The notes beneath the pieces are model-generated. The model was not told the origin of the DNA, did not search any database, and saw only the letters and a program-made list of their open reading frames with translations. Shown here piece by piece: positions 1-64,000 of a stretch of 64,000 bases of DNA. Origin of the DNA: Oscillospiraceae bacterium (GTDB lineage: Bacteria; Bacillota; Clostridia; Oscillospirales; SIG627); NCBI GenBank assembly GCA_015065085.1, contig SVQW01000001.1, positions 168,258 to 232,257 of the forward strand, read 5' to 3'. A program made the position numbers and the translations under genes. Position 1 is the stretch's first letter. Every line of letters starts with the position of its first letter.

Positions 1-1486
1 TGCATCCATCCTCCCATGCCACAAGAGAGCCGCGGGTTCTGTCATTTATAACGCCCTTCATCGGGTAATAATCTTCAAACATGGTATTGACTATGGCATT
101 ACCCTTTGTGAGGGTCATAAGCTCACTTCTGCAGCCTATAAGTCCACGTGAGGGGATAAGGAACTCGATACGTGTGAAGCCTGTGGAAATAGGGGTCATA
201 TTGGTCATGTCGCCTTTTCTTGCGGCTACATTTTCAATAACCGTACCGCTGTATTCGTCGGGTACATCTATAAACAGCTTTTCATAAGGCTCGCAAAGCT
301 GACCGTCAATTTCTTTGGTAATAACGGTAGGCTTGGAAACCTGGAATTCATATCCCTGGCGACGCATGTTTTCAATAAGCACCGAAAGATGAAGCTCACC
401 GCGTCCCGAAACCTTGAAGGTATCTGTGTTGTCGGTTTCTTCAACCTTTAGACTTATATTGGACTCCAGCTCTCGCATCAGTCTTTCACGCAGATGACGA
501 GTTGTAACGAAAGTACCGTCTTTTCCGGCGAATGGACTGTTGTTTACAAGAAAGTTCATGCTGAGTACCGGTTGTTCGATTTCAACAAACGGGAGCGCTT
601 CGGGATTTTCCGCGTCGCATACCGTTTCGCCGATGTTTATGTCGGGTATGCCCGTCATGCACACAATATCACCGGCAGATGCCTGAGTGACCTGTGTGCG
701 CTTGAGACCGTCAAACATATAAAGACCGCCGATTTTGGTCTTGTCAATGCGTCCGTCTGTACGGCATACCGATACAAATGTTTTTTCGTTAATATGTCCT
801 CTTGTTATTCTGCCCACCGCAATACGACCCGTATATTCATTGAAATCAATATTTGAAACAATCATCTGGAAGGGCTGATCGGGGTCGCCCGCCGGATAGG
901 GGATTTTGTCTACGATAAGGTCAAAAAGAAGTCTGAGGTCATCATTTTGCTTTTCAGGCGTGAGACTTGCCCAGCCGTCGCGTCCCGAAGCATATACAAC
1001 GGGAGAATCAATTTGCTCATCGTTTGCATCCAGCTCAATGAAAAGCTCAAGAACCTCGTCCAGCACTTCACTGGGACGTGCGTTGGGACGGTCTATTTTG
1101 TTAACGACTATAATAGGAACAAGCCCCAGGCTTAAAGCTTTTTTGAGCACTGTTCTTGTCTGAGGCATACAGCCCTCAAACGCATCTACCAGAAGAAGAA
1201 CACCGTCTACCATTGAAAGACTGCGTTCAACCTCTCCGCCAAAGTCAGCATGGCCGGGAGTGTCAACTATATTGATACGGTAATCCTTGTAGGCAAGAGA
1301 AGTGTTTTTTGCAAGAATGGTTATTCCACGCTCTTTTTCAAGATCGTTGGAGTCCATTATTCTCTCCGCAACCTGCTCGTTTTCACGGAAGGTACCTGTT
1401 TGCTTGAGCATGGCATCAACCAGTGTTGTTTTGCCATGGTCAACGTGAGCGATTATGGCGATATTTCTTATGTTTTCCTGTTTCAT
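1..1486 (-). CDS. typA: Translational GTPase TypA/BipA, C-terminus cut by window edge
   Basis: A ribosome-associated GTPase of the EF-G-like superfamily, linked in other bacteria to ribosome assembly and stress or cold adaptation. The frame opens with ATG at 1484-1486 after a GGCGGA-type ribosome site. About 495 codons are present; the family has about 610, so roughly 115 C-terminal residues lie outside the window. The P-loop AHVDHGKTT is at residues 13-21, the G3 motif DTPGH near residue 75 and NKID near residue 128, followed by the beta-barrel domain and an EF-G domain V-like region (RGELHLS). It stands alone with its own promoter, which fits a constitutive housekeeping gene. Identification is secure. 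Confidence 0.97.
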
Positions 1487-1521
1487 TAATTCATTCCGCC
1501 TTTCGAATTTTACAACCATTT

Positions 1522-1550
1522 ATTATACCACAAAACGCATGGAATTGCAA
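1522..1550 (-). promoter_or_regulatory. Sigma-A promoter of typA
   Basis: On the minus strand TTGCAA (1545-1550) and TATAAT (1522-1527) are separated by 17 bp. The -10 is preceded by TGG, giving an extended -10. It lies 35 bp upstream of the typA start. Confidence 0.75.
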
Positions 1551-1599
1551 GAGTAAGTGGCAAAAAAATAACAATTAACAGTATATTTACAAATATGCA

Positions 1600-1627
1600 T
1601 TGAATAACAAGTCGTAATTGATATAAT
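1600..1627 (+). promoter_or_regulatory. Sigma-A promoter of the phosphodiesterase gene
   Basis: TTGAAT (1600-1605) and TATAAT (1622-1627) are separated by 16 bp, and the start codon follows 33 bp later. The 173 bp gap 1487-1659 otherwise holds only the divergent typA promoter. Confidence 0.65.
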
Positions 1628-1659
1628 TACAGTAAAATATAAAACAAAAGGAGTTAACT

Positions 1660-2427
1660 ATGGAAAATAAAGTTTTGCTTATTCTTGTGGACGGTATGCG
1701 CCCGGATGCGCTTGATAAATGCGGTGACAACTATCTTTGCAAGCTTGCCGAAGAATCACTTTCTACCCTTGAGGCTAAAACCGTTATGCCATCGGTCACT
1801 CTCCCTTGCCACACATCACTTTTTTACGGTGTGGAGCCTGCCAGACACGGTATTACGACAAATGTCTGGATGCCTATGGTGAGACCGGTTGATAGTCTTG
1901 TGGATGTAATCGCAAAAGCGGGCGGCGTGTGTGCGACGTTCTATAACTGGGAACAACTCCGCGATTTATGGTCGCCCGGTTCGGTTGATATGGCGTGTTT
2001 TTCAAATCTTCATTCCAGTCAGAATACCGATGCAATGCTTACCGATCTTGCCACAGGCTACATACGTTCCAAAAATCCGGATTTCGTTTTCCTGTACCTT
2101 GGAATGACAGACGAAGCCGGACATAAGGACGGCTGGATGAGCGAAGCTTATCTCAAGCAGGTGAAGGATGTTAATCTGTTTATCAAAAGCATTATTGGGC
2201 GTATTCCCAAGGATTATACAGTGATTGTCACTGCCGATCACGGCGGACATGAGCGTTGCCACGGCACAAATATGCCCGAAGATGTAACCATACCTCTGAT
2301 AATTAAAAGCAATCTCGTCACACCGGGGAAGCTTGAAAATGCCGATATACGTGATATTGCTCCCACCATTGCTAAAATACTTGGTGTGAACAAGCCCGCC
2401 GAATGGGAAGGTAAAGAGCTGTTTTGA
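1660..2427 (+). CDS. Alkaline phosphatase superfamily phosphodiesterase (nucleotide pyrophosphatase-like)
   Basis: A 255-residue soluble member of the type I phosphodiesterase/nucleotide pyrophosphatase family. Two-metal site residues are visible: D11 in LVDGMRPD, the likely nucleophile T47 in PSVTLPCHTS, the Asp and His of TDEAGH, and the Asp-His pair of TADHGGH. There is no signal peptide, so a cytoplasmic role is likely. The protein is shorter than typical eukaryotic-type family members, with no insert domains, and resembles bacterial predicted AP-superfamily enzymes. It is monocistronic, with its own promoter upstream and a terminator 16 bp downstream. The start has a good ribosome site (AAAGGAG). 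The natural substrate (nucleotide sugar, phosphonate or phosphodiester) cannot be read from the sequence. Confidence 0.85.
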   Translation: MENKVLLILVDGMRPDALDKCGDNYLCKLAEESLSTLEAKTVMPSVTLPCHTSLFYGVEPARHGITTNVWMPMVRPVDSLVDVIAKAGGVCATFYNWEQLRDLWSPGSVDMACFSNLHSSQNTDAMLTDLATGYIRSKNPDFVFLYLGMTDEAGHKDGWMSEAYLKQVKDVNLFIKSIIGRIPKDYTVIVTADHGGHERCHGTNMPEDVTIPLIIKSNLVTPGKLENADIRDIAPTIAKILGVNKPAEWEGKELF

Positions 2428-2442
2428 TAAAATAATCAATCT

Positions 2443-2471
2443 AAAAACGCCGTTTTGACGGCGTTTTTTTT
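2443..2471 (+). terminator. Rho-independent terminator
   Basis: An AACGCCG/CGGCGTT stem with a short TTTTGA-type loop, followed by a run of T. It closes the phosphodiesterase gene and separates it from the zinc operon. Confidence 0.85.
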
Positions 2472-2497
2472 AATGTTCACATTTTTACGTTGATTTT

Positions 2498-2527
2498 TTG
2501 ATGTGGCGGTGGTAAAATAAATATAAA
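2498..2527 (+). promoter_or_regulatory. Promoter of the zinc uptake operon
   Basis: TTGATG (2498-2503) and TATAAA (2522-2527) are separated by 18 bp. The palindrome at 2531-2545 lies over the predicted transcription start, the expected position for a repressor site. Confidence 0.5.
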
Positions 2528-2530
2528 ATT

Positions 2531-2545
2531 TGCGAATCATTCGCA
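2531..2545 (+). promoter_or_regulatory. 7-1-7 Fur/Zur-family operator
   Basis: TGCGAAT-C-ATTCGCA is a perfect inverted repeat with 7-bp arms and one central base. The inner AATnATT core is shared by the Fur, PerR and Zur boxes of Bacillus. It lies 16 bp upstream of the regulator start codon, so autoregulation of the whole zinc operon is likely. Occupancy by the adjacent regulator is inference. Confidence 0.75.
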
Positions 2546-2560
2546 TTTGTTGGAGAGAAT

Positions 2561-2971
2561 ATGGATAAGTACATGACTGAACAGCGCCGTGAGCTTATGT
2601 CATTTTTTAAAAACAATCCCGATAAATCATTTACGGCGAAAGAGGTAAAAAGTGCCCTTAAAAATGCTGAAATAAGCATCAGCGCCATTTACCGCAACCT
2701 GGCAAGGCTTGAACAGGACGGATATATAACAAGAAGCGTGAAAAACACAAGTCGCGAAATATATTATCAGAGTCTCATTTCGGAAAAGTGCCGCCACTGT
2801 ATACATTTGAACTGCGTAAAATGCGGCAATACTTTTCATATGAATCATGATATTTGCACCGAGCTTATGCAAAATGTGTCTGAAAGGGACGGCTTTAAAA
2901 TCAGCAGTGAAAAAACTGTGTTATACGGTGTTTGCGGAAAATGCGGAGGTGCGGAAAGTGAAGAACATTAA
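2561..2971 (+). CDS. zur: Fur-family metalloregulator, probably zinc-responsive (Zur)
   Basis: A 136-residue Fur-superfamily repressor. The N-terminal winged helix includes ISISAIYRNLARLEQDGYI, which carries the recognition-helix pattern. The C-terminal dimer domain has the His- and Cys-rich stretch CRHCIHLNCVKCGNTFH, with CVKCG and CGKCG forming the structural CxxC zinc site. The choice of Zur over Fur or PerR rests on context: it is the first gene of an operon with a zinc-type ABC transporter and overlaps the binding-protein gene by 14 bp. A perfect 7-1-7 palindrome precedes it. When zinc is plentiful it should repress uptake. The metal specificity is inferred; the family is certain. Confidence 0.85.
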   Translation: MDKYMTEQRRELMSFFKNNPDKSFTAKEVKSALKNAEISISAIYRNLARLEQDGYITRSVKNTSREIYYQSLISEKCRHCIHLNCVKCGNTFHMNHDICTELMQNVSERDGFKISSEKTVLYGVCGKCGGAESEEH

Positions 2972-3920
2972 AACGGCTTATATTTTGCTGTGTATAGCTG
3001 TCGGCATTATGCTCAATTCATGTGCGTATCCCGTCAGGAGTGAGGATAACAGGATTTCTGTTGTTTGCACTGCGTTTGCACAGTACGACTGGGTGAAGCA
3101 TATCGTAGAGGGCAGAGAAGACGTGTTTGAGATAATCTACCTTAACGACAACGGTGTGGATATGCACAGCTTTCAGCCGGATGCGAGTGATATTGTCAGT
3201 CTGTGCGACAGCGAGCTTGTGATAAGCATAGGCGGATATTCCGAGTCATGGATAGATAAAGCCGTAGAAAACTCGGGCAACAAGAATATTCGTCAGCTAA
3301 AACTTATTGAACTTCTCGGAGAAGAGGTGCTATTCACCGATTCATGCGATGAAGAAAATGAACACGACCACGAGCACATTTCTGTTGTGGATGAGCACGT
3401 ATGGCTTTCGTTGAAAAATGCAGTTTTCTTCTGTAACGCAATCGCAGAGGTTATTTGTGAGCTCGACCCCGAAAACGAGGATTACTATGAAAGTAATGTA
3501 AAGAGTTATACCGATAAGCTTTGTGAGCTCGACAGAATAAGTGCGGATTTTATTTCAACTGCACCGCGGGATACTATAATTGTGGCGGATCGTTTTCCGT
3601 TGCGTTATCTTGTTCGGGATTATAGCATAAAGTATTGTGCAGCATTTGACTCGTGTTCTTCCGACAGCGAGGCGTCCTTTGAAACATTGGCACTTTTGGC
3701 TGAAAAAATTGAGCAAAACCGGGCAAAGGTCATTTTCGTCACCGAAACATCTGACAAGAGAATCGCAAGGGCGCTTGCAGAGCCGTACGGCGACGAAATT
3801 AAAATATTCGAGCTTGAGTCAATGCAGGCGGTAAGCTCAAAAGAGATAGAAAAAGGTATGAGCTATCTTGATGTCATGCAAAATAACCTTGCGCTGATAC
3901 ACGGCGCACTTATTGTGTAA
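2958..3920 (+). CDS. znuA: Zinc ABC transporter substrate-binding lipoprotein (ZnuA/AdcA type)
   Basis: A 320-residue cluster A-I metal-binding protein that captures zinc (or manganese) outside the membrane for ZnuBC. The start is GTG at 2958, eight bases after GGAGG, and gives a lipoprotein signal peptide ending in MLNSC. Metal-site features are the His in GVDMHSFQPD, a short acidic His-rich loop (NEHDHEHISV) and the His of DEHVW. The third ligand position, usually a His in an H-x-A-F-G-Y-L type motif, reads ADRFPLRYL here, so the coordination differs from E. coli ZnuA. The C-terminal acidic ligand region is VTETSDKRIA. It overlaps the regulator upstream and is followed 10 bp later by znuC. 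Confidence 0.9.
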   Translation: MKNIKTAYILLCIAVGIMLNSCAYPVRSEDNRISVVCTAFAQYDWVKHIVEGREDVFEIIYLNDNGVDMHSFQPDASDIVSLCDSELVISIGGYSESWIDKAVENSGNKNIRQLKLIELLGEEVLFTDSCDEENEHDHEHISVVDEHVWLSLKNAVFFCNAIAEVICELDPENEDYYESNVKSYTDKLCELDRISADFISTAPRDTIIVADRFPLRYLVRDYSIKYCAAFDSCSSDSEASFETLALLAEKIEQNRAKVIFVTETSDKRIARALAEPYGDEIKIFELESMQAVSSKEIEKGMSYLDVMQNNLALIHGALIV

Positions 3921-3930
3921 AGGAATTTTT

Positions 3931-4623
3931 ATGTCGCAACTGATATGTAAGGACCTTTCGATGGGTTACGAATCGAAAAAAATAATAGCCAACGTCAGTT
4001 TTACTGTCGATAGCGGAGATTATCTGTGTATAATCGGTGCCAACGGTACGGGAAAAAGTACATTGGCAAAGGTAATAGCGGGACTCTGTAAGCCTTTGGG
4101 CGGAAATATTTTTACCGGTGACGGAGTTGGAATACATGATATAGGCTATCTTCCTCAGCAAACTGATATACAGCGTGATTTTCCCGCTTCGGTTGGTGAA
4201 ATAGTGTTGTCCGGATGTCTGGGCAGATGCAATAAGCCGTTTTACGGAAAAAATGAAAAAATACTGGCTCAACATAATATGAAGCGCCTCGGAATAAGTA
4301 ATATTGCCTCAAAATGTTACAGAAACCTGTCGGGCGGTCAACAACAGCGTGTGCTTCTGGCGCGTGCACTTTGCTCTGCGGGGAAAATACTTCTGTTGGA
4401 TGAACCAGTTTCAGGTCTTGACCCCGATGCTTCCCGCAGTATGTATGATATACTGGAAAATATCAATAACGACGGTATGACCGTGATTATGATAACGCAT
4501 GATATGAATGCTGTTTATAAATACGCAAGCCACATTTTGCAGCTTGGTGAAACTTCGTTTTTCGGTACAAAGGAACAGGCTTTGGAATGCGGTATTCTTT
4601 TGCGGGAGGATTGTGTGGAATGA
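3931..4623 (+). CDS. znuC: Zinc ABC transporter ATPase
   Basis: A 230-residue ATPase subunit. Walker A is GANGTGKST near residue 37, the signature is LSGGQQQR and Walker B is ILLLDEP, followed by the H-loop ITHDM. The ATG at 3931 is chosen over an in-frame upstream codon because AAAGGA (3919-3924) is correctly spaced from it. The last codons overlap the first of znuB by four bases (ATGA), typical of translational coupling of ABC subunits. Specificity for zinc is assigned from the neighbouring binding protein and Fur-family regulator. Confidence 0.92.
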   Translation: MSQLICKDLSMGYESKKIIANVSFTVDSGDYLCIIGANGTGKSTLAKVIAGLCKPLGGNIFTGDGVGIHDIGYLPQQTDIQRDFPASVGEIVLSGCLGRCNKPFYGKNEKILAQHNMKRLGISNIASKCYRNLSGGQQQRVLLARALCSAGKILLLDEPVSGLDPDASRSMYDILENINNDGMTVIMITHDMNAVYKYASHILQLGETSFFGTKEQALECGILLREDCVE

Positions 4624-5462
4624 CAGTGGCTTTTGAAAAGATTTTATACTATTTCCAATATCCTCTTGTGAGAAACGCTCTTGTTGTCGGCGTACTGATA
4701 GCGCTTTGCTCATCACTTGTGGGAGTGACACTGGTGCTGAAACGATTTTCATTTATAGGCGACGGACTTTCCCATGTCGCTTTTGGTGCCGTTTCGGTTG
4801 CTGCGGTAGTGGGATTGACAGATAACATGTTTGTCGTCCTGCCGGTAACCATATTATGCGCCGTGCTTATATTGCGCACGGGAACCAATACGAAAATACG
4901 CGGCGACGCTGTCATCGCAATGGTTTCTGTCGGTGCTTTGGCTGTTGGTTACCTGGCAATGAATATTTTTTCCGCGTCTTCAAACATCAGTGGAGATGTA
5001 TGCACTACACTTTTCGGCTCATCCTCAATTCTTACTCTCGGCAGAACCGAGGTGCTTGCGTGTGTGATTCTTTCAGTTGCTGTGATCACTGTATTTGTTT
5101 TGTACTATAACAGATTTTTTGCAGTAGCATTCGATGAAGAATTTGCCTCGGCTGTTGGTTTAAAGTGCAATAAATACAATCTTATAATGGCTGTAATGAT
5201 TGCTGTGATAGTTGTTCTTGCAATGAACCTCGTGGGCTCTCTGCTGGTGTCGGCACTCCTGATTTTTCCGGCATTGTCTGCAATGAGCATTTTCAGAAGC
5301 TTTAAGTCTGTTACGGTATTTTCCGCTGTTTTGTCGGTTGTGTGCGCCGTCGTTGGAATCACGGTGTCTGTTGTTGCGGAAACCCCTGTCGGTCCCACGG
5401 TGGTGGCGGTCAATATAATCGCTTATATTGTATGCCGCCTGACATACAGCTTTTTGAAATAA
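4620..5462 (+). CDS. znuB: Zinc ABC transporter permease
   Basis: A 280-residue polytopic permease of the ABC-3 family. It has about eight hydrophobic segments and the family signature around FSFIGDGLSHVAFGAV near residue 45, and the long hydrophobic stretch LLVSALLIFPALSAM. It starts with ATG overlapping the znuC stop, preceded by GGAGG. It forms the membrane channel of the ZnuABC importer and is the last gene of the operon; two hairpins follow directly. Confidence 0.92.
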   Translation: MTVAFEKILYYFQYPLVRNALVVGVLIALCSSLVGVTLVLKRFSFIGDGLSHVAFGAVSVAAVVGLTDNMFVVLPVTILCAVLILRTGTNTKIRGDAVIAMVSVGALAVGYLAMNIFSASSNISGDVCTTLFGSSSILTLGRTEVLACVILSVAVITVFVLYYNRFFAVAFDEEFASAVGLKCNKYNLIMAVMIAVIVVLAMNLVGSLLVSALLIFPALSAMSIFRSFKSVTVFSAVLSVVCAVVGITVSVVAETPVGPTVVAVNIIAYIVCRLTYSFLK

Positions 5463-5466
5463 ATAT

Positions 5467-5491
5467 TCCCGCCGCGGTAGCGCGGCTTTTT
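5467..5491 (+). terminator. Terminator hairpin after znuB
   Basis: A GCCGCG/CGCGGC stem followed by TTTT, starting five bases after the znuB stop codon. Confidence 0.6.
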
Positions 5492-5498
5492 GACAGAT

Positions 5499-5526
5499 GA
5501 AAAGGCACTGCAACGCAGTGCCTTTT
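5499..5526. terminator. Bidirectional terminator between znuB and the GH123-like gene
   Basis: AAAGGCACTG-CAAC-GCAGTGCCTTT is a perfect stem-loop with A and T tracts on either side, placed between convergent genes. A hairpin with the same GGCACT core recurs at 46036-46064. Confidence 0.85.
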
Positions 5527-5532
5527 GTGTTA

Positions 5533-7230
5533 TTACTTTTCTTTTTTGCAGTGTTTTCGTATTTCCTCGTTTATTGCTTGGCGCCAGTTGAATAAATTGT
5601 TGTTTTCGGGAATAAAAGTGTAGTCTATTTTGTCGCCCAATAACTTTCGGCATGTATCCATAACAGCTTGTTTGCCGATATGGCTTTCAAGCAGTTGTAA
5701 TGCCCTGATGTCGTCAAACGCCTCGCACATGTGTTTTTCACAGACGGAAGGTAATGCACCCCATGGTGAAGGATATGCCAAAAAAGAGGCGCCGGGGAGG
5801 TTTTCATATCCGCATGGGTTTACCATGGGATCGAAAAATCCGGTACTTAATATGTTGTAGTAATAGTTATAGCCCCAGTGCAAAAATCCTTTTGCACCGT
5901 AGAGGTAAAGCTGCAGTCCAAGCACACGCGTGCGTGCGGCAGTGTTTGTTATAAGCCTGTTTGTGCAGCTTCTTGCATATGTCCCACCTGTATAATAAAG
6001 CCAAAAATTTTCGCATTCCGAGGAGAATTTATCTGCATGAGGCATGAATGCGATGGGAGTATCGATAATACCTTCGCGGTAAAATTCTATATGCGACAGT
6101 GCATCTGCAATTATCTGATTGTTCAGAATTTCACGAGCGCGTTTTGTGATTTGGAGAAATTCCTCTACACAGTCGTTCGAAGGTTCATCGGACATATGAA
6201 AAATAAAACTACCGTTATATCCGTTTGCGTCGATGAATTTTAATAATTCAACAAGGTAGTTTTCTAAAAAGTCAGAATATTCCGGGCTACTCGAATCGGT
6301 TTCCCAGCCAAATAAACGTTTTCCGCTAACATCGTATATGTTTGGCGCAGATTTTGCTCCCCACTGGGAGAATAGATGACAATGCTCGAAATAAGCTATA
6401 CCGCATTGCTGCGCGATTTTGAGAAAACGATTCAATTTATCAAAATTAAACGTATACCCGTTTCGCTCTTTTTTTATATCCACCAGCTGTACGTTGCGTC
6501 GTTCGCCACCGGGTGGGGTGTCGAGCGGTGGAGTAAACGCAGGAATTAAGAGTGTGTTCTGACGGTGCATGACGGCATTGCGAATAAAACTCTTGAAGTA
6601 TTTATAAAATTCCTCAGTGTAAGGCTCAACTTTGTAATAATCGCACAAGCAGTCAACATGAAACCAGTTTGTGTAAAAGGTTTTTTGCTCCGGCAGTAAA
6701 GCATCGATTATTTCCAGAGTAAAGCATGTGTTTCCTACTATCTCTCCTGTCTCCAATGCAGTACAGGTTATGTCAAATTCATAAATACCGCTTTGAAGCT
6801 TTTCACTTTCGGGATTTACACTCACCCATAACGAACGGAAACTTGTGTCGGCATCCAGATGAAACAGCGTGTCCTTTTCATAAACTCTTTCCCCCGAAAG
6901 CTTTTCCGTTTCGGGTACAGCCGGACGCGGCATCAGCGGGTTGGGGTACAGCCCGGGTGTACTGCCGATGTATCCCTCTTCGTTGTAGTCGTTTGCGGTA
7001 TTGATAACAGATGCGTAATCAACTCTGTAAGCCTGAATCGGTAAATTGCATTTTACACAGATGCTTACAGCGCGCCATCTGATGTTTGTTAAAAGACGAT
7101 AAGCTATCTGAAACGAAAACGGCTCATTTCTGAGACAGGTTGCTTTGCTGATAGTATATTTTTCTATTTCACCTACTTCGCTTTCCGGTCTGATTTTTAA
7201 TTGCGAAGATACAACTCTCAAGATATCCAC
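5533..7230 (-). CDS. DUF4091 / glycoside hydrolase family 123-like protein
   Basis: A 565-residue protein with no signal peptide. An N-terminal beta-sandwich region (about 1-180) is followed by a TIM-barrel-like DUF4091/GH123 catalytic region. The HMSDEP motif near the middle fits the Asp-Glu pair used in substrate-assisted catalysis by GH123 N-acetylgalactosaminidases, and Trp- and Tyr-rich stretches (FLHWGYNYYYN) fit a sugar-binding cleft. The start is GTG at 7228-7230, seven bases after GGAGG. It is divergent from an AraC-type regulator, a common arrangement for inducible glycan genes. Lack of a secretion signal suggests action on imported oligosaccharides. The substrate is not known. Confidence 0.75.
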   Translation of the reverse strand: MDILRVVSSQLKIRPESEVGEIEKYTISKATCLRNEPFSFQIAYRLLTNIRWRAVSICVKCNLPIQAYRVDYASVINTANDYNEEGYIGSTPGLYPNPLMPRPAVPETEKLSGERVYEKDTLFHLDADTSFRSLWVSVNPESEKLQSGIYEFDITCTALETGEIVGNTCFTLEIIDALLPEQKTFYTNWFHVDCLCDYYKVEPYTEEFYKYFKSFIRNAVMHRQNTLLIPAFTPPLDTPPGGERRNVQLVDIKKERNGYTFNFDKLNRFLKIAQQCGIAYFEHCHLFSQWGAKSAPNIYDVSGKRLFGWETDSSSPEYSDFLENYLVELLKFIDANGYNGSFIFHMSDEPSNDCVEEFLQITKRAREILNNQIIADALSHIEFYREGIIDTPIAFMPHADKFSSECENFWLYYTGGTYARSCTNRLITNTAARTRVLGLQLYLYGAKGFLHWGYNYYYNILSTGFFDPMVNPCGYENLPGASFLAYPSPWGALPSVCEKHMCEAFDDIRALQLLESHIGKQAVMDTCRKLLGDKIDYTFIPENNNLFNWRQAINEEIRKHCKKEK

Positions 7231-7260
7231 TTACAAACCTCCTTTTATAAGCATATTGCT

Positions 7261-7289
7261 ATTTTAACATTAAAAGTGCTTTGATTCAA
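7261..7289 (-). promoter_or_regulatory. Promoter of the GH123-like gene
   Basis: On the minus strand TTGAAT (7284-7289) and TAAAAT (7261-7266) are separated by 17 bp, 31 bp upstream of the GTG start. Confidence 0.65.
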
Positions 7290-7329
7290 GTGAAAAAATT
7301 GTTAATTTACGGTACTATTTTGCTTGTAG

Positions 7330-7359
7330 TTGATTTTTGTGGCACGTTTGTGGTATAAT
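7330..7359 (+). promoter_or_regulatory. Distal promoter of the AraC-type regulator
   Basis: TTGATT (7330-7335) with the extended -10 TGGTATAAT (7351-7359), spacer 18 bp. A second TGGTATAAT sits at 7477-7485, nearer the gene, and may be the main start. Confidence 0.5.
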
Positions 7360-7476
7360 ATCCGCAAGAATCCTTGCTATGCAAGTCTCCGAGGCTTCGC
7401 CTCTGTGTGCACTTTCGTGCACTGCGATATTTACGGCCTCGTAAAAATGCCCTTGCAAGCAAGCATTTTTACTTCA
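7360..7476. repeat. Palindrome-rich spacer between two copies of an extended -10 motif
   Basis: Four short inverted repeats stand in succession: a CTTGC/GCAAG pair at 7373-7385, GAGGC-TTC-GCCTC at 7391-7403, GTGCAC-TTTC-GTGCAC at 7407-7422, and GTAAAAATGC / GCATTTTTAC at 7441-7472. TGGTATAAT flanks the block on both sides. This could be a small mobile repeat of REP/MITE type that brought or duplicated a promoter, or simply an operator-rich regulatory region. No transposase or clear terminal repeat is visible. Confidence 0.5.
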
Positions 7477-7485
7477 TGGTATAAT
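7477..7485 (+). promoter_or_regulatory. Extended -10 element proximal to the AraC-type regulator gene
   Basis: TGGTATAAT, 28 bp before the start codon. The best upstream partner, TTGCAA at 7454-7459, is 20 bp away, so the extended -10 probably carries most of the activity if this promoter is real. Confidence 0.5.
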
Positions 7486-7513
7486 GAACGAAAGTACATA
7501 AAGGGGGCCAAAA

Positions 7514-8320
7514 ATGGTGAGTGAATTTACATCCGATTATGAAGCGGTTGAAGAACTGAGACTTAATAACTGCGGAATACAGCACGTACACGGTTCATTG
7601 AAATTTACACAGCGTGTCCGTAAGGATTTCACGGTGATGTACATATTAAAGGGACATGCGCAGGTTGAAATCGATGGTGTTATTGAGAATGTTTTTCAGG
7701 GTGATGCCATGCTGTTTACGCCCGGAACAAAGCAGAAGTACAGATTTGATGACAAACAGATAAGCATAAACATGTGGATTCATTTCAGCGGCACCTTTTG
7801 TTCTGTGCTGTGCTCAAAAGGCGCACGTATTGTTTCGTTTTCGGGAAGAAATGAAATTGAAAGCAATATAGAACGTCTTGTTCGTTACCGATATACGTCC
7901 TTAGATAAGAGCAATATGCTTTGCGATGCATATTTAAGGGCTGTTATAGCGCAAATATGCTATGAAGAACAGATGAACGAAAGCCGCGTTCGCTCGGCTA
8001 AAACAAAAAACTGTCTTGACGATGTGCTGAACGACATACATACCAAGCCTTATGCTCACTTCGACTGGGATAAGTGTGCTGCAGGCTGTTTTGTGAGCAG
8101 AGACAGGTTTAACCATATTTTTAAAGAATGCGTCGGATATCCTCCTGAAAAATACCGTATCAAGGTTTGTATGGAGCGTGCCAGAACCATGATTTGCGAT
8201 ATAGGAATGTCGGTTGGCGAGTGCGCAAGTTCATTGGGCTTTAATGATGTGAGCTATTTTTGCAGACGATTTAAGGCAGAATACGGCATATCTCCCGGCA
8301 AGCTCAGCAGAACTAAATGA
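7514..8320 (+). CDS. AraC-family transcriptional regulator
   Basis: A 268-residue regulator. An N-terminal cupin-like sensing domain (about 20-110, with GHAQVEIDGV and PGTKQKYRF) is followed by two helix-turn-helix units in the last 100 residues, ending in the family pattern GFNDVSYFCRRFKAEYGISPGKL. A strong ribosome site (AAGGGGG) precedes ATG at 7514. It is divergent from the GH123-like gene, which it probably controls in response to a sugar ligand. It ends just before the promoter of a tRNA gene. Family membership is clear; the effector and targets are inferred. Confidence 0.9.
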   Translation: MVSEFTSDYEAVEELRLNNCGIQHVHGSLKFTQRVRKDFTVMYILKGHAQVEIDGVIENVFQGDAMLFTPGTKQKYRFDDKQISINMWIHFSGTFCSVLCSKGARIVSFSGRNEIESNIERLVRYRYTSLDKSNMLCDAYLRAVIAQICYEEQMNESRVRSAKTKNCLDDVLNDIHTKPYAHFDWDKCAAGCFVSRDRFNHIFKECVGYPPEKYRIKVCMERARTMICDIGMSVGECASSLGFNDVSYFCRRFKAEYGISPGKLSRTK

Positions 8321-8367
8321 CATGATAGCAAAAAAACAAATTTTTTTGACTTTTTTTCAAAAACCCC

Positions 8368-8395
8368 TTGACAAATTAAAAAAAATGTGTATAAT
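8368..8395 (+). promoter_or_regulatory. Sigma-A promoter of tRNA-Leu
   Basis: Consensus TTGACA (8368-8373) and TATAAT (8390-8395) are separated by 16 bp, 29 bp upstream of the mature tRNA 5' end. Confidence 0.85.
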
Positions 8396-8424
8396 ATATA
8401 TCGTTGCCTAGAGCACACCGCAAT

Positions 8425-8508
8425 GCGAGAGTGGCGGAACTGGCAGACGCGCACGTTTGAGGGGCGTGTGATTTCATCGTACGGGTTCAAGTCCCGTTTC
8501 TCGCACCA
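8425..8508 (+). tRNA. tRNA-Leu (anticodon GAG), CCA encoded
   Basis: A class II tRNA. The acceptor stem GCGAGAG pairs with TTCTCGC, followed by discriminator A and an encoded CCA. The anticodon loop TTGAGGG places GAG at positions 34-36, decoding CUC and CUU. A long variable arm and the T-arm GGGTTCAAGTCCC are present. It has its own promoter and terminator, so it is a single-gene transcript. Confidence 0.95.
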
Positions 8509-8537
8509 AAACCGACAAGCTTATGCTTGTCGGTTTT
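8508..8537 (+). terminator. Terminator of the tRNA-Leu gene
   Basis: CCGACAAGC-TTAT-GCTTGTCGG followed by TTTT, starting right after the encoded CCA end. Confidence 0.9.
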
Positions 8538-8568
8538 AATTTTTGTTTTGCGAATTTTTAAAAAACTA

Positions 8569-8597
8569 TTGACTTTATCAAATTACTGTGATATAAT
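8569..8597 (+). promoter_or_regulatory. Promoter of the T-box-controlled operon
   Basis: TTGACT (8569-8574) and TATAAT (8592-8597), spacer 17 bp. Transcription should begin near 8604, at the 5' end of the T-box leader. Confidence 0.8.
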
Positions 8598-8603
8598 ACG
8601 TCA

Positions 8604-8886
8604 CAGTAAATGCGATGAGCAGAAACCAGTAGGTTGGGAATAACCTGGAGAGAGTTGTCGGTTGGTGCGAGACAATGGGGTTTTCCTTCTCGAATTCCTT
8701 CTGTCAGCAGTGCACTGAACAAGATTTATCTTAAGTAGGATGCAACGGGCGTTCCCGTTACAGAACTAAGGTATATTTGTACCTGACAAGGTCGTTATTG
8801 TGAAATAACGGCGAACTGAGGTGGTACCACGGAAATGTTATTTTCGTCCTCTGTATCCTTAAGGGATTGCGGAGGGCGTATTTTTT
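8604..8886 (+). promoter_or_regulatory. T-box leader RNA, candidate Phe (UUC) specifier
   Basis: The leader carries all major T-box parts. Stem I has a base CAGAA/TTCTG (8620-8624 with 8699-8703), an AGTA element at 8628-8631 facing GAA at 8692-8694, a GAGAG strand, and an apical TTGTC/GACAA stem (8655-8659/8671-8675) with a GGTTGGTGCGA loop. The specifier directly after GAA reads TTC (8695-8697), i.e. phenylalanine. The T-box core GAGGTGGTACCACGG is at 8818-8832. The terminator stem lies at 8847-8877, followed by TATTTTTT. Uncharged tRNA should stabilise the antiterminator and switch on the phenylacetate-CoA ligase operon. Specifier identity is inferred from position and not tested. Confidence 0.9.
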
Positions 8887-8976
8887 GTTCAGAATGCGCG
8901 AGCCAAAATTGTCGGTCGGCAATTTCTTCCGTGATTCGCAGGTCAAAAAAACTAATTAAAGGAAGGATGAAGAACA

Positions 8977-10284
8977 ATGGCTCAGAACTACTATCAGAAA
9001 GAAATCGAAACCATGCCGGTTGAAGAAATGAAAAAGCTTCAATCGGAAAAATTGGTAAAACAGGTTAAGCATGTTTACGAAAACGTAGCTTATTACCGTG
9101 ACCTCATGGACAAAAAGGGTGTTAAACCCGAAGATATCAAGGGGATCGAGGATTTGCATAAGCTGCCGTTCCTCACAAAAGCGGATCTGAGAGATGCTTA
9201 TCCGTACGGTCTGTTGGCAACACCTTTGGAGGATTGCGTGCGTATTCACTCGACTTCGGGTACGACGGGACGTCGCGTGGTTGCATTTTATACACAAAAA
9301 GATATTGATCTTTGGGATGATTGCTGTGCACGTGCCATTGTGGCAGCGGGCGGAAGCAAAAAGGATGTTTGTCAGGTAGCTTACGGTTACGGACTCTTCA
9401 CGGGCGGCTTCGGCCTTAACGGCGGTTCTCAGAAGGTTGGATGTCTTACACTTCCGATGTCATCGGGTAATACCGAGCGCCAGGTTCAGTTTATGATGGA
9501 TCTTAATGCAACAATTCTTTGCTGTACTCCGTCTTATGCGGCTTACATTGGCGAGAGCCTTAAAGAACAAGGCTATAAGCCCGAGGATATTCCGCTTAAG
9601 GCAGGTATTTTCGGTGCTGAGCCCTGGACGGATGAGATGCGCAGAAATATTGAGGCTACTCTCGGCATAAAAGCTTACGATATATACGGTCTTACCGAGA
9701 CAACAGGTCCTGGCGTTGCTTTCGAGTGCAGTGAGCAGACAGGTATGCATATAAACGAAGACCATTTTATTGCCGAAATCATTGATCCTGATACAGGTGA
9801 GGTTCTTCCCGAGGGTGAAAAGGGTGAATTGGTGTTCACTTCTCTTGATAAGGAAGCTTTCCCACTTTTGAGATACAGAACAAGAGATATTTGCGTTCTG
9901 TCGAGAAAGAAATGCTCTTGCGGAAGAACGCTTATAAAAATGGCTAAGCCAATGGGCAGAACAGACGATATGCTTATTATCAGAGGCGTTAACGTGTTCC
10001 CCAGCCAGATAGAGACGGTTCTTCTCAACGAAGGTTATCAGCCTAACTATCAGATCGTTGTAGACAGACTGAACAATACAGATACATTCGAAGTCAATGT
10101 TGAAATGTCACCTGAACAGTTTACGGATAAGGTCAGCAATGTTCTTTCAATGGAAAAAGCACTCGCGAACGCAATGAAGACAATGCTGGGCATCAATCCT
10201 GCCGTTCATCTTGTTGCACCCAAGAGCATAGTAAGAAGCGAAGGCAAAGCAGTTCGTGTGATTGATAAGCGTAAGTTGATTTAA
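8977..10284 (+). CDS. paaK: Phenylacetate-CoA ligase (PaaK family)
   Basis: A 435-residue adenylate-forming enzyme that activates phenylacetate or a related aryl acetate to its CoA thioester using ATP. The P-loop STSGTTGRRV lies near residue 92, and YGLTETTGPG and YRTRDI are the A5 and A8 core motifs. A CSCGRT Cys pair and the compact C-terminal lid (RGVNVFPSQIE) are typical of PaaK. The length is normal for the family. It is first in a two-gene operon with an ACT protein, behind a T-box leader. That leader suggests use when charged tRNA-Phe is short, so the enzyme may feed phenylacetate into phenylalanine synthesis rather than degradation. Confidence 0.92.
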   Translation: MAQNYYQKEIETMPVEEMKKLQSEKLVKQVKHVYENVAYYRDLMDKKGVKPEDIKGIEDLHKLPFLTKADLRDAYPYGLLATPLEDCVRIHSTSGTTGRRVVAFYTQKDIDLWDDCCARAIVAAGGSKKDVCQVAYGYGLFTGGFGLNGGSQKVGCLTLPMSSGNTERQVQFMMDLNATILCCTPSYAAYIGESLKEQGYKPEDIPLKAGIFGAEPWTDEMRRNIEATLGIKAYDIYGLTETTGPGVAFECSEQTGMHINEDHFIAEIIDPDTGEVLPEGEKGELVFTSLDKEAFPLLRYRTRDICVLSRKKCSCGRTLIKMAKPMGRTDDMLIIRGVNVFPSQIETVLLNEGYQPNYQIVVDRLNNTDTFEVNVEMSPEQFTDKVSNVLSMEKALANAMKTMLGINPAVHLVAPKSIVRSEGKAVRVIDKRKLI

Positions 10285-10304
10285 CTTCGGGAGGAGATTG
10301 GAAA

Positions 10305-10736
10305 ATGGCTATTAAACAGTTGACGGTTTTTGTCCCTAACAGAAAAGGCGAAATTGTTTCGGTGACGGATATCCTTGCAAAGCAAGGCATCAATATCAGA
10401 GCGCTTTCTATCGCGGAAACGGAGGACTTCGGAATTCTGCGTCTTATCGTAAGTGACGAAGCCTCGGCAGAAAAGGTACTGCAGCAACAGGAGTATCTCA
10501 TTAAGACGGTTGACGTAGTAGGTGTAAAAATAGGGGACGCACCCGGTAAGCTTACTGCAGCACTTGATGTTCTTGATAAGGCTGACATCAATGTTGAATA
10601 CCTTTATGCATTTATGGCACGTACCGAAAAGCACGCGTATGTTGTTTTGAGAGTAGAGGACAATTATGCGGCTGAATCGGCACTTGAAAATGCGGGCTTT
10701 CACCTCATTGGTGAGGCTGATATCAATAAACTATAA
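10305..10736 (+). CDS. Tandem ACT-domain protein linked to PaaK
   Basis: A 143-residue protein made almost wholly of two ACT modules (about 4-68 and 72-140), with no enzymatic domain. ACT domains bind amino acids and transmit feedback. The start, MAIKQLTVFVPNRKGEIV, is typical of ACT proteins paired with phenylacetate-CoA ligase in anaerobes. It lies 20 bp after paaK with a strong GGAGGAG ribosome site. It may sense an aromatic amino acid and adjust PaaK activity, but no direct evidence of binding is visible. Confidence 0.88.
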   Translation: MAIKQLTVFVPNRKGEIVSVTDILAKQGINIRALSIAETEDFGILRLIVSDEASAEKVLQQQEYLIKTVDVVGVKIGDAPGKLTAALDVLDKADINVEYLYAFMARTEKHAYVVLRVEDNYAAESALENAGFHLIGEADINKL

Positions 10737-10747
10737 AGATACACATA

Positions 10748-10784
10748 AAACAGGGACACCCACTAAAACGGGTGTCCCTGTTTC
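10748..10784. terminator. Bidirectional terminator between the ACT gene and the GH-A gene
   Basis: AACAGGGACACCC / GGGTGTCCCTGTT, a 13-bp perfect stem with an eight-to-nine base loop, between convergent genes. Confidence 0.9.
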
Positions 10785-12701
10785 TTATTTCTTTATTTCA
10801 AGTACTGCGGCACTGTTGGGCTTCATGCTGAGAGTGATTTTGTCCGTACCGTTTATTGTCGCCTGCTGATTTTTCAGAACACGTGATAATTTCAAACCAT
10901 CCAGAGAAATAACAGCATCCGATGTTCTGGGAACGCAGTTAACGGCGATAATAATTCGCGTGTTGTCATCAACGATGTGCTCGGTTATGACAACATGCAC
11001 GTTGTCGCATTTTGCACATTTTTCGGGATTCCTGAGAAGTGGCATCTTTTCATAAAATTTGTAGTATGGTGTTTCATTACGTCCGCTGATGACGCAGGGC
11101 TGGGAAGCGGCAATGTTCTCAATGGGATAATCCAAAAGATAAATAGTACCTTTGCCGTATGGTGTTTTTATCATCACAGGGTTATCTTCGCTGTCACATG
11201 CGATCACCTCGGCACCGCAGGACTTAAATACGTTTTTCATTGCCTTGCTTAAAGAGAAGGTTGTACCGTCCAGTTCAACTTTATCACCTGATGTGGGTTG
11301 GTATCGATAGAGGAGCTTTAGCTTGAAAATTCTTTCAAATTCGGAGAATCCGCCGTCGTTTTTGAGCGAAATGTATAAAACAGCACCGTCTTCTACGCGT
11401 TTGAATATTTCATCGGATACATGTCTGCTTATAGAAGAATAGCTTTCGAGTGATGGGATTATGTAAGCACGGGAATGAGGTATTTCACAATCTTTGTATG
11501 CAAATTCTATATCCAATCCCGTTTGCTTTGCCAGTGTGAAAGTACCATAAGCCGATAGCCAGCTTTCGTTGCTCTGTGAAATTATGCACACGGCATCAGT
11601 TATACGTTTCGGAAGAGCATCATATTCGAAAGTGTCAATAAATTTGGCAAAGTCACTCATGACAGGCATAATAGGCTTTTGAGTATAATCGGCATACATA
11701 ACACCCAGCTCACGCTCTATGTGTATCCAATCATACGGTGGATGCGAAAGGTGATTCTGTTCAAATGCACACCACCACATAAAGCCCATGCAGTTATGAG
11801 CCCATAGAAGGTGCAGAATGGTATTGGCATATTCACTTGCATTTTCATTGCTTGACATCAAAGGCCCCAGGTTGCCTACTTCTTCCGCAAAAGCCGGTTT
11901 GCCGGAAAGCCCCCTGTACATAAGGGTTTCGGCTACGGCGTGCATTGCAGGCTTCTGCTCTGTAATGGGGTCTGTTTCGCAATGAGGAGTGAAACAAGGG
12001 TAGGGGTGCGTACAAAGGATATCCAGTATTTCACCAAGGTCCTGAGGTCTGAAATCGCCTTCGGGAAATGTTCCGTGCATTCCCGAAATTACGGGTCGGG
12101 AGTTGTCTTCTGCTTTGATTGCCATAGTGATGGCACTTGCCCACGCGTAAGCAATATCTGCGGTTGCACCTCGGCTCAGGCAGTTACACTCGTTACCTAA
12201 ATCCCATGCCGAAATCGCAGGATGGTACTTGAATTCACTTACCATGTAGCGAACAAATTTTGTTTCCCATTTTAACGCTGTGGGATCGGTGAAAAGATTT
12301 ATATTTTCAAGAAGCGGCGGAACAAAAAGTCTTCCGCTCATCCAGCCCGTGAGAAGCCCCACGACAAGATTGATGCCGTTTTTGTGGGCGCAGTCGCAGA
12401 AGAAGCGGAAACGCTCTACCATCTCTTTGTCTACCCCGGCGCGACCTGCAGTTGTGTGTGGGAGAGGCATGTCACCCATGCGTATTTCTTTTTGATTGCC
12501 CTGTACACCGTATAACATACAAATCGGCTGAAAATCCGACCATAATGGAAAAATACGCAAATTTTTAATATTCGCCTTTGCCAGTACTTCAAGGTCTTTT
12601 TCAATTACCTGTGGCTGCCAGTCGCGCCACATATATGTGCCGGCGTGAGAAGCCCAGTAGTTTACGCCAATAAAAAAACTGCCGTCATTGAATATATTCA
12701 T
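10785..12701 (-). CDS. Clan GH-A glycoside hydrolase (GH5/cellulase-like)
   Basis: A 638-residue protein with a TIM-barrel domain in about the first 370 residues and a C-terminal region resembling the beta-galactosidase trimerisation/glutamine-amidotransferase-like and beta-sandwich parts of GH-A enzymes. The acid/base candidate is the Glu of AWDLGNECN; the nucleophile candidate is in GKPAFAEEVGN. There is no signal peptide, so it probably acts on imported oligosaccharides. ATG at 12699-12701 is preferred because AAAGGA precedes it and the consensus promoter lies upstream of it at 12735-12763; an in-frame ATG 87 bp upstream would fall outside that transcript. The exact family (GH5, GH2 or GH42-like) and substrate are unresolved. 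Confidence 0.75.
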   Translation of the reverse strand: MNIFNDGSFFIGVNYWASHAGTYMWRDWQPQVIEKDLEVLAKANIKNLRIFPLWSDFQPICMLYGVQGNQKEIRMGDMPLPHTTAGRAGVDKEMVERFRFFCDCAHKNGINLVVGLLTGWMSGRLFVPPLLENINLFTDPTALKWETKFVRYMVSEFKYHPAISAWDLGNECNCLSRGATADIAYAWASAITMAIKAEDNSRPVISGMHGTFPEGDFRPQDLGEILDILCTHPYPCFTPHCETDPITEQKPAMHAVAETLMYRGLSGKPAFAEEVGNLGPLMSSNENASEYANTILHLLWAHNCMGFMWWCAFEQNHLSHPPYDWIHIERELGVMYADYTQKPIMPVMSDFAKFIDTFEYDALPKRITDAVCIISQSNESWLSAYGTFTLAKQTGLDIEFAYKDCEIPHSRAYIIPSLESYSSISRHVSDEIFKRVEDGAVLYISLKNDGGFSEFERIFKLKLLYRYQPTSGDKVELDGTTFSLSKAMKNVFKSCGAEVIACDSEDNPVMIKTPYGKGTIYLLDYPIENIAASQPCVISGRNETPYYKFYEKMPLLRNPEKCAKCDNVHVVITEHIVDDNTRIIIAVNCVPRTSDAVISLDGLKLSRVLKNQQATINGTDKITLSMKPNSAAVLEIKK

Positions 12702-12734
12702 TGTTACAGTATCCTTTCTGTTTATATAGATTAA

Positions 12735-12763
12735 ATTATACCATAAATTTATATGTATGTCAA
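12735..12763 (-). promoter_or_regulatory. Promoter of the GH-A gene
   Basis: On the minus strand TTGACA (12758-12763) and TATAAT (12735-12740), spacer 17 bp, with a TGG-extended -10. Confidence 0.85.
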
Positions 12764-12781
12764 TGATTTTAAAGAAAACTA

Positions 12782-12810
12782 TTGACAAAGCCGTAAAAAA
12801 GTGTTATACT
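12782..12810 (+). promoter_or_regulatory. Promoter of the glycerol-3-phosphate / GDPD operon
   Basis: TTGACA (12782-12787) and TATACT (12805-12810), spacer 17 bp. An untranslated leader of about 98 nt follows (12817-12914). It can pair GGCTGTGTTT with AAACGCGGTT using G-U pairs. The role of this fold is unknown. Confidence 0.85.
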
Positions 12811-12914
12811 CTCACCAGAGAATTTGAGTCGTAATTGCATGGCTGTGTTTCCGTTATGCGGCAAACGCGGTTTTGTGGTTGCGGCCTTTTGTTTTTATGA
12901 AAGGGTTTGTGACT

Positions 12915-14351
12915 ATGTTGTATGATGTTGCAGTTATAGGCGGAGGAGTTACCGGATGCATGCTTTTGCGTGAATTGGCACGATATAAGCTTAAAACCGT
13001 ACTCCTTGAAAAAAGCAGCGACTTTGCATGCGGAGCGAGCAAAGCCAACTCTGCCATAGTGCATGCAGGTTATGATGCCGAAGAGGGAACGCTTAAGGCA
13101 AAGCTTAATGCCCCCGGATGCGAAATGATGTATCGCGTGGCAAAGGAACTTGATGTACACATTAAAAAGGTAGGCTCACTTGTAATTATTTTTGATGAAT
13201 CCGAAAGACCGCAGCTTGAAAAGCTTTACAGACGCGGTATCTCCAATGGCGTGCCGGAATTGAGAATAATTGAAAAGGAAGAACTTCATAAGCTTGAACC
13301 GGAGCTTACGGACGAAGCGATAGCGGCACTGTATGCACCTACCGCCGGAATTACCTGCCCTTACGAAATGACTATCGCTGCTGCCGAAAATGCGGCTGAC
13401 AACGGTGCTCAGATAATAAGAGAATTTGAGGTATGCTCTTTAAAACGTGATAATGACGGAATCTCTCTTTTTGACAGAGAGGCAAAGCGTGAAATAAAGG
13501 CTCGTTTTGTTGTAAACTGCGCGGGTGTTTTTGCAGATGAGATTGCAAAAATGGCAGGAGATGACCATTTTGAAATTATCCCGAATCGCGGTGAGTACAT
13601 GATAGGTGACAAAAATTCACCATTTAAGCCTAATACCGTGCTGTTCACACTTCCAAACGAAAAGGGAAAAGGAATTCTATATTCCAGAACGGTGGATGAT
13701 AATGTTATCATCGGTCCCAACTCACATCGAGTTGAAAAGGATGATACTACCGTTACAGCACAGGGACTTGAAGAAATACTCAAGGGTGCACAGCGCCTTA
13801 TGCCCATAAATACCCGCTCTGTTATAACTTCGTTTGCGGGTGTACGTCCTTCGTCTTCCACAAAAGACTTTATTGTTGAGCCTTCAAGACATATGCAGGG
13901 ATTATTGCATGCGGCGGGAATAGAATCCCCAGGATTTGCAAGCAGTGTGGCAATGGCAAAATATCTGGTTGAAAACCTGGATAACATGGGTCTGGAGCTT
14001 GAGGAAAACCCCGACTTTAATCCTTTTCGCAGAAAAATGAATCGGTTCCGCGATATGAATAACGAGGAAAGAAATGCTATGATTGCCGAAAATCCCATGT
14101 ATGGCAATATAATCTGCCGTTGTGAAACGGTAACCGAGGCTGAAATAGTTTCGGCTATACGTCGTAATGCGGGAGCTTATACGGTCGATGCGGTAAAACG
14201 CCGTACACGTGCGGGTATGGGACGTTGCCAGGGCGGTTTCTGTTCTCCCAAGGTGTGTAAGATTTTGTCCAGAGAACTGGGTATCCCCATGAACGAGGTT
14301 ACCAAAAACGGCGGCTGCTCTTATATACTCACACAAAGAACCAAGGATTAA
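12915..14351 (+). CDS. glpA: FAD-dependent glycerol-3-phosphate dehydrogenase, GlpA-like, with BFD-type [2Fe-2S] domain
   Basis: A 478-residue DAO-family flavoprotein that should oxidise sn-glycerol-3-phosphate to dihydroxyacetone phosphate. The N-terminal Rossmann motif is VAVIGGGVTGC. The substrate half contains NRGEYM and FAGVRPSSS. The C-terminal 90 residues form a BFD-like domain with CRC and GRCQGGFC supplying four Cys for a [2Fe-2S] cluster. ATG at 12915 is chosen for its AAAGGG site nine bases upstream. It starts an operon with an NAD-type flavoprotein, a DUF1667 protein and three glycerophosphodiesterases. The same trio of oxidoreductase genes occurs in other anaerobes such as Thermotoga. 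Assignment to G3P is strengthened by the neighbours. Confidence 0.88.
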   Translation: MLYDVAVIGGGVTGCMLLRELARYKLKTVLLEKSSDFACGASKANSAIVHAGYDAEEGTLKAKLNAPGCEMMYRVAKELDVHIKKVGSLVIIFDESERPQLEKLYRRGISNGVPELRIIEKEELHKLEPELTDEAIAALYAPTAGITCPYEMTIAAAENAADNGAQIIREFEVCSLKRDNDGISLFDREAKREIKARFVVNCAGVFADEIAKMAGDDHFEIIPNRGEYMIGDKNSPFKPNTVLFTLPNEKGKGILYSRTVDDNVIIGPNSHRVEKDDTTVTAQGLEEILKGAQRLMPINTRSVITSFAGVRPSSSTKDFIVEPSRHMQGLLHAAGIESPGFASSVAMAKYLVENLDNMGLELEENPDFNPFRRKMNRFRDMNNEERNAMIAENPMYGNIICRCETVTEAEIVSAIRRNAGAYTVDAVKRRTRAGMGRCQGGFCSPKVCKILSRELGIPMNEVTKNGGCSYILTQRTKD

Positions 14352-14365
14352 CGGGGGATAAAGCA

Positions 14366-15622
14366 ATGGAAAAGAAAATTGTTATAATCGGCGGCGGACC
14401 TGCCGGACTTGCGGCGGCGTGCAAGGCTTTTGAAGAAGGAGTATCGGCAGAAGATATACTGATAATCGAACGTGATAGGGAACTGGGAGGAATACTCAAC
14501 CAGTGTATCCATGCAGGGTTCGGACTTCATATGTTTGGCGAGGAGCTTACGGGTCCGGAATACGCCGCACGCTATATAGATAAAGTGATCGAATATAAAA
14601 TACCGTATACGCTTGACAGCATGGTTATAGATATAACTGCCGAACGAGAAGTAAGTTATGTATGCGCCGACGGACTTAAAACTGTTAAGGCCGGTGCGAT
14701 AATTCTCGCAATGGGATGTCGCGAACGTACACGCGGTGCACTTAATATCCCCGGAAGCCGTCCCTCCGGAGTGTTTTCTGCGGGTACAGCCCAGCGCTTT
14801 GTTAATGTTGAGGGCTATATGGTTGGCAAAAAGGTTGTTATTCTCGGCTCGGGAGATATAGGACTTATTATGGCGCGTCGTCTTACTCTCGAAGGAGCAA
14901 AGGTGGAATGCGTGTGCGAGCTTATGCCGTATTCCGGAGGACTTGCGAGAAATATAGCGCAGTGTCTTGATGATTTCGGAATACCTCTTTACCTTTCTAC
15001 AACTGTTGTAAATATTAAAGGCAAGGAAAGGGTAGAGGGCGTCACTATTGCCAAGGTGGATGAAAATCGCCGTCCCATACCGGAAACAGCTCGTGATATC
15101 GATTGTGATACAATTCTTTTGTCCGTCGGTCTCGTTCCGGAAAATGAGCTTTCCAAAAACGTAGGCATAACTCTCGACGGAATAACAGGCGGTGCGGTAG
15201 TTGACCAGGATATGCAGACCTCAATGGAGGGCATTTTTGCCTGCGGAAACGTGCTTCATGTTCATGACCTTGTGGATTATGTAAGTCTGGAAGCAGCTCA
15301 TGCCGCGAAAAGTGCCGTTAAATATCTCGAAATCAAGAAAGGCACAGCGAAAACCGTCAACGTAACTGCTACCGACGGTGTACGATATACGGTTCCACAG
15401 AAAATCGATACCGCATCAATGACAGCGGAAAATAAGATTTTCATGCGTGTGGCCAATATTTACAAGAATAAGTCGATTTACGTCAAGTGCGGTGATACCG
15501 TTATAAAAAAGGTAAAGCGTCCTCATCTTGCACCGGGTGAGATGGAGGTTGTGAAATTTACCACCGAAGAAACGGAAATGATAAAGAATATCAATGCCGA
15601 CATTACCGTCGGACTTGAATGA
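14366..15622 (+). CDS. NAD(P)/FAD oxidoreductase subunit of the G3P-oxidising complex
   Basis: A 418-residue pyridine nucleotide-disulfide oxidoreductase-type flavoprotein. The FAD motif is IVIIGGGPAGLAA at residues 5-17; a second Rossmann motif, VVILGSGDIGLIMARR, lies near residue 157 and binds NAD(P)H. It lacks an obvious redox CxxxxC disulfide of the classic type, so it probably passes electrons between NAD(H) and partner centres. It sits 14 bp after the GlpA-like gene and 9 bp before the DUF1667 gene, pointing to a stable complex in which G3P electrons are delivered to NAD. It fills the place of GlpB but is not closely similar to E. coli GlpB by eye. Confidence 0.85.
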   Translation: MEKKIVIIGGGPAGLAAACKAFEEGVSAEDILIIERDRELGGILNQCIHAGFGLHMFGEELTGPEYAARYIDKVIEYKIPYTLDSMVIDITAEREVSYVCADGLKTVKAGAIILAMGCRERTRGALNIPGSRPSGVFSAGTAQRFVNVEGYMVGKKVVILGSGDIGLIMARRLTLEGAKVECVCELMPYSGGLARNIAQCLDDFGIPLYLSTTVVNIKGKERVEGVTIAKVDENRRPIPETARDIDCDTILLSVGLVPENELSKNVGITLDGITGGAVVDQDMQTSMEGIFACGNVLHVHDLVDYVSLEAAHAAKSAVKYLEIKKGTAKTVNVTATDGVRYTVPQKIDTASMTAENKIFMRVANIYKNKSIYVKCGDTVIKKVKRPHLAPGEMEVVKFTTEETEMIKNINADITVGLE

Positions 15623-15631
15623 GGTGAATGT

Positions 15632-16000
15632 ATGGCGACAAAAGAAATGACCTGTATTGTTTGCCCGCAGGGCTGCAGACTTAAGGTGGAATACGATGGA
15701 GGCGAGATTATTTCCGTAAGCGGCTTCACCTGCAAAAGAGGAGAAAAATATGCCGTTAAGGAAATCACCGCTCCCGAAAGAACTATAACAAGCACAGTGG
15801 CAGCTTATAATTCCGAGGATGAAATTGTACTGCTCCCTGTTAAAAGCGACAAACCGATTCCAAAGGGAAAGATGAACGAAGCAATGAAAATAATAAATTC
15901 CTGTAAAGTAAAGCTTCCTATCAAAACCGGAACGGTTATAGTAAGTAATTTTATAGAAAACGGTATAAATCTTGTATCATGCAAGACCTTGACCGAATAA
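15632..16000 (+). CDS. DUF1667 small Cys-rich protein of the G3P oxidase module
   Basis: A 122-residue DUF1667 protein. The N-terminal CIVCPQGC and the later FTCKRGEKYA supply four conserved Cys, enough for an iron-sulfur or zinc site. The Pro- and Arg-rich middle (APERTITSTV) is typical of the family. It always travels with the two flavoproteins encoded upstream, here nine bases away with a GAGGTGA ribosome site, so it is probably an electron-transfer subunit. The cofactor has not been shown from sequence. Confidence 0.85.
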   Translation: MATKEMTCIVCPQGCRLKVEYDGGEIISVSGFTCKRGEKYAVKEITAPERTITSTVAAYNSEDEIVLLPVKSDKPIPKGKMNEAMKIINSCKVKLPIKTGTVIVSNFIENGINLVSCKTLTE

Positions 16001-16010
16001 GGAGGATATT

Positions 16011-16724
16011 ATGAAGGTATACGGACACAGAGGAGCTTCTCTTTATGCCCCTCAGAACACACTGGCATCATTTGAAATGGCATTCAAGATGGGTGCTTAC
16101 GGTGTCGAAAATGATGTACGCTGCACCGCTGACGGCGAAATTGTTGTTATGCACAACGGCGACACCATGGAAATGTGCGGGGTAAAGCTTATCCCCGAGC
16201 AGTCGACCCTTGCAGAACTCAAAGCGCTTGATATCATTGACAAAAACGGCAATCCCACAGGACAGAAAATACCTACCCTTGGAGAAACTTACGAATTAAT
16301 GAAAAAATATCCCGAGACTCATATAAATGTGGAACTCAAATCTGCGGGAGAGGTTTTCCTTAAGAAGGTGCTGGAGGTTACCGAGAAGTACAAAATGACA
16401 CACCGTGTGATTTATTCTACTTTTAACGCGGCTAACCTTGAGTGGCTTCACGCCAACCGCCCGGACATTCCTACTGCTTTTCTTAACCAGAGCGAGGATT
16501 TTTCCACGGCACTTAAATACGGCTGTGTTGCGATACATCCCCACCAGTACAATGTAACTCCTGAGTATGTAAAAGCTGCTCACGAGGCAAATCTCGAAAT
16601 AAATGTATGGACAGTTGATGCTGTTCATGAGATTAACAAAATGATTGAACTCGGCGTTGACGGTATTATTTCCGACTGCCCCAATGTTGCGATGGACTGG
16701 ATAGCCCTCTACAACAGAAAATAA
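16011..16724 (+). CDS. Glycerophosphodiester phosphodiesterase, first of three
   Basis: A 237-residue cytoplasmic GDPD with a TIM-barrel fold that hydrolyses glycerophosphodiesters to sn-glycerol-3-phosphate and an alcohol. Motifs are YGHRGAS near residue 4, PQNTLASFEMA, ENDVRCTADGEIVVMHNGD and ELGVDGIISDCP at the end. The catalytic His pair (HRG and MHN) is present; the usual HD reads HN. It has no signal peptide. GGAGGA precedes it, 10 bp after the DUF1667 gene, so its G3P product can pass directly to the oxidase encoded by the same mRNA. Confidence 0.93.
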   Translation: MKVYGHRGASLYAPQNTLASFEMAFKMGAYGVENDVRCTADGEIVVMHNGDTMEMCGVKLIPEQSTLAELKALDIIDKNGNPTGQKIPTLGETYELMKKYPETHINVELKSAGEVFLKKVLEVTEKYKMTHRVIYSTFNAANLEWLHANRPDIPTAFLNQSEDFSTALKYGCVAIHPHQYNVTPEYVKAAHEANLEINVWTVDAVHEINKMIELGVDGIISDCPNVAMDWIALYNRK

Positions 16725-16740
16725 TTTTGTGAGGTGTCGT

Positions 16741-17463
16741 ATGAAAGTATATGGTCACAGAGGTGCGGCGGCTGTCGCTCCGGAAAATACACTTGCGTGC
16801 TTTGAAATAGCTTGTAAAATGGGATGTCATGCAGTGGAATGCGATGTTCACTTTACCTCAGATAAAAAGCTTGTGATTATGCATACCGACTACGAGGTAG
16901 GAAAGATGTGGGGAAAAGAGGTTCACTTAGAGGCAACTTCCTTGGAAGAACTGAAGTCACTAAGACTTACCACCGAGCATAAAAGCTTTGAAAATGAGAT
17001 TATTCCCACGCTTCAGGAGCTTTATGAGCTTATGAAAAAGTATCCCGAGGTGGATATGAATGTTGAATTGAAAACACAGAACGAGGAGTTTTATGATATG
17101 GTGGTTAAAACCACCGCACAGTATAGGATGAATGACCGCGTGATTTATTCTGCATCTGACCCTCATACGCTTAAATGGTTCGGCAAATACCACCCCGATA
17201 TACCGTTTTCACTTTCACCTGTTACAGTTGAAGATACGGACTATGCCAGGGGATTTCAGTATAATTGTAACTGTGTGGTGGTTCAGCCGTATTTCAAGGT
17301 GGTAGATGCCGATTATGTAAAAAACGCCCATGCCGCCCATCTTCAGGTGACACCATGGACGGTTGACGACCCGGAGGAAGTCAAAAGACTTATATCCATA
17401 GGCGTGGATGGCATAATTTCGAATAATCCCGGCATGGTACTTGATATTATAAAAAATAATTAA
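16741..17463 (+). CDS. Glycerophosphodiester phosphodiesterase, second of three
   Basis: A 240-residue paralogue of the flanking enzymes. It has YGHRGAAAVAPENTL, VECDVHFTSDKKLVIMHTD and ISIGVDGIISNNP. The residue after the second catalytic His is Thr, where most GDPDs have Asp, and the metal-binding acidic positions upstream (ECD) are kept. ATG at 16741 follows a GAGGTG site. By eye the copies agree mainly in motif blocks, so the triplication is old and the substrates may differ. Its stop codon lies inside a 23-bp tandem repeat. Confidence 0.92.
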   Translation: MKVYGHRGAAAVAPENTLACFEIACKMGCHAVECDVHFTSDKKLVIMHTDYEVGKMWGKEVHLEATSLEELKSLRLTTEHKSFENEIIPTLQELYELMKKYPEVDMNVELKTQNEEFYDMVVKTTAQYRMNDRVIYSASDPHTLKWFGKYHPDIPFSLSPVTVEDTDYARGFQYNCNCVVVQPYFKVVDADYVKNAHAAHLQVTPWTVDDPEEVKRLISIGVDGIISNNPGMVLDIIKNN

Positions 17464-17489
17464 GGAATATTATAAAAAATAATTAAGGA
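17444..17489 (+). repeat. 23-bp perfect tandem duplication across a stop codon and ribosome site
   Basis: The unit ATATTATAAAAAATAATTAA plus GGA occurs at 17444-17466 and again at 17467-17489. The first copy contains the end of the second GDPD gene with its TAA; the second supplies the ribosome site (AAGGA) of the third GDPD gene. It looks like replication slippage. Confidence 0.95.
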
Positions 17490-17496
17490 GACCGAT

Positions 17497-18219
17497 ATGA
17501 AAGTATACGGACATCGCGGTGCACTTACACTTGCTCCCGAAAACACACTCGAATCCTACAAGAAAGCATTTGAAAGCGGATGCCACGGCATAGAGCTTGA
17601 CGTTCATCTTACAGCGGATGGCGAAGTTGCGGTTATACATAATTTTAACACCGAACAGGCTTGCGGAAAACATCTTGTTATAAGGGAATCTACAATGGCA
17701 CAGCTAAAGGAGCTTGATGTTGTGTATGATTTCGGCGACAAGTTCAAGGGGCTTAAGATTCCCACACTTGAAGAAGTTTATGAATTTATGAAGGATTACC
17801 CGGAAAAGGATGTTATCGTCGAAACCAAGGGTGATGAAATAGGTGCCCCGCTTCTTGAAAGGGTAGTGGAGATTACCAAAAAGTACAGAATGACACACCG
17901 CGTTATTTTTTCTACCGCACGCGACTCAACATTCAAATGGTTCAATGAAAAACACCCCGATTTACCTGTTTCCATGCTTCCGCAAACTTATGATGATGCG
18001 GATATTTCAAACGCTCTTTCCTGCGCAGGATGTGTTGCGGTTTCGCCTTATTTTGGAGCTGTCGATGATAGCTTTGTGAAAAAATCTCACGACAATAATT
18101 TTAACGTTGTTCCCTGGACGGTAAATGATAACGATACCTTAAAAAGGCTTGTTGCATTGGGGGTAGATGGGGTTATTACCAATTGCCCTGCGCTTATAAT
18201 GGAAGAACTGAATAAATAA
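17497..18219 (+). CDS. Glycerophosphodiester phosphodiesterase, third of three
   Basis: A 240-residue GDPD, last gene of the operon. It has YGHRGALTLAPENTL, IELDVHLTADGEVAVIHN and ALGVDGVITNCPAL. Both catalytic His are present, with HN at the second site as in the first copy. The three enzymes share YRMxxRVI and DGVI/DGII ends but differ through the substrate-facing middle. A perfect 15-bp stem terminator begins three bases after the stop. No transporter for glycerophosphodiesters is encoded next to it. Confidence 0.93.
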   Translation: MKVYGHRGALTLAPENTLESYKKAFESGCHGIELDVHLTADGEVAVIHNFNTEQACGKHLVIRESTMAQLKELDVVYDFGDKFKGLKIPTLEEVYEFMKDYPEKDVIVETKGDEIGAPLLERVVEITKKYRMTHRVIFSTARDSTFKWFNEKHPDLPVSMLPQTYDDADISNALSCAGCVAVSPYFGAVDDSFVKKSHDNNFNVVPWTVNDNDTLKRLVALGVDGVITNCPALIMEELNK

Positions 18220-18221
18220 TT

Positions 18222-18256
18222 AAAAGCGCTTGTGAAGTTTATTCACAAGCGCTTTT
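18222..18256. terminator. Bidirectional terminator between the GDPD operon and recD2
   Basis: AAAAGCGCTTGTGAA / TTCACAAGCGCTTTT, a perfect 15-bp stem with a GTTTA loop, between convergent genes. Confidence 0.95.
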
Positions 18257-18259
18257 GGT

Positions 18260-20485
18260 TTACGTATTATTGCTTAAAAAATCTTTCAGTCCCGTGTATC
18301 TTTCTGAGTGCCGGTTATTATCCACCATGTGCTGTATTATACCACGTTCGCCTACAAGTATAACCATGTTCTGTGCACGTGTTATGGCGGTATACAGCAG
18401 ATTGCGCGTCTGAAGCATGGGTGCTGTTGCACATACCGGCATTATTACCACGGGGTACTCACTGCCCTGGCTCTTATGAACTGTTATGGCGTAAGCATGC
18501 TCCAATTCTTCCAGCATATCAAAATCATACCTTGCGATTCTGCCGTCAAAATTTATTCTCAGATATTCCTCTTCGGTGTCAATTTCTTCAATCGTTCCGA
18601 TGTCGCCGTTAAAGATTCCCATTCCGTCTATGTCGTTTCCGACCGTGTCGTTTTTGTACCACTCTATATCGTAATTGTTGCGTATCTGAATAACCTTGTC
18701 TCCTTCGCGGAAAATAACATCTCTTGTCGCATGCTCCGAAAGTTCGGGAGACGGTGGATTGAGAACCGATTGGAGAACAGTGTTCAGCGAATTGGTTCCG
18801 GCAGGCCCCTTTCTTGTGGAGGTAATGACCTGAATTTTGTTTTTGATGCTGTCACCATATGTGCGCGGAAGCCGTGTGCTTATAAGCTGTGCAATGGTTT
18901 TCACACTGCTTTCCGCATCGTTTCGCGCCAGAAAAAAGAAATCTCCGCTTTTCTGATCAATGTCGGGATGCTCTCCACGGTTGATTTTGTGGGCGTTTGT
19001 TATTATCAGACTTTCTTTTGCCTGCCTGAATATCTGATTAAGTGAGCACACCGCAAATCTCCGGCTCTTAATAATATCATTCAAGACCTCTCCGGCTCCT
19101 ACACTTGGCAGCTGGTCGCTGTCTCCTATGAGTATAAGTCGCGCACCGGGCTTTATTGCTTTGAGCAATGCTGTTAGCAGGAAAATGTCAATCATGGAGG
19201 CTTCGTCTATGATAATTACATCTTGCTCCAGAAGATTGTTCTCGTTTCTGAAAAATCGCATCGTATCTTCACCGCTTTCGGAGGAAAACTCTATTTCGAG
19301 AAGACGGTGTACGGTTTTTGCCTCAACGCTGTTTGCTTCCGACATACGCTTGGCAGCACGTCCGGTAGGGGCGGCAAGCGCAATTTTCAGACCCAAGCGG
19401 TCGAATATGCGCATAACCGCTTTTATTATTGTGGTTTTCCCCGTTCCCGGTCCACCTGTAATAACAGAAACAGCATTTTTGATTGCGTTTTTGATTGCTT
19501 CTTTTTGCGCATCGGCATATACAATGCCTTCTTCGCGCTGAGTTGCTTCTATAACCTCGTCAACACTTTCCACTGTGTGGATGAGATTTATCTTTGACAG
19601 CATACTAAGCTTCATTGCACTGTACTTTTCTGCATTGTAGGAGCTGGGGAGATATACTTTGGTACCATTTGCAATTATCAGGCTACCCTTTGTTTCCATG
19701 TCGGTTATGACATCGACCGCATCGTTTTCGCTTACTCCGATAAGCTTTGATGTGGCTTCGGTAAGCTTATTTTTCGGAAGATATACATGACCGTTTGATG
19801 CCGCGTTGAATGATAAAATATATTTGACTGCAGCGGCGATTCTGTTTCGGGAATTCATGTCATAGCCGATTGAAAGCGCCAACTTGTCCGCACGTTCAAA
19901 CCCTATACCGTCGATGCTTGTGCAGAGAATATAGGGGTTTTCTTTAACAATGTCAACAGCACCGGGACCCAGCTTTTTATATATCGTGTTAGAAAGTGAA
20001 ATGCCGAAAAAGTTCTGGAAGAAAAGAATGACCGCGCGCGAGCCGAACTGCTCTTTGAAATCATTGCTTATTTCCTGAGCACGCTTCATGGTGATTCCCT
20101 TTATATCCGCCAGAAGATGAGGGCTTGTTTCAATCACATCAAATGTGTCGTTACCGAACTCCTGTACTATTCTTGCGGCTGTTTTGGGGCCTATGCCTCG
20201 TATAATTCCGGAAGAAAGATACTGTTGGATGGCTCGTGAATCGGTAGGAAGCTTTTTTTCAAAATACTCAGCCTTGAATTGTTCACCGTAAGTTGGATGA
20301 ACGGTAAAATTGCCTTTGAGAACAACATATTCTCCTTCGTTTACATACGGCATTATGCCGACAGCGGTATAGTTTTCGCCGTCGGCATCTATCAGACAAA
20401 CGGTATATCCGTTATCGTCGTTGTGATATACAATTGTATCAACCGTACCTTGCAGAATCAGCAGGTCTTTTTCATTGTTGCTCAT
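18260..20485 (-). CDS. recD2: RecD2-type ATP-dependent 5'-3' DNA helicase
   Basis: A 741-residue SF1B helicase not tied to RecBC, implicated elsewhere in replication fork and recombination repair. The N-terminal OB/HhH part has IRGIGPKTAARIV. The motor has Walker A GGPGTGKTTII near residue 343, Walker B IIDEASMID and the C-terminal AITVHKSQGSEYP. ATG at 20483-20485 is preferred for its AAAGAG site and because it overlaps the upstream gene only slightly; two in-frame upstream ATGs at 20503 and 20521 are possible and would add 6 or 12 residues. It is probably co-transcribed with the small membrane protein gene. Confidence 0.92.
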   Translation of the reverse strand: MSNNEKDLLILQGTVDTIVYHNDDNGYTVCLIDADGENYTAVGIMPYVNEGEYVVLKGNFTVHPTYGEQFKAEYFEKKLPTDSRAIQQYLSSGIIRGIGPKTAARIVQEFGNDTFDVIETSPHLLADIKGITMKRAQEISNDFKEQFGSRAVILFFQNFFGISLSNTIYKKLGPGAVDIVKENPYILCTSIDGIGFERADKLALSIGYDMNSRNRIAAAVKYILSFNAASNGHVYLPKNKLTEATSKLIGVSENDAVDVITDMETKGSLIIANGTKVYLPSSYNAEKYSAMKLSMLSKINLIHTVESVDEVIEATQREEGIVYADAQKEAIKNAIKNAVSVITGGPGTGKTTIIKAVMRIFDRLGLKIALAAPTGRAAKRMSEANSVEAKTVHRLLEIEFSSESGEDTMRFFRNENNLLEQDVIIIDEASMIDIFLLTALLKAIKPGARLILIGDSDQLPSVGAGEVLNDIIKSRRFAVCSLNQIFRQAKESLIITNAHKINRGEHPDIDQKSGDFFFLARNDAESSVKTIAQLISTRLPRTYGDSIKNKIQVITSTRKGPAGTNSLNTVLQSVLNPPSPELSEHATRDVIFREGDKVIQIRNNYDIEWYKNDTVGNDIDGMGIFNGDIGTIEEIDTEEEYLRINFDGRIARYDFDMLEELEHAYAITVHKSQGSEYPVVIMPVCATAPMLQTRNLLYTAITRAQNMVILVGERGIIQHMVDNNRHSERYTGLKDFLSNNT

Positions 20486-20813
20486 TTGGCTCTTTTTCAT
20501 GTATTTCGGCAAATCCCGCATACCGCCCCAGATAACGTGTCAGATGGTTAGCTTCGTCATTGGAACAGGTGAGAATCGTTATTTTGTCAAATAAGAATTC
20601 CGCCGCGCGGCAGTTTAGAACGACCGAAAACGCTTTCAGTATTTTAAGTATTTCCTCATACGAGTAATCAGCGGATTGAATGATGACGGGAATGTGGCAT
20701 TTTCTGCATACATATCTGAAATATTCCGTCAATTCAATACAAATGTAAACCATTCCGACTACCGCAAGAAATGACAGAATTATTTCCCCCGCTATAATAA
20801 GCTTTTCGCCCAC
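20472..20813 (-). CDS. Small membrane protein of unknown function
   Basis: A 113-residue protein not recognised. One strong hydrophobic segment occupies about residues 8-28 (ILSFLAVVGMVYICIEL), followed by a cytoplasmic-type region with an RYVCRKC motif and a mixed alpha/beta tail. The start is GTG with a perfect GGAGGTGA ribosome site. The 3' end overlaps the recD2 start by 14 bp, so the two are translationally linked. It follows metK by 46 bp with no terminator seen between them. A DNA repair role is only guilt by association. Confidence 0.75.
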   Translation of the reverse strand: MGEKLIIAGEIILSFLAVVGMVYICIELTEYFRYVCRKCHIPVIIQSADYSYEEILKILKAFSVVLNCRAAEFLFDKITILTCSNDEANHLTRYLGRYAGFAEIHEKEPNEQQ

Positions 20814-20859
20814 AATATCACCTCCGTACAGGAAGTATATGCGGGCGAAGCTGTTGTTG

Positions 20860-21999
20860 TTAAAGCAATGCGTTTGCTATTTTGTCTGCAATGTCTGTTT
20901 CTTCCCACTTAACGCCCAAATCCTCGCGGCCCATGTGACCGTAAGAGGAAAGCTGTTTGTAAATGGGCTTTCTTAAATCGAATCTTTCAATGATTGCGGC
21001 GGGGGAGAGGTCGCACAGCGAACAGATTACTTGGGAAATTTTATCGTCCGTAACCTTTCCGGTTCCGAAGGTATCTACCATAACCGAAACAGGCTGTGCT
21101 ACACCGATTGCATATGCGATCTGAATTTCACACTTGTCGGCAACACCCGAAGCAACCACGTTTTTTGCAAGGTATCTTGCGGCGTAAGCAGCACTGCGGT
21201 CAACCTTTGTGGGGTCCTTTCCGCTGAATGCTCCGCCACCGTGTCTGGAATATCCGCCGTAGGTGTCAACAATTATCTTTCTGCCCGTAAGACCGGAGTC
21301 GCCCTGAGGACCTCCGATGACAAAACGTCCGGTAGGGTTTATGTATATTTTTGTGTTTTCGTCCATGAGATTTGCGGGGATGACGGTTTTTATAACTTTT
21401 TCGGTTATATCCTTGCGGAGCTGCTCCGTTTCCACAACTGCATCGTGCTGCGTGGATATTACAACGGCATCAATGCGCACCGGCTTACCGTCAACGTATT
21501 CAGCCGTTACCTGCGATTTACCATCCGGTCTGAGATAACTCAGAATGCCGCTTTTTCTTACTTCAGTAAGCTTTTTTGCAAGCTTGTGAGCAAGAGAAAT
21601 AGGCAGCGGCATAAGCTCGGGCGTTTCGTTGCAGGCATATCCGAACATCATACCCTGATCTCCGGCGCCCAATGTGTCAACACCCATTGCAATGTCAGGC
21701 GATTGCTCGTGTATAGTGTTGATAACTGCACAGGAATCGCAGTCGAAGCCGTATTTTGCACGGTCATAACCGATTTCACGTACCGTTTCACGCGCGATTG
21801 ACTGGAAATCAACATAGCTTTCGGTAGTGATTTCGCCCATTATAAATATCATACCCGTAGTCGCGGTGGTCTCACAGGCCACACGTGCCATGGGGTCTTT
21901 TTCCAGAATGGCATCCAGAATGGCATCGGAAATTCTGTCACATATTTTGTCGGGATGTCCCTCGGTAACCGATTCCGAAGTGAAAAGCATTTTTGACAT
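20860..21999 (-). CDS. metK: S-adenosylmethionine synthetase
   Basis: A 379-residue enzyme that makes S-adenosylmethionine from methionine and ATP. Signature stretches are [14 protein letters not shown] at the N-terminus, [12 protein letters not shown] near residue 110 and [19 protein letters not shown] near residue 250, all typical of bacterial MetK. The length is close to the usual 385-400. The start follows AGAGGT. It is expressed from a good sigma-A promoter; no S-box or other SAM-sensing leader is visible in the 70 bp leader, so regulation by SAM riboswitch is unlikely here. Confidence 0.97.
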
Positions 22000-22042
22000 G
22001 ATTTATACCTCTTGAATTTTTATACTTCTACTGTAACACGTA

Positions 22043-22071
22043 ATTATATCACAATTTTTGATATTATTCAA
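22043..22071 (-). promoter_or_regulatory. Promoter of metK
   Basis: On the minus strand TTGAAT (22066-22071) and TATAAT (22043-22048), spacer 17 bp. Confidence 0.8.
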
Positions 22072-22086
22072 CACTAATTTGTAAAA

Positions 22087-22653
22087 TCATAACGGATTTT
22101 CATTAAGTTCTTTGGCAATCTTCAAAAAATCCTGTGCCATATCTTCTTTTTTGCGCGGATCACGCAGCAAGGCTGCAGGGTGATATACAGCCATCATTTT
22201 AAACGAGCCTTTTTTAAACCATTTTCCGTGCTCGGCCGTTATCTTGAAATCCGGTTTGATAATTTTCATGGCTGAAATTCTACCCAGGCATACAATTACC
22301 TGCGGACGTATTACGGAAACCTGCTTGCGCAGAAATCCTATGCAAGCCTCTTCCTCAGACGGCAGAGGGTCACGGTTTTTGGGCGGTCTGCATTTCAGAA
22401 TATTAGCTATGTAAACGCTGTCACGGTCAATTCCCGCAAATTCCAGATACTTATTGAGAAGCTGACCTGCGGCGCCTACAAACGGTATTCCCGAAAGATC
22501 CTCTTTTTCGCCGGGCGCTTCGCCTATAAACATAAGCTTTGCCTCGGGAGAGCCGACACCGAATACAGTGTTTGTCTTTGTTTTGTAAAGCTCGCAGGCT
22601 GTACAACCTTTACATTCTTCAAGCACTTGGTTTAAAAGCAGTTCGTTTGACAT
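22087..22653 (-). CDS. Family 4-type uracil-DNA glycosylase with [4Fe-4S] cluster
   Basis: A 188-residue DNA repair enzyme that excises uracil from DNA. The UDG motif [11 protein letters not shown] and [12 protein letters not shown] lie near residues 43-66, and the second motif with the His of [10 protein letters not shown] is near the end. Iron-sulfur ligands are two N-terminal Cys in CKGCTAC and further Cys in LKCRPP and EEACI. It is separated by one base from the mecA-like stop and has an AAGGA site, so the two are co-transcribed. Identification is firm. Confidence 0.94.
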
Positions 22654-22654
22654 T

Positions 22655-23242
22655 TCAAATTCCTTTTCCGATTATTTTTTGTACGGCACAGGACTGAATT
22701 ATCTTTTTGCAGTGTTCGTCCAGATACGCCGTTATGTATTTTGTTTTTATCCGATTGCCGAATTCCTCCCAGCGATGAAGATGGGCGGATGAAACGGTTG
22801 CTTTTTTTAAAAGCAATATAAAACATCCGTTTTTATCCTCGTAAAGCGCTGTGTCGGTATGCGGTTTGATTGAAACACAGGCGTCGTACAACTCACTAAA
22901 GTCATTGAAGCGAAATGCAGCATCTGTGCCGGATGCCCTTAAATCACGACGCGACGCACTGTATGCCGGAAGACGGTCGAAAGAAATATCATTTTTGCCT
23001 GTAAGCTTGGATACATACATTTCACATCCGCCGTCCGAAAGAGGGTATAGCTTTATGTATATTTTGTTTTTTGCCGCATCAAATCCGGTCTGATCTTTTG
23101 CACGGTCAAAAATTTCCCAAATGGCTTTGCGGGTTTTAGTGGTGTTGTAGTCTATCGTACGTAGCGTCAGATCAAGCTCCGAAAGGTCTTCCTTCGAAAG
23201 CGTGATTTTTATCTCATTCTCGTTAAGCTGCTGTAATTTCAT
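22655..23242 (-). CDS. mecA: Adaptor protein MecA family
   Basis: A 195-residue MecA-type adaptor that in Bacillus delivers substrates to the ClpC protease. The N-terminal start MKLQQLNENEIKITLSKEDL matches the family pattern, an acidic linker is short or absent, and the C-terminal half has the two-layer alpha/beta repeat (e.g. YEDKNGCFILLLK). ATG at 23240-23242 has an AGGAG site; an upstream in-frame start would add 17 residues with no ribosome site. A possible -10 TATAAT lies at 23282-23287 on this strand. The N-terminal domain is diverged, so the substrate may differ. Confidence 0.8.
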   Translation of the reverse strand: MKLQQLNENEIKITLSKEDLSELDLTLRTIDYNTTKTRKAIWEIFDRAKDQTGFDAAKNKIYIKLYPLSDGGCEMYVSKLTGKNDISFDRLPAYSASRRDLRASGTDAAFRFNDFSELYDACVSIKPHTDTALYEDKNGCFILLLKKATVSSAHLHRWEEFGNRIKTKYITAYLDEHCKKIIQSCAVQKIIGKGI

Positions 23243-23492
23243 GGCTGTGTGCTCCTGTCTTGAAATTTTGAGGTATGCTATATTATAATACACAAGCCGC
23301 TCAAAAGTAACTGATGAATTTATGGCACACAGGACATTTTTTTCCTCTGTGCATATTATATAACAAAACTTTCACGAATGCAATAGCTTCACAAAATAAA
23401 TTCTACAATATATATGAAATTTTGCAGATTGTCAAACTTGTACAAGAAAAACAAAAATATTAATGCAAAATGACAAACGTGCTCATAAACGG

Positions 23493-23521
23493 TTGACATT
23501 TCTCGCGTTTTGTGGTATATT
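23493..23521 (+). promoter_or_regulatory. Promoter of the large secreted protein
   Basis: TTGACA (23493-23498) and TATATT (23516-23521), spacer 17 bp. A hairpin GGTTGAC/GTCAACC (23534-23540/23555-23561) lies near the predicted mRNA 5' end and may protect the message. The rest of the 346 bp gap 23243-23588 is AT-rich with no other feature seen. Confidence 0.8.
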
Positions 23522-23588
23522 ATATACAACAATGGTTGACTGTACATTTTTTCGGTCAACCGGAAAAAATTTTAAAGGAGAAACACAT

Positions 23589-26500
23589 ATGAACCGCAAA
23601 CTCACATTTTTAACAGTGCTGATGGTTATCGTTGCAATTTTCGCGGTAACATCAATGGTTCTTGCTGACGAGCTTCTTCCCGTAAACATTACAGCAGAAG
23701 AAGTATATGTCGGAAGCGCAGATACCGTTCTTTCAGTAGAAGCTCCGGAGGAAGCCACTATCCAGTGGTTTAAAGAAGTATACGGAAGCGGCGTAACTGC
23801 ACAGCCTATCGCAGGAGCTACAGCTGCTGACTATACCCTCACTGCAGACGATACTGCAAAAGTGGGTCTTAATCTTTTCTATGCAACAGTAAACGGCGCT
23901 AAGTCCGAACTTATCAAGATTACTGTTGTTAAGGCACCTTATGTATACACCAAGGATCCTGCAATTTTCCGCTTTGACAGTGAAACAAAGATGAACGACC
24001 ATACCGGTAGCGCAGCGAATAGCGAAAAATCAATTGCGACATTGGATGACGGTAAAAAAGTTTTAATGGTTAAACATACCACCGGAAGTAATGACGTTAA
24101 CGTTTATTTCACTAACCTTGCTGTCCCTGTAGCTGATTATAAAATCGCTGTTTACAAAGTTATGCCTATGATTGAAGGTAGCAGAAGCGTAGTTTTGTAT
24201 CCCACCTACGATGATAAAAATGGAGCTTACAATCCCGGTAGCGGATATTTCCAAAAGAATCTTGGTTATACCGGCGCAAATGGTCAGTGGCAGTACATCG
24301 TAGATGAAGATATCAAACATCTTGACGGCGGTGTCATGAGTGACGGTTTCCCTAATGGTCCCGTTTTATTCAACGGCGGTCGTTTTGACTACTACAACGA
24401 TTCTCCCGGAGTTGGCTCTGTAATGTACATTGAGAGCGTTATGTTCTTTGCAACTCAGCAGGACTGCGATGAATACATTGCAAAGGACAGCGCAAATAAT
24501 GTACCGGAACAGCCCGACAACCTTGACATGGTTGCATGGGAATTCAAGAACGACCCTGCATTTGCGGCAACATTCCTTCCCGATACAGATGTTACCGACG
24601 GCGCAAATCTTAAGGCAGGTGTAAAGACAACCACTTCTCTGATGTCCAGAAATAAGTTCGACCTTGATATGTACTCCGTAGTAAAGGTTCTTGGCGCAGA
24701 CGAAGGAACCGTAACATTCTTTGACGGAGAAACAGAGCTCGGTAAAATAAACCTTGCAGAGGGAAATGTTGCAAACTTCAGCAATAAAGCAGATTTCCCC
24801 AACTGGAAGGGTGAATTTACCAATCTCAAGATCGAAGCAAGCCAGGACATGACAGTAACAGCGATTGCGTTCTTTGTAAGCGAAGAAAATGCAAAGCTTT
24901 ACACAGCAAAGGCATATTTCTGTGACGAGTGCGGACAGGCACCTTGTGTTTGCCCCACAAAGCCTTTGAAGTATGAAGACGCAATTTGGTGGAACTTTGC
25001 AGATACCTGGACCACCGATAATATGTCTCCCGTTAACGCAAGTGTTGACTATGTTGGCGTAACCGACGAGGATATAGCACATGGAAAATACACTGCAAAA
25101 GCAGATGGAGAAATTAAGCTTGAATACAATGAAGTGAACATGAAAGCTGCGCATAAGCTTGACACAGCAGAGTATCCGTTCATAAAGATAGGATATAAGT
25201 ACAGCGGTGCAGCTCCTGCCAAGGCATATATTAAATTCACAACTGATCGTAGTGCAGCAACTGTTAACTTTGATCTGGTAAAGACAGATGTAGATAACAA
25301 GGGCTATGATGTAATATCCCTGGATTTCTCTTCTCTTACCTCTCTCCAAGCAATAGATGATGCTGTAACTGATGAATTCCGCGGAGCGCTTGATAAATTT
25401 GAATTCGGAATAGTTGACGCCAAAGCAGGCGACGTGCTTGATATGGCGTACATACTCTTCTTCAAAGACGACGGACAGGCAAATGAATTCAAAGGCGAAC
25501 AGAAGTTGCCTCCTCAGACCTTTATCCCTGCATCTTGGGCGGTAAAAGATACAATTAAGAATGAGTATGTAACTCTTGCTGATCTCGACATGACAGCTGA
25601 TAATATTGAGTTCAAAATAGAAGATTATAGCCGAATCTCCAGAATCACTCTTAATGAGCTCAAGAAATATCACGCAAACAAAGTAATCAGCATACTTGGA
25701 AACGGCTATAAGTATCAGTTTAATACTAGCCATGTAAAGCCTGAACTTAAGACTTGGTACTATGACCTTGATGCATATTTTGCAGCAGGCTTCTCCGGTG
25801 ACGTTTACCGTGAAACCATCAAGGAACTTATTACCGAAGGCGAATACATTGTAGGTGTACATTTCGTACATAAGTTCGTAAAGAACACCGACTTCCCGTT
25901 TGTTGGTAAGTTAATACTCGACATGCCCGAAGAGCTTGAAGGCAAGTATCTCGACGTATACAAGTATGATCCCAGAACCAACACGGTAGCAATTACCGAA
26001 AGAGCACCTGTAAAAGAAGGAAAAGTTTCTATCGGCACGCTCGGCGGTGATATCGCGATAGTAAACAGTGGCTATCAGCCTACTGCAGAAGAAATCGCAC
26101 GTGCGGAAGCATATGAGACTTATGAAAACACCGCATGGGATGTTAAGCTGTATGACTTCGGTGCAGATGCCGACAGCAAGCTTACCTACAAGGCGAACAA
26201 TGCAATAGTAGAAACCCTGACAGAAAACGGTGTCACCTTCAAGAGAGCAACCTCTGCCTCTACCACCAGAATTGAGTCGGTATTCACATTTACTGAAACC
26301 TTTGAAGCATCCGAATATCCTGTAATGGTAATCAAGTATAAGACCAGCGGCAACTACAGCACATCAGCTGCAAACTACGTTTCCACTGATTTCTATACAG
26401 CAGATACCACCAGAGGATATACTTGGCTCGGCGGCTACTCGTACTATAGCACAGGTTCCATATTCGAAAAGAGCACCGGCTGGAAGACCAGGGTGATCAA

Positions 26501-27326
26501 TTACACCAACCTTGAAAGCATGAAAGCATCCGGACTTGGAGTAAGCGAAGAATGGAATGAAGCTCCCGGTTCGAAGAGAAGTGGCGGACAGGCATTCCCG
26601 TTCAAGGGTAACATGGTTGCATACCGTCTTGACTTCAGCACAGGCGCAGCCGGAGTAAGCGTTGATATGGCATACATAGCATTCTTCAAGACAGAAGAAG
26701 AGGCTAGAAAGTATGTTGAAGCAAGAACCAAGATTGAAGAGTATGAAAACGCAGAAGCTAAAGCTGCAGAAGAAGCAGCTAAGGGACCCAAGCCCGCTTA
26801 CATTGTTTTCGACTTCCTTGATAAGAACGAAACCGCAAAGTTTACACTGCATCCCGGTAGCGACTCTTTCCCTGTAAAGACTGAAACCAAGAACACAGCA
26901 GAAGGTTTCTGGTCCAAGGACGCAGACGGTGAGTACAACCTTACAAGAAGCCTTAGCGATGATGAGCAGTTCAGCCTCAAGGATTACCCTGTACTCAAGA
27001 TAAAAGCTAAGCCCTCCATGTCTGGTGTAAACAGCCAGTTCTATGTATGGCAGGATAACCAGAGCGGTAACCCCAGAGTTGATTTCCCCTTTGCGACCGC
27101 AAATGAGTGGAATGAACTGATTCTCGATTACTCATCCGCTTCAATGGCAAGCGGAACATGGGACGGAACCCTGACCAAGTTCAGATTCGACCCCATGAGA
27201 ACTGCAAAAGAAAGAGAAATCATAATCGAGTACATCGGATTCTTCGAATCTGTTGAAGCTGCGGAAGCATTCACAAGTGTTGCGGATGCAAAAGCGGCTG
27301 AAAAGGCAGCAGCTAAAAAGAAATAA
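23589..27326 (+). CDS. Large secreted protein with five diverged beta-sandwich-type repeats
   Basis: A 1245-residue protein with a clear signal peptide ending near MVLADE, after an AAAGGAG site. An Ig-like region (about 30-115) precedes five repeats that each open with an aromatic-x-Phe motif (IFRFDS, WEFKND, WWNFAD, LYDFGAD, VFDFLD) and close with an FF motif followed by an acidic helix (MFFATQQD, AFFVSEEN, ILFFKDD, IAFFKTEE, IGFFESVE). Repeat ends lie near residues 290, 435, 632, 1040 and 1225. A unique region of about 220 residues separates repeats 3 and 4. A Cys motif CDECGQAPCVCP is near residue 444. There is no LPXTG, SLH or membrane tail, so it is released or held non-covalently. No family was recognised; carbohydrate binding is a guess from the fold-like pattern. 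Confidence 0.8.
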   Translation: MNRKLTFLTVLMVIVAIFAVTSMVLADELLPVNITAEEVYVGSADTVLSVEAPEEATIQWFKEVYGSGVTAQPIAGATAADYTLTADDTAKVGLNLFYATVNGAKSELIKITVVKAPYVYTKDPAIFRFDSETKMNDHTGSAANSEKSIATLDDGKKVLMVKHTTGSNDVNVYFTNLAVPVADYKIAVYKVMPMIEGSRSVVLYPTYDDKNGAYNPGSGYFQKNLGYTGANGQWQYIVDEDIKHLDGGVMSDGFPNGPVLFNGGRFDYYNDSPGVGSVMYIESVMFFATQQDCDEYIAKDSANNVPEQPDNLDMVAWEFKNDPAFAATFLPDTDVTDGANLKAGVKTTTSLMSRNKFDLDMYSVVKVLGADEGTVTFFDGETELGKINLAEGNVANFSNKADFPNWKGEFTNLKIEASQDMTVTAIAFFVSEENAKLYTAKAYFCDECGQAPCVCPTKPLKYEDAIWWNFADTWTTDNMSPVNASVDYVGVTDEDIAHGKYTAKADGEIKLEYNEVNMKAAHKLDTAEYPFIKIGYKYSGAAPAKAYIKFTTDRSAATVNFDLVKTDVDNKGYDVISLDFSSLTSLQAIDDAVTDEFRGALDKFEFGIVDAKAGDVLDMAYILFFKDDGQANEFKGEQKLPPQTFIPASWAVKDTIKNEYVTLADLDMTADNIEFKIEDYSRISRITLNELKKYHANKVISILGNGYKYQFNTSHVKPELKTWYYDLDAYFAAGFSGDVYRETIKELITEGEYIVGVHFVHKFVKNTDFPFVGKLILDMPEELEGKYLDVYKYDPRTNTVAITERAPVKEGKVSIGTLGGDIAIVNSGYQPTAEEIARAEAYETYENTAWDVKLYDFGADADSKLTYKANNAIVETLTENGVTFKRATSASTTRIESVFTFTETFEASEYPVMVIKYKTSGNYSTSAANYVSTDFYTADTTRGYTWLGGYSYYSTGSIFEKSTGWKTRVINYTNLESMKASGLGVSEEWNEAPGSKRSGGQAFPFKGNMVAYRLDFSTGAAGVSVDMAYIAFFKTEEEARKYVEARTKIEEYENAEAKAAEEAAKGPKPAYIVFDFLDKNETAKFTLHPGSDSFPVKTETKNTAEGFWSKDADGEYNLTRSLSDDEQFSLKDYPVLKIKAKPSMSGVNSQFYVWQDNQSGNPRVDFPFATANEWNELILDYSSASMASGTWDGTLTKFRFDPMRTAKEREIIIEYIGFFESVEAAEAFTSVADAKAAEKAAAKKK

Positions 27327-27337
27327 TCTGATAACAA

Positions 27338-27367
27338 AAAGAAGCAGGTCGTATGACCTGCTTCTTT
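27338..27367 (+). terminator. Terminator of the secreted-protein gene
   Basis: AAAGAAGCAGGTC-GTAT-GACCTGCTTCTTTT, a perfect 13-bp stem with a T tract. Its core is repeated in inverted form in the next hairpin. Confidence 0.92.
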
Positions 27368-27393
27368 TATATATTATCTGAATTTATTTAATT

Positions 27394-27437
27394 CACAAAA
27401 CAACAGGCAGTTCATACGACCTGCCTGTTGTTTTGTG
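27394..27437 (-). terminator. Terminator of the YesL-like operon
   Basis: CACAAAACAACAGGCAG / CTGCCTGTTGTTTTGTG, a perfect 17-bp stem with a 10-base loop, just beyond the minus-strand gene end. Its loop side shares GCAGGTCGTATGA with the facing terminator. Confidence 0.9.
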
Positions 27438-27455
27438 ATTTTTGAGTGCAATTAA

Positions 27456-28427
27456 TTAGTTATCCGTAAATATAGAGGGGGTTTCATCATTCGTTTCGTC
27501 TTTGGTATAATATGGATCTATCATATATTTTTTAATTCCGGGATACGCCGTATAGGCGCCTATGAACCCTAATAACGATGCTGTAAAAAGAAAGGGGAGT
27601 ATTGCGCCCAATGGAGCAAAATAGCTTAAAACGAGGTAATTAATGATAAGTACTGCGACAACACCTAATACACCGACTATGTTTCGCTTAATGCACAAAA
27701 ACGTAAAAATAAATGAATTCTTGATAATCTTGAATATGCTGAGTTTAAATGTTACAAGAATAATATACATGTAAAATCTCATTATGAAATAAACAAGCCC
27801 CAATAGCAGTGCTATCCAGAACATTACATCAGTCACGAAGCTTATGCCCGTGTTTTGAAGGAAAAAAATAATGTCATACACTATAACGGCACCGAAAGCA
27901 ATATCAACGATTCCAAGCAGAATTGCCTGCAAAAAATTACGCTTAATTGTCGTTATATAATCGCTCCAAACATATGCATGATCCTCGCGTGCGTAATTCC
28001 TGAAAATATATGCCATTCCGCAGTTGGCAAGCCCGAAGGTTAGAACTATTAATATTCCTGCCCACATAAGCACCGCAGAAACAGTGCTGGGGTATGAGCT
28101 TTCCAACAATCTTCCATTGCGCTCAAAGCCCATCAGTGCCGCCGTTGCGGGCGTCATTCCCGTGTGCAGAACAACCGATTTGATTTGCTGATACATTGGA
28201 CCTGCCGGTAGCTTGAACGGTATATTGAAATTTCCCGATAATCCGAGTAGAAAAGCAAAAAATGGAAAATTAAATAAAAAGTATAAAAGATTTACACTGC
28301 AAATTTTCCAAAATTTACGTATATAGATTTTAAAAAAGTTCCCGAAAGAGTAATCTTCTTTCACGGAGCTTTTTTTGACGCCCTTTCCGGGCTTGTTGTA
28401 ATCCCATGCTTTAAAAATCTTTCCCAT
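27456..28427 (-). CDS. YesL/DUF624 family membrane protein
   Basis: A 323-residue integral membrane protein with about six hydrophobic segments and a charged N-terminal tail. The DYSFGNFFKIYIRKFWKI start followed by a membrane helix ending in FNFPFF is characteristic of the YesL (DUF624) family, which in Bacillus and relatives lies near carbohydrate-use genes but has no known function. The start has an AGAGGA site. It follows another membrane protein gene by 21 bp, so they probably form a two-gene operon ending at the 17-bp stem terminator. Confidence 0.82.
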   Translation of the reverse strand: MGKIFKAWDYNKPGKGVKKSSVKEDYSFGNFFKIYIRKFWKICSVNLLYFLFNFPFFAFLLGLSGNFNIPFKLPAGPMYQQIKSVVLHTGMTPATAALMGFERNGRLLESSYPSTVSAVLMWAGILIVLTFGLANCGMAYIFRNYAREDHAYVWSDYITTIKRNFLQAILLGIVDIAFGAVIVYDIIFFLQNTGISFVTDVMFWIALLLGLVYFIMRFYMYIILVTFKLSIFKIIKNSFIFTFLCIKRNIVGVLGVVAVLIINYLVLSYFAPLGAILPFLFTASLLGFIGAYTAYPGIKKYMIDPYYTKDETNDETPSIFTDN

Positions 28428-28448
28428 TTTAAAATCCTCTTAATTTAA

Positions 28449-29000
28449 TTAAATTCTGTACATCAAGCATTGCGCCGCATCAAGTAAAAGTGCAGAAAAA
28501 GCAAATACCGTAAACCAAACTATGTATTTACCTACAAACACATAGTTGAGAGCATGTATAAAAGGCATTTGCGATGTGTATATCTTCACGGAAGATGAAG
28601 AAATATATGATAAATACCATATAAACATCCACATAGCGCAAATTCTGATAAATGTCATCGTGATTGCGAAAAAAACGCTGAAGTTGCTAAAGAATGCATA
28701 TACATCAAGCGCCAGCACAAAGCCCTGAAAAACACTGCACGAAACGGAAATTACCGGAATATATATGGTCAGTCCCGAAAGAAAAACAAAGCATACGGGA
28801 ATAATATCCCAAAGCCAAAACTTTAGAAGCGCGTCAAAAAAGCTTTGTTCACGGCTGCATGTACGTAGGGTGTGATTCATAAATCCGAATTCCGATGGCA
28901 GCAAAAGGCACAAAACAAATGCGATAACAAAAGTCGTGCAATTTATAACAAAAAATATACGGTATAATCTGAAAAAACCATTGTTGTTTCGAAAAGCCAT
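28449..29000 (-). CDS. Multi-pass membrane protein of unknown function
   Basis: A 183-residue protein with four to five hydrophobic segments and few charged residues, not recognised. It shares with its downstream neighbour a basic N-terminus before the first helix and a similar overall hydrophobic pattern. A GGGTGAT-type ribosome site is weak. It sits 52 bp after proC on the same strand with no terminator seen, so read-through from the ligA-proC transcript is possible. Confidence 0.7.
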   Translation of the reverse strand: MAFRNNNGFFRLYRIFFVINCTTFVIAFVLCLLLPSEFGFMNHTLRTCSREQSFFDALLKFWLWDIIPVCFVFLSGLTIYIPVISVSCSVFQGFVLALDVYAFFSNFSVFFAITMTFIRICAMWMFIWYLSYISSSSVKIYTSQMPFIHALNYVFVGKYIVWFTVFAFSALLLDAAQCLMYRI

Positions 29001-29052
29001 TTCAACATCACCCGTTCAATTGTATGAAACGAGCGGATGAGTTATTCATTTG

Positions 29053-29861
29053 TCAGCTTCTTTCGGTTTCTTTTGCAATTTCTTCTGCACGGTCAGTGCA
29101 TTTTTGCATAGCACGTTTTATAGTACCGCAAAAATCATCTGCTTCAAAACTTTGTAATGCCGCAAGTGTGGTACCGTTGGGGGAAGTGACCATTGCTATC
29201 AATTCATCAGGAGACATATTGCTTTGTTCCATCATTTTTGCAGAGCCGAGTATGGTTTTGATAACCAACGGTAATACATCATCGGTTATGCCTTGTTCTT
29301 TCGCACCGTCGCAAATAGCTTTTGCAAACAGATAAACATACGCTGGTGAAGAGCCGTTAACTGCTATAATGCGGTTCATCATATTTTCAGTCAGCCGTTT
29401 TGTAGCACCCATAGAAGCGAAAATATCACAAACACCGGTAAAAACTTCGTCCGAAACGAAATCGTTTGAGCACAATGCACTGGCACCCTCGCCGATAAGC
29501 AAAGGCGTGTTTGGCATTACGCGTACAACAGCAGCATTTACGCCAAGCATGTTGCAGATGTGTGTTGTTGAAATTCCGGCCGCGATTGAAACGAATGTTT
29601 TTTTTGCGATAATTTCCTTGGGAACGTCGTGTGAAATCTCTTGCAGAACGACATTATAAACTTGCGGCTTTACACACAAAAAAATCAAATCAGTCTTTTC
29701 ACATATTTCTTTCGTGCTCTGAACAGGTGCAATGTCGAATTTATCGTATTTCGAGCTATCTTTGTCATATATAAGAATTTCATTCTTATTGTATAAATTC
29801 TTTTTGAGTACACCTGAAATAATGGCGCCCGCCATATTTCCGACACCAATGAAGCCAATCA

Positions 29862-29862
<1 letters not shown>
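29053..29862 (-). CDS. proC: Pyrroline-5-carboxylate reductase
   Basis: A 269-residue enzyme catalysing the last step of proline synthesis, NAD(P)H-dependent reduction of pyrroline-5-carboxylate. The N-terminal MIGFIGVGNMAGAIISG is the dinucleotide-binding motif, VRVMPNTPLLIGEGAS lies near residue 115, and the C-terminal SPNGTTLAALQ motif is conserved. Its ATG overlaps the ligA stop by one base (TAATG) and has an AGGAG site, so it is translationally coupled to ligA. No other proline gene is in the window. Confidence 0.96.
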
Positions 29863-31910
<2,048 letters not shown>

Positions 31911-31933
31911 TTAAATTTTTTACATATATTGCA

Positions 31934-31962
31934 TTGTAAATTTGTCAAAATAGTGCTATACT
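31934..31962 (+). promoter_or_regulatory. Promoter of ribF
   Basis: TTGTAA (31934-31939) and TATACT (31957-31962), spacer 17 bp; the ribF ATG follows 31 bp later. No FMN riboswitch is present. Confidence 0.75.
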
Positions 31963-31992
31963 ATCCTAAACATAAAAAATTACGGAGTAACT

Positions 31993-32916
31993 ATGCAACT
32001 ATTATCAAAAAGAGATCTTCCGCTACGGCACGCAACAGCTCTTGCAATAGGAAATTTTGACGGTCTTCATATCGGTCATATGAAGCTTATGGATGAAATT
32101 TTGTTTCTGTCAAGACGCCATGAGCTAAAAAGTGTTGTCTGGACTTTCAACGAGCATCCGGAAAATATCATTTCCGGTAAATATGTCACGAAGAGTATAA
32201 CTACTATTGATGAAAAGGTCGAACTTTTGTCTGAAAAAAAGGTTGATCTGATGTATATTGAGGATTTTCGTCTTGTGCGTGACTGTACACCGGAGGAGTT
32301 TGTAGATCGGATTCTCATCGAACAATTCAATGTCAAATTTGTGGTATGCGGATTCAATTTTCGATTTGGAAAGGGAAACAGCGCCGATGCAGAGTATCTT
32401 AAAGAGCGCCTTGCATTGCACGGCGTACAGACATGTATTATTTCACCGATAATATATGACGACAAGATTGTAAGCTCCACTTATATCCGTTCTCTTATCG
32501 AAAAAGGCGATATGGAGATGGTTGCCCGCCTTATGCGCAGGGAGTTTTATATAAACTTTCCGGTTGTTCAGGGCAGACATCTGGGACGCGAAATAGGTGT
32601 TCCAACAATAAATCAGGAGTTTCCGCCGGACCACATTATCCCAATGAAGGGAGTATATGCCTGTGCTGTTTACATTAATGGCGAACCGTATATCGCCGTC
32701 GCCAATGTAGGCACCAAGCCTACGGTAGAAGGAGATCACATTTCATGCGAAACACATATTCTGGACTTCTGCGGCGACCTTTACGGCAAGAACATAAAGG
32801 TTTGCTTTTTCAAACGACTTCGTGATGAAAAGAAATTTTCCTCACTCGAAGAACTTAAAGGTGTCATAAGAAATGATATAGACAGGACAAGAGAATATTT
32901 TAATCTTAAATTTTGA
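31993..32916 (+). CDS. ribF: Bifunctional riboflavin kinase / FAD synthetase
   Basis: A 307-residue enzyme converting riboflavin to FMN and FMN to FAD. The N-terminal nucleotidyltransferase domain has AIGNFDGLHIGH near residue 18 and the SSTYIRSLI motif near residue 160. The C-terminal kinase domain has GREIGVPTIN and the GVYACAV strand. The length is normal. It leads a short operon with a penicillin-binding-protein-like gene 7 bp downstream and a small membrane protein. Confidence 0.96.
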   Translation: MQLLSKRDLPLRHATALAIGNFDGLHIGHMKLMDEILFLSRRHELKSVVWTFNEHPENIISGKYVTKSITTIDEKVELLSEKKVDLMYIEDFRLVRDCTPEEFVDRILIEQFNVKFVVCGFNFRFGKGNSADAEYLKERLALHGVQTCIISPIIYDDKIVSSTYIRSLIEKGDMEMVARLMRREFYINFPVVQGRHLGREIGVPTINQEFPPDHIIPMKGVYACAVYINGEPYIAVANVGTKPTVEGDHISCETHILDFCGDLYGKNIKVCFFKRLRDEKKFSSLEELKGVIRNDIDRTREYFNLKF

Positions 32917-32923
32917 GGGTACA

Positions 32924-34189
32924 GTGTTGAAAAAATTACTCATTCCGTTTTTAATTATGGTTTTTACTTTAACGGTGTGTATTGCTGTTGATGATGCACC
33001 TGAGGTAAGCTGTAATTCTGCAGTTGTGTACAACGTAGAGTACGATCGTATTATTTACCAGAAAAACATTGATGAACCTGTTTTTCCTGCATCATTCACC
33101 AAAATAATGACAGCTGTGTTGGCTTTGGAATATGAAAATAAGCCCTCGGGTATTGAGGTTACCTCTTCTGCGCTGGAAGGCTTGACGGGAAATTATGCAG
33201 GGCTTAAGATTGGCGAATATGTACCGTATGACGATCTTTTGAAGGCACTTATAGTTGCGGGTGCCAATGATGCCGCATTAGTGCTTGCTCAGCACATAGG
33301 AACTACCGTAGATGGATTTGTCGACATGATGAATGCCAAGGCGAAGGAACTTGGTATGACAGCCACTCATTTTACCAATCCCACAGGAATGCATGACGGG
33401 TTTATGGAAACCACTGTCAGTGATATGCTTAAGCTGTGCCGTTATGCGTATCATATAAATGAGTATATGGAAATTTCTTCAATGCCTAAGTATGATATGC
33501 CAAAAACAAACAAATCACCACTTCGTTCGCTTATTACACGCAATCTTATGCTTTCAAAAATTTTTGGCGGTGACTACTATGACGGCGAAATACGCGGTAT
33601 GAATTCGGGCAGCACCGAACAGGCAGGATTTTGTCTTGCCACAACCAAGGAAAATGACGGACTTGTTTATCTTTGCATCGTTTCCGGAAGCAAAAAAGAC
33701 GAGGATAAAAGAATACTTTCTTACATAGATACCGATAATCTTTATGAGTATGTTTTTGCCAATTATCGTCTTACGGATGTTTTTACCGCTTCGTCTTCCG
33801 TATCACAGGTTCCGGTCAGATTTTCAGGGACTGTTGACAACGCCGTTATTGTTTCGGCTCAAACGCTTAAAAGCATTTTGCCGGCAGATGCAGACCTTAA
33901 AGCAGATGTGCATATTGACGCTTTGCTGAAAATAGATACATTGGATGCACCCGTAAAATCAGGCTCCGTGGTGGGCTACGCCGATATTTTTTTTGGTGAA
34001 GAAAAACTGGGTACTGTGGCGCTTGTTACACAGTCAAATATAGAAAGGAGTAATTTCCTATATCTTTTGTTCCTGATCGGCGAGTTTTTTAAACGTAAAG
34101 AGGTTATGCTTGTTGTACTCGGAATACTTGCGGCATTTATAATTTATCTGATAATCGCTATTCTGGCAATGCCCACAAAGCGAAAATAG
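32924..34189 (+). CDS. D-alanyl-D-alanine carboxypeptidase family protein with altered motifs
   Basis: A 421-residue S11-family (DacF/PBP5-like) protein with an N-terminal signal peptide and a C-terminal membrane segment, so it sits outside the cell anchored at both or one end. The nucleophile motif S57-F-T-K60 is intact. The second motif, normally S-x-N, reads G113-A-N115, and the third, normally K-T-G, reads N227-S-G229 (RGMNSGSTEQAG). Loss of the KTG Lys would be expected to weaken classic carboxypeptidase activity. The start is GTG eight bases after the ribF stop. Similar variants are recalled in Clostridia, so this may be a subfamily rather than a decayed gene. Confidence 0.85.
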   Translation: MLKKLLIPFLIMVFTLTVCIAVDDAPEVSCNSAVVYNVEYDRIIYQKNIDEPVFPASFTKIMTAVLALEYENKPSGIEVTSSALEGLTGNYAGLKIGEYVPYDDLLKALIVAGANDAALVLAQHIGTTVDGFVDMMNAKAKELGMTATHFTNPTGMHDGFMETTVSDMLKLCRYAYHINEYMEISSMPKYDMPKTNKSPLRSLITRNLMLSKIFGGDYYDGEIRGMNSGSTEQAGFCLATTKENDGLVYLCIVSGSKKDEDKRILSYIDTDNLYEYVFANYRLTDVFTASSSVSQVPVRFSGTVDNAVIVSAQTLKSILPADADLKADVHIDALLKIDTLDAPVKSGSVVGYADIFFGEEKLGTVALVTQSNIERSNFLYLLFLIGEFFKRKEVMLVVLGILAAFIIYLIIAILAMPTKRK

Positions 34190-34199
34190 AGAGGAAATA

Positions 34200-34778
34200 A
34201 TGGGAAAAGTATTAAAAACGATAATCAAGATTGTGTTTATTTCTATTGTTGTATTGCTCAATGTTTTGATATGGGGCCGTATTTTTATTTCCTGTGATGC
34301 ACCCATCACCAATAAGATAATATTGGATGAGCAGATACTCGAGGATTTTAAAAAAAATCCGCTGTCCTACAATGTCTATGAGTATTTTCCCCCCATAACG
34401 ATGGATGAGCTGGGAAAAGTACAGACCCGTTACGTAACTCATATACGCGAAACGGACGATTTTCAGTTTACCATAAAATACAATATCGGATATTTTGAGA
34501 ACAACGTTCCTCTTGACTTCAAGCTTCGCTGTGTATCGGGAGAAGAGGAGAGGGTAATAGAAGATATATACAGTGTTACTCAAGACAGATATATTTTCCG
34601 CTATTTGCGCTTTTCTGCCCAAAATATTAATTTTACGCAGGATGATTCGCTTTTTCTTGATGTTTTTACCGCTGATGGTCAGCTTTTCACAACACTTACA
34701 CTGGTCGCACCCGACATTTCAAGTATGTATCATAAAACGGTTTCGCTTAAAACCATGTTAAAAAAACAATCCGATTAA
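34200..34778 (+). CDS. Membrane-anchored protein of unknown function
   Basis: A 192-residue protein with one N-terminal hydrophobic segment (about 8-30), possibly an uncleaved anchor, and a soluble extracytoplasmic domain rich in beta-strand-like stretches. No family was recognised. It follows the carboxypeptidase-like gene by 10 bp with a GAGGA site, so a role in the cell envelope is plausible. No catalytic motif was seen. The 141 bp after it has no clear terminator. Confidence 0.75.
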   Translation: MGKVLKTIIKIVFISIVVLLNVLIWGRIFISCDAPITNKIILDEQILEDFKKNPLSYNVYEYFPPITMDELGKVQTRYVTHIRETDDFQFTIKYNIGYFENNVPLDFKLRCVSGEEERVIEDIYSVTQDRYIFRYLRFSAQNINFTQDDSLFLDVFTADGQLFTTLTLVAPDISSMYHKTVSLKTMLKKQSD

Positions 34779-34896
34779 CCGAACGAACAAATTTATACGT
34801 TTTGCGAAAGAAATGGGATTTTAAATTTTTCAGGTTTATTATATTATAATTACAGTACAAGTTGTTCGTGCATTTTGACGGCTTAGTGCATAAAAA

Positions 34897-34918
34897 AAGG
34901 AGATATAAAGGAGATATA
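34897..34918 (+). repeat. Tandem ribosome-binding site duplication
   Basis: AAGGAGATATA is repeated exactly at 34897-34907 and 34908-34918. The second AAGGAG is six bases from the ATG of the SGNH hydrolase gene and is the functional one; the first is 17 bases away. Confidence 0.9.
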
Positions 34919-34919
34919 T

Positions 34920-35480
34920 ATGATTAAAATATCTTTGCTTGGAGATTCAATACGTATGATCGGGTACGGATTGAAGGTTCCTGAGCTTTTGGGCGATGAT
35001 TACGAGGTTTTCCAATCGGGTGATAACGGCAGATTTGCTAAATACACCTATCGAACTTTGTTTGATATGAAGAATGACATGGCAGGAAGCCGTATCGTTC
35101 ACTGGAATAATGGACTTTGGGATACATGTAATCTTTTTGGTGAGGGGCCATTCACTCCCGAAAACGAATACATCGAATATATGTGCAAAATTGCCGATAT
35201 TCTGCTAAAAAGACATGACAAGGTAATTTTTGCTACCACGACCCCGGTTTCTCCCAAGCATGAGTTTAACAAAAACCCTGTCGCCGAAAGATATAACAGT
35301 CTGATTGTTCCCGTACTGAAAGAAAAGGGAATTATCATCAACGACCTGTACAGCACCGTCGCAAAGGATATTGATAAATATATATGCGATGACAAGATTC
35401 ATCTTTCGCAGGAGGGTATCGATGTCTGCGCAAAGCAGGTGGCCGACATTATAAAAGAGGTTGCCAAAACACTTAAATAA
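34920..35480 (+). CDS. SGNH/GDSL-family hydrolase
   Basis: A 186-residue cytoplasmic esterase-like protein. Block I has the nucleophile in LLGDSIR at residues 6-12, the Gly is in SGDNGR, the Asn in HWNNGLWD near residue 60, and the catalytic Asp-His pair in DDKIHLS near residue 158. There is no signal peptide. It lies 31 bp upstream of a sugar isomerase-type gene and shares its terminator, so both may process a modified (for example acetylated) sugar. The substrate cannot be told. Confidence 0.85.
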   Translation: MIKISLLGDSIRMIGYGLKVPELLGDDYEVFQSGDNGRFAKYTYRTLFDMKNDMAGSRIVHWNNGLWDTCNLFGEGPFTPENEYIEYMCKIADILLKRHDKVIFATTTPVSPKHEFNKNPVAERYNSLIVPVLKEKGIIINDLYSTVAKDIDKYICDDKIHLSQEGIDVCAKQVADIIKEVAKTLK

Positions 35481-35511
35481 TGAATTATAATTCAGAAAGG
35501 ATTTACATATT

Positions 35512-36354
35512 ATGAAAAAAGGTATTAACATTTGGTCATTTGACGGCTCCAAAACATTTTACGAAAAGGTTGATATTGCAAAGAAGGCAGGTTTTGATGG
35601 AATCGAGCTTTCACTTGATATGACGGGTGAGGTTTCCCTTGAATCTACCGAAAAGCAGCTTCTTGAGGTTAAGAAGAATATTGAAGACAAAGGTCTTGAG
35701 ATGTACAGCCTCGCAACCGGTTTGTTCTGGGATTTCCCTATAACATCCAATGATGCCGCAAAAGCAGCAAAAGCAAAGGAAATTGTAAAGAAAGAAATTG
35801 AAAGCGCCGCAATCCTCGGATGTAGCTCAATCCTTGTGATTCCCGGTCTTGTAAATGCCGACTTTGTTGATGGCTGTGAGGTTGTTGAGTATGACGTTGC
35901 GTATGACCGTGCCTTCAATGCAATCAGTGAGCTTGGCGAAATCGCAAAACAGTACAAGGTAAATATCGGTCTTGAAAACGTTTGGAATAAGTTCCTTGTT
36001 TCTCCCTTGGAGCTTCGTGACTTTATTGACAAAATCAATAATCCTTACGTAGGTTCTTATCTTGATATCGGTAACGTATTATTCAACGGTTATCCTGAAC
36101 ATTGGGTAAAGATTCTCGGCAGCAGAATAAAGGCAGTTCATTTCAAGGATTACCGCAGAGCCGCAGGCGGTCTGCACGGATTTGTTGACCTTCTCGCAGG
36201 CGACGTTGATTATCCTGCTGTTATTAAGGCGCTCAAGGCAGTCGGTTATGACGGTTGGGTTTCCGGAGAAATGATTCCTTGCTATAACAACTATTCCGAC
36301 CAGATAATCTATAACACCTCTGCTTCCATGGATAGAATAATTTCAATGAAATAA
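35512..36354 (+). CDS. Sugar phosphate isomerase/epimerase (xylose isomerase-like TIM barrel)
   Basis: A 280-residue AP endonuclease family 2 barrel protein. KKGINIWSFDG at the start, GFDGIELSL near residue 26, the metal-site Glu in NIGLENVWN near residue 149, GSYLDIGN near 180, VHFKDYR near 208 and GWVSGEM near 250 are typical of IolE/IolI/UlaE-like isomerases. It is the last gene before a 19-bp stem terminator. The upstream ribosome site is AAAGGA. Its sugar substrate is unknown; the SGNH hydrolase upstream may supply it. Confidence 0.87.
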   Translation: MKKGINIWSFDGSKTFYEKVDIAKKAGFDGIELSLDMTGEVSLESTEKQLLEVKKNIEDKGLEMYSLATGLFWDFPITSNDAAKAAKAKEIVKKEIESAAILGCSSILVIPGLVNADFVDGCEVVEYDVAYDRAFNAISELGEIAKQYKVNIGLENVWNKFLVSPLELRDFIDKINNPYVGSYLDIGNVLFNGYPEHWVKILGSRIKAVHFKDYRRAAGGLHGFVDLLAGDVDYPAVIKALKAVGYDGWVSGEMIPCYNNYSDQIIYNTSASMDRIISMK

Positions 36355-36360
36355 GCATAA

Positions 36361-36405
36361 AAATAAAAATAAACTCCGCGTTAAGCGGAGTTTATTTTTA
36401 TTTTT
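36361..36405. terminator. Bidirectional terminator
   Basis: AAATAAAAATAAACTCCGC / GCGGAGTTTATTTTTATTT, a 19-bp perfect stem with loop GTTAA, between convergent genes. A second smaller AACGCCG/CGGCGTT hairpin with T6 follows at 36422-36440. Confidence 0.92.
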
Positions 36406-36486
36406 AATATTTCGAAATAAGAACGCCGACGGCGTTTTTTCATATTGCCGGAATTCATGGTGAAAGATTTTCGTGTTAGTGCACCG

Positions 36487-37317
36487 TTAAAATCTTCCGC
36501 TTCTTCCGCCGTGAGTTCTTCCACTGCTACCTGTTCGCGTGGTGCTTCTCAAACCGCCGGAATTGTTGCTGTCGTTATTTATACGTGTTTTAGTGACATT
36601 GCTGTACATGAATCGATCGACACTGCGTGCCATGAGGAGATTGCCGCAGTTTGTATAACTGTCGGCGTTTTTCTTTATACCTATGTTTTTCATGGGCGCT
36701 TTTAAAACAGAAACAACGATTAAACCGATTATTAATGCGACTATGACAACTATGACTTCAAATGTGATGTAAAAATCATAACCGCGCACAACTTCACGAG
36801 TGTAATCTGTGTCATCGTAGTAGTAATCGCTGTAATCGTAGGTGCCTGCAACATCAACAGAAGTACTGCCGGTTAACAGAATTGTACGTTCAATTCTGCC
36901 AATGTATTGCTCAAAGGCTTGTTTGTAGCTGCCTTCAGACAGATATGGCGTTATTTCGGCATGTATGTCATCCAGCAAGCTGTCATTGAAAAGCGAAATT
37001 GCTCTTCCGCAGGTGGATGTGGCAAATTCCCGTTCTTCCATAGCAATGACAAATATCAAACCGTCGTGGTTTTCGCCAATACCGTAACCGTTGAAGTCAT
37101 AATAGTTGTCGGCAAAATCGAATATCTCTTCACCGTCAATTGTATTTACAGTCAGTATAACTGCATCAAATTCATATAAATCACGCAGAACTTCAATTAT
37201 CTTATTCAACTCTTGTTCGTCAGCTTCGGAAAGTATATTTGCCTCGTCAATGACATTCGCGTAAGTCGGAACAGCCAAAGCAATAATAAGTATAATAACG
37301 AAAAGTATTTTTTTCAT
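36487..37317 (-). CDS. ydjH: TPM-domain membrane protein (YdjH/YgcG-like)
   Basis: A 276-residue protein with a signal peptide (MKKILFVIILIIALAVPTYA), an extracytoplasmic TPM domain (about 20-150, with IDEANILSEADEQEL at its start), one membrane helix near 190-212 and a C-terminal tail of Gly, Ser, Arg and His ending GGRSGRF. The last gene of the ydj-like operon, 12 bp after the zinc-ribbon gene. In Bacillus subtilis the similar YdjH works with YdjG to recruit PspA to the membrane under envelope stress; that role is borrowed by homology of the gene set. Confidence 0.82.
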   Translation of the reverse strand: MKKILFVIILIIALAVPTYANVIDEANILSEADEQELNKIIEVLRDLYEFDAVILTVNTIDGEEIFDFADNYYDFNGYGIGENHDGLIFVIAMEEREFATSTCGRAISLFNDSLLDDIHAEITPYLSEGSYKQAFEQYIGRIERTILLTGSTSVDVAGTYDYSDYYYDDTDYTREVVRGYDFYITFEVIVVIVALIIGLIVVSVLKAPMKNIGIKKNADSYTNCGNLLMARSVDRFMYSNVTKTRINNDSNNSGGLRSTTRTGSSGRTHGGRSGRF

Positions 37318-37329
37318 TCCGTCACCACC

Positions 37330-38403
37330 TTATATAAAAAACAGCAAAAGCTGTGCCAATACTGCTGTAATTCCCGCCACTCCAAACATCCATTTAAAGT
37401 ACTTTTTGCGATCGACGGGAAATTCACCAATAAATTTTCCTGTTTGACCGTTGACAGCAAAAAGATAATTTTTTCCGTTGTATTTTGTGTTGAGAATCCA
37501 AACCGGTAAAAGTGCGTATTTCGTGGCATTCACATCAGTATGTATATTTCCGCTTTTTTGTACAACGCTTGAATATCCGTTTACAGTGGAGCGGAATGTG
37601 CTCGACGTTGTATCAGCTATACGTGTGCTTGCACGTTCACGGCTTTTGGAAGCGGCCACATCATATCTGTCGGCATAAAAGCCTGTAATATATGACAAAT
37701 CAAATTCCTTTAGCTCATCATAATTATATGGTTCCAATGCGTCCATATACTCATCAGCCATTTTTGCAGATGCATCCACGGGCACTTTGTCAAATTTCAG
37801 TGTGCCCTCGCGTATTATGGAAAAATGGTCAGTCTTTGTATATCTGTATTTGCTGTCGCTCCAGATATGGGTATTTGTCGCGTTGTAAGTGAATTTTCCG
37901 TTTGCAGTGCAATCAAACAGCCAGAACGGAACGTATATGCCGGTCATTTTTTCAATACGGTTTTGTTCAAAAAACAAATCAGGCAGAAGCTTCAGCTTTG
38001 AAATATAGTTTTTATATGCCGATTTTGCTTCATCCTTGCTGATTGAGAAGGGGATGATAAGGTCAGGCTTAAGCATACCGCTCAATTTGCTTTCAACTAT
38101 GACAGGATTTGAACAATATGCACACTCACTTGCTGCCATACCTTCGTTGCCGATAATTTCAGCTCCGCAGGAAGGGCAAGAATAAACACACATGTTTTCT
38201 GTATCTACGGTGTCGTGCTCGCTTTTATCTTCCCATCGGAATTCATTGGCGTCACTTATCTTTTCGAAATCCTCATAGTCCTGCATTTGCTCTGCGGTAT
38301 ATGAATTGTCACAAGCTTCGCAGGACAGTGTCTGTTTTTCGCTGTCAAACTTCAACGGATGGGAACAGCATGGGCACTTATATGTTTTTATTTCTGAACT
38401 CAT
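37330..38403 (-). CDS. ydjG: TFIIB-type zinc-ribbon membrane protein (YdjG-like)
   Basis: A 357-residue protein with two N-terminal zinc ribbons (CPCCSHP with CEAC, and CPSCG with CAYC, within residues 10-100), a long soluble domain with VPFWLFDC and GFYADRYDV, and one hydrophobic C-terminal anchor (last 25 residues). It overlaps the SPFH gene by ATGA and precedes the TPM gene. This set matches the B. subtilis pspA-ydjGHI neighbourhood. The zinc ribbons probably mediate protein contact, not DNA binding. Confidence 0.84.
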   Translation of the reverse strand: MSSEIKTYKCPCCSHPLKFDSEKQTLSCEACDNSYTAEQMQDYEDFEKISDANEFRWEDKSEHDTVDTENMCVYSCPSCGAEIIGNEGMAASECAYCSNPVIVESKLSGMLKPDLIIPFSISKDEAKSAYKNYISKLKLLPDLFFEQNRIEKMTGIYVPFWLFDCTANGKFTYNATNTHIWSDSKYRYTKTDHFSIIREGTLKFDKVPVDASAKMADEYMDALEPYNYDELKEFDLSYITGFYADRYDVAASKSRERASTRIADTTSSTFRSTVNGYSSVVQKSGNIHTDVNATKYALLPVWILNTKYNGKNYLFAVNGQTGKFIGEFPVDRKKYFKWMFGVAGITAVLAQLLLFFI

Positions 38404-39701
38404 TTTATATCATTTCCGTCAAATTTATCTCCGCATTCGGGGCAGAACTTTGGGATGTTGTTCATGTCCTTGGGCTCCCATCCGCATTTATCGCATTTAA
38501 AGCCCTGCGGACCGGGTTTTCCGCATTCCGAACAGAATTTTGTGGTGTTTGTTTTTCCGCATGTACAGGTCCAACTGTTGTTCGATGGCTTTGCCGTACC
38601 GCAATTAACACAGAATTTTCCGGTGTTTATGGTGCCGCATGTGCATTTCCAACTGTCCGCTGAAGAAGCGGAAGCGGTTTGCTGAGCTACCTGCTGACCC
38701 ATGGCAAAGAGGTTCTGAGCATTGCTTCCGCCTGCATTCATTGCCATACCCATACCCATAAAGCCCTGCATTGCGCCGTTTTCGTTAGCCGCGGCGGTTC
38801 TCATAGCGTCGGCTTGAGCACCTACAAGACGGGAGCCTGCCATCATGGGGTTGGTGGTCATTGCGTTTTCTTCCCACTCTGTAATCTTCTTCCGCTGGTC
38901 TTCGGGGATGGAAAGAGAATTGATGGTCAGTTTTACAAGCTCAATACCACGTGTCTCTGTCCAGTCGGTTTTTAATACTTCGGTAAGAGCGTTTCTGATT
39001 TCAACGGTATGAGCGGGAAGCTCGGAATATTCAATCTTCTTTGCGGAAATCTGAGCCAGAGCAGGCTGAAGTGCATCCAGGAGAGAAGCTTTCAATATAT
39101 CTTCCCATTCGGTTTTTTCATAGCAGTCGGTGACATTACCTGCGATATTCGTGTAAAACAGCAGGGGATTAGTGAGTTTATATGTATATTCTCCGTTGCA
39201 TCTGATATCCACGGATAGCTTCAGACCCATCTGTTCGTTGATAACAACTTTAAAAGGAATAGGTGTGGCTGTTCCGTATTTGTTACCCATTATTTCCTTG
39301 GTGTTGAAGTAGTAAACTCTCTGATCTTTGCCTGTATCACCACCAAAGGTGAAACGTTTGCCGATGGTCTTGAAGGTTTCCTTTATGCTGTCTCCTAAAG
39401 AACCCGTAAATATGCTGGGTTCAGTCGATGTATCGTAAGTAAATTCGCCGGGCTCGGCACAGAATTCAACAACCTTACCCTGCTCAACAATCATCATTGC
39501 CTGACCGTCGGCAACAGCGATTACCGAGCCATTTGAAATGATATTGTCCTCTCCCTTTTTGTTGGAGGAGCGCTTGCTTGTGCGTTTTTCACCTTTAACC
39601 ATAAGAGTATTGGAATCAATGGAATCGCAATAAAAGAATTCTTTCCATTGGTCAGCCAGCACTCCGCCAAGTGCACCAATTCCTGCCTTTATAAGTCCCA
39701 T
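38400..39701 (-). CDS. ydjI: SPFH-domain protein with C-terminal zinc ribbons (YdjI-like)
   Basis: A 433-residue protein of the virion-core-like SPFH family (flotillin/stomatin superfamily). The N-terminal IKAGIGALGGVLADQWKEFF and the SPFH body (about 40-300) are followed by a Gly, Met, Ala-rich linker (GAMQGFMGMGMAMNAG) and four CxC/CxxC zinc ribbons in the last 90 residues. ATG at 39699-39701 has GGAGG upstream. It leads the operon from a consensus promoter. It should form membrane-associated assemblies with YdjG and YdjH. No pspA homologue is adjacent. Confidence 0.85.
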   Translation of the reverse strand: MGLIKAGIGALGGVLADQWKEFFYCDSIDSNTLMVKGEKRTSKRSSNKKGEDNIISNGSVIAVADGQAMMIVEQGKVVEFCAEPGEFTYDTSTEPSIFTGSLGDSIKETFKTIGKRFTFGGDTGKDQRVYYFNTKEIMGNKYGTATPIPFKVVINEQMGLKLSVDIRCNGEYTYKLTNPLLFYTNIAGNVTDCYEKTEWEDILKASLLDALQPALAQISAKKIEYSELPAHTVEIRNALTEVLKTDWTETRGIELVKLTINSLSIPEDQRKKITEWEENAMTTNPMMAGSRLVGAQADAMRTAAANENGAMQGFMGMGMAMNAGGSNAQNLFAMGQQVAQQTASASSADSWKCTCGTINTGKFCVNCGTAKPSNNSWTCTCGKTNTTKFCSECGKPGPQGFKCDKCGWEPKDMNNIPKFCPECGDKFDGNDIK

Positions 39702-39756
39702 AACAATATCCTCCGATAAAATATAATTCAAAATTGGTAGTATAACTGCCGATATA

Positions 39757-39785
39757 ATTATACTTTATTATCATCTCAATGTCAA
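39757..39785 (-). promoter_or_regulatory. Promoter of the ydjI-ydjG-ydjH operon
   Basis: On the minus strand TTGACA (39780-39785) and TATAAT (39757-39762), spacer 17 bp; a vegetative rather than a sigma-W-like promoter. Confidence 0.82.
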
Positions 39786-39802
39786 TACCTTTAAAATAAA
39801 AC

Positions 39803-39832
39803 ATGGAGGAAGTTCATATGAACTTCCTCCAT
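39803..39832 (-). terminator. Terminator of nifJ
   Basis: ATGGAGGAAGTTCAT / ATGAACTTCCTCCAT, a perfect palindrome, followed on the minus strand by GTTTTATTTTAA. Confidence 0.85.
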
Positions 39833-39851
39833 AAAAAATGCATTCAGAATA

Positions 39852-42800
39852 TTAGTTGTACAATTCGCCCAGCTTGGTGAGTCTGTCGTACTTTTCTTTA
39901 GCATATCCAACAGCTTCGTCAAACAGCTTGTCCGCCTTTTCGGGGAAAGAGCGTGTAAGAGCGCTGTAACGGGTTTCGCCGAGAATGAAGTCTTTGTAGG
40001 ACTCGGTAGGCTCCTTGGAGTCGAGAGTAAATTTGCCCTCGGTAGCAGCGGGGTTGAATCTGAAGTTGTGCCAGTAACCTGCCGCAACGGCCTTCTTGGT
40101 TTCGTTCATGCTGGTACCCATGGACTTCATACCGTGGTTGATACAAGGAGCATAAGCGATAACAATGGAAGGACCTGCGTAGTTTTCTGCTTCAACAAAT
40201 GCCTTGATACACTGGTTGTAGTCAGCGCCCATTGCAACCTGAGCAACGTAAACATAACCGTAAGACATTGCTATAGCTGCAAGGTCTTTCTTCTTCATAA
40301 CCTTACCGGAAGCAGCGAACTGTGCGATAGAACCGGTAGGAGTTGCCTTGGAAGCCTGACCGCCGGTGTTGGAGTAAACCTCGGTGTCGAATACGAGAAT
40401 ATTGATGTCAAGACCGGAAGCAAGAGCGTGGTCAACACCGCCGAAGCCGATGTCGTATGCCCAACCATCACCGCCGAAGATCCAGATGCTCTTCTTGATG
40501 AAGAGGTCTTTTCTTGCGAGAGCTTCCTTAACAGCCTTGCCGAGATCGCAGCAGGGGCAAGCTTTGCAAGCTTCAAGAGCAGCGGTAAGAGAAACAGCGG
40601 CAGCCTTGGAAGCAGCGGCATCATCCTTGCCTGCAAGCCATGCATTGCAAGCGTCTTTAAGAGCAGCATCAGCTTCGTCATTTGCAGCAATAGCAGTGAG
40701 AAGCTCTACCAGCTTTTCACGGCGCTGTGCAACAGCCAGAGCCATACCAAGACCGTACTCTGCGTTATCTTCGAACAGGGAGTTAGCCCAAGCAGGACCT
40801 TTTCCTTCTTTGTTGGTGGTATAGGGGGTAGCAGGTGCAGAACCGCCCCAGATAGAAGAACAACCGGTAGCGTTTGCGATATACATTCTGTCGCCGAACA
40901 GCTGAGTAACAAGCTTTGCGTAAGGAGTTTCGCCGCATCCGGGGCAAGCACCGGAGAATTCGAGCAGAGGCTGCTTGAACTGGCTGCCCTTAACGGTGGT
41001 TTCCTTGAACTTGGCATTGATTTCGTCGTTGTCAGCAAATTTGTAAGATTCTGCGAAGTACTTCTGCTGGTCAAGCTGAGAAGCGATAGGCTTCATAACG
41101 AGAGCTTTTTCGCCCTTCTTGCCGGGACATACCTGAGAGCAGGAGCCGCAACCGGTACAGTCAAGCGCAGAAACGGTAACACCAAACTGGTATCCGGGCA
41201 TACCTGTCATGGGAACCAGCTTCATTCCTTCGGGAACAACTTCGCCGTCCTTTACAGCAACGGGGCGGATAGCGGCGTGAGGGCAAACCAGAGAACAGAA
41301 GTTACACTGGATACAGTTGGTGAAGTTCCATTCGGGAACGTCAACTGCGATACCGCGCTTTTCGTAAGCCGCAGAGCCCTGAGGGAACAGACCGTCAGCG
41401 TCCTTAACGAAGGTGGAAACGGGCAGGAAGTCACCCTTCTGAGCATTGACGGGATTGAGTATTTTTTCAACAAATTCAACAAGCTCGGGTCTGCCGGAGA
41501 TAGCGCCCTTGTCGGAAGCTTCGTCCTGAGCATTTGCCCATTCGGGCTTAACCTGAATTTCAACAAGGTTTGCAATACCCTTGTCAACAGCCTGCTGGTT
41601 CATGGAAACGATAGCTTCGCCCTTCTTGGAGAAGGATTTAACAATAGCCGCCTTCATGTAATCAACAGCCTCTTCCAGAGGAATGATGTTAGCCAGCTTG
41701 AAGAATGCTGCCTGAAGAACCATGGAGAACTTGTCTCTCAGACCCAGGTCACGCGCGATGTTTACACCGTCGATGGTGTAGAACTTAGCCTTCTTGGTTG
41801 CAAGGTCTCTCTTGATCTTTGCAGGGAGATATTTTTCTACTTCTTCGGGAGACCAGATGGTGTTCAGAAGGAATGTGCCGCCTTCTTCAAGATCTGCGGT
41901 TATGTCATATTTATTAACATAAGATGCATTGTGGCATCCGATGAAGTTTGCCTTGGAAACGTAATAGGTGGAGCGGATGGGGCTGTCACCGAAACGCAGA
42001 TGAGAAATGGTTATACCGCCGGACTTTTTGGAGTCGTAGGCGAAATAAGCCTGAACATATTTGTCAGTGTGGTCACCGATGATCTTGATGGAATTCTTGT
42101 TAGCACCGACGGTACCGTCAGATCCCAGACCCCAGAATTTGCAGGAGATTGTTCCGGCGGGAGAGGTGTTGGGGCTTTCCTTAACTTCGAGAGAAAGGCT
42201 GGTAACGTCATCGTTGATGCTGAGGGTGAACATGGTCTTGGGCTGATCTGCATCAAGGTTTCTGTATGCAGCAATGATGTCAGCGGGAGTGGTATCCTTG
42301 GAGCCCAGACCGTAACGGCCGCCGATAACAAGAGCATTTTCGAACTTGGTACCGCGCAGAGCGTTAACAACGTCAAGATAGAGAGGCTCAGCCAGAGCAC
42401 CGGGTTCTTTGGTTCTGTCGAGAACTGCAATCTTCTTAACGGTAGCGGGGATTTCACTGAGCATGTGGGAAACGGAGAAGGGACGGTAAAGTCTTACTTT
42501 GAGAAGACCTACCTTTTCACCCTTAGCGTTGAGGTAGTCGATAGTTTCTTCAATGGTATCACATACGGAACCCATAGCAACAAGGATCTTGTCTGCATCG
42601 GGAGCACCGTAGTAGTTGAAAGGCTTGTAGTTGGTGCCGATTTTTGCGTTAACCTGGTTCATATAGTCAACAACAATCTCGGGAACTGCATTGTAATAAG
42701 TGTTGCATGCCTCGCGTGCCTGGAAGAAAATGTCGGGGTTCTGAGCTGTACCCTTGAGGGTGGGATGATCGGGGTTGAGAGAACGCTGGCGGAATGCTTC

Positions 42801-43400
42801 AACAGCATCCATATCAACCATTTCAGCCAGATCGTCATAATCCCATACTTCAATCTTCTGGATTTCGTGGCTGGTTCTGAAGCCATCGAAGAAGTGCAGG
42901 AAGGGAACTCTGCCCTTGATAGCACTCAGATGAGCAACAGCGCCAAGGTCCATAACTTCCTGAACGTTGTTAGCGCACAGCATAGCAAAGCCGGTCTGAC
43001 GGCATGCCATAACGTCACTGTGATCTCCGAAGATGGAGAGTGCGTGAGAAGCCAGTGCGCGTGCGGAACAATGGATAACACCGGGGAGAAGCTCACCGGC
43101 AATCTTGTACATGTTGGGAATCATGAGCAGCAAGCCCTGAGATGCTGTGTAAGTTGTGGTCAGAGCGCCTGCGGAAAGGGAGCCGTGAACGGTACCTGCG
43201 GCACCTGCCTCGGACTGCATTTCCATGATTTTGACTTCCTGGCCGAAAATGTTCTTTCTGCCTTCACTGGACCATTTATCGGTTACTTCCGCCATTACGG
43301 ACGAGGGAGTAATAGGATAAATGCCGGCAACTTCGGTAAATGCATACGATACATGAGCCGCAGCATTATTACCGTCCATGGTAATTTTCTTTCTTGCCAT
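39852..43400 (-). CDS. nifJ: Pyruvate:ferredoxin (flavodoxin) oxidoreductase
   Basis: A 1182-residue single-chain PFOR that converts pyruvate and CoA to acetyl-CoA, CO2 and reduced ferredoxin, the core step of anaerobic fermentation. The N-terminal GIYPITPSSVMAE binds the substrate side. Two ferredoxin-type clusters have CIQCNFCSLVCP near residue 697 and CTGCGSCSQVCP near 745. The proximal cluster begins with CPGCGETPY near 817. The thiamine diphosphate site has GGDGWAYDIGFGG near 975. Length and order are normal. It is monocistronic with a strong GGAGG site. Codon usage is strongly biased, giving a long open frame on the other strand. Confidence 0.98.
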   Translation of the reverse strand: MARKKITMDGNNAAAHVSYAFTEVAGIYPITPSSVMAEVTDKWSSEGRKNIFGQEVKIMEMQSEAGAAGTVHGSLSAGALTTTYTASQGLLLMIPNMYKIAGELLPGVIHCSARALASHALSIFGDHSDVMACRQTGFAMLCANNVQEVMDLGAVAHLSAIKGRVPFLHFFDGFRTSHEIQKIEVWDYDDLAEMVDMDAVEAFRQRSLNPDHPTLKGTAQNPDIFFQAREACNTYYNAVPEIVVDYMNQVNAKIGTNYKPFNYYGAPDADKILVAMGSVCDTIEETIDYLNAKGEKVGLLKVRLYRPFSVSHMLSEIPATVKKIAVLDRTKEPGALAEPLYLDVVNALRGTKFENALVIGGRYGLGSKDTTPADIIAAYRNLDADQPKTMFTLSINDDVTSLSLEVKESPNTSPAGTISCKFWGLGSDGTVGANKNSIKIIGDHTDKYVQAYFAYDSKKSGGITISHLRFGDSPIRSTYYVSKANFIGCHNASYVNKYDITADLEEGGTFLLNTIWSPEEVEKYLPAKIKRDLATKKAKFYTIDGVNIARDLGLRDKFSMVLQAAFFKLANIIPLEEAVDYMKAAIVKSFSKKGEAIVSMNQQAVDKGIANLVEIQVKPEWANAQDEASDKGAISGRPELVEFVEKILNPVNAQKGDFLPVSTFVKDADGLFPQGSAAYEKRGIAVDVPEWNFTNCIQCNFCSLVCPHAAIRPVAVKDGEVVPEGMKLVPMTGMPGYQFGVTVSALDCTGCGSCSQVCPGKKGEKALVMKPIASQLDQQKYFAESYKFADNDEINAKFKETTVKGSQFKQPLLEFSGACPGCGETPYAKLVTQLFGDRMYIANATGCSSIWGGSAPATPYTTNKEGKGPAWANSLFEDNAEYGLGMALAVAQRREKLVELLTAIAANDEADAALKDACNAWLAGKDDAAASKAAAVSLTAALEACKACPCCDLGKAVKEALARKDLFIKKSIWIFGGDGWAYDIGFGGVDHALASGLDINILVFDTEVYSNTGGQASKATPTGSIAQFAASGKVMKKKDLAAIAMSYGYVYVAQVAMGADYNQCIKAFVEAENYAGPSIVIAYAPCINHGMKSMGTSMNETKKAVAAGYWHNFRFNPAATEGKFTLDSKEPTESYKDFILGETRYSALTRSFPEKADKLFDEAVGYAKEKYDRLTKLGELYN

Positions 43401-43424
43401 TTAAAGTATCCTCCTTAAATATGA

Positions 43425-43490
43425 GCGGTCGAAAACGGCCGCGTAAAAATTCACAATATATATAATACCACTTTTCAATGAAAAAGTAAA
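43425..43490 (-). promoter_or_regulatory. Promoter and leader hairpin of nifJ
   Basis: On the minus strand TTTACT (43485-43490) and TATTAT (43462-43467), spacer 17 bp with a TGG-extended -10. The leader has a GCGGCCG/CGACCGC hairpin at 43425-43442. An imperfect ACTTTT/AAAAAGT inverted repeat lies in the spacer. Confidence 0.6.
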
Positions 43491-43590
43491 TAGTAAAAAT
43501 CATTTTTTTATTAAATTTATAATTATTTCACAATTTTCGACCATCACCAAGCAGAGGTGAGTGAAATATAATGTATCAGGGGGCGATAAA

Positions 43591-44289
43591 ATGTATGAGG
43601 GAAAGAAGAAAAAACTCAAAAGAAAGATAATTCTGGCAGTATTTCTTATATTTTTTGCGGTAATATGGCTTGCGTTGTACCTCAATGTAAGGTTAAGGCC
43701 GGTAGTACGCGAAATGGCGACAGCTCGTTCGCGAACTATTGCAACAAGGGTGATAAGCGAGGCAATCGAAGAGACCATAAGCGACAAGGGGATAACGTAT
43801 GACGATTTGGTGAGCTTTGAAAAAACACAGGACGGAACTATAAGCGCCGTCAAAACCAACATAGTTAAGGTTAATCAGCTCAAATCGGCACTTTCGGTCA
43901 ATATTCTCAATCGATTGTCGGAAACTACCGAAGATGAGCTTGCCATTCCCATAGGGAGTGTTGTAAACAGCGATCTGTTTTCGGGGAGAGGCTTTAAAAT
44001 TAAAATTAAAATTATTCCCATAGGCTCTGTGTCGACAGATATAACAAATTCATTCGCTTCGGCCGGCATAAACCAGACACTTCACAGAATCAATATGGAA
44101 GTGCGGGCGGTAATATCACTCATAATGCCCACATTGAGTACAAATGTCGATATAGTGAACTCTGTATGCATAGCCGAGACTGTTATCGTGGGGCGTGTGC
44201 CGTCGGCGTATACTGAAGTGATTGAACAGAATGACGATATGATAGGTGTGCTGAATGATTTTCAAAGCAGAATAGACGATGTGTACTGA
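43591..44289 (+). CDS. yunB: Sporulation protein YunB
   Basis: A 232-residue YunB-family protein. A basic N-terminus is followed by one membrane helix (about 12-32) and an extracytoplasmic domain with RSRTIATRVISEAI, PIGSVVNSDLFSGRG and VNSVCIAETVIVG, which match the family. In B. subtilis it is made in the mother cell under sigma-E and affects spore coat or cortex formation. ATG at 43591 follows AGGGGG. Its presence supports a spore-forming ancestry. No clear sigma-E promoter was identified upstream. Confidence 0.85.
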   Translation: MYEGKKKKLKRKIILAVFLIFFAVIWLALYLNVRLRPVVREMATARSRTIATRVISEAIEETISDKGITYDDLVSFEKTQDGTISAVKTNIVKVNQLKSALSVNILNRLSETTEDELAIPIGSVVNSDLFSGRGFKIKIKIIPIGSVSTDITNSFASAGINQTLHRINMEVRAVISLIMPTLSTNVDIVNSVCIAETVIVGRVPSAYTEVIEQNDDMIGVLNDFQSRIDDVY

Positions 44290-44338
44290 ATGTGAAAAAA
44301 TAAATTATAAAAAAATTATTAATTATGTGATTTTGCTA

Positions 44339-44367
44339 TTCACTTTTTTGAAAAAGTGTGCTATAAT
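44339..44367 (+). promoter_or_regulatory. Promoter of the CapA-family gene with embedded inverted repeat
   Basis: TATAAT at 44362-44367 with a weak TTCACT at 44339-44344. The spacer is filled by the palindrome CACTTTTT-TG-AAAAAGTG (44341-44358), a possible operator. Confidence 0.5.
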
Positions 44368-44421
44368 CTATATAGTTATTTTGTCTAATGATGTAATACC
44401 CTGTAAAAAGCTGTCAAAATA

Positions 44422-44463
44422 CGGCAAAAATAATGATTAATAACCGCTTTGGCTGTTTTGCCG
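44422..44463 (+). promoter_or_regulatory. Leader hairpin before the CapA-family gene
   Basis: CGGCAAAA (44422-44429) pairs with TTTTGCCG (44456-44463) around a 26-base loop, 10 bases before the ribosome site. It may affect translation; no known riboswitch class was recognised. Confidence 0.4.
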
Positions 44464-44483
44464 GGCGCTGAGTGGAGGATTTT

Positions 44484-46028
44484 ATGAAAATGCGTATTAT
44501 AAGCATCGTATTTTGCCTTATCGCATTTACGGTGTCTTTGGTGCTGATGTTCAATATCTACAATACCGAAGCTGAACCCAAACTTCCTGCAGAGAATAAT
44601 GGCGATGATATAATCCAGAACGATCACAACAGAACAGAGCCGCTTTCCGAAACAAGCATTAAAAAGCTTTCTGCAGATGTAAGCGCGTTTATCAATACAC
44701 TTGCATACGAAAATGACAAGAATTACAGCGTAAAAATGCAGGATTACATAGATCAGCTTGAACGCAGTGCGGAATATCTGGGCACTGAAAAGCAGGATGC
44801 CTCCGGTAAAGCATATCTTTCCGAGATAGCGTCTGTGTTTAGGAATGTTCTTACAACTCCTTACATGAGTACCACTGAGCTGTCTTCTTTTGTAAGCGGA
44901 AACCTTACCAGGCTCAAGACACTCGTACCCGGTGTTACTGCCGATGCGGAGCTTTATCCGTCCGTAGATACCGATGCCAACGGCGCATTTACATTGGCGA
45001 TGGTGGCTGTTAACAACACAAAGAAGCCCTCGGATGTGTTTACCGTTTCCGTAGGCGGCGGAGTTCTTTTGGGCGACGTTGTGGGTGCTTCCGAAAACAC
45101 CTTCGCATCAGAGGTTGAAAAACGTGCGACCAACTCTTTCCCTTTGGGCGGTCTTTCTCCCGTGTTTTCTTCTGACGATTATTCCATAGTTACACTGCGC
45201 AACCCTCTCACCGCCGAAGCAACCTCCGATGACACCAGAACTGCTGTCAAAGGTAAGCCTGAGTATGTTTCCATGCTTTCAGCAGCAGGGATAAATGCGG
45301 TTAATCTCGCTTCCGATCATATGGGTGATTATGGTGATAAGGGTCTTGCAGATACAAAAATTGCACTCAGCGGTGCGGGTATAAATTTCGCGCTCAATGC
45401 TGAGGTGTGTGAGTATAACACTTCCATAGGACCTGTTGCACTTATTTCTTACGACCTCAATTCTTCCGCGGTTTCAAATAACGCCAATGCGGTTAACAAT
45501 ACCGTCAAAGAAGCCATATCTCTGGCGCGCAGCCGCGGTGCTGTTATGGTAATAACCATGTTCAGCTGGAAGGGCAATGAAAACCGTGAAATTTCGGATT
45601 ATCAGGTAAGTGTGGGCAGAACGGCTGTTGATAATGGTGCTGATATGGTTGTCGGTACTTTCCCTCAGTATATCCAGGCAATAGATATCTACAAGGGTAA
45701 AACCCTTATATACAGCACAAACGATATACTCAACGGAAAAACCGATATACTCGGTTCCGATACAGTAGCCAATCCGGGTGCACTTATTATTTCTCAGGAT
45801 TATAAGTATACAAACGGTACACTTGTACCTGCAGATATCACATTCTATCCGGTTATGTCCACTTCGGCAGGGGATAAGAATGACTTTACTCCCAGACTTG
45901 TTTTTGATGCTCAGGCAGATAATATCATCGAAAGCTTCAAAAAAGCATGTGTTTGCACAAGATACGGCCTTGCAAAGGAATCCAATCCCGCAAAGCAGGA
46001 AGTAAAATATATCCGAATCGGCGAATAA
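44484..46028 (+). CDS. CapA-family (poly-gamma-glutamate capsule type) surface protein
   Basis: A 514-residue protein with an N-terminal signal anchor (about 4-26) and a calcineurin-like PGA_cap domain in the second half (GGVLLGDVVG near 195, MLSAAGINAVNLASDHMGDYG near 265, MFSWKGNENREI near 360, ADMVVGTFPQYIQ near 390). CapA proteins take part in polyglutamate or other surface polymer handling. The usual metallophosphatase His motifs are weak: the NHxxD-like region reads SDHMGD and the W-H-G-E-E region reads SWKGNE, so catalysis is doubtful. TGGAGGA precedes ATG at 44484. The N-terminal 170 residues are not recognised. Confidence 0.78.
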   Translation: MKMRIISIVFCLIAFTVSLVLMFNIYNTEAEPKLPAENNGDDIIQNDHNRTEPLSETSIKKLSADVSAFINTLAYENDKNYSVKMQDYIDQLERSAEYLGTEKQDASGKAYLSEIASVFRNVLTTPYMSTTELSSFVSGNLTRLKTLVPGVTADAELYPSVDTDANGAFTLAMVAVNNTKKPSDVFTVSVGGGVLLGDVVGASENTFASEVEKRATNSFPLGGLSPVFSSDDYSIVTLRNPLTAEATSDDTRTAVKGKPEYVSMLSAAGINAVNLASDHMGDYGDKGLADTKIALSGAGINFALNAEVCEYNTSIGPVALISYDLNSSAVSNNANAVNNTVKEAISLARSRGAVMVITMFSWKGNENREISDYQVSVGRTAVDNGADMVVGTFPQYIQAIDIYKGKTLIYSTNDILNGKTDILGSDTVANPGALIISQDYKYTNGTLVPADITFYPVMSTSAGDKNDFTPRLVFDAQADNIIESFKKACVCTRYGLAKESNPAKQEVKYIRIGE

Positions 46029-46035
46029 TAAAACT

Positions 46036-46064
46036 AAAAAGGCACTCGGAACAAGTGCCTTTTT
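46036..46064 (+). terminator. Terminator or attenuator between the CapA-family gene and purE
   Basis: AAAAAGGCACT / AGTGCCTTTTT, an 11-bp stem with a CGGAACA loop. Only 33 bp separate it from the purE start, with no convincing promoter between. Confidence 0.85.
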
Positions 46065-46097
46065 GCGTTGCAAATATATATGAAGGAATGAAAAATT

Positions 46098-46595
46098 ATG
46101 TTAAAGACAGCAGTTATCATGGGCAGTGACAGTGATTTTGAAACAATGAAGGCTTGCATCAAAAAGCTTAAGGCTTTCGATATGCCCTTTGAAGTCAGAG
46201 TTATTTCGGCACATCGCACTCCCGCACTTGCAGAAGAATTTGCATCAAATGCTGAGAAAAACGGCTTTGGTGTTATCATAGCTGCCGCAGGTAAAGCGGC
46301 TCATCTTGGCGGAGTTATTGCAGCATATACAACGCTCCCTGTTATTGCCGTTCCGATAAAATCCTCTACCTTGGACGGCCTTGATTCTCTTCTTTCCATG
46401 GTTCAGATGCCGTCAGGTATACCTGTTGCCACCGTTGCCATTGATGGTGCACAGAATGCGGCTATACTTGCGGCTCAGATACTTTCGCTGTCCGATGCTT
46501 CTCTTAAACAAAAGCTTGCTGATGAAAAGAGAGCTATGGTTGAAGGTGTTATGAAAAAGGATGCTGCACTTCAAGAGAAGATAGCTGAAATATAA
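46098..46595 (+). CDS. purE: N5-carboxyaminoimidazole ribonucleotide mutase
   Basis: A 165-residue PurE that isomerises N5-CAIR to CAIR in purine synthesis. GSDSDFETM near residue 9, [12 protein letters not shown] near 39 and [14 protein letters not shown] near 68 are the class I signature; purK, which makes N5-CAIR, is not in the window. The start has an AAGGA site nine bases away. It leads the purine operon but sits directly behind a strong hairpin, so transcription must begin inside or before that hairpin. Confidence 0.96.
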
Positions 46596-46633
46596 GTTTG
46601 AAATTAATATTATCATAAACGGAGGTTTTCAAA

Positions 46634-47344
46634 ATGAAAAGATTAGAACAGCTTTATGAAGGAAAAGCAAAAAAGGTTTTTAAGACCGATGATGAAAATG
46701 TATACATGGTATACTACAAGGATGACGCTACCGCATTCAACGGTGAAAAGAAGGGTACCATCTCCAATAAGGGTATCATAAACAACCGCGTTACAAACCA
46801 CCTTATGAAAATGCTTGAAAAAGAGGGTATTCCCACTCATCTTGTAGAAGAGATATCCGAGCGCGAAACACTTGTTAAACGCGTAAAAATCGTTCCTCTC
46901 GAGGTTATCGTAAGAAATATAGCAGCGGGCTCGCTTTCAAAGAGATTGGGTCTTCCTGAGGGCACAAAGCTCCAGACAACCGTGCTTGAGCTTTGTTACA
47001 AGGATGACGCTCTGGGCGACCCCATGATCAACAACTACCACGTATTTGCTATGGGGCTTGCAACTCCCGAGGAACTTAAGACCATTGAAGAGTATTCTCT
47101 CAAGATTAATAGAATTCTGGGTGATTACCTTAAGGACCTCAATATTGAGCTCATTGACTTTAAGCTTGAATTTGGTAAAACTGCCGACGGCACCATTATT
47201 CTTGCGGACGAGATTTCTCCCGACACCTGTCGTTTCTGGGATAGCGTAACTAAGGAAAAGCTGGATAAAGACAGATTCCGCCGTGATCTTGGCAACGTAG
47301 AGGATGCGTATAAAGAGATTCTCAAGAGACTTCTGGGGGAATAA
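46634..47344 (+). CDS. purC: SAICAR synthetase
   Basis: A 236-residue enzyme joining CAIR and aspartate with ATP. The N-terminal [10 protein letters not shown], the middle [13 protein letters not shown] near residue 77 and [14 protein letters not shown] near 194 are diagnostic. It is 38 bp after purE with a GGAGGT site. The purF start follows its stop by four bases. Confidence 0.97.
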
Positions 47345-47348
47345 CAGC

Positions 47349-48758
47349 ATGTTCGACACTATTCATGAAGAATGCGGTGTTTTTGGAATTTGTGACCCCA
47401 GCGGCGAAACCGATGTTGCACACGCAGCATATACCGCACTGTTTGCTCTTCAGCACAGAGGACAGGAGAGTTGCGGAATAGTAGTAAATAATGACGGCGA
47501 AATATCCTATCACCGCGATTTAGGTCTTGTTCCCGATGTCTTCACAAAGGAAGCCTTTGATAAGTTGGGAAACGGTCAGATTGCCGTTGGACATACTCGT
47601 TATTCCACAAGAAGCCAGGCTATAAAAGCAAATAATCTTCCGCTTATTACCCGTCATGTAAAAGGCCCTATGGCGATTTCTTTTAACGGAAGCATAACCA
47701 ATGCGTCACAGCTCCGTGAGCGTCATGAATTGAGAGGCGGAATGTTCCATACCACTGGTGACACCGAGGTTATCGCATATACCATAACCGAGCAGAAGCT
47801 CACTTCGAACGTCATAGAGGAAGCAATAGAAAAAGCAATGTATAAGCTTGAGGGCGCATATTCTCTGGCTATAATGACGACACACAAGCTTATTGCTGTG
47901 CGTGACCCGTTTGGTTACCGCCCTTTATGTCTCGGTCAGATGCCCAACGGCGCATACGTGGTGGCATCCGAGTCCTGTGCATTCAATGCTATCGGTGCTG
48001 AATTTTTGCGTGATATAATGCCGGGCGAGATTCTTGTTATAAAAGGCAAAAATATGAAGTCCATAACTACCCATTGCGGCAGAAAACCGCACATCTGCGT
48101 TTTTGAATACGTTTATACCGCACGTCCCGATTCCGTTATTGAGGGTAACAGTGTTCATCGCGCAAGACTGAGGGCAGGTGAGTTTCTGTGGAAAGAGCAT
48201 CCTGTTGATGCCGATGTAGTAATTGGTGTTCCCGATTCGGGTCTGGATGCTGCACTTGGACTTTCTCTTGCTTCCGGAATACCATACGGCATCGGATTTC
48301 TTAAGAATAAATACATTGGAAGAACTTTTATTCTTCCCACTCAGAAAGAGCGTGAAAACGCTGTCAGAATAAAGCTCAATGTTATTGCCGAGACTGTAAA
48401 GGACAAGCGCGTTATAATGGTTGATGACTCGATCGTGCGCGGAACAACCAGCGCCAACATCGTAGAGCTTTTAAGAAAAGCGGGAGCGAAAGAAGTTCAC
48501 ATGAGAATATCTTCCCCTCCGTTTATGTATCCATGTTACTACGGAACGGATATAGACAGTAAGGATAAACTCATCGCTTGCCGTATGTCTATTGAGGAGA
48601 TACGTAATACCATCGGTGTAGATTCACTGGGCTATCTCAGCATTGATGCTGTAAACCATCTTGCTGATAACGGTAAATGCACCTTCTGCGACGGTTGCTT
48701 CACCGGAAAGTATCCATCCGATAAAGACCATAAATGTGAACACTGCAATATAAAATAA
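47349..48758 (+). CDS. purF: Amidophosphoribosyltransferase
   Basis: A 469-residue enzyme for the first committed purine step, PRPP plus glutamine to phosphoribosylamine. The catalytic Cys is Cys9 in EECGVFG after a short propeptide that should be cleaved. The PRPP loop is VIMVDDSIVRGTTS near residue 356. The C-terminal CTFCDGCF near 442 with other Cys matches the [4Fe-4S]-bearing Bacillus-type enzyme. ATG at 47349 is chosen for the GGGGGA site nine bases upstream. It is followed directly by purN, whereas purM normally lies between. Confidence 0.97.
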   Translation: MFDTIHEECGVFGICDPSGETDVAHAAYTALFALQHRGQESCGIVVNNDGEISYHRDLGLVPDVFTKEAFDKLGNGQIAVGHTRYSTRSQAIKANNLPLITRHVKGPMAISFNGSITNASQLRERHELRGGMFHTTGDTEVIAYTITEQKLTSNVIEEAIEKAMYKLEGAYSLAIMTTHKLIAVRDPFGYRPLCLGQMPNGAYVVASESCAFNAIGAEFLRDIMPGEILVIKGKNMKSITTHCGRKPHICVFEYVYTARPDSVIEGNSVHRARLRAGEFLWKEHPVDADVVIGVPDSGLDAALGLSLASGIPYGIGFLKNKYIGRTFILPTQKERENAVRIKLNVIAETVKDKRVIMVDDSIVRGTTSANIVELLRKAGAKEVHMRISSPPFMYPCYYGTDIDSKDKLIACRMSIEEIRNTIGVDSLGYLSIDAVNHLADNGKCTFCDGCFTGKYPSDKDHKCEHCNIK

Positions 48759-48776
48759 AAGTTTACGAGGATAAAA

Positions 48777-49412
48777 ATGTCCCAGATTAAAAAAATTGCC
48801 GTCCTTGTATCGGGCGGCGGAACTAACTTGCAGGCTCTTATTGATGCTCAGAACAGCGGAATACTCAAGTCAGGAAAAATAGCTGCCGTTGTTTCCAGCT
48901 GTGATGATGCGTATGCACTCACAAGAGCAGCAAATGCGGGAATTCCGTCTTGCGTGGTTGCTCGAAAAGGATGTACGAAGGATGAGTTCAATAAACGACT
49001 TTGCGAAAAGCTCAATGAGCTTGAGTGTGATCTGGTTATACTTGCAGGCTTTATGTGCATCCTTACAGATGTCGTTCTCAAGCCATATGCAAACCGTATA
49101 ATCAATGTTCACCCTTCACTTATACCTTCCTTCTGCGGTGACGGCTTTTACGGACTTCATGTTCACGAAGCGGCGCTTTCGAAAGGTGTTAAGGTGACAG
49201 GAGCGACCGTACATTTTGTCAATGAGATCGTGGACGGTGGTGCAATAATATTACAGAAAGCGGTCGAAATACAAAGCGGAGATACTCCCGAAATCCTGCA
49301 AAAACGTGTCATGGAGCAGGCTGAGTGGAAAATACTCCCGTATGCGGCAGAGCTTTTCTGTGCGGATAAGCTTATAATTAATAACAATAAATGTGAAATT
49401 AAAGGAGAATAA
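48777..49412 (+). CDS. purN: Phosphoribosylglycinamide formyltransferase
   Basis: A 211-residue folate-dependent transferase (GAR to FGAR). [18 protein letters not shown] is at the N-terminus; [17 protein letters not shown] near residue 108 holds the catalytic Asn-His, and [12 protein letters not shown] near 150 provides the Asp region. The ribosome site is GAGGA. It ends one base before the purH ATG. Confidence 0.96.
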
Positions 49413-49413
49413 C

Positions 49414-50958
49414 ATGAAAAAACGCGCTCTTATCAGTCTTACCGATAAAACCGGAGCGGTTGAATTCGCCAAAGAACTTGAAGCACTGGGTTATGAGGTG
49501 CTTTCCACCGGTGGTACTGCCAAAATTCTCAGAGACAACGGCGTTAATGTAATAAATGTTTCGGATGTTACAGGCTTCCCCGAATGTCTGGACGGCAGAG
49601 TCAAGACACTTCATCCGAATATTCATGCAGGTATACTTGCAATGCGCTCCAACCCTGAGCACATGAAACAGATACAGGAATTGGGCGTTGACCCTATTGA
49701 TATTGTCGCAATAAACCTCTATCCTTTCAAGAACACTATTCTTAAGGATGGTGTTACCCGTGCCGAAGCTATCGAAAATATCGATATCGGCGGTCCTACC
49801 ATGATAAGAGCGGCAGCTAAGAACTATCAGGATGTTGCTGTTATTGTTGACCCTGCGGATTACCCGGTTATTATAGAACAGCTTAAAAACGGCGGCGTAA
49901 CCGTTGAAAAGAAGCTTGAGCTGGCATATAAGGTGTTCAACCACACCGCTCAGTACGATGCCATGATTTCCACGTATCTCCGCAAAGAGACCGGTTCGGA
50001 GATTTTCCCCGACAACATCACCTTTACTTACGAAAAGGTGCAAAGCATGCGTTACGGTGAAAACCCCCACCAGCAGGCGGCATTCTATAAGGAAATCGGA
50101 ACCCATCTCAGCGGTACTCTTTCCGCCGCAAAGCAGCTGCATGGCAAAGAACTTTCTTACAACAATATCAATGATACCAACGGCGCACTGGATCTTCTTA
50201 AGGAATTCTCGGAGCCTTGCGTTGTTGCGGTTAAGCATGCAAACCCCTGCGGTGTAGGTGTTGCGGATAATATTTACGATGCTTATGTTAAGGCGTATGA
50301 AGCAGACCCTGTTTCCATATTCGGCGGCATTGTTGCGGCGAACCGTGAGATTGATGCGGCTACCGCAGAAGAGATATCCAAAATATTCCTTGAAATCGTT
50401 ATTGCTCCTTCCTTTACACCGGAAGCAATAGAAATAATCGAAAAGAAAAAGAATATCCGTATTCTTGTTCTCGAAGATATTTCCAAGCCCAACGAAAAAT
50501 CCTTCCTCGACATGAAAAAGGTTGCGGGCGGTCTTCTTGTTCAGGAATATAATGACGAGCTTTATGACGAAGCTGATCTTAAATGCGTTACCGACCGTCA
50601 GCCTACCGAAGAGGAAAAGAAAGCTATGCTTTTTGGAATGAAGGTTGTAAAACATACAAAGTCCAATGGTATCGTGCTTACTCTTGGCGACCGTACCGTA
50701 GGCATAGGTCCCGGTCAGACCAATCGAATCACCGCACTTGAACTTGCTATAAAATATGCCGGTGACAAGGCAAAGAATTCTGTTCTTGCTTCCGATGCCT
50801 TCTTCCCGTTCGGCGACTGTGTCGAAGCAGCTCACAAGGCGGGTATTAATGCTATAATTCAACCGGGCGGTTCCATAAGAGACCAGGAATCCATTGACCT
50901 CTGCAATAAATATGGTATTGCTATGATATTTACCGGCAAGCGTCACTTTAAGCACTGA
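49414..50958 (+). CDS. purH: Bifunctional AICAR transformylase / IMP cyclohydrolase
   Basis: A 514-residue enzyme for the last two steps to IMP. The N-terminal MGS-like cyclohydrolase domain has STGGTAKIL and [15 protein letters not shown]. The C-terminal transformylase has [12 protein letters not shown] near residue 216, [11 protein letters not shown] near 270 and [15 protein letters not shown] near 470. ATG at 49414 has a perfect AAAGGAG site. It lies in one tight operon with purN before and purD 14 bp after. Confidence 0.97.
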
Positions 50959-50972
50959 TGAGGGGAATTATA

Positions 50973-52241
50973 ATGCAAAAATATAATATACTTGTTATCG
51001 GCTCGGGCGGAAGAGAGCACGCCATACTTTGTGCAATGAAAAAGAGTCCGCAATGCGGTAAGCTTTATGCCGCACCCGGAAACGGCGGCATTTCTCAGAT
51101 TGCTGAGTGTGTTAATGTGAAGGCTACCGATATTGATGGAATACTCGGTTTTCTTGAAACTTCGGATGTAGACCTGGTTTTTGTAGCCCCCGATGACCCG
51201 CTTATGCTGGGCATGGTTGACAAGATACAGGAAAAGGGTATCAGAGTATTCGGACCACGTCAGAACGCGGCTATTATAGAGGGAAGTAAGGTCTTTTCAA
51301 AGGACCTTATGAAAAAATATAATATTCCCACTGCCGGTTATGAGGTATTCGAAAATCCCGCCGATGTAATGAATTACATAAAAACAAAAAACAGCTTTCC
51401 GACTGTAATAAAAGCAGAGGGACTTGCACTTGGTAAGGGCGTTATTATTGCCGAGGATCTTGCCGCGGCTGAGAGCGCAGTAAAAACCATTATGGAGGAT
51501 AAAATCTTCGGTGCTTCCGGCAACCGCGTTGTGGTTGAGGAGTTTCTTACAGGTCCCGAAGTGTCCGTGCTTGCTTTCTGTGATGGAAGAACAGTTGTCC
51601 CCATGGTTTCCGCGCAGGACCATAAGCGTGCATTTGACCATGATATGGGCCCCAACACAGGAGGAATGGGTACATTCTCTCCCAGCAGAGTTTACACCGC
51701 GGATATTGCCGATGTGTGCATGAAAACCATTTTCAAGCCTACGGTGGAAGCGATGGCGAAAGAGGGACGACCTTTTAAAGGCGTACTTTATTTCGGACTT
51801 ATGCTTACCGCAAAAGGTCCTATGGTAATAGAATATAACGCACGCTTCGGCGATCCCGAAACACAGGTTGTTCTGCCTCGACTTAAAACAGATTTTATTG
51901 ATATCATTAATGCTGTTATAGATGAAAAACTTGACGAAATTAATATAGAGTGGGAGAATAACGCGGCGGTTTGCGTTGTTGCGGCTTCCGGTGGATATCC
52001 CGGCTCTTATAAAACCGGATATGAGATAAGCGGTCTTAAGGAATGCGAGGATTTCGGTGCTACGGTTTATCACGCGGGTACAAAAGTTGCTGACGGTAAA
52101 ATCGTAACAGGCGGCGGACGTGTTCTCGGAATAACCTCTACCGCACCTACACTTGACCTTGCAATTGAAAAATCTTACGAAGCAATTAAAAAAGTTTCGT
52201 TCACTGATATGTTCTACCGCAAGGATATTGGTATAAAGTGA
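50973..52241 (+). CDS. purD: Phosphoribosylamine-glycine ligase
   Basis: A 422-residue ATP-grasp enzyme making GAR from phosphoribosylamine and glycine. The N-terminal ILVIGSGGREHAI is diagnostic, GPNTGGMGTFSP lies near residue 228 and EYNARFGDPETQVVLPRL near 290. GAGGGGA precedes the ATG at 50973. Its stop codon overlaps the GTG start of the next gene by three bases, so an unrelated secreted protein is translationally coupled to it. Confidence 0.97.
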   Translation: MQKYNILVIGSGGREHAILCAMKKSPQCGKLYAAPGNGGISQIAECVNVKATDIDGILGFLETSDVDLVFVAPDDPLMLGMVDKIQEKGIRVFGPRQNAAIIEGSKVFSKDLMKKYNIPTAGYEVFENPADVMNYIKTKNSFPTVIKAEGLALGKGVIIAEDLAAAESAVKTIMEDKIFGASGNRVVVEEFLTGPEVSVLAFCDGRTVVPMVSAQDHKRAFDHDMGPNTGGMGTFSPSRVYTADIADVCMKTIFKPTVEAMAKEGRPFKGVLYFGLMLTAKGPMVIEYNARFGDPETQVVLPRLKTDFIDIINAVIDEKLDEINIEWENNAAVCVVAASGGYPGSYKTGYEISGLKECEDFGATVYHAGTKVADGKIVTGGGRVLGITSTAPTLDLAIEKSYEAIKKVSFTDMFYRKDIGIK

Positions 52242-53371
52242 AGCTCAGGTATTTTTTAACGTTACTGTCGGTAGTGATTGTGTTTTCTTTGATTGCTTAT
52301 GCCAATACCGACAGCTTGAAGAAAGACTTTTTCGACGCTCAGTCATTTCTGGATGCAGATGTCGTCAAAATTTTTGACGGCATCTGCGAAAAAGGTAAAA
52401 TAACAGAGTTTTTTGTCGAAGATAAAACTGATTCTTCAGACATACGCTACTATGTTTACAGTGACGGCGAAAAACATTTTATTGAAAGCCCGGACAACTT
52501 CGGCTATACGATATTAACAGATGGAAGCGATGATGAAATTCTTGCTCCATTTGATGTTATAAGCTTTTTTTTCAATAGTTCAATTCGGCATACCAAGTAC
52601 TCTCGTGTTTTTGAGTTTTATGAATCGGTAATCAGAAATTCGGTAACCGAGGATGATTTCAGAAAACAGAGTACGTACGTGAAGATAGGATCATTGCGAA
52701 AAAAGTGTGATACTGTAACGCTGAATGTAAAAGGCTCCGCAGTTATTAGCGGTATAAAGAAGTTTTTGGGCTCTGATGATTTCGTTTCGCTTGTTAATGA
52801 CGTGTATGATTGCAAATATACCTCTGATGATATGTTGCGTTATGCCGATGTGCTTATTCCGTACGAGGAGGCTGCACTGATTCATAAAAGAAGCATAGTA
52901 GGCGGGAAAATCATTTCGGAGAATATTGTTTTTGACACAGGCAGTAATGTTTATACCGTTAAAGTTGCCAACGATTATTCCGAACACCCGTCTATTACCA
53001 TGACGTTTTCCGATTCCGGACGCACTGTTTGTATTGAATTGGAATATAAAAAAACGTATGGTGCAGAGGAACTGACCATAAACACCAAAGACGAATTAAT
53101 AAAGCTTGTAAAAACTGCGGATTCATTGCAGTATTGCAGTGAAGCTCAGGAAACGACAAAAATTATATCGGTTCGTCCATACGGCGATTATATACCCGAG
53201 AATGATGTTTTTGGTATGAATATTTTGCGGGATAAGCGTTTGATTTTTACCAAATTGTCAAGGTGGCTCAGGGGCAATGCCGATGCCGCTTTGCTTTTCA
53301 GAACATACGAAGCAGATATTAACCCTTTGGATATTAAAACAGAGGATTTAAAAATAATTTTTGATGAGTAA
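52238..53371 (+). CDS. Secreted protein of unknown function coupled to purD
   Basis: A 377-residue protein not recognised. The start is GTG inside the end of purD, and AAGGA lies about 10 bases upstream. A signal peptide covers roughly residues 1-22 (ending SLIAYA). The mature part has two beta-rich segments that both contain kSYxx/KxxY-type strands, few Cys, and no lipobox, LPXTG or membrane tail. It sits between purD and a PRPP synthetase gene with 15 bp to the latter, so it is on the purine transcript. Whether it has any purine link is unknown. Confidence 0.75.
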   Translation: MKLRYFLTLLSVVIVFSLIAYANTDSLKKDFFDAQSFLDADVVKIFDGICEKGKITEFFVEDKTDSSDIRYYVYSDGEKHFIESPDNFGYTILTDGSDDEILAPFDVISFFFNSSIRHTKYSRVFEFYESVIRNSVTEDDFRKQSTYVKIGSLRKKCDTVTLNVKGSAVISGIKKFLGSDDFVSLVNDVYDCKYTSDDMLRYADVLIPYEEAALIHKRSIVGGKIISENIVFDTGSNVYTVKVANDYSEHPSITMTFSDSGRTVCIELEYKKTYGAEELTINTKDELIKLVKTADSLQYCSEAQETTKIISVRPYGDYIPENDVFGMNILRDKRLIFTKLSRWLRGNADAALLFRTYEADINPLDIKTEDLKIIFDE

Positions 53372-53386
53372 AGGGAGATTAAGCAT

Positions 53387-54544
53387 ATGCAGGGATTTTC
53401 TAACAACTCGCTTGGCAATAAACTTGTTATTATGGGTACTGCAGGCACAGAAAATATGCTCAAGCAAATAGAGGGTTATATAAGAGAGTGGCGTTGCACA
53501 CCGGATGAAAACTTTATAGTTCAGACTTCTTGCCCCAGATTCAGCTCCGGCGAAGGTAAGGGACTTATAAAAGAATCCGTTCGTGATAAAGATGTTTATA
53601 TTCTTTGCGACTGTTTCAATTATGGTGTTGAGTACAAAATGTACGGCAGAAATGTTCCTATGAGTCCCGACGACCATTTTCAGGACCTTAAACGTATAAT
53701 TTCGGCAATCGGCGGTAAAGCATCCCGTATTTCCGTAATCATGCCCATGCTTTATGAAGGTCGTCAGCACCGTGTCAGCGGACGTGAGTCGCTGGACTGT
53801 GCGATGGCACTCAAAGAACTTGAGGATATGGGCGTTGAAAACATTGTTACTTTCGATGCACACGATGACAGAATAAAAAACGCTGTCCCGTTTATAGGCT
53901 TTGATAACCTTATGCCTACATATCAGAATCTTAAGGCGTTTGTTCACGATTACGACGATGTCGATCTCTCTAACCTTATAGTTGTTTCTCCTGACGAAGG
54001 AGCACTCAACCGTGGAATGTATTATGCATATGTTATGGGTATAAAGCTCAGTATGTTCTATAAGAGACGTGACTATTCGGTAGTTGAAAACGGCAGAAAC
54101 CCCATAGTTGCCCATGAATATTTGGGTGATGATGTTAACGGCAAGGACATTATAGTTGTAGATGATATACTTTCCACAGGTGACTCCTTCCTTCACATTA
54201 TCGATAAGCTTAAGGGTATGGGAGCAAAGCGTATTTTTGGCTTCTTCTCGTTTGGTCTTTTCACCAACGGTCTTGAAATTTTCGACCAATACTATGAAAA
54301 GAACCTTTTTGACCGTATTTACACCACAAACTCTGTTTATGTAACGGACGAACTTAAGTCTAAAAAGTGGTTTACTGAGGTTAACGTGCTTAAATATGTT
54401 GCTTATTACATTGAAGCGCTTAATAAACATAATTCTGTAAGCAAGCTGCTTGATTCCAGCGAAAGAATCAATGCACTGCTGGCCGAACTCAAGGCTCGAA
54501 ATACCAGTGTTAATGTCAACCAAATGTCTATTGAGAATAATTAA
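53387..54544 (+). CDS. prs: Long-form ribose-phosphate pyrophosphokinase (PRPP synthetase)
   Basis: A 385-residue enzyme of the PRPP synthetase fold, about 70 residues longer than the classic 315. The catalytic segment YEGRQHRVSGRESLD lies near residue 122 and matches the YxRQDRxxxxREPI flap. A conserved-type TFDAHDD follows near 160. The PRPP-binding loop reads IIVVDDILSTGDS near 255, where class I enzymes have VDDxxDTGGT. It has an N-terminal extension and a helical C-terminal tail. Placement at the end of the purine operon supplies the PurF substrate and supports the assignment; biochemical class is unclear. Confidence 0.85.
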   Translation: MQGFSNNSLGNKLVIMGTAGTENMLKQIEGYIREWRCTPDENFIVQTSCPRFSSGEGKGLIKESVRDKDVYILCDCFNYGVEYKMYGRNVPMSPDDHFQDLKRIISAIGGKASRISVIMPMLYEGRQHRVSGRESLDCAMALKELEDMGVENIVTFDAHDDRIKNAVPFIGFDNLMPTYQNLKAFVHDYDDVDLSNLIVVSPDEGALNRGMYYAYVMGIKLSMFYKRRDYSVVENGRNPIVAHEYLGDDVNGKDIIVVDDILSTGDSFLHIIDKLKGMGAKRIFGFFSFGLFTNGLEIFDQYYEKNLFDRIYTTNSVYVTDELKSKKWFTEVNVLKYVAYYIEALNKHNSVSKLLDSSERINALLAELKARNTSVNVNQMSIENN

Positions 54545-54561
54545 ACACGATAAATATAAAT

Positions 54562-54594
54562 AATAATACCGGGTTGAACCAACCCGGTATTATT
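54562..54594. terminator. Bidirectional terminator between the purine operon and uvrC
   Basis: AATAATACCGGGTT / AACCCGGTATTATT, a 14-bp stem with loop GAACC; it touches the uvrC stop codon. Confidence 0.92.
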
Positions 54595-56411
54595 TATTTA
54601 TTGAAAAACTCTTTGATATTTTCGGCATCCTTTGCGGTAATACCTTTTACTTCGCAAAGTTCATCCTTACTTGCCTGCGAAACGGCTTTGATGCTCTTGA
54701 AATGCGACATAAGTCTTTTTGCTTTTACTTCGCCTATACCGTCAATCCTCTCCAGCTTGGAGGACGTCATATGCTTGGCGCGTCTGCTGTCCATTTTGCT
54801 GAATGAAAAACGATGAACCTCCTCTTGAATTTTATAAATGAAATTGAAAATAGGGATGTTTTTTGCAATACTGATTTCGTAATTATCGTCTGTAAGACTT
54901 CTGGTTTTATGAAAACTGTCCTTCACCATACCGAACACGGGGATTTCAACCCCCAGCGAATTAAACAGCCGGCGGATAACCGATACGTGTCCCTTTCCGC
55001 CGTCAAGCAGGATAAGATCCGGCAGAGGAGGGAAGTTTTCATCATCGGCATGCGAAATCCTTCTCTTTAAAGCTTCTGCCATTGCCCCGTAGTCATCCTG
55101 AGAATCGCTTCGTATGTTAAAGGAGCGGTAGTCACGCCTCCTGAAGCTTGCGTTTTCTATTACTACCATTCCGCATGTAATGTGCGCATCACCCGTGTTT
55201 GAAATGTCGTATGCTTCGATTCTTTCGGGTATAACCTCAAGCTGAAGTATATCGGCAAGCTCAATGAGCAGTGTGTCGCTTTTTTGGTTGACTTCGCGTG
55301 AATGAAGAGCTATGCTTTTGGCATTTTCGCACGCCATGTCGTTTAACTTTTTCATTTCACCGCGCTCGGGAAAAACGAACTTTACATTATATCCGCTTTG
55401 CAAAGTGAGATATTGTTTTTCCGGTTCGCAATCCCATTTCAGTGAATTGGATATAATTATCTGACGTGGTACGTATTCACGTTTTTTGTAAAACTCAATG
55501 AGAAACGCGGAAAAAGATGATGGATCCGGAATTTCGTCAGCCCCGAAAATAAAACTGTCCATATCCGCGAGTTTTCCACCACGTATAAATAGCACAGCTA
55601 TGCAGGCTGAAACTTCATCGGTGTAAATTCCGAATACATCCTGATCGGTTTCAGGAGAGGCAATTATTTTTTGATTCTGGCTTAGTTTTTCAAGAGCGAT
55701 ATACATATCTCTCAGCTTGGCGGCACGTTCAAAGTTGAGTTCGTCCGAAGCCTTAAGCATCTCTTGCTTAATATTATCTGATGCTTGCCTGATATCACCT
55801 TTTAAGAACAAGATAATTTTATCGAAAATCTCCCTGTATTCTTCCAAAGTTATTTTACCTGTACAAGGCCCCACGCATCTGTCAATGTGATAATTCAGGC
55901 AAGGTCTGCCTTTACATATGTCCTGTGGGAATTTTTTATTGCAGGTGGCAGTTTTAAATGTCTTTTGTATTGTCTCAATTAGATTATAAACGGTGGAAGA
56001 AGAGGAATACGGGCCAAAATACTTCGCCGTATCGTGCTTTTGCGAGCTTCTGCTTCTTACAACACTGAGCTTCGGATAACCCTCCGTTTCCACTTTGAGA
56101 TAAGGGTAACGCCTGTCATCCTTGAGTTTTATGTTGTATCGCGGCTTATATTTCTTAATAAACTCGTTTTCCAATACCAGAGCTTCGTTTTCCGTGTCGG
56201 TGAATAAACACTCAAAATCGTCTGCCGACATAACCATCTTGCGGGTTTTGACAGGATGGTTCTCTATTTGTGTAAAATACTGTGAAACTCTGTTTTGAAG
56301 AGTCTTTGATTTTCCGACGTAAATTACTTTGCCGTTTTTGTCCTTAATAAGATACACGCCGGGTTTTTTTGGAAGTAATCGAGCTTTTTCGTATAGCTTT
56401 TCTGTTTTCAC
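54594..56411 (-). CDS. uvrC: Excinuclease ABC subunit C
   Basis: A 605-residue nuclease making both incisions in nucleotide excision repair. The GIY-YIG domain is at the N-terminus (KPGVYLIKDKNGKVIYVGKS), a UVR motif (ELNFERAAKLRDM) near residue 205, the RNase H-like C-terminal nuclease has LDGGKGHVS, and two helix-hairpin-helix motifs end the protein (IDGIGEVKAKRL, VKGITAKDAENI). GTG at 56409-56411, six bases after AAGGAG, is preferred to far-upstream ATGs, which would lie within or before the promoter. Confidence 0.95.
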   Translation of the reverse strand: MKTEKLYEKARLLPKKPGVYLIKDKNGKVIYVGKSKTLQNRVSQYFTQIENHPVKTRKMVMSADDFECLFTDTENEALVLENEFIKKYKPRYNIKLKDDRRYPYLKVETEGYPKLSVVRSRSSQKHDTAKYFGPYSSSSTVYNLIETIQKTFKTATCNKKFPQDICKGRPCLNYHIDRCVGPCTGKITLEEYREIFDKIILFLKGDIRQASDNIKQEMLKASDELNFERAAKLRDMYIALEKLSQNQKIIASPETDQDVFGIYTDEVSACIAVLFIRGGKLADMDSFIFGADEIPDPSSFSAFLIEFYKKREYVPRQIIISNSLKWDCEPEKQYLTLQSGYNVKFVFPERGEMKKLNDMACENAKSIALHSREVNQKSDTLLIELADILQLEVIPERIEAYDISNTGDAHITCGMVVIENASFRRRDYRSFNIRSDSQDDYGAMAEALKRRISHADDENFPPLPDLILLDGGKGHVSVIRRLFNSLGVEIPVFGMVKDSFHKTRSLTDDNYEISIAKNIPIFNFIYKIQEEVHRFSFSKMDSRRAKHMTSSKLERIDGIGEVKAKRLMSHFKSIKAVSQASKDELCEVKGITAKDAENIKEFFNK

Positions 56412-56438
56412 AAAATACTCCTTGGTTTTAGTAACATT

Positions 56439-56467
56439 ATTATAACAAAAAAACATCGACATGTCAA
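56439..56467 (-). promoter_or_regulatory. Promoter of uvrC
   Basis: On the minus strand TTGACA (56462-56467) and TATAAT (56439-56444), spacer 17 bp. Confidence 0.85.
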
Positions 56468-56494
56468 TTATACTTTTAATTTTTGTATATACTA

Positions 56495-56523
56495 TTGACA
56501 AATGTCAAAAAATGTAGTATAAT
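56495..56523 (+). promoter_or_regulatory. Promoter of the glycine riboswitch transcript
   Basis: TTGACA (56495-56500) and TATAAT (56518-56523), spacer 17 bp. The -35 lies in the palindrome TTGACAAATGTCAA. Confidence 0.88.
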
Positions 56524-56540
56524 ACACAGGTCAGTTGAAA

Positions 56541-56702
56541 CGAACAGGAAACGGCTTGTTCCGGCCGAAGGAGTAACACTCTCAGGCTTCACTTTGTGAA
56601 AAAGACTGTTCGCGGATGACACTCTGGAGAAGCCCGCTTTTTGCGGGTGCCGAAGGTGCAAGAGCTTTTTTGCTCAATCTCTCAGGCAAAAGGACAGAGA
56701 AA
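56541..56702 (+). promoter_or_regulatory. Tandem glycine riboswitch
   Basis: Two consecutive aptamers are present. The first is closed by CGAACAG (56541-56547) and CTGTTCG (56606-56612) and contains GCCGAAGGAGTAA and CTCTCAGGC. The second is closed by CTCTG (56622-56626) and CAGAG (56695-56699) and contains GCCGAAGGTGCAAG and CTCTCAGGCAAAAGGACAGA. These are the conserved blocks of the gcvT-type riboswitch. It controls a sodium:amino acid symporter. Whether glycine turns the gene on or off cannot be settled by eye. Confidence 0.95.
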
Positions 56703-56737
56703 TATGCTTTATTCAGGTGTATTTTGCCTTTTACTAA

Positions 56738-56776
56738 GGGAACTTGTCTTTCGGCGAGTTCTCTTTTATTATTTTT
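56738..56776 (+). terminator. Expression-platform terminator of the glycine riboswitch
   Basis: GGGAACTTG pairs with CGAGTTCTC (two G-U pairs), followed by a T-rich run, 35 bases after the second aptamer and before the ribosome site. Confidence 0.7.
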
Positions 56777-56794
56777 GAAAAGGGGTTTTAAACC

Positions 56795-58342
56795 ATGAAT
56801 CAGTTTTTTGAAGTGTTGGAAAAATACAATGGTGAAATTAATACCTTTGTATGGACAACACTCGGTCTCGTGCTTTTACTGTTCACAGGAGTGCTGACCA
56901 CAATAATCACCAAATTTTTCCAGGTATCCCACCTTGCGCACTGGTGGAATAACACCATAGGAAGTCTTTTCAAGAAAGACGTTATCAGTCATTCCAAGGA
57001 CAAAAAATCCATCTCTCCCTTCCAGGCTCTTTGCACTGCCCTCGCTGCAACTATCGGTGTAGGTAATATTGCCGGTGTTGCCGCCGCTATCTGCATAGGC
57101 GGTCCCGGTGCTGTTTTCTGGATGTGGGTTGCAGCATTCTTCGGTATGATGACCAACTATTCCGAAAATGTTTTGGGTATTTATTACCGCCGCCGCAATA
57201 AGGATGGCGAATGGTCCGGCGGTGCTATGTACTATCTGCAGGATGGTCTTGGTTCCAAAAAGGGTTGCAAACACATAGGTAAAATTCTTGCAGTTTTGTT
57301 TTCAATTTTTACGTTGCTTGCTTCCTTCGGTATCGGAGCAATGGGTCAGATAAACAAAATTGTTGTTAATATAGAATCTGCGTTCAGAATAGATGCACTG
57401 GCTGATATACAGCTTTATGACGGTGTAAGTGTATATTCTGTTGTTATTGGCGTTGTGCTTGTTGTAATTGCCGCTCTTATAGTTCTCGGCGGCTTGCAGA
57501 GAATTGCTTCCTTTGCAGAAAAGATAGTTCCCTTTATGGTTGTACTGTTCGTTGCCGGAAGTATAGTTATTATCGGTGTTAACTACAATATGATTATTCC
57601 CGCGCTCAAGGCTATTTTCGTTACCGCATTCAGCCCCGTTGCAGTTGCCGGTGGTGTGACAGGTTCTATAATTAAAACCGTTATGGTTCAGGGCTTTAAG
57701 AGAGGCGTATTTTCCAACGAGGCAGGTCTCGGTTCTTCTGTAATGGTTCACTCCAACTCCAACATCAAGGAACCCGTTAAGCAGGGTATGTGGGGCATAT
57801 TTGAAGTGTTCGCAGATACAATGGTGGTTTGTACAATGACAGCGCTTGTTGTGCTTACCTCCGGTGTTTATGCAGATCTTTATGCGCCTATCGGTACATA
57901 TACCAATGATGCTACAATGGTTGCGGAAGCATTTAACTCCGTTTTCTCTTGGGGTAATATAGGCGGAAAGTTTATTGCAATTGCGATTCTTTTGTTTGCA
58001 TTTACCACTGTTCTCGGTTGGGACCATTACGGTACCAAGGCATGGGAATATTTGTTTGGTACCAAAACAACAAAGGTTTATAAGGTTATTCACCTTGTAA
58101 TGATAATGTTTGGTGCTCTTCTTACTTCGTCTCTTGCATGGGATATTTCCGACACCTTCAACGGTCTTATGATGATCCCCAACCTTATTGGTGTAATTGT
58201 GCTCTCTGGTCTTGTATGTAAGATTACCAAGAACTACGTAGATCGTGTTTTGAAGCATAAGGATGTAAAGCCTATGTACTCTGTATTTGCAGATGTACAG
58301 GAAGCTCAGGAAAAAGCAATATCCGATGAAGAAGATAAGTAA
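56795..58342 (+). CDS. alsT: Sodium:alanine/glycine symporter (AGCS family)
   Basis: A 515-residue membrane carrier with about 11 hydrophobic segments. TIGVGNIAGVAAAICIGGPG near residue 85 and NEAGLGSSVMVH near 310 are the family signatures, the latter containing the conserved Asn-Glu of the substrate site. It takes up alanine or glycine with sodium. Control by a glycine riboswitch strongly suggests glycine as substrate. AAAAGGGG precedes the ATG. An alpha/beta hydrolase gene follows 21 bp later with no terminator between. Confidence 0.95.
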   Translation: MNQFFEVLEKYNGEINTFVWTTLGLVLLLFTGVLTTIITKFFQVSHLAHWWNNTIGSLFKKDVISHSKDKKSISPFQALCTALAATIGVGNIAGVAAAICIGGPGAVFWMWVAAFFGMMTNYSENVLGIYYRRRNKDGEWSGGAMYYLQDGLGSKKGCKHIGKILAVLFSIFTLLASFGIGAMGQINKIVVNIESAFRIDALADIQLYDGVSVYSVVIGVVLVVIAALIVLGGLQRIASFAEKIVPFMVVLFVAGSIVIIGVNYNMIIPALKAIFVTAFSPVAVAGGVTGSIIKTVMVQGFKRGVFSNEAGLGSSVMVHSNSNIKEPVKQGMWGIFEVFADTMVVCTMTALVVLTSGVYADLYAPIGTYTNDATMVAEAFNSVFSWGNIGGKFIAIAILLFAFTTVLGWDHYGTKAWEYLFGTKTTKVYKVIHLVMIMFGALLTSSLAWDISDTFNGLMMIPNLIGVIVLSGLVCKITKNYVDRVLKHKDVKPMYSVFADVQEAQEKAISDEEDK

Positions 58343-58363
58343 TTGATTTGTGGGGATGTTACT

Positions 58364-59113
58364 ATGTTTTCAAGTGAAAAAAATGTAAAAATCTCCGAGT
58401 GGGAAGGCTTTAAAAGATACGATTTTGATATTTTTGGTACCACCGCAACAATAGCGGAACCCAAAGAACCGACCGTGGATAAGAAATGGATATTCCGAGC
58501 CGAATTTTTCGGTTCGTTCCCTCAGGCGGATATACGAATGTGTGAGCTCGGATATTATGTTGTGTATCTTGATAAATCCAACATGTATGGACATGACAGC
58601 GCTGTTGATGAAATGCACAGATTTAAAAATTATCTTTGCGAAAAATATGGATTTTTCCATAAGACAGTTATGTTCGGGTTCAGCCGCGGTGCTATGTACA
58701 CCATGAATTACACTGCAAAATATCCTCAGGATATATCTGCTGTATATTTGGATGCGCCTGTGATGAATTCTTTGAGTTGGCCCGCAGGCAAGGGCAAGGC
58801 AAAGTGCTATGAACAGCAATGGAAGGAGTACCTCGAAATTTACGGACTCACCGACGGCGAAGCGTTCAGTTACAGAAATCAGCCAATCGATAAGACGGAT
58901 GCACTATTAAAGAATAAAATCCCCGTAATTCTGGTTGCAGGCTGCGCCGACACAGGTGTTCCGTATGACGAAAACGGACTGGTTTTTGCCAACATATACC
59001 GCAAAGGCGGAGGGACGATTGAGGTTTACGAAAAACCAAATTGCGATCATCACCCTCACAGTCTTGAAGATCCTACTCCTATTGCAAATTTCATATTACG
59101 TTATAATAAATAA
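58364..59113 (+). CDS. Alpha/beta hydrolase
   Basis: A 249-residue hydrolase without a signal peptide. The nucleophile elbow is GFSRGA near residue 106; the catalytic Asp candidate is in GCADTGVPY near 200 and the His is in CDHHPHS near 230. An oxyanion-type EFFGSFPQAD stretch lies near 45. ATG at 58364 has a GGGGA site. It shares the glycine-controlled transcript with the symporter, which hints at a peptide or amide substrate that releases glycine, but no direct support exists. The terminator follows at once. Confidence 0.85.
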   Translation: MFSSEKNVKISEWEGFKRYDFDIFGTTATIAEPKEPTVDKKWIFRAEFFGSFPQADIRMCELGYYVVYLDKSNMYGHDSAVDEMHRFKNYLCEKYGFFHKTVMFGFSRGAMYTMNYTAKYPQDISAVYLDAPVMNSLSWPAGKGKAKCYEQQWKEYLEIYGLTDGEAFSYRNQPIDKTDALLKNKIPVILVAGCADTGVPYDENGLVFANIYRKGGGTIEVYEKPNCDHHPHSLEDPTPIANFILRYNK

Positions 59114-59114
59114 T

Positions 59115-59147
59115 AAAAATGCAAACCGCTATGCGGTTTGCATTTTT
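59115..59147. terminator. Bidirectional terminator
   Basis: AAAAATGCAAACCGC / GCGGTTTGCATTTTT, a perfect 15-bp stem with loop TAT, between convergent genes. Confidence 0.95.
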
Positions 59148-59150
59148 GTA

Positions 59151-60293
59151 TTACTTAGTAATTTTTTTCTTTTCAAAACCTTTATCATTTTTGAAAAACT
59201 GATAAAAATTACACTTTATCATACCGTTATAAAGCTTTCTCACTTTGTCAGCACGTCTGCCGTAAAAGTATTCAAACTTTTCATGAGAAGTGATAACATA
59301 TATCTGCCACCGTTCAAGCTTTGAAAAAGCTTTGCCCATTTGACGATATAATTCTTCTGCTCCGGCAATATCCGAAAGCCTTTCTCCGTAAGGCGGATTT
59401 GTAACGATGGTTCCGCGTCTTCCGCGCGTGTCAATATCTTTAAAGTCCATTTTGAAAAATTTTATTCGATTTGCCACACCTGCACGCTTTGCGTTTTCAG
59501 CTGCAATTTCCAGAGAATTTGTGTCAATATCAGAGCCGTAGATTTCAAAGTGGTCTTGCTTTATGTTGTCAATTGCTTCACCGCGTGCGCTCTGCCATGA
59601 AGAAGAGGGGAGAAACCCGAACGATTCAGCGGCAAACGAGCGGCGTATACCGGGGGCTGTGTTGGAGAGCATCAATGCACCCTCTATCGCGATTGTTCCG
59701 GAACCGCACATGGGGTCCCATAAAAGCACATCGTTGCGAAGTCTTGCTACATTGCACATAGAAGCTGCCAGTGTTTCACGTATGGGTGCTTCGTTGGCTT
59801 TGAGTCGGTAACCTCGTTTGTACAAACCTTCACCGGTAGTATCTATCATAAGATATGCCTTGTCATTGAGTATGAAAAACTCAATCTGGTATTTCGTTCG
59901 GCTTTCCACAAAATAAGACACGTTGTATTTCGTCTTTAAACGTTCTACAACGGCTTTTTTTACGATTTTTTGGCAATCCGGGATGCTGAACAGGGCTGAC
60001 TTAATGCTATGCCCTTTAACAGGGAAAGCGTCGCGTTCGCCTATAAAATCTTCCCATGGTAATGCTTTGGTGCCGTCAAAAAGCTCTGTAAAAGTTGAAG
60101 CACGAAATTCACCCATGAGAATAAAGAGACGTTCGGCATATCTGAAGTTGATATTGCAACGCGCAATAGCATTTTCGTCGCCCTCAAATATAACACGCCC
60201 GTCAATGGTTTCGAGACGCTTGTATCCTAAAGCGTCTATTTGTTCGCCTACAAATCGTTCAAGACCGAAGAGGCAGGTTGCTACAAATTTCAT
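59151..60293 (-). CDS. rlmL: RlmL-like rRNA methyltransferase (THUMP domain)
   Basis: A 380-residue class I SAM-dependent RNA methyltransferase of the YpsC/RlmL N-terminal type, predicted to make N2-methylguanosine in 23S rRNA. An N-terminal ferredoxin-like and THUMP region (about 1-155) precedes the methylase with WDPMCGSGTIAIEG near residue 190 and the catalytic TNPPYGERL near 300. The GAGGA site lies six bases before the ATG. It follows a lipoprotein gene by 46 bp. E. coli RlmL has a second methylase domain that is absent here, as is usual in Bacillota. Confidence 0.92.
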   Translation of the reverse strand: MKFVATCLFGLERFVGEQIDALGYKRLETIDGRVIFEGDENAIARCNINFRYAERLFILMGEFRASTFTELFDGTKALPWEDFIGERDAFPVKGHSIKSALFSIPDCQKIVKKAVVERLKTKYNVSYFVESRTKYQIEFFILNDKAYLMIDTTGEGLYKRGYRLKANEAPIRETLAASMCNVARLRNDVLLWDPMCGSGTIAIEGALMLSNTAPGIRRSFAAESFGFLPSSSWQSARGEAIDNIKQDHFEIYGSDIDTNSLEIAAENAKRAGVANRIKFFKMDFKDIDTRGRRGTIVTNPPYGERLSDIAGAEELYRQMGKAFSKLERWQIYVITSHEKFEYFYGRRADKVRKLYNGMIKCNFYQFFKNDKGFEKKKITK

Positions 60294-60339
60294 AAGTTAT
60301 CCTCACATTTGGTTGTATGTCTGAAAATCGAGTATATCT

Positions 60340-61242
60340 TTATTCTGTGGGTGTGATTTGCAATTCATTTTGCAGTACGGATAGCCAAAGGGAACTTTCA
60401 GTTGCAAAGTCATGGTAGGCGATAAGCGCCTGTGCACAACAAAGTAAGTCTGTTCTTCCGTACTTGTCATAGGAATATGAGCCGTCCGGCAGGCGGAAAG
60501 TTGCCAAAGCAAGTGAAATGTCACCTATGTCCTCGTCTTGGTTTGTAAAACCAAGCGCCAACAATGCTGAGAGAGCAGTTGCAGTGGAACTGCTGTTGGC
60601 GGTGCCGGAGTAGGAATAGGTGTCATCCTTATTTTTGGCGCGGCGCAGAAAGCCCGATGAAGATGAAATAGCTTCAGAAAAACCGTCTTTGTCTCGTAAA
60701 TACACAAGAAGCGGAACAATTGCTGAGGTTGTATCTGTGTCTCCTGTATCCGAGTGAGCGGAAAATCCGCCGTCTTCTTTTTGAAAAGTCAGTATGTGGC
60801 GTGCATAGCTTTCAATAGCATCTTCGCTGTATTCAATTCCCGCAAGCTTGAAAGCGTATAATCCAAATATGCGTTCAAAAATGGGGAGCTTATATCCGTT
60901 TTTATCGTCCTCGGCTGTAAGTTCTGTCAGTGCTTCTTTAAGATATTCCAAATTATAAGGACTGATGTCATATCCGCTGATTTCCAGCATTTTAAGACCG
61001 ATTATTTTTTCACTGATACCGGCAAAATCATTGTGGGAAACATCAGCATCCAAAAATGGCCGAATATTGTACTCAGTCATGTTTTCACCCACATAACACA
61101 GTGCCGTTACGTCCCAAAATGATGAAATTTCCTGCTTGGAATAGTAAGATGTTATATATTCAGTCTCCTTGGCAAAATTTGCAGTACAGGAGAATAACAC
61201 AGGAATTAAAAATATAAATATTGATAAAGCGATTTTTTTCAT
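60340..61242 (-). CDS. Lipoprotein with prenyltransferase/squalene-cyclase-like alpha repeats
   Basis: A 300-residue protein with a lipoprotein signal peptide (lipobox VLFSC). The mature part has alpha-alpha repeats of the terpenoid-cyclase toroid fold, seen in FQKEDGGFSAHSDTGDTDTTSA near residue 153 and FRLPDGSYSYDKYGRTDLLCC near 248, which are QW-like blocks. Such lipoproteins may bind ligands rather than catalyse. The start codon has no visible ribosome site: the 11 bases before it lie directly after the ackA terminator hairpin. It is followed by rlmL. Function is unknown. Confidence 0.8.
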   Translation of the reverse strand: MKKIALSIFIFLIPVLFSCTANFAKETEYITSYYSKQEISSFWDVTALCYVGENMTEYNIRPFLDADVSHNDFAGISEKIIGLKMLEISGYDISPYNLEYLKEALTELTAEDDKNGYKLPIFERIFGLYAFKLAGIEYSEDAIESYARHILTFQKEDGGFSAHSDTGDTDTTSAIVPLLVYLRDKDGFSEAISSSSGFLRRAKNKDDTYSYSGTANSSSTATALSALLALGFTNQDEDIGDISLALATFRLPDGSYSYDKYGRTDLLCCAQALIAYHDFATESSLWLSVLQNELQITPTE

Positions 61243-61253
61243 AGTTTTATAAA

Positions 61254-61279
61254 ATTCGGGCGACTTATGTCGCCCGAAT
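61254..61279 (-). terminator. Terminator of ackA
   Basis: ATTCGGGCGAC / GTCGCCCGAAT, an 11-bp stem with loop TTAT. On the minus strand it is followed by TTTAT and then directly by the next gene. Confidence 0.8.
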
Positions 61280-61287
61280 CACCATTA

Positions 61288-62520
61288 TTAGTTAAAGAAT
61301 TTACGTTCGTATCTGATATTTTTGGAAACAACTTCCTGAGTGTCTTCCGCAATAACCAGCTCTTCGTTGGTAGGAACAACGATAATCTTAACGCGGCTGT
61401 CATCAGCAGAAATGAACTCGTTGGTAGGCATGTGGTGAGTAACTTCGTTTTTCTTTGCATCAATCTTAATACCAAAGAATTCCAGGTTTTCCATAGCCCA
61501 CTGACGAACAATAGGAGTGTTTTCACCTACACCTGCGGTAAATACGATAGCATCCAGACCGTTCATGGCTGCGGTGTAGGAACCGATGTACTTTTTGATT
61601 CCGTAAGCAAGAATCTTGCACGCAAGCTCGGCCTTGGGATTCTTCTCTTCCAGTGCTTTCTCGATATCACGAAGGTCGCTGGATACTTCGGATACACCCA
61701 GAATACCGCACTGCTTGTTCATGAAGTCGGACATTTCCTTGGGTGAATAGCCTTCCTTTTCCATGATGAAGGTTACGATTGCAGGGTCCATGCTGCCGCA
61801 GCGAGTACCCATCTCAATTCCTTCAAGGGGAGTGAAGCCCATGGAAGTATCTATAACCTTGCCGTTCTTGATAGCCGAAATAGAGGAACCGTTTCCTAAG
61901 TGGCAGGTGATTATTTTGCTGTTATCGGGGTCGAGACCCAGAAAATCAATGGCAAGCTTGGAAACATAGCGGTGGCTGGTACCGTGGAAGCCGTATCTTC
62001 TGATCTGGTACTTCTTGTAAAGCTCGTAAGGAATGGGATAGAAGTATGCTTCCTCGGGCATGGTCTGATGGAATGCGGTATCAAATACCAGAACTTGAGG
62101 AGTGTCGGGCATAGCTTCCTTGCAGCCTGCGATACCCATAAGGTGGGGCTTGGTATGCAGGGGAGCCAAGTCGATGCACTTTTCAAGATCTTCTATAACG
62201 GTATCATCAACGAGAACAGACTTGGAGAAGTAAGGACCGCCCTGTACGACTCTGTGACCGATAGCGGAAATCTCTGCAACAGAAGAGATAACACCCTGCT
62301 CCTTGTCGATAAGCATTCTCATTACCTGACGTGTAGCCTCGGAATGGTTTTTCATTTCAACCATTTCAATGTACTTGTCCTGGCCGATTTTGGTATGAAC
62401 GAGCTTGCCGTCGATACCGATTCTTTCGCAATTACCCTTTGCGAGAACAGATTTGGTTTCCATGTCGAAAAGCTGATACTTAAGTGAAGAGCTTCCGGCA
62501 TTGACAACTAAAATTTTCAT
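61288..62520 (-). CDS. ackA: Acetate kinase
   Basis: A 410-residue ASKHA-fold kinase producing acetate and ATP from acetyl phosphate, the last step of acetate fermentation. VVNAGSSSLKYQLFD at the N-terminus, VVQGGPYFS near residue 90, VFDTAFHQTMPE near 145, YGFHGTSHRYVS near 170 and FTAGVGENTP near 328 are diagnostic. GGAGG precedes ATG at 62518-62520. The usual partner pta is not adjacent. With nifJ in the same window it outlines pyruvate to acetate. Confidence 0.98.
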   Translation of the reverse strand: MKILVVNAGSSSLKYQLFDMETKSVLAKGNCERIGIDGKLVHTKIGQDKYIEMVEMKNHSEATRQVMRMLIDKEQGVISSVAEISAIGHRVVQGGPYFSKSVLVDDTVIEDLEKCIDLAPLHTKPHLMGIAGCKEAMPDTPQVLVFDTAFHQTMPEEAYFYPIPYELYKKYQIRRYGFHGTSHRYVSKLAIDFLGLDPDNSKIITCHLGNGSSISAIKNGKVIDTSMGFTPLEGIEMGTRCGSMDPAIVTFIMEKEGYSPKEMSDFMNKQCGILGVSEVSSDLRDIEKALEEKNPKAELACKILAYGIKKYIGSYTAAMNGLDAIVFTAGVGENTPIVRQWAMENLEFFGIKIDAKKNEVTHHMPTNEFISADDSRVKIIVVPTNEELVIAEDTQEVVSKNIRYERKFFN

Positions 62521-62580
62521 TTTAGGTCCTCCGTATATTGATTTATTTATATTTTTGATGTAAAATACATATACTGGTAT

Positions 62581-62609
62581 ATTATACATCACCGGTTGAA
62601 TTTTTTCAA
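62581..62609 (-). promoter_or_regulatory. Promoter of ackA
   Basis: On the minus strand TTGAAA (62604-62609) and TATAAT (62581-62586), spacer 17 bp. Confidence 0.82.
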
Positions 62610-62654
62610 TAACTTTAAAATATTATTAATAAAAAATTTAAAGGAACGTTTTAT

Positions 62655-63848
62655 ATGTCGGTATATTCAATTATCTGCGAATACAATCCTTTTCATAACG
62701 GGCATAAATATCAGATAGATTCTCTCAAGCCGAACACTGTTGTGTGTCTTATGAGCTCTAACGTGGTTCAGAGGGGGAGTTTTGCTGTTTGTGATAAGTA
62801 CAGCCGAGCACGTGCCGCTGTTGAATGCGGAGCTGATCTGGTGCTTGAAATTCCGTTTCCGTATTCGGCAATGTCGGCAGAGTATTACGCAACTGCGGGC
62901 ATAGAAATTCTGACTGCTCTTGGATTTGCCGAATATCTTTCTTTCGGGAGTGAATGCGGACAAACAGAATCCCTGGAACATATTGCTGAATATCTGGTGA
63001 GTCAAAAATATGAAGAGGATTTTAAGAGCATAATCACCTGTAAGCCTCAGCTTTCGTATGCGTCGGCACGTGAATTGGCGATTTTACAGACACTTGGTGA
63101 GGAATATGCACAAATTATAAAACAACCGAATAATATTCTCGGCGTTGAGTATATAAAAGCAATTAAGAAGAAAAATTCCCATATTATACCTGTGACACTC
63201 ATGCGTCATTGCGCAGATTATCATGATGATATGCCCACCGGTAATTTTGCTTCGGCTGGTAACATACGCAAGCTTATTGCTTCAAAGGCGGATATAAAAA
63301 GCCTGGTACCGCCTCAAGCATATGACATGTACACCTCTCTTGCAGAACAGAAAAAAATGCCGTCTGATATGAAAAATATTGAAAACGGAATACTTGCCTT
63401 TTTGCGCATGACACCTGCGGAAAAGCTGAAAGATTATTACGACTGCGCTCCCGTTGCGGATATAATTAAAAAGGCGGCTGCGGATTCCGTAACACTTGAG
63501 GAACTCTACGATAAATGCTCCACGAAGAGTTATACCCGTTCCCGTATTCGTCGTTGTATTACCTGTGCGTATCTGGGTGTGGAAAAGAGTTATGCTTATG
63601 AATCGCCGGCCTATACTTCGGTACTGGCCCTTAATTCAAGAGGAGCCGAGCTTTTGGCAATTGCACGCAAAAACAGCGGTATCGCAGTTATCACAAAGCC
63701 GGCGCACATAAAAAAATACGTCGGTACAGAGGTGTACCGACAGTATATGGCAGGGGTTACGGCAGATGATGTGTTTGCACTCACATTGCCCGAGCCGGAA
63801 AGGGCCGGGTGGGGATTAAGACGCGGACCTGTTGTTTCTCAGCTTTAG
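62655..63848 (+). CDS. tmcAL: tRNA(Met) cytidine acetate ligase
   Basis: A 397-residue nucleotidyltransferase-fold enzyme (YlbM, formerly DUF795) that in Bacillus uses acetate and ATP to make N4-acetylcytidine at the wobble position of elongator tRNA-Met. The HxGH-type motif is YNPFHNGHKYQ near residue 10, followed by MSSNVVQRGSFAVCDKYSR near 35. AAAGGA precedes the ATG. It is divergent from ackA, which produces its substrate acetate. Its last 33 bp overlap the convergent transporter gene. Confidence 0.93.
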   Translation: MSVYSIICEYNPFHNGHKYQIDSLKPNTVVCLMSSNVVQRGSFAVCDKYSRARAAVECGADLVLEIPFPYSAMSAEYYATAGIEILTALGFAEYLSFGSECGQTESLEHIAEYLVSQKYEEDFKSIITCKPQLSYASARELAILQTLGEEYAQIIKQPNNILGVEYIKAIKKKNSHIIPVTLMRHCADYHDDMPTGNFASAGNIRKLIASKADIKSLVPPQAYDMYTSLAEQKKMPSDMKNIENGILAFLRMTPAEKLKDYYDCAPVADIIKKAAADSVTLEELYDKCSTKSYTRSRIRRCITCAYLGVEKSYAYESPAYTSVLALNSRGAELLAIARKNSGIAVITKPAHIKKYVGTEVYRQYMAGVTADDVFALTLPEPERAGWGLRRGPVVSQL

Positions 63849-64000
63849 TTCCTTGTAAATGCACCACACCGTTATGGTAACAATTACGATAATGCCACCG
63901 ATGAAAGCAAATATTCCGGGCATTTCACCGTAAAATATTGCGACCCACACGGGGTTAAGGAGCGGTTCCACGGCAGAAAGCAGTGAAAGGGTCAATGGGG
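63816..64000 (-). CDS. EamA/DMT-family transporter, C-terminal fragment
   Basis: About 60 codons of the C-terminal end of a drug/metabolite transporter run off the window. The stretch SAVEPLLNPVWVAIFYGEMP followed by a hydrophobic helix and a short basic tail (KLRNNRSAS) is characteristic of the last two helices of the second EamA repeat. The stop at 63816-63818 lies inside the convergent tmcAL gene. No substrate can be named. Confidence 0.8.
   Translation of the reverse strand, partial: PLTLSLLSAVEPLLNPVWVAIFYGEMPGIFAFIGGIIVIVTITVWCIYKELKLRNNRSAS

Follow-up and report, generated by a model that had tools for sequence, protein, structure and literature searches.

A five-module secreted protein of an Oscillospiraceae bacterium and the shuffled module family to which it belongs

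Introduction

What might a bacterium do with a long secreted chain that is made of diverged repeats and carries no recognised enzyme or anchor? The question is raised by a gene at 23589-27326 of the window, by which we mean the whole 64,000-nucleotide stretch of DNA analysed here. The original prediction, made from the sequence alone, singled out its 1245-residue product as an unclassified repeat protein. Here we describe the gene and its domains, the family of modules from which it is built, the predicted fold of one module, and the readings of its function that these observations favour.

Results

Gene structure and expression signals

The gene has its own promoter, ribosome site and terminator, as follows.

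23589-27326, + strand: whole gene, an open reading frame encoding a secreted protein of 1245 aa
23493-23521, + strand: sigma-70-type promoter, TTGACA and TATATT spaced by 17 nt, with TG before the -10; 11 of 12 consensus matches
23534-23561, + strand: hairpin in the 5' UTR, 9-bp stem, -13.2 kcal/mol
23574-23580, + strand: ribosome-binding site AAAGGAG, 8 nt before the ATG
27337-27368, + strand: strong intrinsic terminator, 14-bp stem and T run

An alternative in-frame ATG at 23463, giving 1287 aa, was rejected because the extension would contain both the promoter and the ribosome site, which are downstream of that ATG. The strong promoter, 5' hairpin and strong ribosome site that had been predicted are all present, although the hairpin has a modest advantage over shuffled sequences (11/200, z -1.69); it is real yet unremarkable. 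Counting both strands, the 64-kb window holds 14 sites as good as this promoter. The codon adaptation of the gene is 0.58 (reference EF-Tu, EF-G and S7), third among the 34 window genes tested and near the 0.61 of rpoC, so the earlier guess of an abundant product is a reasonable one. Good expression is plausible from codon usage and promoter together.

Elsewhere in the window, 39852-43418 holds two very long overlapping antisense open reading frames (1182 aa on the minus strand, 1116 aa on the plus strand), only one of which is likely to be a gene.

Domain layout of the protein

The chain is laid out as follows, with all features on the + strand.

23589-23666, +: signal peptide, aa 1-26; hydropathy peak 2.75 at aa 7, cleavage inferred near VLA|DE
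23676-23939, +: N-terminal domain, aa 30-117, also in the ortholog (25%) and closest paralog (76%); 'Ig-like' unproven
23961-24476, +: module 1, aa 125-296 (HMM), clustering with modules of L018
24531-24902, +: module 2, aa 315-438, degenerate; HMM match limited to the C-terminal third
24921-24953, +: CxxC...CxC linker, aa 445-455, CDECGQAPCVC, identical in the closest paralog
24984-25490, +: module 3, aa 466-634 (HMM), vertically inherited
25500-26138, +: conserved 'insert' domain, aa 638-850
26148-26714, +: module 4, aa 854-1042 (HMM), vertically inherited
26802-27272, +: module 5, aa 1072-1228 (HMM; AlphaFold2 beta-sandwich), missing in the ortholog
27279-27323, +: Ala/Lys/Glu tail without an anchor

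The mature protein has a computed pI of 4.7 and a mass of about 135 kDa. The 1245-aa sequence contains no second hydrophobic stretch or transmembrane segment after the signal peptide, no LPXTG or other C-terminal sorting signal, and no SLH triplet or other cell-wall anchor. These observations agree with the earlier description of a secreted protein without an anchor, and on sequence grounds the protein is an unanchored secreted one with an evident secretion signal. Across its whole length neither Pfam nor the genome's list of dockerins yielded a dockerin or cohesin, and library searches recognised no enzyme domain. The N-terminal domain gave no match in Pfam, and the 'Ig-like' label that it had been given is left without Pfam support.

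Five repeats of one module family

The protein contains five diverged copies of one module of about 155 aa. Similarity among the five units is weak by BLAST (best E 6e-7, units 3 and 4) and most pairs within the protein are too diverged for it, so that pairwise comparison alone would miss the family. A profile HMM was made from modules elsewhere in the genome, excluding both the protein studied here and its closest paralog. It recovers all five units with independent E-values of 1e-15, 6e-5, 4e-13, 6e-16 and 3e-39, in order along the chain; module 2 scored 1.4e-3 in another profile run. The whole-set profile found zero matches among 3696 shuffled or reversed sequences. Chance repetition is ruled out by the leave-out HMM and these controls.

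The opening aromatic-x-Phe and closing FF-acidic motifs noticed at the outset proved to be genuine family signatures. A module begins with [WFY]-x-F-[DN], continues with Y-P-[YFVW] and W-x-G and then R-[FLI]-D, and ends with [IV]-[ED]-x-[IV]-[GA]-F-F-x-[TSD]-x-x-[ED]-A-x-x-[YF]; the second F of the closing FF is conserved in 126 of 133 module sequences. The predicted count of five also holds by the profile, although no more than the last third of unit 2 is retained; by this evidence all five copies belong to a single module family, four of them complete and one degenerate.

Searches of sequence libraries and the literature

The whole protein had no match by sequence in Pfam, NCBIfam or the PDB. 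Nor did any of 28 module members score above the curated cut-off of a Pfam CBM model. One of the 28 matches Agarase_CBM (PF17992) weakly (E 5e-4); the only other matches, likewise weak, were a phage baseplate megatron at E 0.028 and an S-layer protein (9rpl) at E 0.93. A named family was rejected on this basis, neither the whole protein nor its modules having a library match beyond these weak ones. Viral contigs and phage records scanned with the module contained no relative, and a scan of genome contigs gave a single one, which is explained by the scarcity of conserved stretches in the modules. We found no description of the module in the literature. The statement that no known domain name applies thus stands as far as sequence libraries go, but it missed that the module is common to a genome-wide paralogous family.

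Predicted fold of module 5

Module 5 was modelled with AlphaFold2 from an alignment of only 5 sequences. The model is an all-beta sandwich of ten strands with a C-terminal helix (pLDDT 72.5, pTM 0.74). A Foldseek search of the PDB with this model gave 63 matches below 1e-3, led by a xylanase CBM (4qpw, E 2e-5) and CBM11 (E 6e-5), with CBM30, CBM29, CBM35, CBM86 and CBM4 further down. These CBM matches are at the level of fold (TM about 0.35-0.52, rmsd 5-12 A, identity 7-18%). The list also includes non-sugar beta-sandwiches such as ciliary proteins and Cry toxins, and tail or fibre proteins are frequent among the named viral structures that matched. The comparison with CBM and jelly-roll families that had been proposed was thus positive at fold level for module 5, with the sequence libraries silent, and the model supports a CBM-type fold without membership of any named CBM family.

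A sandwich of so generic a fold could instead be a packing or spacer domain of a surface layer or matrix, engaged with protein and having no sugar ligand. The weak S-layer match and the many strongly diverged tandem copies are in keeping with such a role. We consider it unlikely, since the fold matches are rich in CBMs and the module has glycoside hydrolase and esterase partners in other genomes (see below).

Ortholog, closest paralog and module shuffling

A sister species of the same genus (G001) has a syntenic ortholog of 1056 aa (L082:5606-8776), which has mecA, udg and metK as neighbours, just as the window gene does. Its domains are collinear with those described here and include the same insert, but it ends after module 4 and lacks module 5. 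Identity is highest in the insert (40%) and is 26-36% in modules 1-4. In the module tree, module 3 groups with its counterparts in the ortholog and paralog (support 0.99) and module 4 with that of the ortholog (0.94). Module 1 joins the modules of L018 (0.77), and module 5 joins a module of an SLH/GDSL protein (0.71, within a wider clade of 0.92). Since modules 1 and 5 cluster with the modules of other proteins, they seem to be replacements or additions. By these placements the chain is a shuffled mosaic in which modules 3 and 4 are inherited.

The closest paralog (L016:4031-7741, G000:C17) matches the gene's DNA at about 90-98% identity across most of nt 361-1350. It diverges after that stretch, and past aa 637 it switches to BspA LRR, Big_2 and half a dockerin, a pattern suggestive of gene conversion or recombination in the recent past.

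The insert domain

The insert had been called unique, which is true within this genome, where it occurs once and has no second copy, but no other segment is as well conserved between the two orthologs, and related domains occur in the neighbouring genus g3 (L121-L125). There it is the C-terminal domain of proteins of 1200-2400 aa with different repeats and makeup. Searches of Pfam and the PDB gave no match of note, and the AlphaFold2 model has a pLDDT of 39. In this bacterial family the domain may serve in sorting or assembly. Its conservation, stronger than that of the modules, would also fit an undescribed enzyme for which the repeats serve as substrate-targeting modules. We regard this as very improbable, given the lack of a Pfam or PDB match of note and its C-terminal place in giant proteins of other makeup, where it looks structural or sorting-related.

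The module family in this genome

A protein search of the genome gave 41 matching places, which rules out an orphan protein, and a profile of 28 modules gave 103 matches at E 1e-5. Iteration on the fetched open reading frames raised this to at least 123 modules in 42 open reading frames, two of which end at a contig or fetched-region boundary. The 42 together amount to 53,010 aa, or about 6.5% of the 2.45-Mb assembly. SLH anchors are present in 21 of the 42. Other Pfam partners of the module in the genome are GDSL lipase, DUF4434 (weak), BspA LRR, Big_2, List_Bact_rpt, cohesin, dockerin, CotH and LamG.

Several of these siblings deserve description in their own right. One of 1910 aa (L018:3488-9220, G000:C10) has seven modules, Big_2, List_Bact_rpt, cohesin and dockerin in one chain. 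A small cohesin/dockerin system may exist in the genome, because it has 8 dockerin matches. Many SLH siblings have a part that resembles a TIM barrel, is scarcely recognised by Pfam and is inferred to be an enzyme. In L019, L020, L022, L023, L028 and L031 it is a common C-terminal region after the SLH repeats, with the motifs DEPG, CTDIYPL and EFWCCIQ and at best a weak DUF4434 match; it is a candidate for an undescribed glycoside hydrolase family. Three giant proteins of 2600 aa (L069, L070 and L072; G000:C1, C11 and C6) carry five modules and LamG, and by eye the C-terminus of L069 is metallophosphatase-like.

A further sibling (L032:9229-11181, G000:C19:19228-21180) is a prophage tail-type protein that ends in a module after a beta-roll. 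Its cluster contains, by eye, portal-like, capsid-like, holin-like, amidase and repressor genes, and the module is possibly a host-derived receptor-binding tip.

This phage arrangement bears on where the ligand may lie. The modules could bind the cell's own wall or capsule glycan and so retain the protein at the surface without SLH or LPXTG, as a coat or matrix protein. A phage tip is expected to bind the host surface, and the module forms the C-terminal end of a tail-type protein encoded beside a portal-like gene and an amidase. The sister species, despite having few modules in its genome, also conserves the gene studied here in a syntenic position, and the insert rather than the modules is the gene's best-conserved part. 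On the other side, half of the family's open reading frames are SLH-anchored, which would make a second surface binder needless; modules elsewhere adjoin sugar-acting enzymes; and binders of external polysaccharide are found on phage tails too. Binding to the cell's own glycan thus seems to us a serious possibility but an improbable one. Less probable again is the wider proposal that the whole lineage-specific, shuffled CBM-like family targets the cell's own surface glycan, as a retention and assembly system parallel to SLH that is shared by the prophage tail tip and has the five-module protein as one conserved core part.

Distribution in other genomes

The module is patchy outside this genome. 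There were 8 matches in a genome of the same genus, and of 20 genomes from elsewhere in the taxonomic family 1 had the module. In the sample of the order, 17 of 245 genomes carry it, some of them matching at 14 or more places, and in that of the phylum 3 of about 398 others do. Single modules elsewhere adjoin GH130 (L111), GH106 (L128), a dockerin (L113) and GDSL with CBM_4_9 (L117). Such carbohydrate-active partners are seen in other genomes and none is found in the protein itself.

In a metagenome-assembled genome of the planctomycete Thermoguttaceae, one gene (L065:5923-8238, JAQVKF010000053.1) has one module and a faded SLH. Its C-terminus is the enzyme-like part common to the clostridial SLH siblings and its contig neighbours are of planctomycete type. 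This combination points to a likely horizontal transfer between phyla.

Discussion

Multivalent glycan binding is the best reading of a chain that carries CBM-type modules and no recognised enzyme, and with fold, ligand and multivalency all predicted we hold it somewhat probable that the protein is a secreted, non-catalytic, multivalent binder of external or matrix glycans. Each repeat would be a CBM-type beta-sandwich module. The copies, spaced along the chain around a conserved central domain, would attach to one polysaccharide at several points simultaneously, thereby bridging or coating it. On this view the protein is an unanchored member, lacking any recognised enzyme domain, of a large shuffled family whose siblings pair the module with SLH, enzyme-like parts or LRR. 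We count in favour of glycan binding the membership of all five units in one module family, the CBM-heavy fold matches, the weak Agarase_CBM match of one module, the GH130, GH106, GDSL and dockerin partners and the absence of a recognised enzyme domain; against it we count that the fold matches are loose and include non-sugar sandwiches, and that the model rests on 5 sequences. As to which glycan, the enzyme partners hint at external sugars and the prophage tail-type protein hints at the envelope.

The module is not covered by Pfam or NCBIfam, although its fold and partners are of a known kind, that of CBM-like accessory modules; more unusual is the scale of its expansion, by which one species devotes such a share of its genome to module-carrying proteins while the module is patchy elsewhere, including a single planctomycete. 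With the module defined, many large secreted proteins of Clostridia-like genomes that are now 'hypothetical' could be annotated, and a new CBM family may result. Proteins that carry a single module next to a known enzyme partner are direct routes to the ligand.

Comparison with known systems

With the beta-sandwich CBMs (CBM11, CBM29, CBM30, CBM35, CBM86, CBM4 and that of 4qpw) the module shares an all-beta sandwich of similar size and an accessory, often tandem, arrangement, being joined to carbohydrate-active domains in other genomes. It differs from them in having no sequence match above cut-off, in its C-terminal signature of FF and acidic helix, and in that its glycan ligand is putative. 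The likeness to Agarase_CBM is confined to the single matching member, which is not module 5, and an agarase domain was not found here. As in the SLH-anchored multimodular surface proteins of Clostridia, sibling open reading frames pair the module with SLH repeats, whereas both SLH and a recognised enzyme are missing from the protein described here. From cellulosome-type proteins it differs in having neither dockerin nor cohesin, in a genome with few dockerin matches, while its sibling L018 resembles them in combining seven modules with both.
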